Source: an uncultured Verrucomicrobiota bacterium
GTDB lineage: Bacteria; Verrucomicrobiota; Verrucomicrobiia; Limisphaerales; UBA9464
Reading direction: 5' to 3'
Assembly (NCBI GenBank): GCA_903916195.1
Contig: CAIWVP010000070.1
Coordinates: 1 to 43,580, forward strand
DNA: 43,580 bases
Part shown: positions 1 to 43,580 of the stretch, one piece after another
How positions within the stretch are numbered: the stretch's first letter is position 1
How the letters are laid out: each line of letters starts with the position of its first letter
Notes under the pieces: model-generated
The model's database searches: none
Told to the model about the DNA's origin: nothing
The model's input: the letters and a program-made list of their open reading frames with translations, nothing else
Translations under genes and position numbers: made by a program

Positions 1-644
1 ACCGCTACGCCCAACCGGTGGAGCTGCCGCGCGGCACCCGTTTGGTCATGCGCTTCACCTTTGACAACTCGACATCGAACCCGCGCAACCCCGACAAGCC
101 CCCCAAGCGCGTCCGCTACGGCATGCAGACCACCGACGAGATGGCCGAGCTCTGGCTGCAGCTCCTACCGAAGAACCCGGGCGACCTGGAGGCGCTCCGC
201 GAAGCCTACGCCCCGAAAGCACTGCGCGAGATCGTCACCTACCAAGAATACCGGTTGCGCCTCGACCCGGACGACGCCCACGCCCATGGACGCTTGGGAG
301 TGGCGAAGCTGCATCTCGGCGACTTCACCGCCGGGGCGGCGCAGCTCCGCACCGCGATCCGGCTGGATCCGGCGGACGATTATGCGCACTTCAACCTGGG
401 TATCGTGCATCAGGAGCAGAAGGACGCCGCCGCCGCCGAACGGGAATTCGCGGAAGCCGTCCGCTTGAATCCGAAGAACGCTCAGGCCCACGGAAGCCTG
501 GGCATCGCGCTCGGAGAGCGCGGCGACCTCGCCGGAGCCGAGCGCCATCTGCGCGAAGCGCTGCGCCTCGCGCCAGACGACAGCACCGCCCGGGAGGTGC
601 TCGACCAAGTGGTCAAGCTCCGGGCGGCGGCCAAGAAACCTTGA
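1..644 (+). CDS. Copper-monooxygenase-like tail fused to TPR repeats (partial, 5' end outside window)
   Basis: The reading frame is open from base 3 through the left edge, so only the C-terminal ~213 residues are present; a GTG at 18 is an internal codon and not a convincing start. The first ~50 residues (PRGTRLVMRFTFDNSTSNP, then NPDKPP...RYGMQTTDEMAELWLQ) resemble the end of the copper type II ascorbate-dependent monooxygenase-like domain found in large redoxin/cytochrome proteins of Planctomycetes and Verrucomicrobia. After a short linker come three to four tetratricopeptide repeats (DPDDAHAHGRLGVAKLHLGD, DPADDYAHFNLGIVHQEQKD, NPKNAQAHGSLGIALGERGD and a final degenerate unit), a protein-interaction module. 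The tail is Lys/Ala-rich. The domain link to monooxygenases is from memory of the family, the TPRs are directly visible. The catalytic part cannot be assessed. Confidence 0.8.
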   Translation, partial: RYAQPVELPRGTRLVMRFTFDNSTSNPRNPDKPPKRVRYGMQTTDEMAELWLQLLPKNPGDLEALREAYAPKALREIVTYQEYRLRLDPDDAHAHGRLGVAKLHLGDFTAGAAQLRTAIRLDPADDYAHFNLGIVHQEQKDAAAAEREFAEAVRLNPKNAQAHGSLGIALGERGDLAGAERHLREALRLAPDDSTAREVLDQVVKLRAAAKKP

Positions 645-654
645 GCCGGTCGGA

Positions 655-690
655 TGCGCTCCGGATGAGCGCAGGCCGTCACGGACGGCC
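655..690. terminator. Tandem hairpins between convergent genes
   Basis: Two adjacent perfect stems follow the TPR gene stop: TGCGCT/AGCGCA (655-660 and 668-673, 7-base loop), then GGCCGTC/GACGGCC (674-680 and 684-690, 3-base loop). The convergent PLDc_N gene ends at 714 on the other strand. There is no U-tract, so a bidirectional terminator is inferred from position and symmetry. Confidence 0.5.
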
Positions 691-713
691 CCATCGGCCT
701 TGCGGAGCGGGCA

Positions 714-947
714 TCAAGCGATCAATCGGCGCGGCGACGCCGTGCGGCCGGCGAAGAAGTAGATCACCGAGCCGATGAAGGGCAGGAACCAGATCAGCAA
801 CGCCCAGAGGACGCGGGTCGTGCCGTCCAGCCCGTCGTTCCGGATGGCATGGACGAGCATCCAGATCCAGAACACGAAGCACGCGATGCCCAACGGCACG
901 AGCAGGAGGAGCAGCAGCACACCGACGATGGAGAGGAGAGCGAGCAT
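714..947 (-). CDS. PLDc_N-type small membrane protein
   Basis: A 77-residue protein starting at the ATG whose codon ends at 947; the GTG at 974 would add nine unlikely residues. It has an N-terminal transmembrane helix (LLSIVGVLLLLLLVPLGIAC), then the FVFWIWMLVHAIRN segment and a second helix (VLWALLIWFLPFIGSVIYFF) ending in AGR. The pattern W-M-L-x-H/D-x-x-R-N ... R-V-L-W-A ... G-x-x-I-Y-F-F matches the PLDc_N family (phospholipase D nuclease N-terminal, the membrane part of cardiolipin synthases), which often occurs as a stand-alone two-helix protein of unknown role. It is the last gene of a four-gene minus-strand cluster and a paralogue of the gene just upstream (996-1238). No catalytic domain is attached. 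Confidence 0.8.
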   Translation of the reverse strand: MLALLSIVGVLLLLLLVPLGIACFVFWIWMLVHAIRNDGLDGTTRVLWALLIWFLPFIGSVIYFFAGRTASPRRLIA

Positions 948-995
948 GGTTGGCTTTTCTTTCGGGAAGAGCACCCAGCGGTGCGGAGAAATGTT

Positions 996-1238
996 TCAAC
1001 GGATCGCCGATGGGGTCGGAGGCCGTCCGGGCCGGCGTCCGGCGAAGAAATAGATCAACGCGCCCAAGAGGTGCGCGAGGCAGATGACGATGGCCCAGAT
1101 GAGGCGTTCGGTGTCGGTCAGCCTCGGGTTCCGGACACAGTCCAAGAGCATCCACACCCAGAAGGCGAAGCAAGCGACCGCGAGGGGGACGACGAGCCCG
1201 ATGACGATGAGTTCCGGGACACCGATGAAGGAGAGCAT
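996..1238 (-). CDS. PLDc_N-type small membrane protein, paralogue of neighbour
   Basis: An 80-residue two-helix protein. The start is placed at MLSFIGVPELIVIG (codon 1236-1238) because the longer frame upstream is Arg/Thr-rich and overlaps the DUF2500 gene. After helix 1 comes FAFWVWMLLDCVRNPRLTDT, then ERLIWAIVICLAHLLGALIYFFAGRR, the same W-M-L-x-D-x-x-R-N / I-Y-F-F-A-G-R pattern as the downstream copy, so the two are probably tandem duplicates that have diverged. It lies 31 bp after DUF2500 and 48 bp before the second copy, consistent with one transcript. Its role is unknown; association with phospholipid metabolism or envelope stress is only inferred from the family and the PspC neighbour. 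Confidence 0.78.
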   Translation of the reverse strand: MLSFIGVPELIVIGLVVPLAVACFAFWVWMLLDCVRNPRLTDTERLIWAIVICLAHLLGALIYFFAGRRPGRPPTPSAIR

Positions 1239-1269
1239 AGGTAGATGGGGAGTTTGCTTTCGGTGAAAG

Positions 1270-1773
1270 TCAATGGGTCGCGGGCTGCGTGCGTTCTGTC
1301 GCGCCGCAGGACGGGCATTTGCGTTCCGCGCCGTCGACGAACGTCGCGCAGTAACCGCAGGTCCAGGCCGGCGCGCAGGGGGCGGCGGCGATCGGAGGCG
1401 GTGCCGCGGGACGGCGAACGCGGACGAATCCCTTGTAACGGGTGCCTTGGTGGGTGAGGTCGCCGGTGTCGTCCTCGGCGACACCGCTGTAATCGGTGGC
1501 GGACACCCTGAACTCCTGACGCAGTCCGCCCGCCAGCGTCTCGAACGTGATGTGGTAGGAGGTGGAAGCGCCTGAATCCTGCCCGCCGCCGCTGACGTGG
1601 AGGCGTTTGGTCGCGATGCGCACCGGAAAGGTGAGCACCGGTTGCGCGTTGTTGTCGGTCCATTGGGCGATGCCCTTGACCGCGACGACCACGAAGATAC
1701 CGATCATCAGCACGAACACCGCGGCGATGAAGAGCGGGACCAGGACGAACATCAGCGTGAAGAGGGTGCCCAT
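1270..1773 (-). CDS. DUF2500-like membrane protein with C-terminal zinc ribbon
   Basis: 167 residues. A strongly hydrophobic N-terminus (LFTLMFVLVPLFIAAVFVLMIGIFVVVAV) forms one or two membrane segments, followed by KGIAQWTDNNAQPVLTFPVR, KRLHVSGGG, YHITFETLAGGLRQEFRVS and LTHQGTRYKGF. This ordered set is the DUF2500 family pattern (small beta-rich domain after a TM segment, function unknown). What differs from common family members is an added tail: a Pro/Ala linker and two CxxC pairs, CGYC and CPSC, 11 residues apart, a typical zinc ribbon. It lies 16 bp after the PspC gene and 31 bp before a PLDc_N gene on the same strand. The membrane anchor and metal-binding tail are visible; what it binds is unknown. 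Confidence 0.8.
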   Translation of the reverse strand: MGTLFTLMFVLVPLFIAAVFVLMIGIFVVVAVKGIAQWTDNNAQPVLTFPVRIATKRLHVSGGGQDSGASTSYHITFETLAGGLRQEFRVSATDYSGVAEDDTGDLTHQGTRYKGFVRVRRPAAPPPIAAAPCAPAWTCGYCATFVDGAERKCPSCGATERTQPATH

Positions 1774-1789
1774 ACGCCGGATGCGGCTC

Positions 1790-1990
1790 TCAGGAACGGT
1801 CCCCGGATCCTTCCACCGGCATCAGGAACCAGAGGGCGAGATAGACGATGATGCCGGGGAACGCCGCGCTGAGCACCGACACCAGCACATAGACGATACG
1901 CACGCGCGTCGCGGACCAGCCGATGCTCTCGGCGATGCCTCCGCAGACGCCGGCGATCATGGACTCACGGTTGGAACGATGGAGTTTCAT
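1790..1990 (-). CDS. PspC-domain small membrane protein
   Basis: 66 residues consisting of essentially one PspC domain: MKLHRSNRESMIAGVCGGIA, then ESIGWSATRVRIVYVLVSV, then a hydrophobic helix LSAAFPGIIVYLALWFLMP. The R-x-x-x-x-x-I-A-G-V-C-G-G-I-A-E core and the R-[IV]-x-[YF]-[VI] helix are diagnostic. PspC proteins sit in the inner membrane and, in enterobacteria, take part in the phage-shock response to membrane damage; stand-alone versions in other phyla are of uncertain function. It is the first gene of the minus-strand cluster, followed by DUF2500 and two PLDc_N genes. No PspA, PspB or PspF is visible in the window. Confidence 0.85.
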   Translation of the reverse strand: MKLHRSNRESMIAGVCGGIAESIGWSATRVRIVYVLVSVLSAAFPGIIVYLALWFLMPVEGSGDRS

Positions 1991-2114
1991 GAGTGGGTGT
2001 CGGGTAGGATATCGAGCTGTCTTCTAAGCGGCCCCGCTCGGGCTGGCCACGGAAAACGGGACGCCGCGGTCATCCCGCATAGGACCCGAGAAAACCGCAT
2101 CGCTGGCAGCGGAA

Positions 2115-2141
2115 GGTCGCCACGTTGAAAGAACGGCGACC
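2115..2141 (-). terminator. Hairpin after the DUF1552 gene
   Basis: The sequence folds as GGTCGC (2115-2120) with GCGACC (2136-2141), plus an inner CGTT/AACG pairing around a GAAAG loop with two bulged bases. It lies 30 bp past the DUF1552 stop on the minus strand and upstream of the PspC gene, so it may end the DUF1592/DUF1552 transcript. There is no clear U-run. Confidence 0.4.
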
Positions 2142-2171
2142 AGTGATCGTAAAGACCCCGACGCAGGCCCG

Positions 2172-3578
2172 TCAGCCCGCGAGACCGGCCAACTCTCCGG
2201 TGCTGTCGGCGAAGCGGTCGGTATTCACGCCCATCCGGTTAATCACCGAGACGTGGAGGTTGGCCATGGGATGATCCGTCCCATAGTCCAGATGCCGACC
2301 GGTCTGGAGAGTGCCGCCGCCGCGTCCGGCGAGCACGAGCGGAAGGTCGTGCGGGCTGTGCTTGTTGCCGTCGCTCATGCCTGCGCCGAACAAGATCATC
2401 GAGTTGTCCAGCACCGTGGCATCGCCCTCCTTGTAACCGCGCAGCTTCCCGAGCAGGTAGGCGTACTGGGCGACGTGCCATTGGTTGATCTTCTGGTACC
2501 GCGCCCGTTTGTCGGCCTTGCCCTCGTGGTGGCTGTTCTCGTGGTGGCTGCCGAGGCCGGCCTCCAAGAAAGAGAAGTTCCGGCCGCTCACCGAGTTGGC
2601 GAACATGAAGGTCGAGACCCGGGTGGAATCGGTCCAGAAGGCGAGGGCGATCAGGTCGAGCATCAAGCGCACCTGCTCGGTGTGGTTGTCGCGCCGCTCG
2701 CTCACCCGGCCCGGGTCGTCGTAGAGGTCGATGGCCTGGCCGAGCTTCTCGATCTCGGCGCGGACGAGCGGGTCCTCCATGTTCTCGGCGGACTTCCGCT
2801 TCCGGTCGAACTCGATGCGCTTCTCGATGGCGCGGACGCTGTCGAGGTACTCGCCGAGCTTCTGCCGGTCGGCGTGGCCCAGCCTGGCCTGGAGCCGCTT
2901 GGCATCGTCGGCCACGAGGTCGAGCACGCTCGGGTCGTTGCCGAGGCCGCCAGGACGCGTGCCGGCGGTGGAGCGGAAGAGCCGGTCGAAGGCCAACCGG
3001 GGATTGATCTCCTTCGCCAACGGCGTCGTGGGAGAACTCCACGCGATGTGGGATCCGTAGAGACGGGTGAAGCCGACGTTGGTGTCGACACCGGTCGTGA
3101 CCGGTTCGATGCCGAGCTCCAGCGACGGCAGCGGCGTGAGATGGCCGATGCGCTGCGCGATGAGCTGGTCCATCGACGTGTTGCCGGAGCACAGATTGCT
3201 GCCGGTCGTCCGCGTGATGGTCGTGCCCGTGAGCCAACCGCCGGTCTTCACATAATGCCCGTCACCGGTGTTCGTCGCGGCGTTCCAGAGGTTCGACAGC
3301 ACGAGCAGGTCGTCCTTGTGCCCGGCGAGCGGCGAGAGGGTCTTCGACAACGCGAAATCCCGACCGGTCCCTACCGGCTTCCATTCCGCCATGTTCGCCC
3401 CGTTGGCCATGTACAGAGCAGCGAACCGCACCGGTGTCTTGGCCGCGGGCGTTCCGCGGAACTTGGAGGTGACCTCTCCCCAAGCGTCCATCGGCCGCAT
3501 CGCGTCCAGCAACGGCAACGCCATGGTGACGCCCATGCCCTTGAGCAAGGTCCGGCGAGAGATGGGGCGGCTTGTCAT
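2172..3578 (-). CDS. DUF1552 secreted protein (Tat-exported)
   Basis: 468 residues from the ATG at 3578; the frame extends further upstream but only through a Pro/Arg-rich stretch overlapping the DUF1592 gene. The N-terminus MTSRPISRRTLLKGMGVTMA carries a twin-arginine signal (S-R-R-T-L-L-K). The body has the family pattern seen in DUF1552 proteins: YMANGANMAEWKP, LSPLAGHKDDLLVLSNLWN, LPSLELGIEP, an Asp/Lys/Arg-rich helical middle (ADRQKLGEYLDSVRAIEKRI) and the C-terminal NSMILFGAGMSDGNKHSPHD and GRHLDYGTDHPMANL. Its length is normal for the family. DUF1552 genes are usually next to a DUF1592 gene, as here (85 bp gap). Function is not established; it resembles DUF1501/sulfatase-like secreted proteins. 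It also has its own promoter candidate (3589-3616). Confidence 0.92.
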   Translation of the reverse strand: MTSRPISRRTLLKGMGVTMALPLLDAMRPMDAWGEVTSKFRGTPAAKTPVRFAALYMANGANMAEWKPVGTGRDFALSKTLSPLAGHKDDLLVLSNLWNAATNTGDGHYVKTGGWLTGTTITRTTGSNLCSGNTSMDQLIAQRIGHLTPLPSLELGIEPVTTGVDTNVGFTRLYGSHIAWSSPTTPLAKEINPRLAFDRLFRSTAGTRPGGLGNDPSVLDLVADDAKRLQARLGHADRQKLGEYLDSVRAIEKRIEFDRKRKSAENMEDPLVRAEIEKLGQAIDLYDDPGRVSERRDNHTEQVRLMLDLIALAFWTDSTRVSTFMFANSVSGRNFSFLEAGLGSHHENSHHEGKADKRARYQKINQWHVAQYAYLLGKLRGYKEGDATVLDNSMILFGAGMSDGNKHSPHDLPLVLAGRGGGTLQTGRHLDYGTDHPMANLHVSVINRMGVNTDRFADSTGELAGLAG

Positions 3579-3588
3579 CGTGATAGGG

Positions 3589-3616
3589 GTTATAACCTCG
3601 ACGGCCGATCCTGCAA
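3589..3616 (-). promoter_or_regulatory. Promoter candidate for DUF1552 gene
   Basis: On the minus strand TTGCAG (3611-3616) is followed by 16 bp and TATAAC (3589-3594), which ends 10 bases before the ATG. The -10 box lies in the palindrome GGTTATAACC (3588-3597). It implies transcription separate from the DUF1592 gene and a very short leader. Confidence 0.5.
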
Positions 3617-3663
3617 GAGACCTGCCGCGGATCGCTGTGGATTTCGGTCCGGATGGATCGGGT

Positions 3664-5535
3664 TCATGGCGTCGCGGCCACATCCTTCGGCGGGTTCTCG
3701 CCCCGGCGCCATTGGAAGGGATAGCTCTGCACCACCTCGAGCACCAACGCGGCGGTGCGATGGTCCTGCGCCGCGCTCTGCTCGACGATCCGGCGCACCG
3801 CCGGGATGTCGTGGTGCTCGAGCCCTCGGCCCAGCGCGTAGGCGAGCATCTTCTCGGTGAGGTGCCGGAGGAACAACGCCCGCCGCGCCAGCAAAGCGTT
3901 CTTCAACGCCACCGGCCCTTCCACTTTCTCGCCGTTCACCAGCACCCCGCTGGCATCCACCGGCGCGCCGCCGGATTCGGTGCGCCAACCACCGATGGCG
4001 TCGAAGTTCTCCAGCGCAAAACCCAGCGGATCCATGCGCGAATGGCATCCCGCGCAGTTCGGGTCCTTGCGGTGTTCTTCCAGGCGTTGCCGGAAGGTCA
4101 GGCCGTCCTTCGTCTTGTCGTCGGGCGACAAGGTCTTCACCAGCGGCGGCGGCGGCGGCGGCGGGGTGCCTAGGACCTCCTCCAGGATCCACTTCCCGCG
4201 CAGCACCGGACTCGTGCGGAGCGGATAGCTCGTCTGGGTCAGCACCGCCGCCATGCCGAGGATGCCGCCGCGTCGCCGGTCCGGCAGCGGTACGCGGACG
4301 AGGTTCGTCGACGTGACGTTGGTGATGCCGTAGAGCGCAGCCAGTTCAGCGTTCGCGTAGGTGAAGTCCGCGTCGAGCAGCTTCAGCAGGCTCGCGTCGT
4401 CCCGCAGCAACGCGCCGAAGAACTCGACCGGCTCGGCCATCATCGCGTCGCGCAGGGTGTCGGTGTAACGCGGGAACTTCGACCGGTCGGGGCTCGACGT
4501 GATGGACAGCGTCTTCGTGCCCAGCCATTGGGCGGTGAACTGCCCGGCCAGAGCGGACGCCTTCGGGTCGCGCAACATCCGACGCACCTGCGCCTCCAAA
4601 ACGCCCGGATCGGACAGCGTGCCGGCCGTCGCGAGCACAAGGAGTTCTTCGTCCGGCATGGACGACCAAATGAAATAGCTCAGGCGCGATGCGAGCTCGT
4701 GGTCGCTGATCCGCCACGGCTTCCCGCCGGGCTGCTCGCGCTCGACGCGGAACAGGAAATTCGGGGAGACCAGCACCGCCTTGTAGGCGGAACGCAGGGC
4801 GAGCGCGAACGGCATCCCGCCTTTCCTCGCCGCGTCGTACAAGCCGAGCAGGCGCCCGACTTCGCCGGCTTCGAGCGGACGCCGGTAAGCACGCGCCGCG
4901 AACCACGCGAGGTTCTCCCCGGCCACCGCCCGGTCGCGCCGATGCCACACGGGCCGTGCTATGGAGAGACGCTCGGGCTTGGCCTCCGCGAGCACCGATT
5001 CAGCGGCCTGCAGGTAGCGCTCCAACAGGATCGGCGGCACGAAGAGCGTGTCGGCGTTGTTGTCGAAGCCGCCGCCGCCGCCGCCGTCCGCAGGGAACCG
5101 GTCCGCCGGTCGGCTGTCCACGCCGAGCAGGTCACGGATCGTGAAGTTGTATTCGGTCCGGTTGAGGCGGCGCGCGACCGTCGCACCCGGGTCGCGCGGC
5201 ACGGATGCGGGGTCCGGGTCGTCGAGCAGATGCCGCAACGATTCGACCAGGCGCAGCCGCTCCTCAGGCGTCGGCTGCGGTTTGTCGTCCGGAGGCATCT
5301 GCCGTTCCTCGATCTGGCGGGCGACCGATTCCCAGAGCTTCGGATCGCGATAGAGCGACGGGGCGTTGGTGAAGGGGGCGAGATCCACGCCGCTCTTCGT
5401 TCGTTTGCCGCCGTGGCAATCGAGACAGAGCGCGTCGAGCTTCGGCTTCACGTCCCGGAGAAATGCGTCATCCGCCCGGACCGCAGAGGATGCGGCGAGC
5501 AGCACGGCGAGGATGATGGCGCGGACGGAAAGCAT
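3664..5535 (-). CDS. DUF1592/DUF1588/DUF1585 cytochrome-like secreted protein
   Basis: 623 residues from the ATG at 5535, which begins a clear signal peptide (MLSVRAIILAVLLAASSAVRA); upstream in-frame sequence is Arg/Gly-rich and was excluded. Domains in order: PSCyt1-like heme site CLDCH (residues 37-41); DUF1587 (NRTEYNFTIRDLLGVDSRPA ... FDNNADTLFVPPILLERYLQ); a short DUF1595-type RRPLEAGEVGRL segment; DUF1592 (LVSPNFLFRVE ... LASRLSYFIWSSMPDEELL); DUF1588 (RRGGILGMAAVLTQTSYPLR, poly-proline run, second heme motif CAGCH at 494-498, then DPLGFALENFDAIGGWR); and DUF1585 (LTEKMLAYALGRGLE). Two CxxCH motifs suggest periplasmic c-type heme binding. The form is short, with no carbohydrate-binding insert. 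It pairs with the DUF1552 gene downstream. Substrate unknown. Confidence 0.92.
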   Translation of the reverse strand: MLSVRAIILAVLLAASSAVRADDAFLRDVKPKLDALCLDCHGGKRTKSGVDLAPFTNAPSLYRDPKLWESVARQIEERQMPPDDKPQPTPEERLRLVESLRHLLDDPDPASVPRDPGATVARRLNRTEYNFTIRDLLGVDSRPADRFPADGGGGGGFDNNADTLFVPPILLERYLQAAESVLAEAKPERLSIARPVWHRRDRAVAGENLAWFAARAYRRPLEAGEVGRLLGLYDAARKGGMPFALALRSAYKAVLVSPNFLFRVEREQPGGKPWRISDHELASRLSYFIWSSMPDEELLVLATAGTLSDPGVLEAQVRRMLRDPKASALAGQFTAQWLGTKTLSITSSPDRSKFPRYTDTLRDAMMAEPVEFFGALLRDDASLLKLLDADFTYANAELAALYGITNVTSTNLVRVPLPDRRRGGILGMAAVLTQTSYPLRTSPVLRGKWILEEVLGTPPPPPPPLVKTLSPDDKTKDGLTFRQRLEEHRKDPNCAGCHSRMDPLGFALENFDAIGGWRTESGGAPVDASGVLVNGEKVEGPVALKNALLARRALFLRHLTEKMLAYALGRGLEHHDIPAVRRIVEQSAAQDHRTAALVLEVVQSYPFQWRRGENPPKDVAATP

Positions 5536-5564
5536 GACGGAGCCGCCCAGCGGACCCGGAGGAG

Positions 5565-5592
5565 ACCCTATACCGAGGATCCGCCGCGGCAA
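5565..5592 (-). promoter_or_regulatory. Promoter candidate for DUF1592 gene
   Basis: Minus-strand TTGCCG (5587-5592), 16-bp spacer, TAGGGT (5565-5570). The -10 ends 29 bases before the ATG at 5535. It matches the motif found upstream of several other genes here. Confidence 0.45.
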
Positions 5593-5798
5593 CAGCGGCG
5601 ACCTGTCGCCCTGTCGACGTCCTCGGAAAGCCCATCGACGACACCCCGTGCCGACCGGGATGTCCGAGCCACGCACCCCTTCCCCGGTCCGACCGGACTT
5701 CGCGACGGATCCGTCCTGCGCCCGGGGGAGAGACCGACAGCACTGTGCGACCGTTGCCCGCCGTCGCGGCGCATCGACGGCGACCGACCTGACCGTCA

Positions 5799-5826
5799 TT
5801 GCGCAGACCGAGCGCCTGTGTAGCCT
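5799..5826 (+). promoter_or_regulatory. Promoter candidate for coiled-coil/HhH gene
   Basis: TTGCGC (5799-5804), 16-bp spacer, TAGCCT (5821-5826). The two hexamers and the spacing are identical to those in front of mutS (35547-35574). The start codon is at 5859, giving a leader of about 25 bases. Confidence 0.55.
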
Positions 5827-5858
5827 GCCGTGCAGCGGCGCCGCCGTCCGCTCCTTCC

Positions 5859-7655
5859 ATGAACACCCTCGTCGCCCAGCATCCGCTGCTCTGCCTTCTC
5901 GCGACGTTCCTGCTCGGCTTCACCGTCAAGTTCCTGCTCGACATCTACCTGCTGCGCGAACGGTTGTCCGACGCGGAGTCCGCGGTCCGCCGCCGCGGCG
6001 AGGAGCTCGATTCCGAGCGCTACGTCCATGGCCGCACGCAGGTCGATCTGAAGAACCGTTCCGCGGAGCTCGCCGCCGCGCAGAAGTCCGGCGCGTTGCT
6101 CGCTGCCCAGGCGGCCGCGCTCAAGGACCGGCTTGCCGACACGGAGACCGAGCTGACCAAGGTCGGTGAAGCCCGGACAGCGCTCGGGCGCGAGCTCGGA
6201 TCCACCGCCGCGCAATTATCGGTCGCGGTGGCCGACGCGCGCGGCCAAGCTTCCGAGATCACCGATCTCCGCGTGCGTGCCGATGTCCGCGACGCCGAGT
6301 TGGCGACCTCGGGTTCCGCGATCGAGTCGCTCCGCGGCAACCTCGCCCGCGCCGTCGCCGAGGTCGGGGCGCTCGCGGAACGCATCCCTCGGCTCGAGCA
6401 CGACCTCGGCGCCCAGACCACGAAGGCCGATGCGCTCGGCTCCGACCTGCAGCAGACGTTGCGCAGTCTGGCCGACGCCCAGGCTTCCGGCGGCGAAGCA
6501 CTCGGGGCCTTGTCCGCCGCGCAGTCGATGCTCACCGCGGTCCGCGCGGAGAAGGCCGAGGCCGAGGCGGCCATGGCGAAGGGCGCGGCCACCGCCGCCC
6601 AAGAGACCGGGCGCTGGACCGCGGCGCTGGCGAAGGCGGAGAAGGAGAACGCCGCGTTGCGGGCCCAGGCCGAGAAGCTGGAGACCGCGCTGAAGGACGC
6701 CCGGGCCGACGTCGACCCGATCGAGCAGAAGCTCAAGGCCCGACAGGACGAGGTGAAGCAGCTGTCCGAGCTGCTGGGCGAGGCGAACGAGGAGTTGGTC
6801 GCCCTCCGGACCCAGCACGCCCAGGTCCAGGCCAACCACAAGGCCACGCTCCAGACGCGCGCGACCTTGGAGGCCGAGGTCCAGATCCGCGAAGGGCAGG
6901 TCGCCACGATGCGCGAGAAGCTCGACGAGGTCGAAGCCGAGCTGCGCGCGACCTCCGAGGCGCACGGACGCCTCCAGGTCGAGCTCGCAGAACGGCCCTC
7001 CCTTGTCGTCGTCCCGACGTCGGCACCGGTCAATCCGCCCCCACCGGCGGCCGACGCCGGCCTGCTCGCCGAACTGGAGCTGATGACGCGCGAACGCAAC
7101 GAGATGGCTGCCGAGCTGGCGAGCCTCCGGTCAACACCACCTCCGGCCGCCAAACGCGCGAAGCGGCCGGCTGCCGGGCCGGAGCCCGAGCCGGAAGAAT
7201 TCTTCGCCGCCTGCCCGCAGCATCTCTCCGACGTGGAGGGCATCGGACCGACCTACGAGCAGAAGCTCCACGCCGTCGGCGTCGGCAGCTACTGGGAGCT
7301 CTCGCAGCTCAGCGACGCGGACATCGCCGAAGCGCTGGATCTCACCGCGACCGAGCGTTCGGTCGCGGACCTCGACGGCATCCGCCTCGACGCCGCCCGG
7401 CGCGCCCGCGAGACGGGATCGGTCGGACGTCGATGGAACGGGTCGGAACCGGATGGCTTGGCGCAGCTCGAAGGCATCGGCCCTGCGGCCGAGAAGAAGC
7501 TCCACGACGCGGGCATCTGCACCTTCGAGACGCTCGCAAGGACTTCCGCGGAGCGCCTGGCCGAGGTCTGGCCGGGCACACCGCAACGGCCAGCCGACCA
7601 CGCAGCGTGGATCACCCAAGCCGCCGTCCGCGCCGCCGCCCGTGAGAACCCATGA
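5859..7655 (+). CDS. Membrane-anchored coiled-coil protein with two C-terminal helix-hairpin-helix modules
   Basis: 598 residues from the ATG at 5859, chosen because it directly precedes the hydrophobic segment LLCLLATFLLGFTVKFLLDIYLL (residues ~9-31), a single N-terminal TM anchor. Residues ~35-390 are an almost uninterrupted Ala/Glu/Arg-rich heptad region (a long parallel coiled coil is likely). A Pro-rich linker and a basic stretch (KRAKRPAAGPEPEPEEF) lead to two HhH-type repeats: LSDVEGIGPTYEQKLHAVGV ... YWELSQLSDADIAEAL and LAQLEGIGPAAEKKLHDAGI ... FETLARTSAERLAEV. The GIGP-x-x-E-x-K-L core is that of non-specific DNA-binding HhH/DUF4332-type domains, often attached to membrane coiled coils. 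A DNA-tethering or chromosome-organising role is inference. No nuclease active site was seen. Confidence 0.85.
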   Translation: MNTLVAQHPLLCLLATFLLGFTVKFLLDIYLLRERLSDAESAVRRRGEELDSERYVHGRTQVDLKNRSAELAAAQKSGALLAAQAAALKDRLADTETELTKVGEARTALGRELGSTAAQLSVAVADARGQASEITDLRVRADVRDAELATSGSAIESLRGNLARAVAEVGALAERIPRLEHDLGAQTTKADALGSDLQQTLRSLADAQASGGEALGALSAAQSMLTAVRAEKAEAEAAMAKGAATAAQETGRWTAALAKAEKENAALRAQAEKLETALKDARADVDPIEQKLKARQDEVKQLSELLGEANEELVALRTQHAQVQANHKATLQTRATLEAEVQIREGQVATMREKLDEVEAELRATSEAHGRLQVELAERPSLVVVPTSAPVNPPPPAADAGLLAELELMTRERNEMAAELASLRSTPPPAAKRAKRPAAGPEPEPEEFFAACPQHLSDVEGIGPTYEQKLHAVGVGSYWELSQLSDADIAEALDLTATERSVADLDGIRLDAARRARETGSVGRRWNGSEPDGLAQLEGIGPAAEKKLHDAGICTFETLARTSAERLAEVWPGTPQRPADHAAWITQAAVRAAARENP

Positions 7656-7710
7656 ACCCCGTCCGATCCATCGCGCTGTGCGGAGCCGGACCGCTTGCCT
7701 CCGCTGACCC

Positions 7711-8196
7711 ATGCTCGCCGCCCTGAGACCGCGCTACTGGATCCCGGCCATCGACCGGTGGTCGTTGGCCGCGCCGGTGCTTTTGGTGCTCGTGGTCACG
7801 GCGCTGGCGGTGCTGCCCGCGCCGCCGGTCGCGGCCGTCCGGAAGGCTCCGGTGGCCCCGCCGCCGCGGGCCCTCGCGCCTTCGGTCATCGTGTCGCCAC
7901 GACCGGGGACGGTCTTCATCTCCGGCGCGATCGGTGATCTGGCCGGCACCGCGGAGCCGGGCGGGCTCGTGCGCCTGTACCACGACACGCAGGTGCTCGG
8001 GCAGACGGTGGCGACGGCCGAAGGACGCTTCCTTTTCCATCTCGCGAACTTCCCGCAGGGCCCGCACACGCTGCGCGTCGAGACGGTCGCCGGCCCGCGC
8101 AGCGTCTGGTCGGGAGAAGTCGCCTTCACCGTGCAGAAGCCGGCCAAGACGACATCGCCCAAGAAGATCGCGCCGAAGAAGAAGCCGGTCCGCTGA
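7711..8196 (+). CDS. Single-pass protein with Ig-like domain and lysine-rich tail
   Basis: 161 residues starting 55 bp after the coiled-coil gene. A TM or uncleaved signal segment (LAAPVLLVLVVTALAVLPAP, residues ~19-38) follows a short basic/aromatic N-terminus; then a Pro/Ala linker and one beta-sandwich-like domain (PGTVFISGAIGDLAGTAEPG, LVRLYHDTQVLGQTVATAEG, FLFHLANFPQGPHTLRVETV) of the bacterial Ig-like type seen in surface proteins. The last ~20 residues are Lys-rich (KKIAPKKKPVR), suitable for binding a negatively charged partner such as DNA or wall polymer. No specific family was recognised. Same-strand proximity suggests cotranscription with 5859-7655; a hairpin follows the stop immediately. 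Confidence 0.7.
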   Translation: MLAALRPRYWIPAIDRWSLAAPVLLVLVVTALAVLPAPPVAAVRKAPVAPPPRALAPSVIVSPRPGTVFISGAIGDLAGTAEPGGLVRLYHDTQVLGQTVATAEGRFLFHLANFPQGPHTLRVETVAGPRSVWSGEVAFTVQKPAKTTSPKKIAPKKKPVR

Positions 8197-8197
8197 C

Positions 8198-8215
8198 CCG
8201 GGCACCGCTGCCCGG
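8198..8215 (+). terminator. Hairpin just after the Ig-like gene
   Basis: Perfect 7-bp stem CCGGGCA / TGCCCGG (8198-8204 and 8209-8215) with a CCGC loop, starting 2 bases after the stop codon. No U-run follows. Likely terminator or 3'-end stabiliser. Confidence 0.5.
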
Positions 8216-8323
8216 CACACCCGCGATCCGGCCGGCACCGTTCAGCGCGGGAAACACGTTCCGCACGGAGGGTCACCTCCAGGGCTCTTGGCACGCCGCG
8301 GATGTGTGCGAAGGTGTCGAACG

Positions 8324-8770
8324 ATGCACGAGCACACGTTCCGCGACGAGATCTGGCTGCCGCGTCCGCGCGCCGAGGTGTTCCCGTTCTTCGCCGATGC
8401 GCGGAATCTCGCCGTCATCACCCCGCCCTGGGTGCGGTTCGAGACCCTCACGCCCACGCCCATCGACATGCGGCCCGGGGCGTTGATCGACTACCGCATC
8501 CGTCTGCACGGCTTCCCGATGCGCTGGCGCACGGAGATCGAGACCTGGGAACCGCCCTTCCGTTTCACGGACCGCCAACTCCGCGGGCCGTACCGTCTCT
8601 GGCATCACACCCACACCTTTGAGGAGCGCGACGGCGGGACGCTCTGCCGCGACGAGGTCCGCTACGCCGTGTGGGGCGGCGCGCTGGTGGAGCGTCTCTT
8701 CGTCCGGGGCGACATCCGGCGGATCTTCGCTTTCCGCAGGGAGAAGCTGATCGAGCTCTTCAGCCGCTGA
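8324..8770 (+). CDS. SRPBCC superfamily (START-like) protein
   Basis: 148 residues from the ATG at 8324; the frame is open further upstream but overlaps the Ig-like gene in another frame and lacks homology-like features. The START/Bet v1-like pattern is clear: F-x-x-x-I-x-L-P-R-P-R-A-E-V-F-P-F-F-A-D-A-R-N-L (helix after strand 1), ITPPWVRFETL, PGALIDYRIRLHGFPMRWRT, WEPPFRFTDRQLRGPYRLW, HTHTFEERDGGTLCRDEVRY, and a C-terminal helix RRIFAFRREKLIELF. This subgroup (ligand-binding, cyclase-like proteins with the TPPWVRF motif) is of unknown substrate; relatives are sometimes fused to or next to NAD-dependent epimerases, which are absent here. The 3' end overlaps the convergent cca gene by 11 bp. 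Confidence 0.85.
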   Translation: MHEHTFRDEIWLPRPRAEVFPFFADARNLAVITPPWVRFETLTPTPIDMRPGALIDYRIRLHGFPMRWRTEIETWEPPFRFTDRQLRGPYRLWHHTHTFEERDGGTLCRDEVRYAVWGGALVERLFVRGDIRRIFAFRREKLIELFSR

Positions 8771-10172
8771 CCGGGTCCGGCGCCGGCGGCGGATCCGCGG
8801 CAAGCCGCTCCGCGAGCCAGGCCTGCGCTCCGGCGAGGTCGGTGAACGCGCCTTCCAGCTGCGCCTCGAACGCGTCTTCGAGGACGGCCTTGAACGCGAT
8901 GCCCGGGACCATCCCGCGCTCGATCAGATGGCGTCCCAAAAGGACCGGCCTCGGGGCCTTCGACTGGAGATCGAGCTGTGCCGCGACATCGAGCAGGCGC
9001 GAAACGGCGTCGGGGACGACCTGCGGACGCGGCGGCCGGCCGAAGGCGTCGGCGACCATCACGACCGCGAGCTCGCGGATGTTCGCGGGCGCGAGGCGGT
9101 CCGCGAGACGGCGGACCATGCGCGGCGTCGCGGGATCGAGATGGGCAAGATGGTCGGCGACCAACGGCGGCACACGCGCGAGCAGGATGTTCGGCACGCC
9201 GAGCCGGAGCAGGAACCGCTCCGCCAGCGGACCACCGGCCGCCTCGTGCCCGGGCGAGACGACGCGCTCCCGGCCGTCGCGCTCGACCGTCCGCGTGAAG
9301 GCCGGCTTCGCGAAATCGTGCGCCAGCACCGCGAAACTGAGCACGGCGCGCGTCTGCTCGTCCGCTTCCCGCCAACCGTCGAGTCCGACCAACGCGTCGA
9401 GGCCGTGGAGCGTGTGGGTCCACACATCGCCCTCCGGATGCCACTCCGGATCCTGTGGCACGCCGATGAGCGCGGCGATTTCCGGGAAGCACCCGATCCA
9501 TCCGCAATCGCGCAGGAGACGCAGCCCCGCGGACGGCACCGTGGCCCGGGTCGCCCATTTCATCCACTCGCCCAGCACGCGCTCCGTCGCGAGCTCGGGG
9601 AACGTCCCGGCGATGCTCCGGCACAGCGCGACCGTGTCCGGCGCGGCATCGAGTCCGAACCGCGCGGCGAACTGCATCCCGCGCAGCACGCGCAACGGAT
9701 CCTCGGCGAAGGCGGCGCCGGTGTGCCGGAGCACCCGCGCCCGCAGGTCCGCCTCGCCTCCGAAGAAATCCAGCATCTCGCCGCGATGCGGATCGAACAT
9801 CAGCGCGTTGACGGTGAAATCGCGCCGGGCGGCGGCATCCCTCGGCGTGAGGGCCGGATCGAACTCCACGGCGAACCCTTTGTGGCCCGGAGCGACCTTC
9901 GAATCGCGCCGCGGCACCGAGAAATCGAAGACCTCGTCGCCGACCGACAGCTTCACCACGCCGAAGGAGCGCCCGACCAGGTCGGCACGTCCCCAGCGCG
10001 AAAGCACCCCTGCCAGCTTCTCGTAGCCGAGCCCGAAGACCTCCACGTCGAAGTCCTTGACAGGCACGCCGAGCAGCCAGTCCCGCACGCAACCGCCGAC
10101 GAGATACGAATGCGCCAGTTCCGGCGCCCCGCGGAGGATGCGGAGCAAAGAGGACGGCAATCGATCGAGCAC
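8760..10172 (-). CDS. cca: CCA tRNA nucleotidyltransferase with HD domain
   Basis: 470 residues from a GTG start at 10172. N-terminal class II nucleotidyltransferase head: LVGGCVRDWLLG (GG-x-V-R-D) and the metal site DFDVEVFG, followed by RRDFTVNALMFD (motif B-like), ADLRARVLRHTGAAFAEDPLRVLRGMQFAARF (template and neck motifs). The C-terminal half has an HD phosphohydrolase domain (WTHTLHGLDAL, SFAVLAHDFAKP, HEAAGGPLAERFLLRLGV). The enzyme adds or repairs the CCA end of tRNAs in the cytoplasm; the HD domain in related enzymes gives 2',3'-cyclic phosphodiesterase or phosphatase activity. Length is typical. A minus-strand TAGGCT box lies 7 bases before the GTG, without a good -35. An A-adding-only version cannot be excluded. 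Confidence 0.92.
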   Translation of the reverse strand: MLDRLPSSLLRILRGAPELAHSYLVGGCVRDWLLGVPVKDFDVEVFGLGYEKLAGVLSRWGRADLVGRSFGVVKLSVGDEVFDFSVPRRDSKVAPGHKGFAVEFDPALTPRDAAARRDFTVNALMFDPHRGEMLDFFGGEADLRARVLRHTGAAFAEDPLRVLRGMQFAARFGLDAAPDTVALCRSIAGTFPELATERVLGEWMKWATRATVPSAGLRLLRDCGWIGCFPEIAALIGVPQDPEWHPEGDVWTHTLHGLDALVGLDGWREADEQTRAVLSFAVLAHDFAKPAFTRTVERDGRERVVSPGHEAAGGPLAERFLLRLGVPNILLARVPPLVADHLAHLDPATPRMVRRLADRLAPANIRELAVVMVADAFGRPPRPQVVPDAVSRLLDVAAQLDLQSKAPRPVLLGRHLIERGMVPGIAFKAVLEDAFEAQLEGAFTDLAGAQAWLAERLAADPPPAPDPVSG

Positions 10173-10453
10173 GGAGCGGAGCCTAAAGGGCCACGTCTTG
10201 CCGCGACAGCCGCAAAGGGCGTCCGGGTCGCGAGGGGGGCCCAGGATCCCCCATCAGCCCGGCGACGGGATCCTGCGCTCCGGCGAGCTGGGATGACGAG
10301 GCCGTCAGGCGTTCCGTGAATGGGAGACCTGTCACCCAGTCGCCTGCGCTTGTCGGGTCTCTCGACGGCAACGCGGCCGATGCGCCGGCATGGACCGCAC
10401 TTCGGTCCGCTTGCCAAGGACCGGGTCGGGCCCACGGACCAGAGCCCGGGCGT
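10173..10453. other. Intergenic region between cca and the IPT protein gene
   Basis: 281 bp. It holds the 5' region of cca and a small perfect stem GGACCG/CGGTCC (10392-10397 and 10403-10408), 46 bp past the stop of the IPT gene, which may contribute to termination of that minus-strand transcript. Nothing else was recognised. Confidence 0.4.
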
Positions 10454-12562
10454 TCACTTCAACCGCAGCCGATAGTAGCCTTCGCCGGGCCACAGCGGCA
10501 GCACGAGCTGGCGGCTGACGCCGTCGTCGACCGGCGGTTCGGTCACCGGCGCCCACGTGGCCGGGGCCGTCAACGACGGCGTGCTCTCGACCACGTAGTT
10601 CGTCGCGAGCGAGGTCCACTGGAGCGAGAGCTCCGCGCTGTCCGTGGACTCGAGCGAGAGCGACGGATAGCCGGAGACGACCGCGAGCGCGGCCGCGTTG
10701 TTCCCCGGCACGTCGTCGTTCGTCGCGCTCGAGACCTCCGCCTTCGCCGACAGCGTCGCCGGCGCGCCGAGACGGACGCGGACGAACGCGCTCACCGTCG
10801 AGCCGGAGGCGAGGTCCCCCAAATTGAAGGTCACCTTGGAGCCGACGAGGTCGAAGTCCCCGAAGCCGCTGACCGAATCGAACGCAGCGGTCGCCGGCAA
10901 GGTGACGACCGCTTTCGCGCCGTTCGCCGGGAGCGGACCGCGGTTGACCACCTGGAGGTTGAACGAGAGCGGACCGTGCGCGACCGCCGGAGCCGAAGCC
11001 GTGAAGGTGACCCGGAGATCGGCGCTTCCGCCCACGGTGAAGCGGGTCGCGCTGACCGCCTGCCCGGCGGGGTTGGTCACGCGGACCGGGCCGGTCGTCG
11101 CGTTGGCCGGCACCGTGGCGAGCAGGCCGGCTCCGGCGACCGTGAACGCCGCCGGAACGCCGTTGAACTCGACCTTGGTCACGGTGGACAGGTTCTGGCC
11201 GGTGATGGCGACCTGCGTGCCGGGAAGCCCGTCGACCGGATTGAATGCGGCGACGGTCGGCGTCGGCCCGATGACCGTGAAGCTGGCATCGCTGACGTCG
11301 GTGCCGCCCGGCGTGGACACGCGCCAACTCCCGGTCACCGCGGAGGCCGGCACCTTGGCCGAGATCTTGTTGGTCGCGGTGACGGTGAACTGCGGGACGT
11401 CCACGCCGCCGAGCTCGACCTTGGTCGTGCCGGTGAAGTTCGCACCGGTGAGCACCACGTCGTCCCCGGGGCGTCCCGACGAAGGCGCGAACGAGCCCAC
11501 GATCGGCGCCACGTAGAACGGCACCGTGGAGACGTTCGTGCCGATCGCGTTCCCCACCCGGAGCGGTGCCGTGGACGCGCCTTGCGGCACGACCGCCGTC
11601 AGCTTGACCGCGCTGATGTTGGTGAACCGGGTCGCCGCGACCTCGCCGAAGCGCACCGACGTGATCCCGCCGAACCCCGTGCCGTCGAGCGTGACCACGG
11701 TGCCGACCGGCCCGCCGACCGGCGTGAACCCGGTCACCTGCGGCCGCAGCCGGAACGTGCCCACCGTGATGTAGGTCCCTCCGGGCGAAGTGACCGACAG
11801 CTTGCCGTCGATCGCCGTCGCGGGGACGACCGCCTGGATGTTCGTCCCGGAGCGGACCGTGAAGGTCGCCGGAGCGCCGCCGATGGTGAAGGAGGTGGCG
11901 CCGAAGAAGCTCCGGCCGAAGATATCGATCGTGTCGCCCACGGCCGCGGACGGAGGAAAGGTCTCGATGACCGGGTTCAGGTAGACGATGCCGTTCGTGG
12001 AGGCGCCGGCGCTGTTGGTGACGATGACCGGGCCGCTCTGGGCGGCCGCAGGGACGGTCGCGTGGATCTGGGTCTCGGCGCTCGCGAAACCGGAGGCCCG
12101 CGTCCCGCCGACGAAGATGGCGAGCCTGCCCGCGGGATCGACGAAGTTGAACCCGGTGATGGTAAGGTCCTGCCCTGCGGTCGCCTTCACCGGCCGCACC
12201 GGGTTGCCGAAAAGGTCGAGCAACGTGTAGGCGTCCGTCACCCGGGGCGAAGGCTGGAAATCGGAGGTGGTGGAATCCTGCCCGTCACTGTTGAAGACCG
12301 AGACCGGTCCGGTGGTCGCGTCGGACGGGACGATCACCTCGAGGCCGGACGAGGTCGCGAAGAGGACGGTCGCGCGGACGCCGTTGAACTCGACCCGGAA
12401 CTCGGGGTCACGGTTGGAGACGATGAAGTTCCTCCCGATGATCACGACATGGGTCCCGGGCGGTCCTTTGAGGGGCGAGATGCCGGTGATGACGGGGAAG
12501 GCGGCGAAGGCGCGCAGAAGGAACGCGAACGACAGCAAGGCGAGCAGGATCGGGCGGCGCAT
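10454..12562 (-). CDS. Secreted IPT/TIG-repeat protein with DUF11-like domain and YYRLR C-terminus
   Basis: 702 residues from the ATG at 12562, which opens a signal peptide (MRRPILLALLSFAFLLRAFA). Six immunoglobulin-like IPT/TIG repeats follow; each has the pattern P-x-[IV]-x-x-F-x-P-x-x-G-x-x-G-[TD]-x-V-x-I-x-G-x-x-F and ends in x-V-P-x-x-A-x-x-G-x-x-x-V-x-x-x-x-G. Next is a DUF11-like domain (ADLRVTFTASAPAVAHGPLS, VVNRGPLPANGAKAVVTLP, LGDLASGSTVSAFVRVRL). The last ~70 residues (LSLQWTSLATNYVVESTPSL ... GEGYYRLRLK) form a beta-rich C-terminal module that recurs in verrucomicrobial secreted proteins. It is probably exported and surface-attached, with adhesive or structural function; no enzyme domain was seen. 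It shares the C-terminal signature with the LamG protein at 21357-23882. Confidence 0.88.
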   Translation of the reverse strand: MRRPILLALLSFAFLLRAFAAFPVITGISPLKGPPGTHVVIIGRNFIVSNRDPEFRVEFNGVRATVLFATSSGLEVIVPSDATTGPVSVFNSDGQDSTTSDFQPSPRVTDAYTLLDLFGNPVRPVKATAGQDLTITGFNFVDPAGRLAIFVGGTRASGFASAETQIHATVPAAAQSGPVIVTNSAGASTNGIVYLNPVIETFPPSAAVGDTIDIFGRSFFGATSFTIGGAPATFTVRSGTNIQAVVPATAIDGKLSVTSPGGTYITVGTFRLRPQVTGFTPVGGPVGTVVTLDGTGFGGITSVRFGEVAATRFTNISAVKLTAVVPQGASTAPLRVGNAIGTNVSTVPFYVAPIVGSFAPSSGRPGDDVVLTGANFTGTTKVELGGVDVPQFTVTATNKISAKVPASAVTGSWRVSTPGGTDVSDASFTVIGPTPTVAAFNPVDGLPGTQVAITGQNLSTVTKVEFNGVPAAFTVAGAGLLATVPANATTGPVRVTNPAGQAVSATRFTVGGSADLRVTFTASAPAVAHGPLSFNLQVVNRGPLPANGAKAVVTLPATAAFDSVSGFGDFDLVGSKVTFNLGDLASGSTVSAFVRVRLGAPATLSAKAEVSSATNDDVPGNNAAALAVVSGYPSLSLESTDSAELSLQWTSLATNYVVESTPSLTAPATWAPVTEPPVDDGVSRQLVLPLWPGEGYYRLRLK

Positions 12563-12840
12563 AGGATGTTCGCCGGTGTAAACGGCGGTGGTCGCGCAAC
12601 CAACGCGAAGCCGCACAAGCTGTCAACGGGGCATTGGTCCGGGCACCGCGTGCCGACGCCGCCCGACGGTCACGCGACGTCGCGCGCCTGCCCGGGACCG
12701 TTTCCTCCCACGCCTTTCCGTTGCGCCCCCTTCCGTCCTCCGGCGAGCGCCACGAGCGATTGCGAGAAGTCCGGACAGGTCTCCAGCCTGGCGACCGGGT
12801 CCTTGGTGCGGGCGGGATGGCAGTCCAAGGCGAGGGCGGG
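12563..12840. other. Intergenic region between IPT protein and sterol-desaturase genes
   Basis: 278 bp. On the minus strand a TTGGTT - 17 bp - TACACC pair with the -10 about 12 bases before the IPT gene ATG may be its promoter. Otherwise GC-rich sequence, no gene or repeat recognised. Confidence 0.35.
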
Positions 12841-13686
12841 TCAGCCGACAGCGGCACGGGAGCGGTCGGGAGCGGTCACAGCGCGGAAACGTTCTTCGTA
12901 GCGATCATGGTTCGTGCCCATGAGGCGGTCCCAGACGTTGAAGTAGAGGCCGTAGTTCCCGCGCGACGTCTCGTGGTGCATCACGTGGTGGGTGGGCGTG
13001 CTGATCACCTTGCCCAGCCAGGAATCCATCATCCAGCGCGGATAGATCTCGTAGCCGGTATGACCGATGACATTGAACGTGAGCTGCCAGAGCATGAACA
13101 GGCCGAAGGCCGCGAGGTGCATCGGATAGAGTCCGACGGCGAGCGGGAAGATCATCGCCTGCATCAACGCCTCCAGCGGGCTGAAGGCGTACGCCGCCCA
13201 CGGCGACGGGTTGTGCGAGCGGTGATGCGCCCGGTGGAACCAACGGAACAACGCCGGATGGTGCATCATCCGGTGCGTCCAGTAGAACCAGGTGTCGTGC
13301 AGCACGATGGTCAGCGCGATGCTCGCCCAGAACCATCCCGCGCTTCGGTCGCCGATGCGCCAGTAGAGGTGCGTCCCACCGCGACCGGTCGCCCAGAAGG
13401 TGGACGCCCCCACGATCCCGTAGACGGCCAGGGTCAGCAGCGACAGACGGACCTCGCGGACGATGTCGGCACGACCGGGATAGGCGGCGATGATCTTGCG
13501 CCGGGCCCACGCCCGTCGGAAGAGGAGGTAGCCGAGCACCCAACCGGTCCCGGCCAAGAGCAGATAGACCACGCCGTCGGACCCCGCGTTCCGGGCGCCG
13601 ATGCGCAACCAACCGGCCCAGCTATCCGCCTGGAAGAACTGTTCCACGGCCGGAGACTGGCCGATGCCGCGGCGTGATCCAAGCAA
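12841..13686 (-). CDS. Sterol desaturase / fatty acid hydroxylase family protein
   Basis: 281 residues if the TTG at 13686 is used; a GTG at 13647 (VEQFFQADSW) is an equally possible start, and neither has a clear ribosome-binding site. An integral membrane di-iron hydroxylase: four to five TM helices and the full His-cluster set, HDTWFYWTHRMMHH (H-x-x-x-[FY]-Y-x-x-H-R-x-x-H), HRAHHRSHNP (H-x-x-H-H) and a later HHVMHHE. Family members hydroxylate or desaturate lipids using O2 and two iron atoms held by these His residues. SPLEALMQAMIFPLA and GHTGYEIYP are also family-typical. It lies 34 bp after vapC on the same strand. Substrate (carotenoid, sterol, hopanoid or fatty acyl chain) cannot be told from sequence. 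Confidence 0.9.
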   Translation of the reverse strand: MLGSRRGIGQSPAVEQFFQADSWAGWLRIGARNAGSDGVVYLLLAGTGWVLGYLLFRRAWARRKIIAAYPGRADIVREVRLSLLTLAVYGIVGASTFWATGRGGTHLYWRIGDRSAGWFWASIALTIVLHDTWFYWTHRMMHHPALFRWFHRAHHRSHNPSPWAAYAFSPLEALMQAMIFPLAVGLYPMHLAAFGLFMLWQLTFNVIGHTGYEIYPRWMMDSWLGKVISTPTHHVMHHETSRGNYGLYFNVWDRLMGTNHDRYEERFRAVTAPDRSRAAVG

Positions 13687-13720
13687 CGCGTCGGGACGGA
13701 GCGGATGCGGGGCGTCGATG

Positions 13721-14176
13721 CTACGCCGTCCAGTTCTCGCAAACCAAGCCGGAGACCCGGGAGAAGTGCGCGGTGTTGTTCGTCACCAACCTGGCGCCGA
13801 GCGCCATCGCGTGGCCGGCGATGAGCATGTCCATCGAACCGATCGGCACGCCCTGTGTCTCGAGGGCGTGGCGCACTTCGCCGTACATCGCGGCGGATCG
13901 GGAAGCATCGAGATCGAAGGCCACGAACGGCGACAGGACCTTGCGCACCGCGGTGATCTCCCGGTCGTAGTTGCCGCTTTTCCGGGCACCGAACTCCAGC
14001 TCGCCGACGGTGATCGCGGAGACTCCCACCACATCCTCTGCCGCCTGCCGTTTCTGGCACTTGGCGACGATGCGCCGCGCGACAGCGGCCCGGTGCCGCC
14101 CCCGCTCGTCTCCGCCCGCCGATCTCAGCGCGCGCACCACGAAGATGAGCGTGTCGGTATCGAGAAGGAAGATCAT
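13721..14176 (-). CDS. vapC: VapC-family PIN-domain toxin (ribonuclease)
   Basis: 151 residues. The start is the ATG at 14176, whose first base overlaps the vapB stop codon (ATGA, 4-bp overlap, translational coupling). PIN-domain acidic residues are all visible: FLLDTDTLIF (first Asp), VSAITVGELEFGA (Glu), IGSMDMLIAGHA (Asp) and TNNTAHFSRV near the end. An Arg-rich insert of about 20 residues follows the first motif (RSAGGDERGRHRAAVARRI). VapC toxins are Mg-dependent endoribonucleases that cut tRNA or rRNA and are held inactive by VapB. The gene appears intact. Confidence 0.92.
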   Translation of the reverse strand: MIFLLDTDTLIFVVRALRSAGGDERGRHRAAVARRIVAKCQKRQAAEDVVGVSAITVGELEFGARKSGNYDREITAVRKVLSPFVAFDLDASRSAAMYGEVRHALETQGVPIGSMDMLIAGHAMALGARLVTNNTAHFSRVSGLVCENWTA

Positions 14177-14400
14177 CCGAGATGGTCCCGCTTCTCGAGC
14201 GGCGGCTGGTCCCGGGCCTCCATGAAACCGTCCGACAACTCGCGGCAACCTTCCGCGAAAAGTTCCCACAGATCGCGTTCCATGACCAAGAAGCCCTCCG
14301 CGGTCTTCTTGAGGAACACCTCGTCCGTGCCGACGCGGAACTCCAGCGGCAGGCGGATGGCCTGGCTGCGTCCGTTCATGAACACCTTGGCTGCGGTCAT
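14173..14400 (-). CDS. vapB: VapB-family antitoxin (AbrB/SpoVT fold)
   Basis: 75 residues. The N-terminal swapped-hairpin DNA-binding domain shows the VapB/MazE-type motif AKVFMNGRSQAIRLPLEFRV, followed by DEVFLKKTAEGFLVM; the C-terminal part (DLWELFAEGCRELSDGFMEA) is the likely toxin-binding tail. It precedes and overlaps vapC by 4 bp. A 16-bp palindrome lying on its promoter (14409-14424) is the expected autoregulatory operator. The -10 box is only 6 bases from the ATG, so the mRNA is probably leaderless or nearly so. Confidence 0.9.
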   Translation of the reverse strand: MTAAKVFMNGRSQAIRLPLEFRVGTDEVFLKKTAEGFLVMERDLWELFAEGCRELSDGFMEARDQPPLEKRDHLG

Positions 14401-14406
14401 ACGTGG

Positions 14407-14435
14407 TCTATACCGGTCGGTATATCACACGGCAA
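14407..14435 (-). promoter_or_regulatory. vapBC promoter
   Basis: Minus strand: TTGCCG (14430-14435), 17-bp spacer, TATAGA (14407-14412), six bases, then the vapB ATG. Spacing and hexamers are close to a sigma-70 consensus. Confidence 0.6.
14409..14424. promoter_or_regulatory. vapBC operator palindrome
   Basis: TATACCG-GT-CGGTATA, perfect 7-bp arms with a 2-base centre, overlapping the -10 box and spacer of the vapBC promoter. VapB or VapBC complexes of this class repress by binding such palindromes; the exact binding here is inferred. Confidence 0.65.
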
Positions 14436-14467
14436 GCCGCGATGCGGATCGACAGCGGGCCGTCGCC

Positions 14468-17203
14468 TCAGGCGAGCAGCGTCTTCGCCTTCGCGAGCGC
14501 TTCGCCGAGCTTCGATGCGTCCTTGCCGCCGCCGCGGGCGTTGTCGGGCTTGCCGCCACCCTTGCCGCCGACGATCGGCGCGATGGTTTGGATGATCTTC
14601 CCGGCCTGCGCCTTCGCGGTGAAGTCGGAGGACACCGCCGCGATCAAGGCGACCGCGCCGGCGCTCACGCCGCCGAGCACGACCACGCCCTTGAACTCGC
14701 CCTTCAACGCGTCGGCCACGGATTGCAGCGTGTCGCCGTCCGCTTCGCCGAGGTCGGCGATGATGGACGGCGTGCCGTTGACCGTCTCGGCGCGGGCGAG
14801 CAGCGACTTCGCCTTGCCCACCGCCTCGCGTTGCGCGGCGGAGCGGAGCGCCTTCTCCAGCTCCTTCTGGTGCGCGAGCAGGGCGTCGATCTTCTTCTCC
14901 AGCTCGGCCACGGGCGCGCCGACCTTGCCGGCGATGGTCTTGACCAGCTCGGCTTGTTCGCGGGCGAGCACGTAGGCGCCGAGGCCGGCGACGGCCTCGA
15001 TGCGGCGGACGCCCGCGGCCACGGCGGCCTCGCTGACGATGCGGAAGAGCCCGATCTCGCCGGTCGCGCGGGTGTGCGTGCCGCCGCAGAGCTCCATGGA
15101 ATAGCCGTCGAGCTTCGAGGCGCGGCCGCCGATCTGCACGACGCGGACGACGTCGCCGTATTTGTCGCCGAAGAACTGCATCACGTCGGCGCGGTTCTTC
15201 ACGTCGACGTGCGGCACCTCGGTCCAGCTGACGCCGGCGTTCTCGACGATGCGCTCGTTGACGAGCTTCTCGATGTCGGCGACCTGCGCGGGGGTGAGCG
15301 GCGCGCTGTTGAAGTCGAAGGTGAGCTTCTCGGGCGTGACGCTGGAGCCCTTCTGCGAGGCTTCTTTGTTGGCGACCTCGTGCAATGCCCAGTGCAGCAG
15401 ATGCGTGACCGTGTGGTGGCGCTCGATGGCGTGGCGGCGGCCGGCATCCAACCGGAGCGCGACGCTGGAACCGACGGCCGGAGCGTCGCCGCCCTCGATG
15501 AAGTGCAGGAAGGTGTTGCTGGACTTCTGGGTGTCGACGATGCGCCAGAGCTGGCCGGAGCCGCTCAGTTCGCCGGTGTCGCCGACCTGGCCGCCCATCT
15601 CGGCGTAGAGCACGGAGGCGTCGAGGATGACGGCGGTCTTGTCCTTCAGCTCGACCACTTCGAGGACGTTGGCGGAGGTCTCTTGCGCGTCGTAGCCGAG
15701 GAAGTTCGTCGGCGACTTGGTCTCGATCTGGGAAAGCTCGATGACCTGCTTCTTCTGGGCGGCGCGGGCGCGGGCGCGCTGCTCGTTCATCAGCTTCTCG
15801 AAGCCTTCCTTGTCCACCGTCAGGCCGCGCTCGCGGGCCATCAGCTCGGTGAGGTCGAGCGGGAAGCCGTAGGTGTCGTAGAGCTTGAACGCGAAACCGC
15901 CCGAGATGCTGCCGACCGATGCCGCTTCGCTGAAAAGCTCGATGCCCCGGTCCAACGTCTTGTTGAACGCCTCTTCCTCCAATTTGAGCACATCCTTCAC
16001 GTGCTGCTGCTTGGCGCGGATCTCGGGGAAGATGTCGCCCATGGTGCGGGCGAGCACGTCCACCAGCTTGTAGAAGAACGGTTCGTGGAAACCGAGCGTG
16101 CGGCCATAGCGCACGGCGCGGCGCAGGATGCGGCGGAGGACGTAGTTGCGGTCGGTGTTGCCCGGCCCGATGCCGTCGGCGATGGCGAAGCTGAGCGTGC
16201 GGATGTGGTCGGCGATGACACGGAAAGCGACGTCCTCCTTCTCCTGCTCGGTGTCGCCGGTGCTGCCGGCCTTGGGCAGCGTCGATCCGTACCGCTTGCC
16301 GCTCATCTTCTCGATCTCGTCGAAGATCGGGCGGAAGATGTCGGTCTCGTAGTTGGAGATCTTGGCGTCCTGGAAATCGGTCAGGCCCTGGGTGCCCTGG
16401 ATGATCGAGGTGACGCGCTCGAAGCCCATGCCGGTGTCCACGTGCTGCGCAGGCAGCGGCGAGAAGGTGCCGTCGGGGTTGGCGTTGTACTGGATGAAGT
16501 CGTTGTTCCAGATCTCGATGCAGCGGGCGTCGGAGCCGTTGACGAGCTTCGCGCCGGAGGTCTGCGCATCGACGTCGGTCTGCACCGGGCCAGGCCGGAG
16601 ATCGACGTGGATCTCGGTGCAAGGACCGCACGGGCCGGTCTCGCCCATCATCCAGAAGTTGTCCTTCTTGCCGCCGTTGACGATGTGGATGTCGGGGTCG
16701 AGCCCGACGGAGCGGAACTTCGCGGCCCACAGTTCCCACGCTTCCTGGTCGCGGTCGGCGGGATCGTTCTTGGCCTTGTCGGGCTGGTAGATGGTGGCGT
16801 AGACGCGCTGCGGCGGGAACTTCCAGACCTCGATCACCAGCTCCCAGGCCCAGTCGATGGCGTCCTTCTTGAAGTAATCGCCAAAGGACCAGTTGCCGAG
16901 CATCTCGAAGAACGTGTGGTGGTACGTGTCCAGGCCGACGTCATCGAGGTCGTTGTGCTTGCCGCCGGCGCGGATGCATTTCTGGGTGTCGGCCGCGCGG
17001 GTATCGAGCGAGGGCACGGCGCCGCCCCACTTGGAGACGTCGGCCTTGCGCTCGCCGAGGAAGATGGGGACGAACTGGTTCATGCCGGCGTTGGTGAACA
17101 GCAGGTTCGGGCTGTCCGGCATGAGCGAGGACGACGGGACGATGGTGTGCTGCTTGGACCGGAAGAAATCCAAGAAGCTCTGGCGGATCTGGGCGGAGGT
17201 CAT
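14468..17203 (-). CDS. alaS: Alanyl-tRNA synthetase
   Basis: 911 residues from the ATG at 17203 (MTSAQIRQSFLDFF); the extra upstream frame is derived from the inverted repeat. Class II core: F-F-x-S-K-x-H-T-I-V-P-S-S-S-L, LLFTNAGMNQFVPIFLG, CIRAGGKHNDLDDVG, TFFEMLGNWSFGDYFK, GPCGPCTEIH and IEIWNNDFIQYN. The editing domain carries HTVTH (residues 597-601) and CGGTH (706-710), the zinc/water-coordinating His and Cys that remove mis-charged Ser/Gly. The C-terminal C-Ala/DHHA1-like domain ends in GGKGGGKPDNARGGGKD. Length is close to the bacterial average (about 875). It charges tRNA-Ala in the cytoplasm. All key residues are present. The 5' flank contains the inverted repeat at 17222-17306, only 18 bp from the start codon. 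Confidence 0.97.
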   Translation of the reverse strand: MTSAQIRQSFLDFFRSKQHTIVPSSSLMPDSPNLLFTNAGMNQFVPIFLGERKADVSKWGGAVPSLDTRAADTQKCIRAGGKHNDLDDVGLDTYHHTFFEMLGNWSFGDYFKKDAIDWAWELVIEVWKFPPQRVYATIYQPDKAKNDPADRDQEAWELWAAKFRSVGLDPDIHIVNGGKKDNFWMMGETGPCGPCTEIHVDLRPGPVQTDVDAQTSGAKLVNGSDARCIEIWNNDFIQYNANPDGTFSPLPAQHVDTGMGFERVTSIIQGTQGLTDFQDAKISNYETDIFRPIFDEIEKMSGKRYGSTLPKAGSTGDTEQEKEDVAFRVIADHIRTLSFAIADGIGPGNTDRNYVLRRILRRAVRYGRTLGFHEPFFYKLVDVLARTMGDIFPEIRAKQQHVKDVLKLEEEAFNKTLDRGIELFSEAASVGSISGGFAFKLYDTYGFPLDLTELMARERGLTVDKEGFEKLMNEQRARARAAQKKQVIELSQIETKSPTNFLGYDAQETSANVLEVVELKDKTAVILDASVLYAEMGGQVGDTGELSGSGQLWRIVDTQKSSNTFLHFIEGGDAPAVGSSVALRLDAGRRHAIERHHTVTHLLHWALHEVANKEASQKGSSVTPEKLTFDFNSAPLTPAQVADIEKLVNERIVENAGVSWTEVPHVDVKNRADVMQFFGDKYGDVVRVVQIGGRASKLDGYSMELCGGTHTRATGEIGLFRIVSEAAVAAGVRRIEAVAGLGAYVLAREQAELVKTIAGKVGAPVAELEKKIDALLAHQKELEKALRSAAQREAVGKAKSLLARAETVNGTPSIIADLGEADGDTLQSVADALKGEFKGVVVLGGVSAGAVALIAAVSSDFTAKAQAGKIIQTIAPIVGGKGGGKPDNARGGGKDASKLGEALAKAKTLLA

Positions 17204-17221
17204 GGGCGGAGAGTGCGGAAA

Positions 17222-17306
17222 GTGATCAGTAATCAGTATCCAGTGGTCAGTGGCCAATCATCAGGTTCAGCGGCGGTTCGTTCACTGGACACTGGATACT
17301 GATCAC
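17222..17306. repeat. Imperfect inverted repeat of ATCAGT/CCAGT units in the alaS 5' flank
   Basis: The left arm (17222-17252) begins GTGATCAGTAATCAGTATCC; the right arm (17283-17306) is its complement except that one 7-base ATCAGTA unit is missing and the inner end differs by a base or two. A 30-base GC-richer centre separates them. The arms are far AT-richer than the surroundings and made of short ATCAGT-type units, like non-coding dispersed elements in some genomes. It would form a long stem in RNA between the transglutaminase stop (17389) and the alaS ATG (17203). Confidence 0.75.
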
Positions 17307-17388
17307 TACCCCGGAACGGAGCACGGACGCTAGGCCAGGCCGGGCGGGCCGGGCTAGGGCGAAGTTGGCTGCGCGAGGACGCGGCGGG

Positions 17389-18288
17389 TCAGCCCAAGCG
17401 GACCGTCAGGCTGTTGTCGATCCGCTGGGCCAGATCGACGGGGTCGCCCACGGTGACCCGCTTCGGGTCCACCTGGTAGGCCCAGACGTTGAAACGGGTG
17501 AGCCGGGCTTCGCCGAAGATGGTGGAGAAAGCGCCGTCCACCGCGTCCGCACCCTGGGCGACCTTGACCCTGCCGATGCGCGGGACATTGAAGCGCGGGT
17601 CGAAGGTGAACCATCGGGTGCCGAGATAGACCTCGCAGTAGGCGTGGAAATCCATCGGAGTGCCGGGGTCGAGGCAACCGATGTCCGGCAGGTGGCCGGT
17701 CACGTAGCGGGCCGGGAGATTGAAGGTGCGGCACAAGGCGATGGCGGAATGGGCGAAATCGCGGCAGACCCCGTAACGACGGCCGATCACCTCCGACGCG
17801 GACAGGTCGGAACGACCGGACAGGTAGCGGTACTCGATGTTGCGGTGGACCCAATCACAGATGGCCTGCACGCGCGGGAGGCCGTTGGGGATGTGCCCGA
17901 AGTTCTTCCACGCGAAATCCATCAGCTTGTCCGAATCGCAATAGCGGCTGGGCAGCACGTAGCGCAGCACGTCCGACGGGAGCTGGCCCACCGGCACGAC
18001 CGGACCGCGCACATCGCGGTCGTCGGGCCGGGAGGAGACGGCGACGAGCGCGTCGTGGAAGATGTCGTTGCGGCCCGGCATGAGCGTGGAGCGATACGCG
18101 AGGTTGCCGTGGCTGTCCTGGAACTCATAGGAAGGCAGTCCGATGCCGAAGGAGAGCTTCTCCTGCATCACGAGCACACGGCCTTCGAGCCGCGGTCGGA
18201 GCACGAACAGCACGGGTGTCGGCACCGAGGTCTCGTAGGCGATGTCGCAGCCGACGCGCACGGTGATGTCCAGCGGTGTCCATTCCAT
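17389..18288 (-). CDS. Transglutaminase-like cysteine protease family protein
   Basis: 299 residues from the ATG at 18288 (MEWTPLDITVRVGCDIAYET). An N-terminal beta-rich domain (~1-100) of the type found before bacterial transglutaminase cores is followed by the catalytic domain: QAICDWVHRNIEYRYLSG, the nucleophile in GRRYGVCRDFAHSAIALCR (Cys ~residue 188), His in PMDFHAYCEVYLGTRWFTFD and Asp in FDPRFNVPRIG. This Cys-His-Asp triad and DFAH context mark the transglutaminase/protease-like superfamily, cytoplasmic as no signal peptide is seen. In other bacteria related genes neighbour circularly permuted ATP-grasp and alpha-E genes; those are absent here. Substrate unknown. It lies upstream of alaS on the same strand, separated by the inverted repeat. 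Confidence 0.88.
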   Translation of the reverse strand: MEWTPLDITVRVGCDIAYETSVPTPVLFVLRPRLEGRVLVMQEKLSFGIGLPSYEFQDSHGNLAYRSTLMPGRNDIFHDALVAVSSRPDDRDVRGPVVPVGQLPSDVLRYVLPSRYCDSDKLMDFAWKNFGHIPNGLPRVQAICDWVHRNIEYRYLSGRSDLSASEVIGRRYGVCRDFAHSAIALCRTFNLPARYVTGHLPDIGCLDPGTPMDFHAYCEVYLGTRWFTFDPRFNVPRIGRVKVAQGADAVDGAFSTIFGEARLTRFNVWAYQVDPKRVTVGDPVDLAQRIDNSLTVRLG

Positions 18289-18437
18289 GGGCCCAGCGTG
18301 GCGCGGCGCGGGGCTCCTGTCCGATTTCATTTCCGTCCGGACGGGGGATGCTGCGGATCGGCCGAGGACGCCGGACGGAGATGCCGGAGGAACTCCTGCG
18401 CGGCCTTGCCGGGGTGGAACTCCTTGCGACGCACCAC

Positions 18438-18699
18438 GCCGAGGTCGAGCAGTTGGCCTTCTCGCCATCGAACGTCGTGCCGGGCATCAGCCAACCGCCG
18501 GACCGCATGCTCCCGGCGCGGATCTTCGCCGACGCCGACGCCCAGCGGCACCGGATCGGTGTGGACCGCCAGAGCTTGTCGGTGGACGCGCCCCAGGGCG
18601 GAGGTGCCGCGGGAGATCCAGCGGCGGCAGCTCTGCCACTTCTTCCGCGCCGATCCGGCCTACGGCGCGGGCGTCGCGAAGGAGCTCGGCATCGACCCG
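18438..18699 (+). pseudogene. Decayed catalase fragment
   Basis: In frame from 18438 the translation AEVEQLAFSPSNVVPGISQP, then PDRMLPARIFADADAQRHRI and GVDRQSLSVDAP matches the conserved heme-side block of monofunctional catalases (N-Y-x-A-E-V-E-Q-x-A-F-x-P-x-N-x-V-P-G-I ... K-M-L-Q-x-R-x-F-x-Y-x-D-x-x-R-x-R-x-G). After about 18602 the match jumps to another frame: EIQRRQLCHFFRADPAYGAG, VAKELGID (18613-18696) resembles the catalase C-terminus. About 80 codons between the two blocks and some 300-plus N-terminal codons are missing, and no start or continuous frame exists. The remnant fills the gap between the transglutaminase and argF genes, both on the opposite strand. Identified from memory of the family. 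Confidence 0.8.
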
Positions 18700-18739
18700 G
18701 CCCGGCGCATGCCGGTGATGCGCTGGATCCGCGGGCGGA

Positions 18740-19705
18740 TCAGCGGACCATCCAGTCGACGATCGACTTCTGGACGTGGAGGCGGTTCTCCGCCTCGGTG
18801 AAGATCGTGTCGGCGTGCGCCTCGAAGGTGGCCTCGTCGATCTCCTTGCCGCGGTAGGCGGGCAGACAGTGCATCACCAGCGCGCCGGGCTTCGCCCGCT
18901 CCACAAGATCGGCGTTGATCTGGTAACCGGCGAGGTCCTCGATCCGTTGGGCGGATTCCGATTCCTTGCCCATCGAGACCCACACGTCGGTGTAGAGCAG
19001 GTCGGCCTGCCGCGCGGCGAGACCGACGTCGGTGAACAGTTCCAGCGTCCCGCAACCGATCATGATGCGCTCGACCGTCGGGGCCTCGTGATGGCCGGTC
19101 CACGGGACGGGCGACCCGGCCGAGGCGCGGCGGATGACCGCCTCCGCGGGCCAGTAGGTCTTGGGAGCGGCGAGGCGGAGATGGAACCCGAGCCGGGCGG
19201 CCGCCCAGAGCCAGGAGACCGGCACGTTGCACGCGGCGTCGCCGACGAAGGTGACGGTCTTGCCGGTGATCAGCGTGCCGGTGCGCTCCTCATAGGTGAA
19301 GATATCGGTGAGGATCTGGCAGGGATGCTCGTCGTCGGTGAGGGCGTTGACCGTCGGGATCTTCGCGTGGGCGGCGAACTCCTCGACATCGGACTGGGCG
19401 AAGGTGCGGATCACCGCGCCGTGGATCATCCGGCCGAGCACGCGGGCGGTGTCCTTGATCGGTTCGCCGCGACCGAGCTGGATGTCGTTCGCGTTGAGGA
19501 AGAGCACCTCGGCGCCGAGCTCGCGCAGGCCGACCTCGAAGCTCACGCGGGTGCGGGTCGACGACTTGCTGAAGATCAGCGCCCACGTCTGGCCGGCGAG
19601 CGGACGCGCGTGGGTCGCGCGATCCCGCTTGAACGCGGCGACTCGGTCGAGGATCGCGCGCAGATCGGCGCCGGTCAGGGCTTCAAGGCTCAGCAGATTT
19701 CTCAT
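18740..19705 (-). CDS. argF: Ornithine carbamoyltransferase
   Basis: 321 residues. Carbamoyl-phosphate loop SKSSTRTRVSFE (S-T-R-T-R), LGRGEPIKDTARVLGRM, the HPCQ motif in DDEHPCQILTDIF, ornithine-domain TDVWVSMGKE and MHCLPAYRG (H-C-L-P), followed by the usual C-terminal ENRLHVQKSIVDWM. Transfers carbamoyl from carbamoyl phosphate to ornithine to give citrulline in arginine biosynthesis (cytoplasm, trimer). SMG rather than the aspartate transcarbamoylase signature and the HCLP motif separate it from PyrB; acetylornithine or succinylornithine carbamoyltransferases are less likely because the SMGxE loop is present. No argD, argG or argH is adjacent; the gene stands alone. Length is typical (about 310). 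Confidence 0.95.
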   Translation of the reverse strand: MRNLLSLEALTGADLRAILDRVAAFKRDRATHARPLAGQTWALIFSKSSTRTRVSFEVGLRELGAEVLFLNANDIQLGRGEPIKDTARVLGRMIHGAVIRTFAQSDVEEFAAHAKIPTVNALTDDEHPCQILTDIFTYEERTGTLITGKTVTFVGDAACNVPVSWLWAAARLGFHLRLAAPKTYWPAEAVIRRASAGSPVPWTGHHEAPTVERIMIGCGTLELFTDVGLAARQADLLYTDVWVSMGKESESAQRIEDLAGYQINADLVERAKPGALVMHCLPAYRGKEIDEATFEAHADTIFTEAENRLHVQKSIVDWMVR

Positions 19706-19803
19706 GGCGGCTGGAGTCCGGGACGACCCGGAAAGCGATTCTGTTACGCCAACCTAGGCGATGACGTCACGAACGAACTTGCGGAAGGAACTCCGCTGAG
19801 GGC

Positions 19804-19832
19804 TTGGATCCGCCCGCCCCCGACGATACGGT
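19804..19832 (+). promoter_or_regulatory. Promoter candidate for PSCyt1-LRR gene
   Basis: TTGGAT (19804-19809), 17-bp spacer, TACGGT (19827-19832). The leader to the ATG at 19896 would be about 57 bases. The -10 box is identical to that of the gene at 40861. Confidence 0.35.
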
Positions 19833-19895
19833 CCACCAAGTCCCCGCGCCGGATCGTCCGACCGACCGGTCCTGGGACGGACACAGAAGACCGCC

Positions 19896-20924
19896 ATGAA
19901 GACCATCGCCCGCATCCCGACCTTGTTCGCCGCACTCACGTTCACGCTCGCGCCCGCCGGTGCCGCAGTGGATTTCGCCAAGGACGTCGTGCCCATCCTC
20001 CAGTCGCGCTGCATCGAGTGCCACGGTCCGGACAAACAGAAGGGCAAGCTGCGCCTCGACACCAAGGCGGACTTCTTCAAGGGCGGAAAGGACGGCGAGA
20101 TCGTGAAGCCCGGCAACGCCGCCGAGAGCGACCTCGTGAAGCGCACGCTGCTGCCTTCCGACAACGACGACCGCATGCCGCCCAAAGGCGAGGCGCTCAC
20201 CGCCGCGCAGATCGAGGTGCTGAAAAACTGGGTCAACGAAGGCGCCAAGTGGCCCGACGGCGTGGTCGTCCCGCCCCCCGTTCCGTCGGCTTCGGCGGTC
20301 GCGGCCATCGCGGCCGCTGCCCCCTCCGGCCCCCCGCGGCCGACCGTCCCGGTCCCGGTGCTGCCGAAAGATTTCAAGGCGTCCGCCGGCGAGACCGCGG
20401 CGCTCGCGGCCTTGGCCAAGGCCGGCATCGACGTGCGCCTCGTCGCACAGGACAGCCCGTGGCACGAGGTCAACCTCCGCCTTGTCGGCACCAACGTGAC
20501 CGACCAGACCCTCGCCCCGCTCAAGGATGTCGCCAGCCTCATCGAACTGCGCCTCGGCACCACCAAGGTCACCGACCAAGGGCTCGCAGTGGTGAAGAAC
20601 CTTCCGCATCTCCAGGTGCTCGGGCTCGAACTCACCGGCGTCACCGACGCCGGTGTCGCCCACCTCAAGGGTCTCACGGACCTCACCTATCTCAACCTCT
20701 ACGGCACGTCCGTCACCGACGCGGCGCTCGACTCGCTCAAGGGGATGAAGTTCCTCCGCAGCTTGTACCTCTGGCAGACCAAGGTGACGCCCGACGGCGT
20801 GAAGAAACTCCAGGAGGCGCTGCCCGGTCTGAGCATCAACACGGGCGCCGAGCTCGCCGCGATGGTGTCGACCAACGCGCCGGCCGCGGCCGTGGAGCGG
20901 AAGAAGGACGAGCCGAAGAAGTAG
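19896..20924 (+). CDS. Secreted c-type cytochrome (PSCyt1) with leucine-rich repeats
   Basis: 342 residues. Signal peptide MKTIARIPTLFAALTFTLAPAGA, then a Planctomycete-type cytochrome domain: VDFAKDVVPILQSRCIECHG (heme motif CIECH), PDKQKGKLRLDTK, DLVKRTLLPSDNDDRMPPKG and IEVLKNWVNEGAKWPDG. A Pro/Ala linker (residues ~125-155) leads to about five leucine-rich repeats of the T-x-V-T-D-x-x-L-x-x-L-K-x-L-x-x-L-x-x-L-x-L type (NVTDQTLAPLKDVASLIELR onward). The tail is Lys-rich. In PVC bacteria PSCyt1 modules are joined to many other domains; an electron-transfer or sensing role in the periplasm is inferred from the heme motif only. The LRR part suggests protein binding. A GC hairpin follows the stop. 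Confidence 0.9.
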   Translation: MKTIARIPTLFAALTFTLAPAGAAVDFAKDVVPILQSRCIECHGPDKQKGKLRLDTKADFFKGGKDGEIVKPGNAAESDLVKRTLLPSDNDDRMPPKGEALTAAQIEVLKNWVNEGAKWPDGVVVPPPVPSASAVAAIAAAAPSGPPRPTVPVPVLPKDFKASAGETAALAALAKAGIDVRLVAQDSPWHEVNLRLVGTNVTDQTLAPLKDVASLIELRLGTTKVTDQGLAVVKNLPHLQVLGLELTGVTDAGVAHLKGLTDLTYLNLYGTSVTDAALDSLKGMKFLRSLYLWQTKVTPDGVKKLQEALPGLSINTGAELAAMVSTNAPAAAVERKKDEPKK

Positions 20925-20936
20925 GCGGGCGGACGT

Positions 20937-20954
20937 CGCCGGGGAGGTCCGGCG
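20937..20954 (+). terminator. Hairpin after the PSCyt1-LRR gene
   Basis: Perfect stem CGCCGG/CCGGCG (20937-20942 and 20949-20954) with a 6-base loop, 13 bp past the stop codon. No U-run. Confidence 0.4.
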
Positions 20955-21254
20955 CCCTGCCAAAGGAGTCGTCCTCCCGTCGGCACCGACCTGGGCCGGT
21001 GCCGGTGGATCATCACCACCGGCAGACCGCCGCGGACCCACATCCGCGGAGGTGAGGCGCAGAGCGGCCAACACGGCCGACGACGTAGAGCAGGTCTTCA
21101 ACCTGCTCCTGTTTCGCCGGATCTGCACCCGGCAGGCGGGCGACGACGGGTGAACGCCTGACCAAGGGGGGCGTTTGCGGATCCCGGACCCGCGACACAA
21201 GAGCGCGACTCTGCGCCGCCACCGTCGCCGCTTCCCATCGCACCGCGGCCACCG

Positions 21255-21283
21255 TCGGGCGGGCGACCCGTCGACCCGCCCGA
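21255..21283 (-). terminator. Second hairpin downstream of LamG gene
   Basis: TCGGGCGGG (21255-21263) pairs perfectly with CCCGCCCGA (21275-21283), 11-base loop. It lies just beyond the stronger stem at 21290-21323 and may be a back-up terminator. Confidence 0.45.
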
Positions 21284-21289
21284 CAACAG

Positions 21290-21323
21290 AGACCCCGCGG
21301 GCACCGGAGCGCCCGCGGGGTCT
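21290..21323 (-). terminator. Strong terminator-like stem after the LamG gene
   Basis: AGACCCCGCGGGC (21290-21302) pairs perfectly with GCCCGCGGGGTCT (21311-21323) around an 8-base loop. It starts 33 bp past the LamG gene stop on the minus strand; the following minus-strand bases (CTGTTGT) are only moderately T-rich. Confidence 0.65.
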
Positions 21324-21356
21324 GTCAGCCGGTCGGGCACGCAGCGCCCGAGGATC

Positions 21357-23882
21357 TCAGCGGCGCAGACGATAGAAGCGCGCCGCGCGGTCGGCCGTGA
21401 TCACCAACGGGCTGCTGCCAGCCGCATCGGTGAAGGTGCCGTTGGCCGCGTCAGCGGCCTGGAGGACGCCGTCCGTCCACGTCAGCGAGAGTCCGGCCGC
21501 CGTCCGGGTCCAGGACAGCACCGGGGCCGCGGAGGAGTCCGCGGTGGCGGCGTCGAAGTGCGCCTTGATCTGCGCGGCGCCCAGCGCCTTGCCGTAGATC
21601 GCGACCTCGTCGATCGCGCCGGTGAACGGCTCGCTGCCGCCGCCGCCCCTCTGGCCGATGGACCAGAGCGCGTCGACCGCCACGGCACCGACCGTCGAAG
21701 CCGCCGAGGCGACCGCGACACTGTTGCGGTAGAGGTTCCACTTGGCGCCGTCGTAGGTGCCGGCGAGGTGGATCCATTTGTCGCCACCGAGATCACCGGC
21801 CGGCACCGGGAAGGTCGCTCCGTGCACGCCGTCGGCATCGGTGGAGGACACCGAGTAGGTGGCACCCGAATCGACGATGGCCAGCGAGACCGCGGCGTCG
21901 GCGGCGAAGTTGATGCCGTGGGCGACCACCTGCGCGACGGGTTTCTGGTCGGCGGCCGGCTTGATCCAGGCCTCGAGCGTGATCGGTCCGGTCACCGCGA
22001 GCGCGGCGGAGTCGCCGAGCGAGACGTAAGGGTTGCCACCATCGAAGGAGAGCGCGGAGTTGGCGCTGTCGAAGCCGGCGAAGGCCGGGGCGGCCGGGCC
22101 CGCGACCGAAGCGGGCGCGAAGAGGACCTTGCCAGCGGCCGATCCACCGGCGGTGCCGAGGTTCGGGACGGGTTGGTAGGCCGGCTCGCCCAGCCGGAGA
22201 TACTCCACCGGCGCGTCGGCGAGCACGACCGCGGCGTAGGCGGTGTCCCGAAGGTCGTTCGTGCCGGCCTTGTAGTGCGCGGCGACCTGGGCGGCGCTGA
22301 GGACGTCGCCGTAGAGCGCGACCTCGGCGACGGTGCCGTTGTACGGGTTCTCGCCGAGCTGGGTGTTGTTGTAGGAGCCGATGGCGAGGCCGGCGGCGCC
22401 GTTCACCGCTTCGGCGCCGTGGTCATCGGTGTTCGCCTGGTAATCGCCGGTGCCTTGCGCGACCTGCTCGCCGTTCACGTACATCGTGGCCGTCTTGGCC
22501 GGGCCGTCCCACACGGTGACGACGTGGTTCCATGTGCCCTTCTTGCCGGCGTCGGGGTTCGACGCCTGGCCGGTGATGTTGATGCCGGTGGAGGATCCGC
22601 TGCCGGTGTAGGTGCGGAAATTCCATCCGCTCGTCGGCGAACGTTGGAAGTACACCCAGCCCTGACGGTTCACGCCGGGGTAGGAGTAGCGGTTCATGAT
22701 CGGCGCGGGCCCCGGGCTGTCGGTGACCTCGTCGCCCGGCTGGAACCATGACTCGATGGTGAAGGACTGGTCGGCCGGCGGGTTCAGCTTCTCGGACCAG
22801 GGGACCAGCGTCTGCACGCCGCCGCCGGAGACGCGCGAGCGATAGCGGGCCGCGGTGTCCGCGGTGCCGGCCACGGCGCCGGAGACCGGATGGTCGACAC
22901 CGGCGGCGTGGAGGCCGTTGCCGGCGACGCCGGCGGAGCCGAAGTTGACCGCGACATCGGTGTCGGGCGAGGCCTCGCCGAGACGGAGATACGCGGCCGG
23001 GGCCGAGGCGAGCACGAGCGCATCGTACGGAGTCGCGCGGAGGCTGTTCGTGCCGTTCTGGTAGTGCGATAGCACCTGCGCCGCGGTGAGCTTCGCGGTG
23101 TAGAGCGCCACCTCGTCCACCGCGCCGGTGAACGGGTTCGAGCCCGGCTCCGTGTTGTTGTAGGAACCGATGGACAAGCCCGCCGCGCCGCGGACGGCTT
23201 CGGCGCCGTGGTCATCGGTGTTCGCCGCATAGCCGCCGGTGCCTTGCGCGACCTGCTCGCCGTTCACGTACATCGTCGCCGTCGTGGTGGCGCCCTCGTA
23301 GACGACCACGACGTGGTTCCACGTGCCGGCCGTGCCCGCGCCGGCGCCCGAGGCCTGGCCGGTGATGTTGATGCCGGTGGAGGATCCGCTACCGATATAG
23401 GTGCGGAAATTCCAACCGGTCGCCGGCGAACGCTGGAAGAAGACCCAGCCCTGCCGGTTCACGCCGGAGTAGGAATAGCGGTTCATCAGCGGGGACGGCC
23501 CCGGGGAATCGGTCACCTCGACCGTCGGCTGGATCCACGCCTCGATGGTGAAGTCCTTGTTGCCGGCAGGATTCAACGCGGCCTGGTGGGGGATGATCGT
23601 GCGCGAGCCGTTGAAATACGCGGCGCCGTCGCGGCTGCCGGCGAGCCCGCCGCCGACCGGATGGACGTTGAAGTTGGTCGCGTTGCCGGCCGCGCCGATC
23701 GAGCCGGCGTTCAGGTTCAAGTTCGTCCGGACCGCCGCCTGGAGGCGGTAATATCCGAGCGGTTGGTCTGCGAGCACGGTGGACGGATAGTCCGCAGCAA
23801 AGGCGGAGATCGGCGCGCAGGCGACCGCCGACGCGATGGACAGGACCCAAGAGCGGGTCCGACGAGGATTGGGATGGATCAT
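21357..23882 (-). CDS. Secreted protein with three LamG (concanavalin A-like) domains and YRLR C-terminus
   Basis: 841 residues from the ATG at 23882 (MIHPNPRRTRSWVLSIASAV, signal peptide ending near SAFA|ADYP). Three modules each begin with a YYRL/YLRLGE strand and contain a LamG/Laminin_G_3 domain. Domains 1 and 2 are near copies: DSPGPSPLMNRYSYSGVNRQ against DSPGPAPIMNRYSYPGVNRQ, and both contain GSGSSTGINITGQAS and ATMYVNGEQVAQGTG, so a recent internal duplication is evident. Domain 3 is a divergent LamG (ALSFDGGNPYVSLGDSAALA ... EAWIKPAADQKPVAQVVAHG). Each ends with F-x-G-x-[VI]-[DA]-E-V-A-[LI]-Y. The last ~55 residues end in RAARFYRLRR, matching the C-terminus of the IPT protein. LamG folds bind sugars or proteins; a surface or extracellular role is inferred. 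A TATGAT box lies at 23923-23928. Confidence 0.9.
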   Translation of the reverse strand: MIHPNPRRTRSWVLSIASAVACAPISAFAADYPSTVLADQPLGYYRLQAAVRTNLNLNAGSIGAAGNATNFNVHPVGGGLAGSRDGAAYFNGSRTIIPHQAALNPAGNKDFTIEAWIQPTVEVTDSPGPSPLMNRYSYSGVNRQGWVFFQRSPATGWNFRTYIGSGSSTGINITGQASGAGAGTAGTWNHVVVVYEGATTTATMYVNGEQVAQGTGGYAANTDDHGAEAVRGAAGLSIGSYNNTEPGSNPFTGAVDEVALYTAKLTAAQVLSHYQNGTNSLRATPYDALVLASAPAAYLRLGEASPDTDVAVNFGSAGVAGNGLHAAGVDHPVSGAVAGTADTAARYRSRVSGGGVQTLVPWSEKLNPPADQSFTIESWFQPGDEVTDSPGPAPIMNRYSYPGVNRQGWVYFQRSPTSGWNFRTYTGSGSSTGINITGQASNPDAGKKGTWNHVVTVWDGPAKTATMYVNGEQVAQGTGDYQANTDDHGAEAVNGAAGLAIGSYNNTQLGENPYNGTVAEVALYGDVLSAAQVAAHYKAGTNDLRDTAYAAVVLADAPVEYLRLGEPAYQPVPNLGTAGGSAAGKVLFAPASVAGPAAPAFAGFDSANSALSFDGGNPYVSLGDSAALAVTGPITLEAWIKPAADQKPVAQVVAHGINFAADAAVSLAIVDSGATYSVSSTDADGVHGATFPVPAGDLGGDKWIHLAGTYDGAKWNLYRNSVAVASAASTVGAVAVDALWSIGQRGGGGSEPFTGAIDEVAIYGKALGAAQIKAHFDAATADSSAAPVLSWTRTAAGLSLTWTDGVLQAADAANGTFTDAAGSSPLVITADRAARFYRLRR

Positions 23883-24121
23883 GGTTTCGTAGGCCGGAGG
23901 CACGCCCCGACCTTGGTCCACCATCATACCACGGCGGGTGCCGGGTCTCTATGGAACGGTGGTGAAGATTGAGCAACACTCCGGGCACGGTCCGGAAGCG
24001 TTTCGACGGTGTCCCGGACGATGTCTCCCCGTGACAGCCGGGCCGGCGGCGGGCAATGGTATCAAATAATTCCGGAGGACCTCGCGTCCGGCCGGAGCAG
24101 AACGCCATCCCGCACGATCCG

Positions 24122-24607
24122 ATGCGCAACTCCCGAGACCTCCTCCATCGCTTGTGGGCGGTGGTGTGCCTCGCGACCTACCTAGGCGTGGCGACGTCGC
24201 TGTTGCCCGCCTTGGTCGCCTTGGTCGCCTGGGCCGACGGCGACCACCGGGTGATGATGGCTTCCGGCGAGAACGGTGTGAGCATCGTCCTCCGCCACGG
24301 CGAGGCCGGCTCTCGGACCAGTGCGGAGCACGCGCATTGTCCCGTGTCGCGGACGCTGGTCCTGCTCGCGGAAACGCCGGACACGGCCGATCCGGACCAC
24401 GTGCTGAACTTCTCCGCCTGTCACCCGAGCACGCTCTGCGCGGCCTCGATGCCGACACCGGCCGGTGCGGCGCAGCCAGCGACCACTCTTCAGGGCTGCC
24501 CGATGGCACGCCCCGTCCCGGCGAGATGGCTCGGTGCGAAGTCGATCGCCGTCCCGCCGCCGGACCTGCCGGTCGCAGTGGTCCGCACGACCGTCCTGCG
24601 GGTCTGA
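24122..24607 (+). CDS. Hypothetical small Cys/His-containing protein, first gene of metal-efflux operon
   Basis: 161 residues from the ATG at 24122 (MRNSRDLLHRLWAVVCLATY); an earlier GTG at 24056 would add a Pro/Arg-rich leader. It has a hydrophobic N-terminal segment (LWAVVCLATYLGVATSLLPALVALVAW, ~13-39), i.e. a signal or anchor. The rest contains clustered His and Cys (RTSAEHAHCPVSRT, NFSACHPSTLC, LQGCPMARP), suitable for metal binding or disulfides. No family is recognised; small His/Cys proteins at the head of czc/cus operons are common and are thought to be periplasmic metal-binding or sensing accessories. It is 130 bp before the TolC-like gene on the same strand. The AT-rich stretch at 24059-24071 may contain the promoter -10. 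Confidence 0.6.
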   Translation: MRNSRDLLHRLWAVVCLATYLGVATSLLPALVALVAWADGDHRVMMASGENGVSIVLRHGEAGSRTSAEHAHCPVSRTLVLLAETPDTADPDHVLNFSACHPSTLCAASMPTPAGAAQPATTLQGCPMARPVPARWLGAKSIAVPPPDLPVAVVRTTVLRV

Positions 24608-24737
24608 TCCGCCTTCCGGCCCGGACCGGGCGCCTGCGCGCTCCTCCGGGCTTTTCCGTGCCCGACCTCCGCCGATGGGCGGTCGCCTTCTCCTCCCGTT
24701 CCCGTCCGTGCCCTGTCCGTTTCCTTTTCCTGCCACG

Positions 24738-26003
24738 ATGAAACCGCTCCCGAGAACCCTCCTGGCCCTGATGCTCGCGCTGCGCGCCGCCGCCGCCGAC
24801 ACGCCCACCGCTCCTTCCACGGACGCCGCCGCGTTGGCGCGGGAAACCGCGGTCCACAACCCCGAGCTCCGCTTCTATGAGGCCGAGCTCGATGCCGCCC
24901 GGGCATCGCGCCGGACCTCCGGCCGGCAGGCGCTGCCGGAGGTCTCCGGGAGCGTCGGACAAAAGCGCTCGACCGATGCCGTCGGCGGCTTCGTCGGCGA
25001 CGGCGTCGCATGGAGCGTCGGCGTCACCCAATCGTTCGAGTGGCCCGGACGCCTCGGCCTGCGCAAGGCCATCGCGGACCAGGACGTCGCGTTGGCCGAG
25101 CTCGGGCTGGCACGCTTCCGCACCGCGTTGTCCGCGCGCGTCCGCGGCCAGGCCCATGCGTTGGGCGCCGCGGACGAGAAGGCCGGCATCGCCCGGAAGG
25201 TCGCCGACCGTTATCGGGCGCTCCGCGAGGTGCTCGTGCTTCGTGACCCTTCGGGCATCACGCCGCAGCTGGAGATCCGCATCCTTGAGGCCACCGAGAT
25301 CGGCCTGCGCCGGCGCGCCACCGAGGCGGGCCTCGCCGCGGACGACGCCCGGCTCTCGTTGAACCATCTGCTCGGACGTCCGGTGGACGCGCCGTTGGCC
25401 GTCGCCGCGACCGTCGCCGAGCTGCCGTCCGTGCCACGCCTCGACGCGCTGCTGACCGCGGCCGCCACCCACAACTTCGAGCTGCGGCTGCGGGAGACCG
25501 AGCTGCGGCGACAAGGCTTCCGCGTGTCGCTCGCCGGCAACGAGCGCTGGCCCGCCATCAAGGTCGGCCCGCAGGTCACCGAGGAGAACGCGGGCGGCCG
25601 GGACCGTGTCATCGGCGTCGGCGTGTCGTTCCCGCTGCCGCTCTGGCGCGACAACGCCTCGGACGTCGCCGCCGCCAAGGCCCGGCAGATCCAGGCGGAG
25701 ACCGTGCTCGGGACCGCGCGGCGCGAGGTCGAGCGGCGCGTCGTCTCGGCGGCGCGGGCCTATGAGGTCAAGGTGGGCGAGATGGCGCGATGGAGACCGG
25801 ATTCGCTGGCCCGGTTCGCCGAGGCCGCGGAACTGGCCGACCGCCATTACCGGCTCGCCGCCGTGCCGGTCACCACCTACGTCGAGCTGCAGAAGCAGTA
25901 CCTCGAAGCGGTGGAGACATTGCTCGACACCCGCCGCGAAGCCATCGCCGCCGCCGCGGAACTCGAAGAACTCACCGGCCTCGACCTCCTCGCCACGCCA
26001 TGA
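24738..26003 (+). CDS. TolC/CzcC-type outer membrane efflux protein
   Basis: 421 residues from the ATG at 24738, with signal peptide MKPLPRTLLALMLALRAAAA. Two outer-membrane-factor repeats are visible, each with an N-P-E-L-x-x-x-x-x-E-L-x-x-A-like helix (HNPELRFYEAELDAARASRR; HNFELRLRETELRRQGFRVS) and a beta strand (WSVGVTQSFEWPGRLGLRKA; DRVIGVGVSFPLPLWRDNAS). Long Ala/Arg/Glu helices between them would form the periplasmic tunnel. The second-repeat PLPLWRDN strand is typical of CzcC/CusC-like proteins. It forms the outer-membrane channel of a tripartite efflux pump. Its stop overlaps the start of the RND gene by ATGA, so the two are translationally coupled. Confidence 0.9.
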   Translation: MKPLPRTLLALMLALRAAAADTPTAPSTDAAALARETAVHNPELRFYEAELDAARASRRTSGRQALPEVSGSVGQKRSTDAVGGFVGDGVAWSVGVTQSFEWPGRLGLRKAIADQDVALAELGLARFRTALSARVRGQAHALGAADEKAGIARKVADRYRALREVLVLRDPSGITPQLEIRILEATEIGLRRRATEAGLAADDARLSLNHLLGRPVDAPLAVAATVAELPSVPRLDALLTAAATHNFELRLRETELRRQGFRVSLAGNERWPAIKVGPQVTEENAGGRDRVIGVGVSFPLPLWRDNASDVAAAKARQIQAETVLGTARREVERRVVSAARAYEVKVGEMARWRPDSLARFAEAAELADRHYRLAAVPVTTYVELQKQYLEAVETLLDTRREAIAAAAELEELTGLDLLATP

Positions 26004-29000
26004 TCGACCACATCCTGGAGTTCTCGTCGCGGCAGCGCGCCGTGGTCCTGCTCGGCGTGGCCGCGATGCTCGGCCTCGGCCTGTGGTCGGCGCTGCACCT
26101 GCCCATCGACGCCGTTCCGGACATCACCGGCGTGCAGGTCCAGGTCAACACCGAGATCCCCGCGCTCGCCGCCGAGGAATCGGAGAAGCTCGTCACCCAC
26201 CCCATCGAGATGGAGTTGGCCGGGCTGCCCGGCGTGGAGGCGATGCGCTCGTTGACCAAGTTCGGCCTCTCGCAGGTCACGCTCCAGTTCAAGGACGGCA
26301 CCGACATCTACCGCGCCCGCCAGTTGGTGGCGGAACGGTTGCAGGGCATCGCGGAACGCCTGCCGGCCGGTTCTTCCTCCAAGCTCGCGCCCATCAGCAC
26401 CAGCCTCGGTGAGATCTTCTACTACAGCCTCGGCTACCGCGCCGACGCGACCCACAAGCCCGCCGCAGAACTGGACCAACTGCTCACGCTGAGCGAACTG
26501 CAGGAATACACCATCAAACCGCTGCTCCGAACCGTGCCCGGCATCGCGGAGATCAACGGCACCGGCGGTTATGAACGGCAGTTCGTCATCCAGCCCAGAC
26601 CCGAGCGCCTGACCGAAGCGGGGATGACCTTCAGCGAACTGGCCGACCGGGTCGCGCAGAACGTGGAGAACGCCGGCGGCGGCATCATCAACCGGGGCGG
26701 ACAGCAGCTCACCATCCGCGCCGTCAGCCGCGTGCAGACCGTCGAGGACATCGCCGACCTCCCGCTGAAGTTCGGAGGAGGCGTGAGGCCGCTCCTGGTG
26801 AAGGATGTGGCCGAGGTGAAGGTGGGCACCAAGTTCCGCACCGGAGCCGCCACCCTGGACGGCAAGGAGACCGTCATCGGCACCACCATGATGCTCGCGG
26901 GCGAGAACAGCCGCGAAGTGGCCGGCCGGGTGAAGGCGCGGCTCGCCGAGATCCAGACCAAGCTGCCGGCAGGCGTGGAGATCCAGACGCAATACGACCG
27001 GTCCATCCTCATCGGGCAGACCATCGGCACGGTGGAGAAGAACCTGTCCGAGGGCGCGGTGCTGGTGGTCGTCGTGCTGCTGCTCCTGCTCGGCAACTGG
27101 CGCGCGGCGCTCATCGTCGCCTGCGCCATCCCGCTGTCGTTCCTCTTCGCCCTGACGGGCATGAGGCATTTCGGCATCTCGGGGAACCTGATGAGCCTCG
27201 GCGCGGTGGATTTCGGCCTCATCATCGACGGTGCGGTGGTCATCGTGGAGAACATCGTCCGCCAACTCGGTCAGAAGCAGCACCAGCTCGGCCGGGTGCT
27301 GACGGAGGAGGAGCGCACCCGGACGGTGCTCGCCGCCAGCAAACAGGTCGGCGGCCCGATGTCCTTCGGCGTGGTCATCATCACCGTGGTCTATATCCCG
27401 ATCCTCGCCCTCACCGGCATCGAGGGGAAGATGTTCCACCCCATGGCCCTCACCGTGATGCTCGCCTTGGGCGGCGCGCTGGTGTTGGCGCTGACCCTCA
27501 TGCCCGTCCTCTGTTCGCTCCTTCTGCGCGGCAAGATCACCGAGGAGGACAACTGGCTCATCCGTTCCGCGAAGGGCGTCTACCTGCCCGCGCTCGACGT
27601 CGCGTTGCGACTGCGCTGGCTCGTGGTCGCGGCGGCGGTGCTGCTCTTCGCCGGTTCCCTCTGGCTCTCCACCCGGCTGGGCGCGGAGTTCGTGCCCAAG
27701 CTCGACGAAGGCTCCATCACCGCCATGCTCTACAAGCCCGTCGGCATGAGCATGGAGGAATCGGTCCGCACCGATATCGAGGTGACCCAGCAGCTCCTCG
27801 CGGAATTCCCGGAGCTGACGCGCATCTTCACGCGCATCGGCACCAGCGAGATCGCCTCCGACCCGATGCCCCCGAACGAGAGCGACGTCTACGTCTTCTA
27901 CAAGCCGTTGGCCGAGTGGCCGGCATCGGCGGGCCGTCCCAAGACCAAGGCGGAGCTGCGCGAACAGATGGAGTCGAAGATCAAGAAGATCAACCCCGAC
28001 TACGACATCCTCTTCGCCCAGCCCATCGAGATGCGCGCCAACGAGATGCTCGAAGGCACGAAGGCGGAGCTGGCCGTGAAGATCTTCGGCGACGACTACG
28101 ACCTCCTGGAGAAGCTCGCGGGACAGATCAAGGACATCCTCGAAAAGACCCCCGGTGTGGCGCAGGTGGAACACGAGACCGAAGGCCGCAAACCACAATT
28201 GCAGATCAAAGCGAAGCACGACGTGCTCCGGCGTCACGGGCTCCAAGCGGGCGAGGTGAACCGGGCCGTCAACGCCGCCCTGGCCGGAAAAGTGGTCGGC
28301 CAATTGGTGGACGGCAACCGCCGCTTCGACATCGTGGTGCGCTTGCCGGAGGAACTCCGGGCCGATGACGCACAGATCAAGAAGCTGCCCTTGCGCGTCG
28401 GCGAGCAGGGTCTGCTTCCTCTCGGCGACGTCGTCGAGTTCGCCACCGTGAAGACGGTGGAACCGATCCAGCGCGACGATGGACAGCGTCGTGCCGCCCT
28501 GATGGTGAACCTCAAGACCCGCGACATCGAAGGCTTCGTCGGCCTGGCCGAGCGGACCATCCGCGACCAGGTGAAGCTGCCCGACGGTTACCTCGTGGAG
28601 TTCGGCGGCCAGTTCAGGAATCTGATCGAAGCACGACAACGCCTCATGGTCGTCGTTCCCGCCGCGCTCGGGCTCATCTTCGTGCTCATCTTCCTCGCGT
28701 TCGGCTCGCTCCGGCAGGCGTCGCTCGTCTATTCCGGCATCCCGCTCGCCGTGACCGGCGGGATCGCCGCCCTCTGGCTGCGCGGGATGCCCTTCAGCAT
28801 CACCGCCGCCGTCGGGTTCATCGCGCTTGCCGGCGTGGCCGTGCTCAACGGCATCGTGCTGGTGAGCTGCTTCAACCAGCTCCGCGAGGAGGGGAAGTCG
28901 CTCCTTTCCGCCGTGCGTGAGGGATCCCTCACGCGGTTGCGGCCCGTGCTGATGACCGCCGCGGTCGCGTCGCTCGGATTCGTCCCGATGGCCATCGCCA

Positions 29001-29140
29001 CCGGCGCAGGCGCCGAGGTGCAGCGGCCGTTGGCCACCGTCGTCATCGGCGGGATCCTGAGTTCGACCCTGTTGACGCTCGTGCTGCTGCCCGTGCTCTA
29101 CGCATGGGCCGAGGAGAAGAAACCGGTCGCCGGAGCGTGA
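26000..29140 (+). CDS. czcA: CzcA-like heavy-metal RND efflux transporter
   Basis: 1046 residues, full length for the HME-RND family. Starts with MIDHILEFSSRQRAVVLLGV (TM1) and LPIDAVPDITGVQVQVNTEI, followed by the periplasmic porter region (EKLVTHPIEMELAGLPGVEA, FYYSLGY), TM2-6, a second porter half and TM7-12. The TM4 proton-relay motif is D404-FGLII-D410-GAVVIV-E417-N, the signature of divalent-cation (Zn/Co/Cd/Ni) exporters; the monovalent Cu/Ag CusA group has a different sequence here. GHxxR-type DFG-x3-DG-A is intact, so the pump should be active. It drives proton-coupled export across the inner membrane and needs an outer-membrane factor (the upstream gene) and usually a membrane-fusion protein, which is not in this operon. 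Confidence 0.93.
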   Translation: MIDHILEFSSRQRAVVLLGVAAMLGLGLWSALHLPIDAVPDITGVQVQVNTEIPALAAEESEKLVTHPIEMELAGLPGVEAMRSLTKFGLSQVTLQFKDGTDIYRARQLVAERLQGIAERLPAGSSSKLAPISTSLGEIFYYSLGYRADATHKPAAELDQLLTLSELQEYTIKPLLRTVPGIAEINGTGGYERQFVIQPRPERLTEAGMTFSELADRVAQNVENAGGGIINRGGQQLTIRAVSRVQTVEDIADLPLKFGGGVRPLLVKDVAEVKVGTKFRTGAATLDGKETVIGTTMMLAGENSREVAGRVKARLAEIQTKLPAGVEIQTQYDRSILIGQTIGTVEKNLSEGAVLVVVVLLLLLGNWRAALIVACAIPLSFLFALTGMRHFGISGNLMSLGAVDFGLIIDGAVVIVENIVRQLGQKQHQLGRVLTEEERTRTVLAASKQVGGPMSFGVVIITVVYIPILALTGIEGKMFHPMALTVMLALGGALVLALTLMPVLCSLLLRGKITEEDNWLIRSAKGVYLPALDVALRLRWLVVAAAVLLFAGSLWLSTRLGAEFVPKLDEGSITAMLYKPVGMSMEESVRTDIEVTQQLLAEFPELTRIFTRIGTSEIASDPMPPNESDVYVFYKPLAEWPASAGRPKTKAELREQMESKIKKINPDYDILFAQPIEMRANEMLEGTKAELAVKIFGDDYDLLEKLAGQIKDILEKTPGVAQVEHETEGRKPQLQIKAKHDVLRRHGLQAGEVNRAVNAALAGKVVGQLVDGNRRFDIVVRLPEELRADDAQIKKLPLRVGEQGLLPLGDVVEFATVKTVEPIQRDDGQRRAALMVNLKTRDIEGFVGLAERTIRDQVKLPDGYLVEFGGQFRNLIEARQRLMVVVPAALGLIFVLIFLAFGSLRQASLVYSGIPLAVTGGIAALWLRGMPFSITAAVGFIALAGVAVLNGIVLVSCFNQLREEGKSLLSAVREGSLTRLRPVLMTAAVASLGFVPMAIATGAGAEVQRPLATVVIGGILSSTLLTLVLLPVLYAWAEEKKPVAGA

Positions 29141-29150
29141 GGAGGGCACC

Positions 29151-29169
29151 GGCCGCCGACAAGGCGGCC
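29151..29169. terminator. Hairpin between convergent genes
   Basis: Perfect GGCCGCC/GGCGGCC stem (29151-29157 and 29163-29169) with GACAA loop, between the pump gene stop (29140) and the hydrolase stop (29178). Likely bidirectional. Confidence 0.5.
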
Positions 29170-29177
29170 CTGGAGCA

Positions 29178-30332
29178 TCAAGGTTTCGATGCACCCGGGG
29201 CCGCGGCTCCGGGGGCGGGGGCGGTCGCCGGGCGCGGGCGGTTCGTCGCGCTCTTCTTGACCCGCGCGAGGTTCGCCTCGACGTCCTTGGCCGCTTGGGT
29301 CTCCACGCCCGGCTTGCCGAGGAAACCGAGGTCGCGGAACCAGTCGAGGTAGCGCGCCGACCAGGTGCCGTAGGAGATCCCGCCCATGTTGCTCAGGGCG
29401 CCGGTCGCGGGCGGCTCGCCCGGGCCGACCTTGTCGCCAGGATGATGTCCGCGCGCGTAGATGTGCATCTCGACGTTGGGGACGCTGTCGTCCAGCAAGG
29501 CGGTGAAATATTGGTTGGCCCAGACCGCGTGGATCCAATCGCCCCAGCCGGCACAGGTGATGAACGCCGGCGGCGCATCCCGGGGGATGGGCGGCGTGCC
29601 GCCGTTCGCGAAGAACGACGGCCCGGGATAGATGCTGGCCACGAAATCAGGGCGCGACGAGACCTTCGCCAGCGGGTTGCCTTCGACGTCGTTCTTCCGG
29701 TCGAACTCGTCCCAGACGAGCGATGAGTTGGCGGCCAGCTCGGCGCCGGCCGAGAAGCCCATGATGCCGATCTTCTTGGGATCGAGGTTCCAGGCCTTGG
29801 CATGGGCGCGGACGAGCTTGATCGCCTGCAAGGCGTCGTTCACGCCGTCGGTCTTGGGCTCGTAACCGTCGCTGCGGAGACGGTTGCGGAGGAGGATCGT
29901 GCTGACGCCGTGGTTGGCGAAGAACGGCACGAACGGCGACGCCTCGCCCGCGTTCAACGAAGCGTGCCCGCCGCCGCCGGCCAGGATGATGGCGGCGCCG
30001 GTGGCGAGCTGGCCGTTGCCCGGGTGGAACTCGATCGAGGGGTTGTGGATGTGGGTGATCGCCCCGACCTGCCCCGGCGCCCACATGCGGTACACCTCGG
30101 GTTCACGGAGGTCCTGCGCCCGGAGATAGGGCGAACCGGGTGGATAGAGCGGGATGACCACGCCGCCCGGCAGGATCGTCTGCGGCGCGTACGGTGCGTC
30201 GGTCTTCGGTCCGGGCATCGGGACGCCGGCAGGCGCAGGCGGGGCCGGCAACGGGGCATCCGCGACCAAGGACGACGCGGCCAGGACGCCGGACAAGAGA
30301 AGGACGAGGAGCGGAGTCGATCTGTGTTCCAT
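29178..30332 (-). CDS. Secreted alpha/beta hydrolase (esterase, BD-FAE/acetyl-xylan esterase-like)
   Basis: 384 residues from the ATG at 30332 (MEHRSTPLLVLLLSGVLAAS, signal peptide). After a Pro-rich stretch the fold begins: GQLATGAAIILAGGGGHASL (oxyanion loop), FFANHGVSTILLRNRLR, VNDALQAIKLVRAHAKAWNL, then the nucleophile elbow KKIGIMGFSAGAELAA (G-F-S-A-G), and the acid/His region FITCAGWGDWIHAVWANQYF ... ARGHHPGDK. It looks like the small secreted esterases that de-acylate plant or algal polysaccharides or other esters. The tail is Ala/Pro-rich (APAPGAAAPG). No carbohydrate-binding module. It is divergent from tex, with 151 bp between starts. Substrate is not determined. Confidence 0.88.
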   Translation of the reverse strand: MEHRSTPLLVLLLSGVLAASSLVADAPLPAPPAPAGVPMPGPKTDAPYAPQTILPGGVVIPLYPPGSPYLRAQDLREPEVYRMWAPGQVGAITHIHNPSIEFHPGNGQLATGAAIILAGGGGHASLNAGEASPFVPFFANHGVSTILLRNRLRSDGYEPKTDGVNDALQAIKLVRAHAKAWNLDPKKIGIMGFSAGAELAANSSLVWDEFDRKNDVEGNPLAKVSSRPDFVASIYPGPSFFANGGTPPIPRDAPPAFITCAGWGDWIHAVWANQYFTALLDDSVPNVEMHIYARGHHPGDKVGPGEPPATGALSNMGGISYGTWSARYLDWFRDLGFLGKPGVETQAAKDVEANLARVKKSATNRPRPATAPAPGAAAPGASKP

Positions 30333-30417
30333 GGGATGTAGGGGACCGGGCCAGCATGTCGCGCCGGGAAGGCGCACGGAAGCGCATTCACGGAGCGGCG
30401 GATCCGTCCGCGAGAAC

Positions 30418-30441
30418 ATCCGATCCCAAATCCGATCCCAA
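30418..30441. repeat. Two tandem 12-bp repeats upstream of tex
   Basis: ATCCGATCCCAA occurs twice head to tail (30418-30429 and 30430-30441), ending 6 bp before the tex -35 box. Possible regulator-binding repeat in the divergent esterase/tex region; no regulator is known. Confidence 0.55.
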
Positions 30442-30446
30442 ATCAC

Positions 30447-30474
30447 TTGCGCCCTCGGCGGCGGCCGCTAGACA
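30447..30474 (+). promoter_or_regulatory. tex promoter (near-leaderless)
   Basis: TTGCGC (30447-30452), 16-bp spacer, TAGACA (30469-30474), then 9 bases and the GTG. There is no ribosome-binding site between, consistent with a leaderless transcript. Confidence 0.6.
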
Positions 30475-30483
30475 ACGCGCCCC

Positions 30484-32796
30484 GTGTCCATCCAAGAAAG
30501 CTTCGTCGACCGCATCGCCGCCGAGTTGAACGTCCCGGCGAGCAAGGTGTCCGCCACCGCCAGACTGCTCGCCGAGGGCGGAACCGTGCCGTTCATCGCG
30601 CGTTACCGGAAGGAGGTCACCGGCAGCCTCGACGAGGTCGCCATCACCGCCGTCCGCGACCGCATGGCCCAGCTCGTCGAGCTCGAGGGACGCCGCGAGG
30701 CCATCGTCCAGTCGCTCGCGGAGCGGGACCTCCTCACCGATCCGCTCAAGGCCGCCATCGCCGGAGCCGTCACGTTGTCCGAGCTCGAGGACCTCTACGC
30801 GCCTTATCGCCCGAAACGCCGCACCCGCGCGACCCTCGCGAAAGAGGCCGGTCTCGAGCCGCTCGCCGACCAGATCTTCTCGCAACAGGCCGCCGTCGAT
30901 CCGCTCGCCGCCGCCGCTGCGTTCGTCGACGTCGCGAAGAACGTCGCCGATGTCGCGGCCGCGTTGGCGGGGGCGCGCGACATCCTGGCGGAACGCTTCA
31001 GCGACGATGCCACCGCCCGGGCCAAACTGCGAGACCTCTACTGGAAGGCCGGGGTCGTGCGCTCGAAGGTGCTCACCGGAAAGGAGACCGAAGGCGCCAA
31101 GTTCAAGGACTACTTCGACTGGACCGAACCCGTCGGCAAGATCCCCAGCCACCGGCTGCTCGCCATCCGACGCGGCGAGGAGGAGGGATTCCTGCTGATG
31201 CGCACCCAGCCGCCCGAGGAGGACGCGATCGGCATCCTCATGGAGCTCTTCATCAAGGCCCGCGGCACGCCCGGCGCGGAACAGGTGCGGCTCGCCACGG
31301 TGGACTGCTACAAGCGCCTCGTCGGGTTCGCCATCGAGGCCGAGGTCCGCATGGAGGCCAAGAAGCGCGCGGACACCGAGGCCATCCGCGTCTTCGCCGA
31401 CAACCTCCGCGAGCTGCTCCTCGCCCCCGCCCTCGGCCAGAAGAACGTGCTCGCGATCGACCCCGGGTTCCGCACCGGTTGCAAGACCGTGGCGCTCGAC
31501 CGCCAGGGGAAGCTGCTCCACCAGACGGTGATCCACGCCACGGCCGGCGGCGCGTCGCAGGTGCGCGAGGCGGCGGAGGTGGTCCGCGCGCTGGTCACGA
31601 AGTTCTCGATCGAGGCCATCGCCATCGGCAACGGCACCGCTGGCCGCGAGACGGAGCAGTTCATCCGCGCGCTCAAGCTCCCGCCGGAAGTCGTGGTGGT
31701 GATGGTCAACGAGAGCGGTGCGTCCATCTACTCGGCCAGCGATGTCGCCCGCGAGGAGTTCCCCGACCAGGATCTCACCGTCCGCGGCTCGGTGAGCATC
31801 GGCCGCCGGCTCATGGACCCGTTGGCCGAGCTGGTGAAGCTCGACCCGAAATCGATCGGGGTGGGCCAGTACCAGCACGACGTCGACCCGTCCGCGCTCA
31901 AGCGCGGCCTCGACGACACCGTGGTCTCCTGTGTGAACCGCGTCGGCGTGGAGCTGAACACCGCCAGCCGCCAGCTGCTCAGCTACGTCTCCGGTCTCGG
32001 GCCTTCGCTCGCGGCCAACATCGTCGCCCACCGCGATGCCAACGGTCCTTTCCGCTCCCGTCGGGAACTGCTCGAGGTGCAACGCCTCGGACCGAAGGCC
32101 TTCGAGCAATGCGCCGGCTTCCTCCGCATCCGTGGCGCGGCCGATCCGCTGGACGCCAGCGCCGTGCATCCCGAGCGCTACGAGCTGGTGGACGCCATGG
32201 CCCGCGACCTCGGCTGCGGCGTGAGCGACCTCGTGCGCGACAGCTCGCTCCGCGCACGCATCCAGCCGGAGAAGTACGTCACCGGATCGGTCGGGTTGCC
32301 GACGTTGAAGGACATCCTCGAAGAGCTCGCCAAACCCGGCCGCGACCCGCGCCAGAGGTTCGAGGTCTTCGCGTTCCAGGAAGGCGTGGAAAAGATGGAG
32401 GACCTCCGACCCGGCATGAAGCTGCCCGGCATCGTCACCAACGTCACCGCCTTCGGCGCGTTCGTGGATATCGGCGTCCACCAGGACGGCCTCGTCCACG
32501 TGAGCCAGCTGGCGGACCGCTTCGTGAAAGAGGCGTCCGAGGTCGTGAAGGTGGGCCAGAAGGTCCACGCCACGGTCACCGAGGTGGATCTCGAGCGGAA
32601 GCGGATCGCGCTGTCGCTCCGCGCCAATCCCCAGATCGGCGCGCCGAAGGAGCAACGCACCTCGCCCGCCGGCCCGCGTCCGCCGGCCCCTCCGCGCCGT
32701 CCCGGCGGCCCCGGTCCGCGGACGTCCCCGGATCTGGGTGGAAACGCATGGAGCGCGTTGTCCGAGGCGTTCAACAAAGCCCAGGCGAAAAACTGA
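30484..32796 (+). CDS. tex: Tex-family transcription accessory / S1 RNA-binding protein
   Basis: 770 residues from a GTG at 30484, supported by the promoter 9 bases upstream and by the family N-terminus (RIAAELNVPASKVSATARLL, EGGTVPFIARYRKEVTGSLD). Domain order: N-terminal HtH-like helical part; YqgF/RNase H-like domain (KNVLAIDPGFRTGCKTVALD, AIAIGNGTAGRETEQFIRAL); HhH region (ELNTASRQLLSYVSGLGPSL, FRSRRELLEVQRLGPKAFEQ, CAGFLRIRGAADPLDASAVH); and a C-terminal S1 domain (~643-715, GMKLPGIVTNVTAFGAFVDI). The tail is Pro/Arg/Gly-rich. Tex proteins bind nucleic acids and affect transcription/RNA metabolism, usually as non-essential single genes. Length and order match. It ends 46 bp before the convergent porin gene. 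Confidence 0.95.
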   Translation: MSIQESFVDRIAAELNVPASKVSATARLLAEGGTVPFIARYRKEVTGSLDEVAITAVRDRMAQLVELEGRREAIVQSLAERDLLTDPLKAAIAGAVTLSELEDLYAPYRPKRRTRATLAKEAGLEPLADQIFSQQAAVDPLAAAAAFVDVAKNVADVAAALAGARDILAERFSDDATARAKLRDLYWKAGVVRSKVLTGKETEGAKFKDYFDWTEPVGKIPSHRLLAIRRGEEEGFLLMRTQPPEEDAIGILMELFIKARGTPGAEQVRLATVDCYKRLVGFAIEAEVRMEAKKRADTEAIRVFADNLRELLLAPALGQKNVLAIDPGFRTGCKTVALDRQGKLLHQTVIHATAGGASQVREAAEVVRALVTKFSIEAIAIGNGTAGRETEQFIRALKLPPEVVVVMVNESGASIYSASDVAREEFPDQDLTVRGSVSIGRRLMDPLAELVKLDPKSIGVGQYQHDVDPSALKRGLDDTVVSCVNRVGVELNTASRQLLSYVSGLGPSLAANIVAHRDANGPFRSRRELLEVQRLGPKAFEQCAGFLRIRGAADPLDASAVHPERYELVDAMARDLGCGVSDLVRDSSLRARIQPEKYVTGSVGLPTLKDILEELAKPGRDPRQRFEVFAFQEGVEKMEDLRPGMKLPGIVTNVTAFGAFVDIGVHQDGLVHVSQLADRFVKEASEVVKVGQKVHATVTEVDLERKRIALSLRANPQIGAPKEQRTSPAGPRPPAPPRRPGGPGPRTSPDLGGNAWSALSEAFNKAQAKN

Positions 32797-32842
32797 GCGG
32801 CCAAGGCGGTGGTGCCCGATGCGGCCCCGGGGACGACGACGC

Positions 32843-34114
32843 TCAGAACGAGAGCGTCAGCCGCAGCCCCGCGACAAAGGCGTCGGGGATCCGACCCGAT
32901 CCGCCCGGATCGACGATGTATTGCATGTCCGGCTGGATCGCCAGGTGTTCGCCGACCACGAACAGGTGCGTCAGCTCGGCGACCATCTCGTGGTCCCCGC
33001 TACCGCCGGCCGCGCGGACCGCTGCTGCCCCGAGCCGGGTGTAGGCGAGCGCGACCCCCGTGATGTCGCGGCCCCGCGAAGGCACCAACCCCGTGTAGTC
33101 GACCCCGGTCTCGGTATCGAAGATGACCCGGTTGCGGTCCGATCTCGGAGCCGTCCCCGCGCGGACGAACACGCTCAGCCCTCTCGGGCCGTCCCCTTCT
33201 CCTCCGCGTTCGCGGTACACCCACTGGTCCGCGACGGCGTACACGCCTCCGTCCCCGCGATGCACCGGACGGCCGTCCAGGTCGTCGAACGCCTTGGTGT
33301 CGGCGAACACGCCCAGCTTGAAGATTCCTCGCAACCGATGGTCGTCGGGCGCCGTGTGCGTCCGGTACGCCATCTCGGCCACGCCGAAGGCCCCGTCGTT
33401 CCGGTCGTATCGCCACGTCACGTTGTGCGGGTTGGATGCCGGCGTCCCGACATCACCGCTGAAGACCATCGCCATCACCGAAAAGGCCTCACCCGGTGCC
33501 CAACGCACGCGAAAGCCCGGCGACGACAGCGGGAAGATCGGGGCCGGCAGGTTCGCGCTCACGACCGGAAAAGTGCCGAACGTGTTGTTGAGGTAGAGCG
33601 AAGCGCCTTCGGACACGAAGCATTCCTTGTCCGCCGCGATCTGCCCGATCCGCAGCGACCAACGCCCGTCGTCGAGCAGCTGCTGGAACCACAGCTTGTA
33701 CAGCCGGATCCCGTCGTACGTGTCGATGTTGCTCACCACGCCGAGGTCCCCGGTGTGGTTCTCGCTCAGGCTCTCGCCGTGCGGGAAGATCGTGTTGACG
33801 TAGATCGATGCGCCGCCCCGGCCCGCGATCTTCTCGAGGTTGAAGCCGACACCGAGCTTCGCCATGCCGTCGAAGACGGCACCGTGCCGCAGACCGCCGG
33901 CGACATCGGCGAACGACTCGCCCGTGTAGACGAACTTCCATGCGGCCAAGTGCTCGCCCAACCCTTTCGGCTGGTCGCTGAACAGCTCGCGCGCGGACAA
34001 CGGCTGGGCATCAGCCGCGCCTTCTCCGCGGCCCGCTGTCGAGGCCGCCACCGCGAGCGCGGCGGCGGCGAGGAAGCTCCACCGTCGAGCCCGATATCTT
34101 AACGGATACCGCAT
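32843..34114 (-). CDS. OprB-family carbohydrate-selective porin
   Basis: 423 residues from the ATG at 34114, which has a near-ideal ribosome-binding site. Basic leader plus hydrophobic signal (RRWSFLAAAALAVAASTAGR). The mature part alternates amphipathic beta strands: FVYTGESFADVAGGLRHGAV, FNLEKIAGRGGASIYVNTIF, NHTGDLGVVSNIDTYDGIRL, WRYDRNDGAFGVAEMAYRT, and ends FVAGLRLTLSF with the C-terminal phenylalanine typical of outer-membrane beta barrels. YKLWFQQLL, RIGQIAADKECF and LPAPIFPLSSPGFRVRW are OprB-type features. These porins let mono/disaccharides cross the outer membrane. No sugar transporter or regulator is adjacent. Confidence 0.9.
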   Translation of the reverse strand: MRYPLRYRARRWSFLAAAALAVAASTAGRGEGAADAQPLSARELFSDQPKGLGEHLAAWKFVYTGESFADVAGGLRHGAVFDGMAKLGVGFNLEKIAGRGGASIYVNTIFPHGESLSENHTGDLGVVSNIDTYDGIRLYKLWFQQLLDDGRWSLRIGQIAADKECFVSEGASLYLNNTFGTFPVVSANLPAPIFPLSSPGFRVRWAPGEAFSVMAMVFSGDVGTPASNPHNVTWRYDRNDGAFGVAEMAYRTHTAPDDHRLRGIFKLGVFADTKAFDDLDGRPVHRGDGGVYAVADQWVYRERGGEGDGPRGLSVFVRAGTAPRSDRNRVIFDTETGVDYTGLVPSRGRDITGVALAYTRLGAAAVRAAGGSGDHEMVAELTHLFVVGEHLAIQPDMQYIVDPGGSGRIPDAFVAGLRLTLSF

Positions 34115-34119
34115 GATCG

Positions 34120-34127
34120 ATCTCCTT
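34120..34127 (-). promoter_or_regulatory. Ribosome-binding site of the porin gene
   Basis: Minus-strand AAAGGAGATCGATC-ATG gives an AAGGAG core about seven bases from the start codon, one of the two clear Shine-Dalgarno sites in the window and the reason for choosing 34114. Confidence 0.7.
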
Positions 34128-34299
34128 TGTCGCCTGCCGATGCCGCCCGCGGCCCGTCGGAACGGGGCGCACGCCGTCCGGATGGACCCACCCTGACCCG
34201 ACCTTTCCAAGGCTCCGTCGTCTCGGCCGAGGTCCCGTCCCCGTGGAGCCAAGCAGCGGCGCCGGATCGGACGGGCGAAGGGCGGCAGGTCCCCGCACG

Positions 34300-35028
34300 T
34301 CACTTGATCCCGGCGAGGCGGCCCTTCCAGATCTTGAACAGCTCCACGGTGGCCTCCACGTCGCGCAGGCAGTATTCGGCGATCTCGCGGTGGCGGCCTT
34401 CGGCGAGCAGGTCGTTCACGTCGAGCCCGGAGATGCCCTGCGCCTTGGGCGACGGGACACCGAAGGCCTTGCAGTAGAAATCGAGGTTGAACTTCCGCGC
34501 CGCGCCCTCCTTGCCGCTCACGTTGTAGAAAGAGAACTGCTCCGCGAGGTCGCAGTGGGGCTCGGTGTTGTAGCGGTATCCCAACCAGTCCTTGCGCGTG
34601 ATGGGCACGTTGAGCAGCGCGGAACGCAGATAGAGGAAGGGCACGTCGAAGCCGCGGCCGTTGAAGGTGACGATGCTGTCGTAGCGCTTGGCGACGTCCC
34701 AGAACGCGGTGAGCAGCTCGCCTTCGTCCGGTTGGGGCGCGAACTCCACCGGTGCGGCCGCGGCCTCATCGGGCTCCTCCTCGTCGAAGTCGTCGGACTG
34801 GAAGAGCACCTGGCCGCGGCCGGTGTCGGCGTTGACCATGGCGATGCAGACGACCTGCGCCGTGAGCGGCCACAGGCTGAACATCTGCGAGATCTCGGCA
34901 CGGCGTTTGGCGCGCGCGTCGGGATCGGGGAGCCGTTCCGCCTCGCGGAACAGATACTCTTGCTGCGTCTCGTCGAAGTGCTCGAGTCCCAGCGCGGACG
35001 TCTCGATGTCGAAGACCAATCGGGCCAT
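34300..35028 (-). CDS. 3'-5' exonuclease, DEDDy (ribonuclease H-like, YprB/PolB type)
   Basis: 242 residues. Motif Exo I is LVFDIETSALG (D-x-E); Exo II is IVTFNGRGFDVPFLYLR (N-G-x-x-F-D-x-P); Exo III is IAEYCLRDVEATVELF (Y-x-x-x-D, DEDDy). Between Exo I and II is an acidic, poorly conserved stretch (residues ~78-100: FDEEEPDEAAAAPVEFAP). The protein would remove nucleotides from 3' ends of nucleic acid; similar stand-alone proteins are annotated as predicted PolB-like exonucleases. Cytoplasmic, no helicase domain attached. A minus-strand TAGACT box (35035-35040) lies 6 bases before the ATG, again suggesting a very short leader. Confidence 0.85.
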   Translation of the reverse strand: MARLVFDIETSALGLEHFDETQQEYLFREAERLPDPDARAKRRAEISQMFSLWPLTAQVVCIAMVNADTGRGQVLFQSDDFDEEEPDEAAAAPVEFAPQPDEGELLTAFWDVAKRYDSIVTFNGRGFDVPFLYLRSALLNVPITRKDWLGYRYNTEPHCDLAEQFSFYNVSGKEGAARKFNLDFYCKAFGVPSPKAQGISGLDVNDLLAEGRHREIAEYCLRDVEATVELFKIWKGRLAGIK

Positions 35029-35117
35029 GAGAGGAGTCTAGCCAGAGGCGCGTCGCGGAAGGGAGCCAAGAAATCTTCCGTGCGATGGGCCGCGAAGGAC
35101 CGCGGGAAAAGCAGAGA

Positions 35118-35150
35118 CGGAAGCAGCACACTTTGGGTGTCCTGCTTCCG
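35118..35150 (-). terminator. Rho-independent terminator of the histone-like gene
   Basis: CGGAAGCAG/CTGCTTCCG (35118-35126 and 35142-35150), one mismatch, then ACAC/GTGT (35128-35131 and 35137-35140) around TTTGG. On the minus strand it is followed by TCTCTGCTTTT, a T-rich tract. It starts 24 bp past the stop. Confidence 0.75.
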
Positions 35151-35173
35151 CCTCAGGGTTGGGTTGGGCGACG

Positions 35174-35368
35174 TTACTTCTTCGTCGTTTGCTTTTTAGC
35201 TACCGCTTTCGCGGCGGGCTTGGCTACCGCTTTCGCGGCGGGCTTGGCTACCGCTTTCGCGGCGGGCTTGGCTACCGCTTTCGCGGCGGGCTTAGCTACC
35301 GCTTTCGCGGCGGGCTTGGCCGCGGCTTTCGCCGGAGCTTTCTTTGCAGGTGCCTTTTTGGCTGCCAT
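35174..35368 (-). CDS. Histone H1-like alanine/lysine/proline-rich protein
   Basis: 64 residues, composed almost only of Ala, Lys, Pro and Val. The middle is five exact copies of the octapeptide KPAAKAVA; the ends are AAKKAPAKKAPAK and KKQTTKK. The composition and period resemble the C-terminal tails of eukaryotic histone H1 and bacterial H1-like proteins (Hc1/AlgP/BPH1-like), which bind and compact DNA without sequence specificity. It has a strong ribosome-binding site (GGGAGGTGA, eight bases before the ATG), a short inverted repeat in the leader (35414-35429) and a terminator, suggesting high expression of an independent small gene. The codons also follow a strict 24-bp repeat. DNA binding is inferred from composition. 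Confidence 0.85.
   Translation of the reverse strand: MAAKKAPAKKAPAKAAAKPAAKAVAKPAAKAVAKPAAKAVAKPAAKAVAKPAAKAVAKKQTTKK
35199..35318. repeat. Five tandem 24-bp repeats inside the histone-like gene
   Basis: Units at 35199, 35223, 35247, 35271 and 35295, each beginning GCTACCGCTTTCGCGG on the plus strand; only one base differs (the last base of unit 4). Each encodes one octapeptide on the minus strand, so copy-number change keeps the frame. Confidence 0.9.
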
Positions 35369-35376
35369 CGATTGTC

Positions 35377-35385
35377 ACCTCCCTT
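35377..35385 (-). promoter_or_regulatory. Strong ribosome-binding site of the histone-like gene
   Basis: Minus-strand GGGAGGTGA eight bases before the ATG at 35368, a near-full match to the 16S anti-Shine-Dalgarno sequence; it stands out against the weak or absent sites of most genes here. Confidence 0.75.
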
Positions 35386-35396
35386 CTAAGATTTGG

Positions 35397-35424
35397 AACT
35401 TACTTCCATGTTGCTTCGCGTCAG
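35397..35424 (-). promoter_or_regulatory. Weak promoter candidate for histone-like gene
   Basis: Minus-strand CTGACG (35419-35424), 16 bp, TAAGTT (35397-35402). It overlaps the perfect hairpin CTTCGC/GCGAAG (35414-35419 and 35424-35429, GTCA loop). Confidence 0.35.
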
Positions 35425-35546
35425 CGAAGAGGGGGAAAATGTGGAATTCGTCTTGCGCCTTTCTAGTGGCGACGGCCCACACGGGCGAGTGTTTTCGTTT
35501 CCATGCCCGGATTATTTTGCGCCGGACGTCTCTCCGTCTGCGCGCT

Positions 35547-35574
35547 TTGCGCGCGCGTGCCGCTCTTCTAGCCT
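35547..35574 (+). promoter_or_regulatory. mutS promoter (near-leaderless)
   Basis: TTGCGC (35547-35552), 16-bp spacer, TAGCCT (35569-35574), nine bases to the ATG. No ribosome-binding site is present. Confidence 0.6.
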
Positions 35575-35583
35575 CGCCGACAC

Positions 35584-38367
35584 ATGTCCAGCAGCGCTCC
35601 GGAACCTCAGCTCACGCCCATGATGGCGCAGTACCGCCGCATCAAGGCGGAGCTCCCGAAGGACGCGCTGCTGCTCTTCCGCCTCGGCGACTTCTACGAG
35701 ATGTTCTTCGAGGACGCCGTCGTCGCGTCGCAGCTCATCAACCTCGCGCTCACCCAACGCAACGGGGTCCCGATGTGCGGGCTCCCGCACCACGCGGCGA
35801 ACAACTACATCGGTCGCCTGCTGAAACACGGCCGCAAGGTCGCCATCTGCGACCAGGCCGAGGAGGCGAGGCCCGGCAAGCTCGTGTCGCGCGCGGTCAC
35901 CGCCATCCTCTCGCCGGGCACGCACTTCGACGAGCGCCTGCTGCAGGCCGAGCGGAACAACTTCCTCGCCGCCGTCTGCGCGCACGGCAAGACCTTCGGC
36001 CTCGCCGTCGTCGACCTCACCACCGGCGATTTCCGCGTGACCGAGCTCGACGAGGCGAAGTCCTTGCTCGCGGAGCTGGAGCGCCTGCGTCCCGCGGAAC
36101 TGGTCCTGCCCGCGGAAGCGCGCTCGCTCGCCGCGATCGTCGGCCGTTCGGCTGCTTCCGACGACGCCGCGGGCATGCTTCCGGCGCGGTCCGCTTCCGG
36201 CGCCCAGTTGAGCGGCTACGACGACTGGGCCTTCCAGCCCGAGACCGCCGTCTTCACGCTGCGCGAACATCTCAAGGTCGCGTCGCTCGACGGTTTCGGC
36301 CTGCGGAACCGTCCCGCCGCCGTCGGCGCGGCAGGCGCGGTGCTCCATTACCTCGCACACCATCTCCGCCGCGACCTGGCGCATCTCACGCGGCTCGGCT
36401 TCTACCAGGTCGCGGACTATCTCGTGCTCGACGCGACGTCGCTGCGCAACCTCGAGGTGCTCGAACCGCTCCACCGCGACGCGGTGCGGAACACCACGCT
36501 CTTCGCCGCGCTGAACCGCACCGCCACGCCGATGGGCGCGCGACGGCTCCGCGACTGGCTCACCCAGCCGCTCGCCGCGTCGGCGCCGATCCATCGCCGA
36601 CAGGACGCGGTCGCCGCGTGGATCGCCGCTCCGACCGTGCTGGAGGCCTTCCGCGCGCGTCTCGCCGATGTGCGCGACCTCGAGCGCACGCTCGCCCGCC
36701 TCAGCCTCGGGTCCGGCAACGCCCGCGACCTCATCGCGCTGCGCCTCGCCCAGGAACAGGTCCCGTCGCTCCGCTCGCTGCTCGCCGGCATCCGTCCGAC
36801 GACCGGCCCCGATGCCGCCACGTCGACCGACGGGACGGCCTTGGACGGAGAGCCCGGGCCGGATGTCGCCGAGGTCCCGCGCCCGTTGCTGGTCGAGCTG
36901 GCCGGGCAGCTGGCCGAGCTGCCGGCGCTCGTCGAGCTGCTCGGCCGCGCCATCGCCGACGATCCACCGCTCGCGGTGAAAGAGGGCGGCATCATCCGTG
37001 ACGGCTTCAGCCCCGAGCTGGACGAGCTGCGCGCGGCGGCGCGCGGCGGCAAGGACTGGCTCGCCCAGCTCCAGCAGGACGAGGCGGCCCGCACCGGCAT
37101 CGCGTCGCTGAAGGTCGGGTTCAACTCGGTCTTCGGCTACTACATCGAGGTGACCAAGGCCAACCTCGCGAAGGTCCCGGGCGACTACGTCCGCAAGCAG
37201 ACGGTCGCCAACGGCGAACGGTTCATCACGCAGGAGCTGAAGGCGATGGAGTCGAAGATCCTCGGCTCCGAGGAGCGGGCGACCAAGCTGGAGCACGACC
37301 TCTTCCTGAAGGTGCGCGAAGAGGTCCTCGCCGAGCTGCGCCCCATCCAACAGACCGCCGGTGCGCTGTCGCAGCTCGACGTGCTCGCGGCCTTCGCCGA
37401 GACGGCGCGGTTGCACGGCTGGATCCGACCCGAGGTGGGCGACGACGGCGTGCTATCGGTCCGCGACGGACGGCATCCGGTGCTGGACCTGGCGGCCACC
37501 GAAGAACGCTTCGTCCCCAACGACACGGCGCTCGACCTCGTGCAGGAGCAGATCGCGCTGATCACCGGACCGAACATGGCGGGCAAGAGCACCTACATCC
37601 GGCAGGTCGCGCTGCTCGCGCTGTTGGCGCACACCGGGAGCAGCATCCCCGCCGCCTCGGCCCGGATCGACCTGCTGGACCGCATCTTCACGCGCATCGG
37701 CGCGAGCGACGACCTCGCGCGCGGCCAGAGCACGTTCATGGTCGAGATGACCGAGGCGGCGAACATCCTCAACAACGCCACCCGCCGCAGCCTCGTGATC
37801 CTCGACGAGATCGGCCGCGGCACCAGCACGTTCGACGGCCTCAGCCTCGCGTGGAGCATCGTCGAGCATCTGCACCAGCAGGTCGGCGCGAAGACGCTCT
37901 TCGCGACGCACTACCACGAGCTCACCGAGCTCGGGACGAAGCCGGCGGCCGCGGCGCAGGACGCCGGTCCTCCTGCCACCGCCGCGGCTACGGGCGAGGA
38001 GATCCCGACCGCGCCGGTGCCCGGTCATCGCACGCCGGCGTTGGCGCGGATCCGCAACCACCATGTCGCGGTGCGCGAATGGAACGATCAGTTGATCTTC
38101 CTCCGCAAAGTGCTGCCCGGCCCGACCGACAAGAGCCACGGCATCCAGGTGGCACGTCTCGCCGGCGTCCCGCGCCCGGTGATCGAGCGTGCCAAGGAGA
38201 TCCTCCGCGTGCTCGAGGAGGCGGAACTCAACGTGCGCGAACTGGCCGGCATCGACGGTGACCCGGCGAGCCAAGCGCCCGCGAGGACCCAAGGCCGACG
38301 GCACCGCGCCGAACGCGACCGGCTCAAGCAGCTCGCTCCTCCGCCGCAGCTCGACCTCTTCTCGTGA
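35584..38367 (+). CDS. mutS: DNA mismatch repair protein MutS
   Basis: 927 residues. Domain I begins LTPMMAQYRRIKAELPKDAL with the mismatch-contacting FYEMFFEDA (F-x-E motif intact). Connector, lever (LRNLEVLEPLHRDAVRNTTL) and clamp domains follow. The ATPase has Walker A TGPNMAGKSTYIRQ (~661-674), the FMVEMTEAANIL motif, Walker B LVILDEIGRGTSTFDG and the ATHYHELTEL switch. MutS dimers find mismatches and recruit MutL. Two Ala/Pro-rich low-complexity inserts are unusual: ~405-435 in the lever (PTTGPDAATSTDGTALDGEP) and ~782-826 after HELTELG. The C-terminus lacks a long tetramer tail. Start is supported by the promoter nine bases upstream. Confidence 0.96.
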   Translation: MSSSAPEPQLTPMMAQYRRIKAELPKDALLLFRLGDFYEMFFEDAVVASQLINLALTQRNGVPMCGLPHHAANNYIGRLLKHGRKVAICDQAEEARPGKLVSRAVTAILSPGTHFDERLLQAERNNFLAAVCAHGKTFGLAVVDLTTGDFRVTELDEAKSLLAELERLRPAELVLPAEARSLAAIVGRSAASDDAAGMLPARSASGAQLSGYDDWAFQPETAVFTLREHLKVASLDGFGLRNRPAAVGAAGAVLHYLAHHLRRDLAHLTRLGFYQVADYLVLDATSLRNLEVLEPLHRDAVRNTTLFAALNRTATPMGARRLRDWLTQPLAASAPIHRRQDAVAAWIAAPTVLEAFRARLADVRDLERTLARLSLGSGNARDLIALRLAQEQVPSLRSLLAGIRPTTGPDAATSTDGTALDGEPGPDVAEVPRPLLVELAGQLAELPALVELLGRAIADDPPLAVKEGGIIRDGFSPELDELRAAARGGKDWLAQLQQDEAARTGIASLKVGFNSVFGYYIEVTKANLAKVPGDYVRKQTVANGERFITQELKAMESKILGSEERATKLEHDLFLKVREEVLAELRPIQQTAGALSQLDVLAAFAETARLHGWIRPEVGDDGVLSVRDGRHPVLDLAATEERFVPNDTALDLVQEQIALITGPNMAGKSTYIRQVALLALLAHTGSSIPAASARIDLLDRIFTRIGASDDLARGQSTFMVEMTEAANILNNATRRSLVILDEIGRGTSTFDGLSLAWSIVEHLHQQVGAKTLFATHYHELTELGTKPAAAAQDAGPPATAAATGEEIPTAPVPGHRTPALARIRNHHVAVREWNDQLIFLRKVLPGPTDKSHGIQVARLAGVPRPVIERAKEILRVLEEAELNVRELAGIDGDPASQAPARTQGRRHRAERDRLKQLAPPPQLDLFS

Positions 38368-38403
38368 CGCCGCGTCAAGGAGAGGCGACGTCCGTCCTGC
38401 CTC

Positions 38404-38421
38404 GTCCGGTCGTCGCCGGAC
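38404..38421. terminator. Hairpin between mutS and the SGNH gene
   Basis: Perfect GTCCGG/CCGGAC stem (38404-38409 and 38416-38421) with a 6-base loop, between the convergent mutS and SGNH stops. Confidence 0.4.
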
Positions 38422-38425
38422 CGGT

Positions 38426-39270
38426 TCAGGGCGCGGGCCGGGCGGCGAGTTCGGCGAACAGGATGCCCACGGCCCGGGCCGATGCGGGCGCGAGATGCAG
38501 GCCGTCCGAATAAGCGGGCACGAGACCGCGCTTCGCCGCTTCGCGGTTCACATCGATCAGCCGGACACCGAGCTCCCGGGCCAACCGGTCGGCATCGCCG
38601 GGCGCCGCCGGATCGGCGGGTTCTCGCGGCCGACAGGAAGACGGAGCAAGACCACTTCGCACCCGCGTCGGCGCAGTTCTCCGACCTGGCCGCGGAAGCG
38701 TTCCTCCCAGCCCGGATCCGCGGCAGGGAACCGGGCCGTGGCGGGGGCCGGGGCCGCACCGGGTGCCCGGGCCTCGCCGCCCGGCTCGCGCCGGCCCTTG
38801 AGCCAGGCGTAAAGCAGCGTGGTCGGGCGGGTGTCCGCACGGAGCGCAGAGAGGTGTCCGGCCAGCGCGAAACCGGTCTCGTGGACCACGCCGAGCAAGG
38901 TGTCGTCGTTGGCGTGCCACGGTTTTCCGAGGCGATGGACCTCGACGAACACGCGGGGCGGCACCGTGCCCGCGCCCAGCAGCAGCCGGATCCCGAGCTC
39001 GGGCCCGGAGCCGTCGAGCGCCAGATTGGCCAAGCTGTCCAACGGCGTGCCGCGGAAGCAGCTCGGGAGCAACCGGCCGGCGATCGACGAACCGACGACG
39101 ACGTTGGAGCGCGGAGGTTCCATCGACCAGGCCTGCAAGCGGATCAGGTTCGCCTGGAAGTTCGATTCGGCGAGCTCGGCCCGCGGGAGCCACGGCCGCA
39201 CGCAGGTCCACGCGCCCAGTCCGAGGAGCGCGGACGCCACGATCACGAGTGCTTGGCGGTGGCGGTCCAT
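38426..39270 (-). pseudogene. SGNH-hydrolase-like O-acetylation partner, frameshifted
   Basis: The ATG at 39270 opens a signal/anchor (MDRHRQALVIVASALLGLGA) and an SGNH-like domain: VVVGSSIAGRLLP (block I, GSS with the catalytic Ser), SLANLALDGSGPELGIRLLL, RVFVEVHRLGKPW, RRRGCEVVLLRLPVGRE. This frame hits a stop at 38557. The expected continuation lies in another frame, to 38426: DADRLARELGVRLIDVNREA and YSDGLHLAPASARAVGILFA, which contains the block V D-x-L-H Asp/His pair. The shift falls at about 38626-38633 and is equivalent to one missing base. Repaired length would be about 281 residues. It starts one base after the MBOAT stop, so they form a pair like AlgI/AlgJ. A sequencing error or genuine mutation cannot be told apart. 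Confidence 0.75.
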
Positions 39271-39271
39271 C

Positions 39272-40738
39272 TTAGAACTGGAAGTAGATGAAGTCGCCGG
39301 GCGAACCCGCGTTGATGACGGTCATCCACAGCATCATCGCGTACGCCGCCGTCTCCGCGCGTCCGGCCAACGCTGGAGCCCGCCGCACGCATCCGGGCGC
39401 GGCGACCGACCACAGATGCCAGGCGACGACCGGCGCCGAGAACACCGCGACGACGAAGAGCGCCTGGACCTGCGGGCTGCCGGAGTTGCCGGCAAGACAG
39501 CGCGCGTAGGCGACGGCATGGGAAAGGTCCGGCAGCTTGAAGAGCAGCCACAGCGCGGACACCACGTTGAACACGACGAAGGCGCGGACGGCGCTGCCGA
39601 TGGTCCAGCCGACGGCTTCCTTGGCGCGCCCTTGTCCGAGGAAGAACCGTTCGCCCGCGAGCAGAAGGCCGTGGGCGGTGCCCCAGATCGCGTAGCTCCA
39701 TGCCGCGCCATGCCACAGACCGCCGAGGAACATCACCAGGAAGAGGTTCACATAGGTCCGGCCGGCGCCGCGACGGTTGCCGCCGAGCGGGAGGTAGAGG
39801 TACTCGCGCAGCCATGAGCTGAGGCTGATGTGCCAGCGGCGCCAGAACTCGGTGAGGCTGCGGCTGAGATAGGGCATGTCGAAGTTCAGCGGCAGCTCGT
39901 AGCCGAAGAGCTTGGCCAACCCCTGGGCGATGAGCGAGTAGCCGCCGAAATCGGCGAGGATCTGGAACGAGAACCCGTACAGCAGCGCGAGCAGGTTGAT
40001 CCTTGGCAGATCGGTGAACTCCGGGAAACGGAGCGCGGCCGTCGCGTCCTTGAGGTTGTCGGCCACCACCATCTTGAGGAAGAAGCCGAGCACCAGCTTC
40101 TTCACCGCGCCGTCCCAATCGACGTCCGCCCACCGTTTGGCCCCGATCTGATGGAGGAACTCGCCGGCCTTCACGATCGGACCGGCGACGAGCTGCGGGA
40201 AGAACGACTTGAAGAACCACACCTTGGCGTGGAACCAGCCGCGTCCGCCGGCCGCGGTCGGCGCGGCCAGCCCGACGATGCCCGCGGCACCGGCCCACCA
40301 GGCCTCCATCACGAGGCTGATGCCCTGGAACGTGTAGAACGAGATGCCGATGGGCAGCGGGATGTGGGACAGCGGGTCGCCCCAACGCGCCCAGAGCGCG
40401 GCCGGGAGCAGGAGCTTCCCGATCAACGCCGCGTACTTGAAGAACCCGAGAGCGCCGAGGTTGAAGGCCAGCGCGAGCCCGAGGACGACCCGGCGGCGGC
40501 GGTCGGAGCGCCCGGCGGAGAGGAGCTCCTGCGCGGCGAAGCCGTTGACGAGGGTGGAGAGGACGAGGAGCGGCAGGAGTTTCCAGTGCGGGCTCCCGCC
40601 GGCATCGGTGCCCCAGCCGTAGAAGGCGAAGCTCGCGACCGTGAGCACCCCGACCTGCCAGCCCGCGCGCCGACCGGCGTGGTGCAGGGCGAACACCAGC
40701 GGCAGGAAGACGGCGAAGGACCAACTGTTGAACAGCAT
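39272..40738 (-). CDS. MBOAT-family O-acyltransferase (AlgI-like)
   Basis: 488 residues from the ATG at 40738 (MLFNSWSFAVFLPLVFALHH, the usual AlgI-type start). Ten or more TM helices. Family motifs: LPIGISFYTFQGISLVMEAW, FFPQLVAGPIVKAGEFLHQI, YGFSFQILADFGGYSLIAQG, FDMPYLSRSLTEFWRRWHIS, LSSWLREYLYLPLGGNRRG, and the catalytic His in FLGGLWHGAAW. MBOAT proteins of this group move acetyl groups across the inner membrane for O-acetylation of alginate or other exopolysaccharide, working with a periplasmic SGNH partner, here the gene immediately downstream (1-base gap). It is divergent from a Wzy/O-antigen-ligase-like gene, which supports a polysaccharide role. Acceptor unknown. Confidence 0.92.
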   Translation of the reverse strand: MLFNSWSFAVFLPLVFALHHAGRRAGWQVGVLTVASFAFYGWGTDAGGSPHWKLLPLLVLSTLVNGFAAQELLSAGRSDRRRRVVLGLALAFNLGALGFFKYAALIGKLLLPAALWARWGDPLSHIPLPIGISFYTFQGISLVMEAWWAGAAGIVGLAAPTAAGGRGWFHAKVWFFKSFFPQLVAGPIVKAGEFLHQIGAKRWADVDWDGAVKKLVLGFFLKMVVADNLKDATAALRFPEFTDLPRINLLALLYGFSFQILADFGGYSLIAQGLAKLFGYELPLNFDMPYLSRSLTEFWRRWHISLSSWLREYLYLPLGGNRRGAGRTYVNLFLVMFLGGLWHGAAWSYAIWGTAHGLLLAGERFFLGQGRAKEAVGWTIGSAVRAFVVFNVVSALWLLFKLPDLSHAVAYARCLAGNSGSPQVQALFVVAVFSAPVVAWHLWSVAAPGCVRRAPALAGRAETAAYAMMLWMTVINAGSPGDFIYFQF

Positions 40739-40822
40739 GGGAAGCCGCCGGGCAAAGCGGCGTGACCGGTTAGCTACCAGAGCGCAGCGGGCCGAACCAG
40801 CGGTTTCCCGCGGAGAACGGCG

Positions 40823-40851
40823 TTGCCGCACCGGTGGCCGCTCGGTACGGT
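40823..40851 (+). promoter_or_regulatory. Promoter of the ligase/polymerase-like gene (near-leaderless)
   Basis: TTGCCG (40823-40828), 17-bp spacer, TACGGT (40846-40851), nine bases to the ATG. Same architecture as tex and mutS; no ribosome-binding site. Confidence 0.5.
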
Positions 40852-40860
40852 GCACCAACA

Positions 40861-42378
40861 ATGTCCGCGTTCGCCCGCCAACTGCAGTTCGAGAAGATCC
40901 TCTGGCTCGGAGGCGCGATCGTGGCGTTCATCCTCTTCTCGGCGCTGCTGGTCGCCAGCAGCTACCTGGCTTTGTTCGCGTTCGGCGGGCTCCTGTGGCT
41001 GGTCCTGCTCCCGTACCATTCGCAGATCGCGGTGCGACTGGCTATCGCCACGTTCAGCTCCTCGCTGATCGTGCCCTTCTTGCCGGGCCGCCCGCCCGTC
41101 TACGAGGCCGCGGCGCTTCTCGGTTGGTCCGGGCTCGTGATCACGCTGTCGCTCCGAAGATACAGCGTCGGGATGGGCGACGCCATCCGGCGCAACCGGT
41201 GGGTCTTCATCGGGCTCGCCGGCTACATGCTCGTGCTGCTGTTGCTGATGAGGCAGCGCGGCAGCGGGTTCATGATGTTCGGCAGCAGCCAGACCGGGGG
41301 CCGCCGCTACGTGCTGCAGTTCGTCTGCTCGATCCTTCCGGCGCTTTTCGCCGCCACCCTGCCGGACGACCGGTTGATCCGGCGCCTCTTTGTCATCCAG
41401 TGCCTCCTCTCCGTCACTTTCGTGGCGGCGGAGTTCGCGCTCGACCACCTGAACAGCGCCGTCGCGACGGTGCTCTATTTCGTTGATCTTCCCTGGGACG
41501 GCGTGAACTTCCTCCAGCAACGGTGGATCGGCGGCATCCGGCGCTACCAGTCCCTCAGCATCCTCTCGGTATCGATGCTGTCGCTGGTGTTCTCGTTCTT
41601 CTCGCTTCGCGACCTCGCCGGTCGCCGGGTCGTGTGGTTGGGGCCCCTGGTGGTCGGATTGATCGGGATGGGGCTCTTGAGCGGGCACCGCTCGTTCGTC
41701 TATCTGATGTTCTTCCTGTTGATGACGCTCGCCGTCACCGAGCGTTTCTTCCAGCCCATGCGGATCATGGTCACGACCGTGCTGGTCGCCCTCGCGCTCG
41801 GCCTCTCCTACACGTTCGCGGAATCGTTGCCCCAATCGGTCCAGCGCGCGCTGTACATCTTGCCGAGTTTCCCGGCGGAGGGGCAGGTCCGCATCGACGC
41901 CCAGAACACCATCTACGGCCGCCAAGCGGTCTTCGAGGCGAGCATGGCCATCATGCCGGAGTACCTGCTCCTGGGACGCGGGTTCGGTTCGCTCGGTGGC
42001 GATGCGTCGGACGAATCGCTCAGCGTCGCCGACCAGCACGTCCGGGCCGGCATCTTCTACAACGGCCCGATCACATTGCTGATCAACACAGGGATCCCGG
42101 GCACCGTGTGCCTCTTCGTCTACATGGGCGGAGGACTTGCCCTGACCCTCCGCATCCTCCGGCGCCTCCGGACCCAGGGCATCCACGACACCTTCGACCG
42201 GGCCTGCGCCGTGTTGGCGTCGGTCTGGATGGCGAACCTGATCTTGTTCCTCGTCGTCGCGGGTTCCCCCGAGGACGCCGTCCGCTCGTTCGGCCTGATG
42301 ACCGGCATCCTGATGGCCTGCGAGCACAACCTCATCCGGCGCGCCCGTGAACTGTCCGAGTTGCCCGACGTCGCCTGA
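40861..42378 (+). CDS. O-antigen ligase/Wzy-like polysaccharide membrane protein
   Basis: 505 residues from the ATG at 40861, supported by the promoter nine bases upstream. About eleven to twelve hydrophobic helices are visible (for example GGAIVAFILFSALLVASSYL, VVWLGPLVVGLIGMGLLSGH, IMVTTVLVALALGLSYTFA). A long periplasmic loop near residues 315-400 contains YGRQAVFEASMAIMPEYLLLGRGFGSLGG, the W/Y-G-R-x-x-x-[FW] ... L-G-x-G-[FY]-G pattern of Wzy_C/WaaL-type proteins that join or polymerise lipid-linked glycans, then helices to the end. LSGHRSFVYLMFFLL carries the conserved Arg before the loop. It overlaps the downstream glycosyltransferase by 32 bp. Ligase against polymerase cannot be decided from sequence. 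Confidence 0.82.
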   Translation: MSAFARQLQFEKILWLGGAIVAFILFSALLVASSYLALFAFGGLLWLVLLPYHSQIAVRLAIATFSSSLIVPFLPGRPPVYEAAALLGWSGLVITLSLRRYSVGMGDAIRRNRWVFIGLAGYMLVLLLLMRQRGSGFMMFGSSQTGGRRYVLQFVCSILPALFAATLPDDRLIRRLFVIQCLLSVTFVAAEFALDHLNSAVATVLYFVDLPWDGVNFLQQRWIGGIRRYQSLSILSVSMLSLVFSFFSLRDLAGRRVVWLGPLVVGLIGMGLLSGHRSFVYLMFFLLMTLAVTERFFQPMRIMVTTVLVALALGLSYTFAESLPQSVQRALYILPSFPAEGQVRIDAQNTIYGRQAVFEASMAIMPEYLLLGRGFGSLGGDASDESLSVADQHVRAGIFYNGPITLLINTGIPGTVCLFVYMGGGLALTLRILRRLRTQGIHDTFDRACAVLASVWMANLILFLVVAGSPEDAVRSFGLMTGILMACEHNLIRRARELSELPDVA

Positions 42379-43525
42379 CCGGCCGGCGCCCGCGGGCACG
42401 CCGGTCATCCCACGCGTCCTGCACCTCCTCGGCGCCACCGGGGACCACGGCGGGATCGTCTCCGTCCTCCGCGGGTTGCAGGTCGCCACCCAAGGCCGGC
42501 TCCAGAACGTGGCCTGGGTCAACGACGGCTTCCGCTTGGAGCGTTCCCCGGCACTCGATCTCCGGCGCTCACCGCATGCGCTCGATGAATCGGACAGCCA
42601 TCTGCGTCTGCTGCTCCGCGCGCTGCAGGCATGGCCCGGGCTCCGGCGGCTGCTCGCCGCGGAAGCCTTCGATGTCGTCCACGCGCACACGCGAGGATCC
42701 TTCCCGCTCGCCTGCGCCCTCGCCGCGCTCCGCGATGCGCCGCCGGTCGTCTTCACCAACCACGCCTACGCCCGGCACACCGGGCTGTATCGCCGCGCCG
42801 GACGCTGGCCCCGGCTCACGACGACCCTCCTGACGCCGAACATGGCGCGCCACTACGGGCTCGAAGCGGGGCCGGACGTCCGGATCATCTCCGAGTGCGG
42901 CGCGGACACGTTCTTCACCCGGCCGCTTCCCATCGCCCCGCGAGCGCCGGGGCCGATGCGGATCGTCGGCATCGGGAACCTCGTCCGATGGAAGCGCTGG
43001 GACCTTGTGCTGCGGGCCCTCGCGGGACTCCCGTCGGGCCTCCGCGACGCGGTCCGTCTCGAGGTGTGGGGCCCCACCCCGGAAGACGCCGATGCCAAGG
43101 CCTATGCCGGCGAGCTCTTGGCCCTCACCGGTGTGCTCGGCCTCGGAGACATCGTCCGCTTCCCCGGCCCGACACATCAGGTCGCCGAGGTCGTCGCGGC
43201 CGCCGATTGGTTCGTGCTGCCGTCCACCCACGAGCCGTGCTCGGTCGCGCTCATCGAAGCCTTGGCGCTCGGCATCCCGGTCGTGGCGTCCGCCAGCGGC
43301 GGCAACGTGGACATCGTGGCCGACGGCGTCACCGGCTGCCTGTTCCGGCCGGACGACGTCGAGGACCTGACCGCCAAGCTCGGCGCCATGGTCCGCGGAG
43401 AGATCCGGCCCGCCGCACCGGAAGTATCGCGCGAAAGCGTCCGGCAGAGGTCGGCCTCGGCAGTCGCCGAGGAATACCTCGCGCTCTACCGCGAGCGGAT
43501 CACCGCGCGTCGGCGGGCCGGCTGA
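42347..43525 (+). CDS. Family 4 glycosyltransferase
   Basis: 392 residues from the GTG at 42347, which overlaps the previous gene by 32 bp; no later in-frame ATG/GTG precedes the first conserved strand (VIPRVLHLLGATGDHGGIVS). GT-B fold: N-terminal half with FDVVHAHTRGSFPLACALAA and VVFTNHAY; C-terminal donor-binding half with MRIVGIGNLVRWKRWDLVLR, LGDIVRFPGPTHQVAEVVAA, ADWFVLPSTHEPCSVALIEA (the E-x7-E element: E-P-C-S-V-A-L-I-E) and GIPVVASASGGNVDIVADGV. These retaining enzymes build lipid-linked glycans at the cytoplasmic face. With the ligase-like gene and MBOAT it points to an exopolysaccharide locus. Donor and acceptor are unknown. Confidence 0.92.
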   Translation: MNCPSCPTSPDRPAPAGTPVIPRVLHLLGATGDHGGIVSVLRGLQVATQGRLQNVAWVNDGFRLERSPALDLRRSPHALDESDSHLRLLLRALQAWPGLRRLLAAEAFDVVHAHTRGSFPLACALAALRDAPPVVFTNHAYARHTGLYRRAGRWPRLTTTLLTPNMARHYGLEAGPDVRIISECGADTFFTRPLPIAPRAPGPMRIVGIGNLVRWKRWDLVLRALAGLPSGLRDAVRLEVWGPTPEDADAKAYAGELLALTGVLGLGDIVRFPGPTHQVAEVVAAADWFVLPSTHEPCSVALIEALALGIPVVASASGGNVDIVADGVTGCLFRPDDVEDLTAKLGAMVRGEIRPAAPEVSRESVRQRSASAVAEEYLALYRERITARRRAG

Positions 43526-43580
43526 TCAGGCGCGTTTGCGGATGACCGCGGCCACGGCCTCGCCGGACTTTCCGTCGCGC
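43526..43580 (-). CDS. Possible C-terminus of a minus-strand gene (cut by window edge)
   Basis: The frame ending at the TGA at 43526-43528 reads RDGKSGEAVAAVIRKRA, open to the edge. It abuts the convergent glycosyltransferase stop and looks like a normal cytoplasmic C-terminus. Too short to assign. Confidence 0.35.
   Translation of the reverse strand, partial: RDGKSGEAVAAVIRKRA

Follow-up and report, generated by a model that had tools for sequence, protein, structure and literature searches.

A stretch of 43,580 nucleotides from an uncultured Verrucomicrobiota bacterium (GenBank contig CAIWVP010000070.1; this whole stretch is called the window) carries near one end four small genes, for a PspC-domain protein, a DUF2500 protein and two PLDc_N proteins, and raises the question of what such a set could be for. 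The original prediction held that these are four small membrane-protein genes running in one direction with short gaps. All four open reading frames and their coordinates were confirmed at 714-1990 on the minus strand, each frame is open, the intergenic gaps are 16, 31 and 48 bases in the order PspC, DUF2500, PLDc_N, PLDc_N, and the Pfam matches of the products exceed their cut-offs. Hydropathy analysis gave two hydrophobic stretches in each PLDc_N protein and one each in the DUF2500 and PspC proteins. At E <= 0.001 no further PLDc_N, PspC or DUF2500 copies were found in the window's genome. The features of the locus, with coordinates in the window, are as follows.

18-644, plus strand: downstream convergent flank, TPR gene, conserved in sister locus L018
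714-947, minus strand: stand-alone PLDc_N protein 2, 77 aa (Pfam PF13396, 44.1 bits, cut-off 23.3)
996-1238, minus strand: stand-alone PLDc_N protein 1, 80 aa (Pfam PF13396, 38.8 bits, cut-off 23.3)
1270-1773, minus strand: DUF2500 protein, 167 aa (Pfam PF10694, 87.2 bits, cut-off 33.5)
1306-1359, minus strand: CxxC...CxxC tail of the DUF2500 protein, residues 139-156, with invariant cysteines
1790-1990, minus strand: PspC-domain protein, 66 aa (Pfam PF04024, 76.8 bits, cut-off 25)
2070-2153, minus strand: 3' end of a DUF6487 zinc-ribbon gene, a 27-codon remnant (deletion scar) recognized by comparison with L018
2148-2158, no strand: deletion junction, from the blastn break between L018 positions 723 and 3264
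2172-3683, minus strand: upstream flank, HXXSHH (DUF1552) gene (Pfam), conserved in sister locus L018

By Pfam, the upstream flank forms part of an HXXSHH (DUF1552) and PSCyt1/PSD2-5 gene pair at 2172-5799 on the minus strand. Such pairs are typical of planctomycetes and Verrucomicrobiota.

Comparison with a close sister genome (G581, locus L018) indicated where the four genes came from. The gene order in L018 is HXXSHH, NfeD-like, flotillin, DUF6487 zinc ribbon, PspC, DUF2500, PLDc_N, PLDc_N and a convergent TPR gene. The genes that stand there between the HXXSHH and PspC genes are the following.

L018 828-1538: NfeD-like gene (Pfam 24.3 bits, under the cut-off of 29.1)
L018 1558-3108: flotillin gene (Band_7 107.9 bits and Flot 30.6 bits)
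L018 3109-3342: intact DUF6487 zinc-ribbon gene

The window is collinear with L018 save for one break. Blastn pairs it with L018 1-723 (95.3%) and with L018 3264-5405 (91.5%); the single break between 723 and 3264 means that about 2.5 kb is missing from the window. The absent segment, L018 724 to about 3260, holds nfeD, the flotillin gene and most of the DUF6487 gene. The flanking proteins of the two genomes are about 96% identical and the PspC orthologs 95% identical. What is left of the DUF6487 gene keeps an open frame, with 22 of its 27 residues the same as in the L018 gene and 20 of 22 over the last 22. The window locus therefore has the same-strand tail of small membrane-protein genes found in an NfeD-flotillin operon, and the flotillin gene and NfeD-like gene are absent. 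It is a derivative of such an operon and not a complete member. We consider it probable, with room for doubt, that the four genes once formed the end of an nfeD-flotillin operon whose leading genes have been lost and that their products are accessory subunits of a flotillin assembly.

Among the genomes examined, the exact order PspC-DUF2500-PLDc_N-PLDc_N occurred only in the window and G581. The expectation that this order would recur beyond close relatives thus failed in the gene-neighborhood survey; what does recur beyond them is its parts, attached to the nfeD-flotillin operon, PLDc_N above all. A module of the envelope membrane was a reasonable guess, but its unit is not the four genes. 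In the genus, DUF2500 was found in seven of eight genomes, the exception being 54% complete. Flotillin was found in four of the eight (G392, G449, G522 and G581), in every case upstream of this tail; it was not found in G554 (95% complete), G580 (86%) or G582 (54%). Loci L015, L016, L017 and L019 have a DUF2500-zinc ribbon gene with two or three PLDc_N genes, and at L020 DUF2500 and a PLDc_N fragment lie close to the end of a contig, with a second PLDc_N fragment starting contig C53 of the same genome. Across L015-L019, PLDc_N protein 2 has best matches of 75-96% identity that span 59-77 residues. In G554 and G580, a DUF1501 gene and a DUF6487-like gene (in G554 under the Pfam cut-off, at 19.7 of 24 bits) precede DUF2500 and two PLDc_N genes, and the SufE and TatD genes that follow are the same as those after the tail in the flotillin-bearing loci L015 and L016. 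In a PLDc_N tree the window grouped with L018 (support 100/98, taking the first PLDc_N), and G554 grouped with G580 (100/96); the DUF2500 tree also paired the window with L018 (88/92), most of its other forks being unsettled. On this reading of draft genomes, flotillin appears to have disappeared on two or more occasions while the tail was retained. Since the window, G554 and G580 keep the tail with no flotillin, the tail is not strictly dependent on flotillin.

PspC is the least constant member of the set. It was found in three of the eight genus genomes, in G392 on another contig, and was not found in the other five, of which four keep DUF2500 and PLDc_N and the fifth is the 54%-complete genome. 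The window's PspC falls under both of NCBIfam's PspC equivalog cut-offs (52 of 104 and 32.1 of 136). Among 27 PspC places outside the genus, three follow flotillin (G561, G562 and G573). These observations bear on a different explanation, namely that the four genes form a self-standing PSP-like envelope-stress module in which PspC is the sensor of membrane stress and the other three proteins work alongside it. PspC does adjoin a stand-alone PLDc_N gene in four genomes outside the genus (G573, G542, G534 and G467), three of which have no flotillin match in the 12-kb region, and in other bacteria PspA systems have ties to band-7 proteins: the accessible text of a PSP survey (PMC11237479) associates PspA with band-7/flotillin operons, which in some Proteobacteria also include a PLD-superfamily hydrolase, and that of a second paper (PMC9239133) places band 7/FloT and NfeD with PspA in Acidobacteriota. 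The B. subtilis pspA-ydjGHI operon and PspA/band-7 operons resemble the present loci in encoding membrane and zinc-ribbon proteins with an SPFH protein and in their tie to envelope stress (PMC8581546 and PMC11237479, from the parts available), but they have other zinc-ribbon and membrane proteins, and PspC is present here in some loci only. With PspC missing from most of the genus and the four-gene order confined to two close genomes, we regard a self-standing stress module as unlikely. The PLDc_N-PspC pairs with no flotillin match within 12 kb are at L227, L228 and L229. In a separate case, a flotillin-linked PspC (L147:1245-1529) showed weak, sub-cut-off similarity to PLDc_N (E 0.0064), hinting in sequence at interchangeable membrane parts.

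The DUF2500 protein is the most unusual component. The family is rare: a phylum-wide draw of 387 genomes gave matches in two (one of these below the cut-off), and the 195 genomes of the order gave matches in six. G066 matches only weakly, at 23.5 bits against a cut-off of 33.5, and its region L022 gave no match with our own profiles. DUF2500 stands beside flotillin only in the genus (G392, G449, G522 and G581) and in one other family, where G438 (L021) has the order NfeD-flotillin-PLDc_N-small ORF-DUF2500 with a CxxC tail. Our own DUF2500 profile gave no match in the other 86 flotillin regions. The metal-binding tail noticed at the outset held up: C139, C142, C153 and C156 are invariant across seven aligned DUF2500 proteins. 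A scan of a genome-contig collection returned 205 DUF2500 relatives, of which the best 80 were analyzed. Two CxxC motifs were present in 11 of these 80, all titled as Verrucomicrobiota (Verrucomicrobia, Verrucomicrobiales, Verrucomicrobium or Akkermansia); the remaining 69, mostly from Bacillota, lacked them. The genus genomes and G438 account for seven of the 11; further ones are L031, L036, L037 and L038, in which our own profiles found neither flotillin nor PLDc_N, the L036 and L037 contigs being about 4 kb long. At 69 of the 80 loci, mostly in Bacillota, DUF2500 had no flotillin, NfeD or PLDc_N neighbor by our own profiles, which were built from Verrucomicrobiota and may miss distant members.

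Several observations on DUF2500 stand apart from the window. Additional DUF2500-like paralogs or fragments lie in the same operon in two congeners (L015:4342-4563 and 5485-5994; L016:4234-4644 and 6230-6463), one fragment matching the N-terminal 48 residues only. The frame of the DUF2500-zinc ribbon gene at L031:5845-6525 starts, by eye, with a stretch resembling the degraded terminal part of a DUF6487 gene; this may be a further decayed operon. DUF2500 matches also occurred in five plasmid records and one phage record, and a viral, phage or plasmid source of the cassette was considered and rejected: three annotated plasmid neighborhoods contained no PLDc_N or PspC, our own profiles found DUF2500 alone in four of the five plasmid neighborhoods (one of the four unannotated), and viral contigs gave no relative.

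In a structural model of the DUF2500 protein, built from the seven-sequence alignment (mean pLDDT 79.5, pTM 0.50), a single long N-terminal helix is followed by five strands, of which strands 3 and 4 are separated by a short helix; the prediction of the tail is loose. About residues 45-120 form an OB-like barrel, and the C-terminal tail is zinc-ribbon-like. The model matched solved DUF2500 structures best (3rd4, Z 12.8 via VIA; 3q6c_B, Z 12.7, rmsd 1.0 over 67). The next matches were LEF-3 (Z 9.8), PriB (8.0) and EF-P (7.9), all of which we take to be OB-fold proteins. OB-fold matches had Z of about 7-10, where values under 8 may mean merely a common arrangement, and no NfeD structure was among the 50 fold matches listed. 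The protein thus models as an OB fold behind one helix, the fold class of the flotillin-binding domain of NfeD. Compared with the DUF2500 family (YhhM; PDB 3q6c, 3rd4 and 2l0c), the window protein has a Pfam match well above the cut-off and the same fold, and it differs in its C-terminal CxxC...CxxC tail. The family is named in three papers of the literature searched; a functional lead comes from one of them, an E. coli c-di-GMP screen that, in its available text, lists the yhhM promoter.

Selection on the four genes bears on whether they are now non-functional debris, a tail decaying since flotillin was lost and co-located to no purpose. In pairwise comparison with L018 by our own Nei-Gojobori script, dN/dS was 0.61 for DUF2500, as against 0.14 for PspC, 0.26 and 0.13 for the two PLDc_N genes, and 0.17 and 0.11 for the flanks. 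DUF2500 residue 101 is aspartate in the window and glycine in the sister and the six out-group rows, and a scan of window positions 600-2300 found no sigma-70-like promoter and two terminator-like sites (shuffled sequences gave a mean of 0.9, sd 1.0). The raised dN/dS, the aspartate and the failure to find a promoter fit decay. However, the four frames remain open, PspC and PLDc_N protein 2 have low dN/dS, the 20 DUF2500 differences between window and sister fall five to the window branch, three to the sister branch and 12 to neither with confidence of placement, and G554 and G580 keep the tail as well. DUF2500 may be relaxing after flotillin loss, five changes against three being no clear excess; decay of the entire tail we consider improbable, about as much so as the stress module.

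It is less probable still that the missing genes are an artifact of assembly or binning and that the real organism has the whole operon. The window's genome is a draft in 211 contigs, yet the contig is continuous over the junction with both flanks intact. The missing 2.5 kb was not found elsewhere in this 96%-complete assembly, save for one 44-base match at 82%, and no Flot domain was found in the genome. The G554 and G580 assemblies, at the completeness given above, likewise lack a detectable flotillin.

The link between PLDc_N and flotillin across the order is the more general result. A flotillin survey of 195 genomes of the order gave 90 places in 89 genomes, 87 of them outside the genus (86 regions and G438). 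PLDc_N counts were drawn from the best 150 PLDc_N places, more of which exist, and a PLDc_N in a frame of fewer than 300 codons was classed as stand-alone, giving 74 outside the genus, or 75 with one place classed by hand. A listed stand-alone PLDc_N lay within 3.5 kb and on the same strand at 33 of the 87 flotillin places, in genomes that span 17 other families of the order; the remaining 54 had no listed PLDc_N nearby. Counted from the other side, 41 of the 75 listed stand-alone PLDc_N genes were near flotillin, or 40 of 74 if the hand-classed place is set aside; 36 of them (35) were less than 2.5 kb downstream of it. When only flotillin-bearing genomes were considered, the proportion was 41 of 54 (40 of 53), where random placement in 5-Mb genomes would give about 0.04. 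As a control, none of the 65 listed long-frame PLDc_N genes was near flotillin, or one of 66 if the hand-classed frame is put there. There were 34 of the 75 that were not near a listed flotillin, and at two of these (L233 and L238) the end of the contig carries a flotillin fragment. Two or more PLDc_N genes occurred at seven loci outside the genus (L161, L177, L193, L195, L213, L215 and L217), and PLDc_N stood upstream of NfeD at four (L156, L174, L176 and L223). Clustering by blastp, which is less sensitive for PLDc_N than the profile search, placed a PLDc_N gene in 18 of 80 flotillin loci, its start a median of 25 bases after the flotillin stop.

The same clustering showed that the largest gene cluster downstream of flotillin is carbonic-anhydrase-like (45 of 80 loci, for example L215:4558-5385, minus strand; Pfam Pro_CA, 40.8 bits in the one member tested). 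A gene of this kind was also seen by eye at L021:2942-3847.

The original prediction related the PLDc_N proteins to phospholipid enzymes and took them to be duplicated. The first idea is unsupported, since proteins of 77 and 80 aa have no catalytic PLD domain by Pfam, whereas cardiolipin synthases and phospholipase D have catalytic PLD domains after the PLDc_N helices. A part in phospholipid (cardiolipin) synthesis is therefore very improbable, even though PLDc_N is known from cardiolipin synthases (PMC3581485, accessible text) and occurs in the order in open frames of about 500 codons, for these long frames do not lie beside flotillin and short PLDc_N-SHOCT proteins were judged unlikely to be catalytic in the same SHOCT survey, as far as its text is available. 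The window's proteins are like such short proteins, with or without SHOCT, in having a two-helix PLDc_N and no catalytic domain, and they differ in their link to flotillin and in having no SHOCT domain by Pfam. As to duplication, there are indeed two copies, but they fall in two separate groups common to the genus in a tree with few columns; a recent duplication was thus not supported, and the two look like an old pair.

Among known systems, the closest comparison is the NfeD2-SPFH2 (YuaF-FloT type) operon. The window's relatives share with it an NfeD-like gene followed on the same strand by a flotillin with Band_7 and Flot domains, and they differ from it in having, in addition, a tail of genes for PLDc_N, DUF2500-zinc ribbon, DUF6487 and PspC; the window itself differs further in having neither nfeD nor flotillin. 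A survey of SPFH proteins (PMC2636767) describes NfeD-SPFH pairs, and its Figure 7 legend says that additional genes were omitted; the available main text does not mention phospholipase or Verrucomicrob. The accessible main text of the PSP survey cited above likewise does not mention PLDc, DUF2500 or Verrucomicrob. A search of literature titles on the function of stand-alone PLDc_N or DUF2500 found none. In searches whose reach excluded most subscription papers, flotillin was joined with PLDc or DUF2500 only in the SHOCT survey, whose available text concerns domain fusions, and no paper joining flotillin, Verrucomicrobia and NfeD was found; flotillin and PspC occurred together in 28 papers.

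The best reading of the locus, then, is that it encodes flotillin-accessory membrane proteins that outlived their scaffold. In L018 and, with variations, elsewhere in the genus and the order, genes for small membrane proteins (PLDc_N, DUF2500-zinc ribbon, DUF6487 and, in some cases, PspC) lie next to those for NfeD and flotillin, and their products would be accessory subunits of the flotillin membrane assembly. PLDc_N, with two helices and no catalytic role, would be a membrane adaptor of the microdomain. According to the available text of a study in S. aureus, NfeD binds flotillin through its OB domain, which also supports the client-holding assembly of flotillin (PMC11222466); by analogy with this domain, and from the predicted OB fold of DUF2500, we infer that DUF2500 could be a second membrane-anchored OB-fold partner beside NfeD, its zinc ribbon offering a further contact. 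Gene context and fold class are what suggest these contacts and roles for DUF2500 and PLDc_N. PspC would be an occasional link to envelope-stress sensing. In the window's genome, with NfeD, flotillin and most of DUF6487 gone, the remaining proteins may at present act without flotillin, act with another SPFH protein, or be slowly losing function.

Neither stand-alone PLDc_N nor DUF2500 has a clear function as a family, and the flotillin-NfeD link in 17 further families of the order gives PLDc_N a testable one; genomes with and without flotillin provide a natural comparison. A wider proposal, which we advance tentatively and with less confidence than the origin of the four genes, is that the flotillin assemblies of Verrucomicrobiota have unrecognized, interchangeable small subunits (PLDc_N, DUF2500-zinc ribbon, DUF6487 and PspC) that are able to outlive the scaffold and to work scaffold-free or re-scaffolded. 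Flotillin has been tied to protein stabilization and drug resistance in S. aureus (PMC11222466, from the text available), so new accessory proteins would be of general interest, and these little-studied small membrane proteins are likely helpers of bacterial flotillins.
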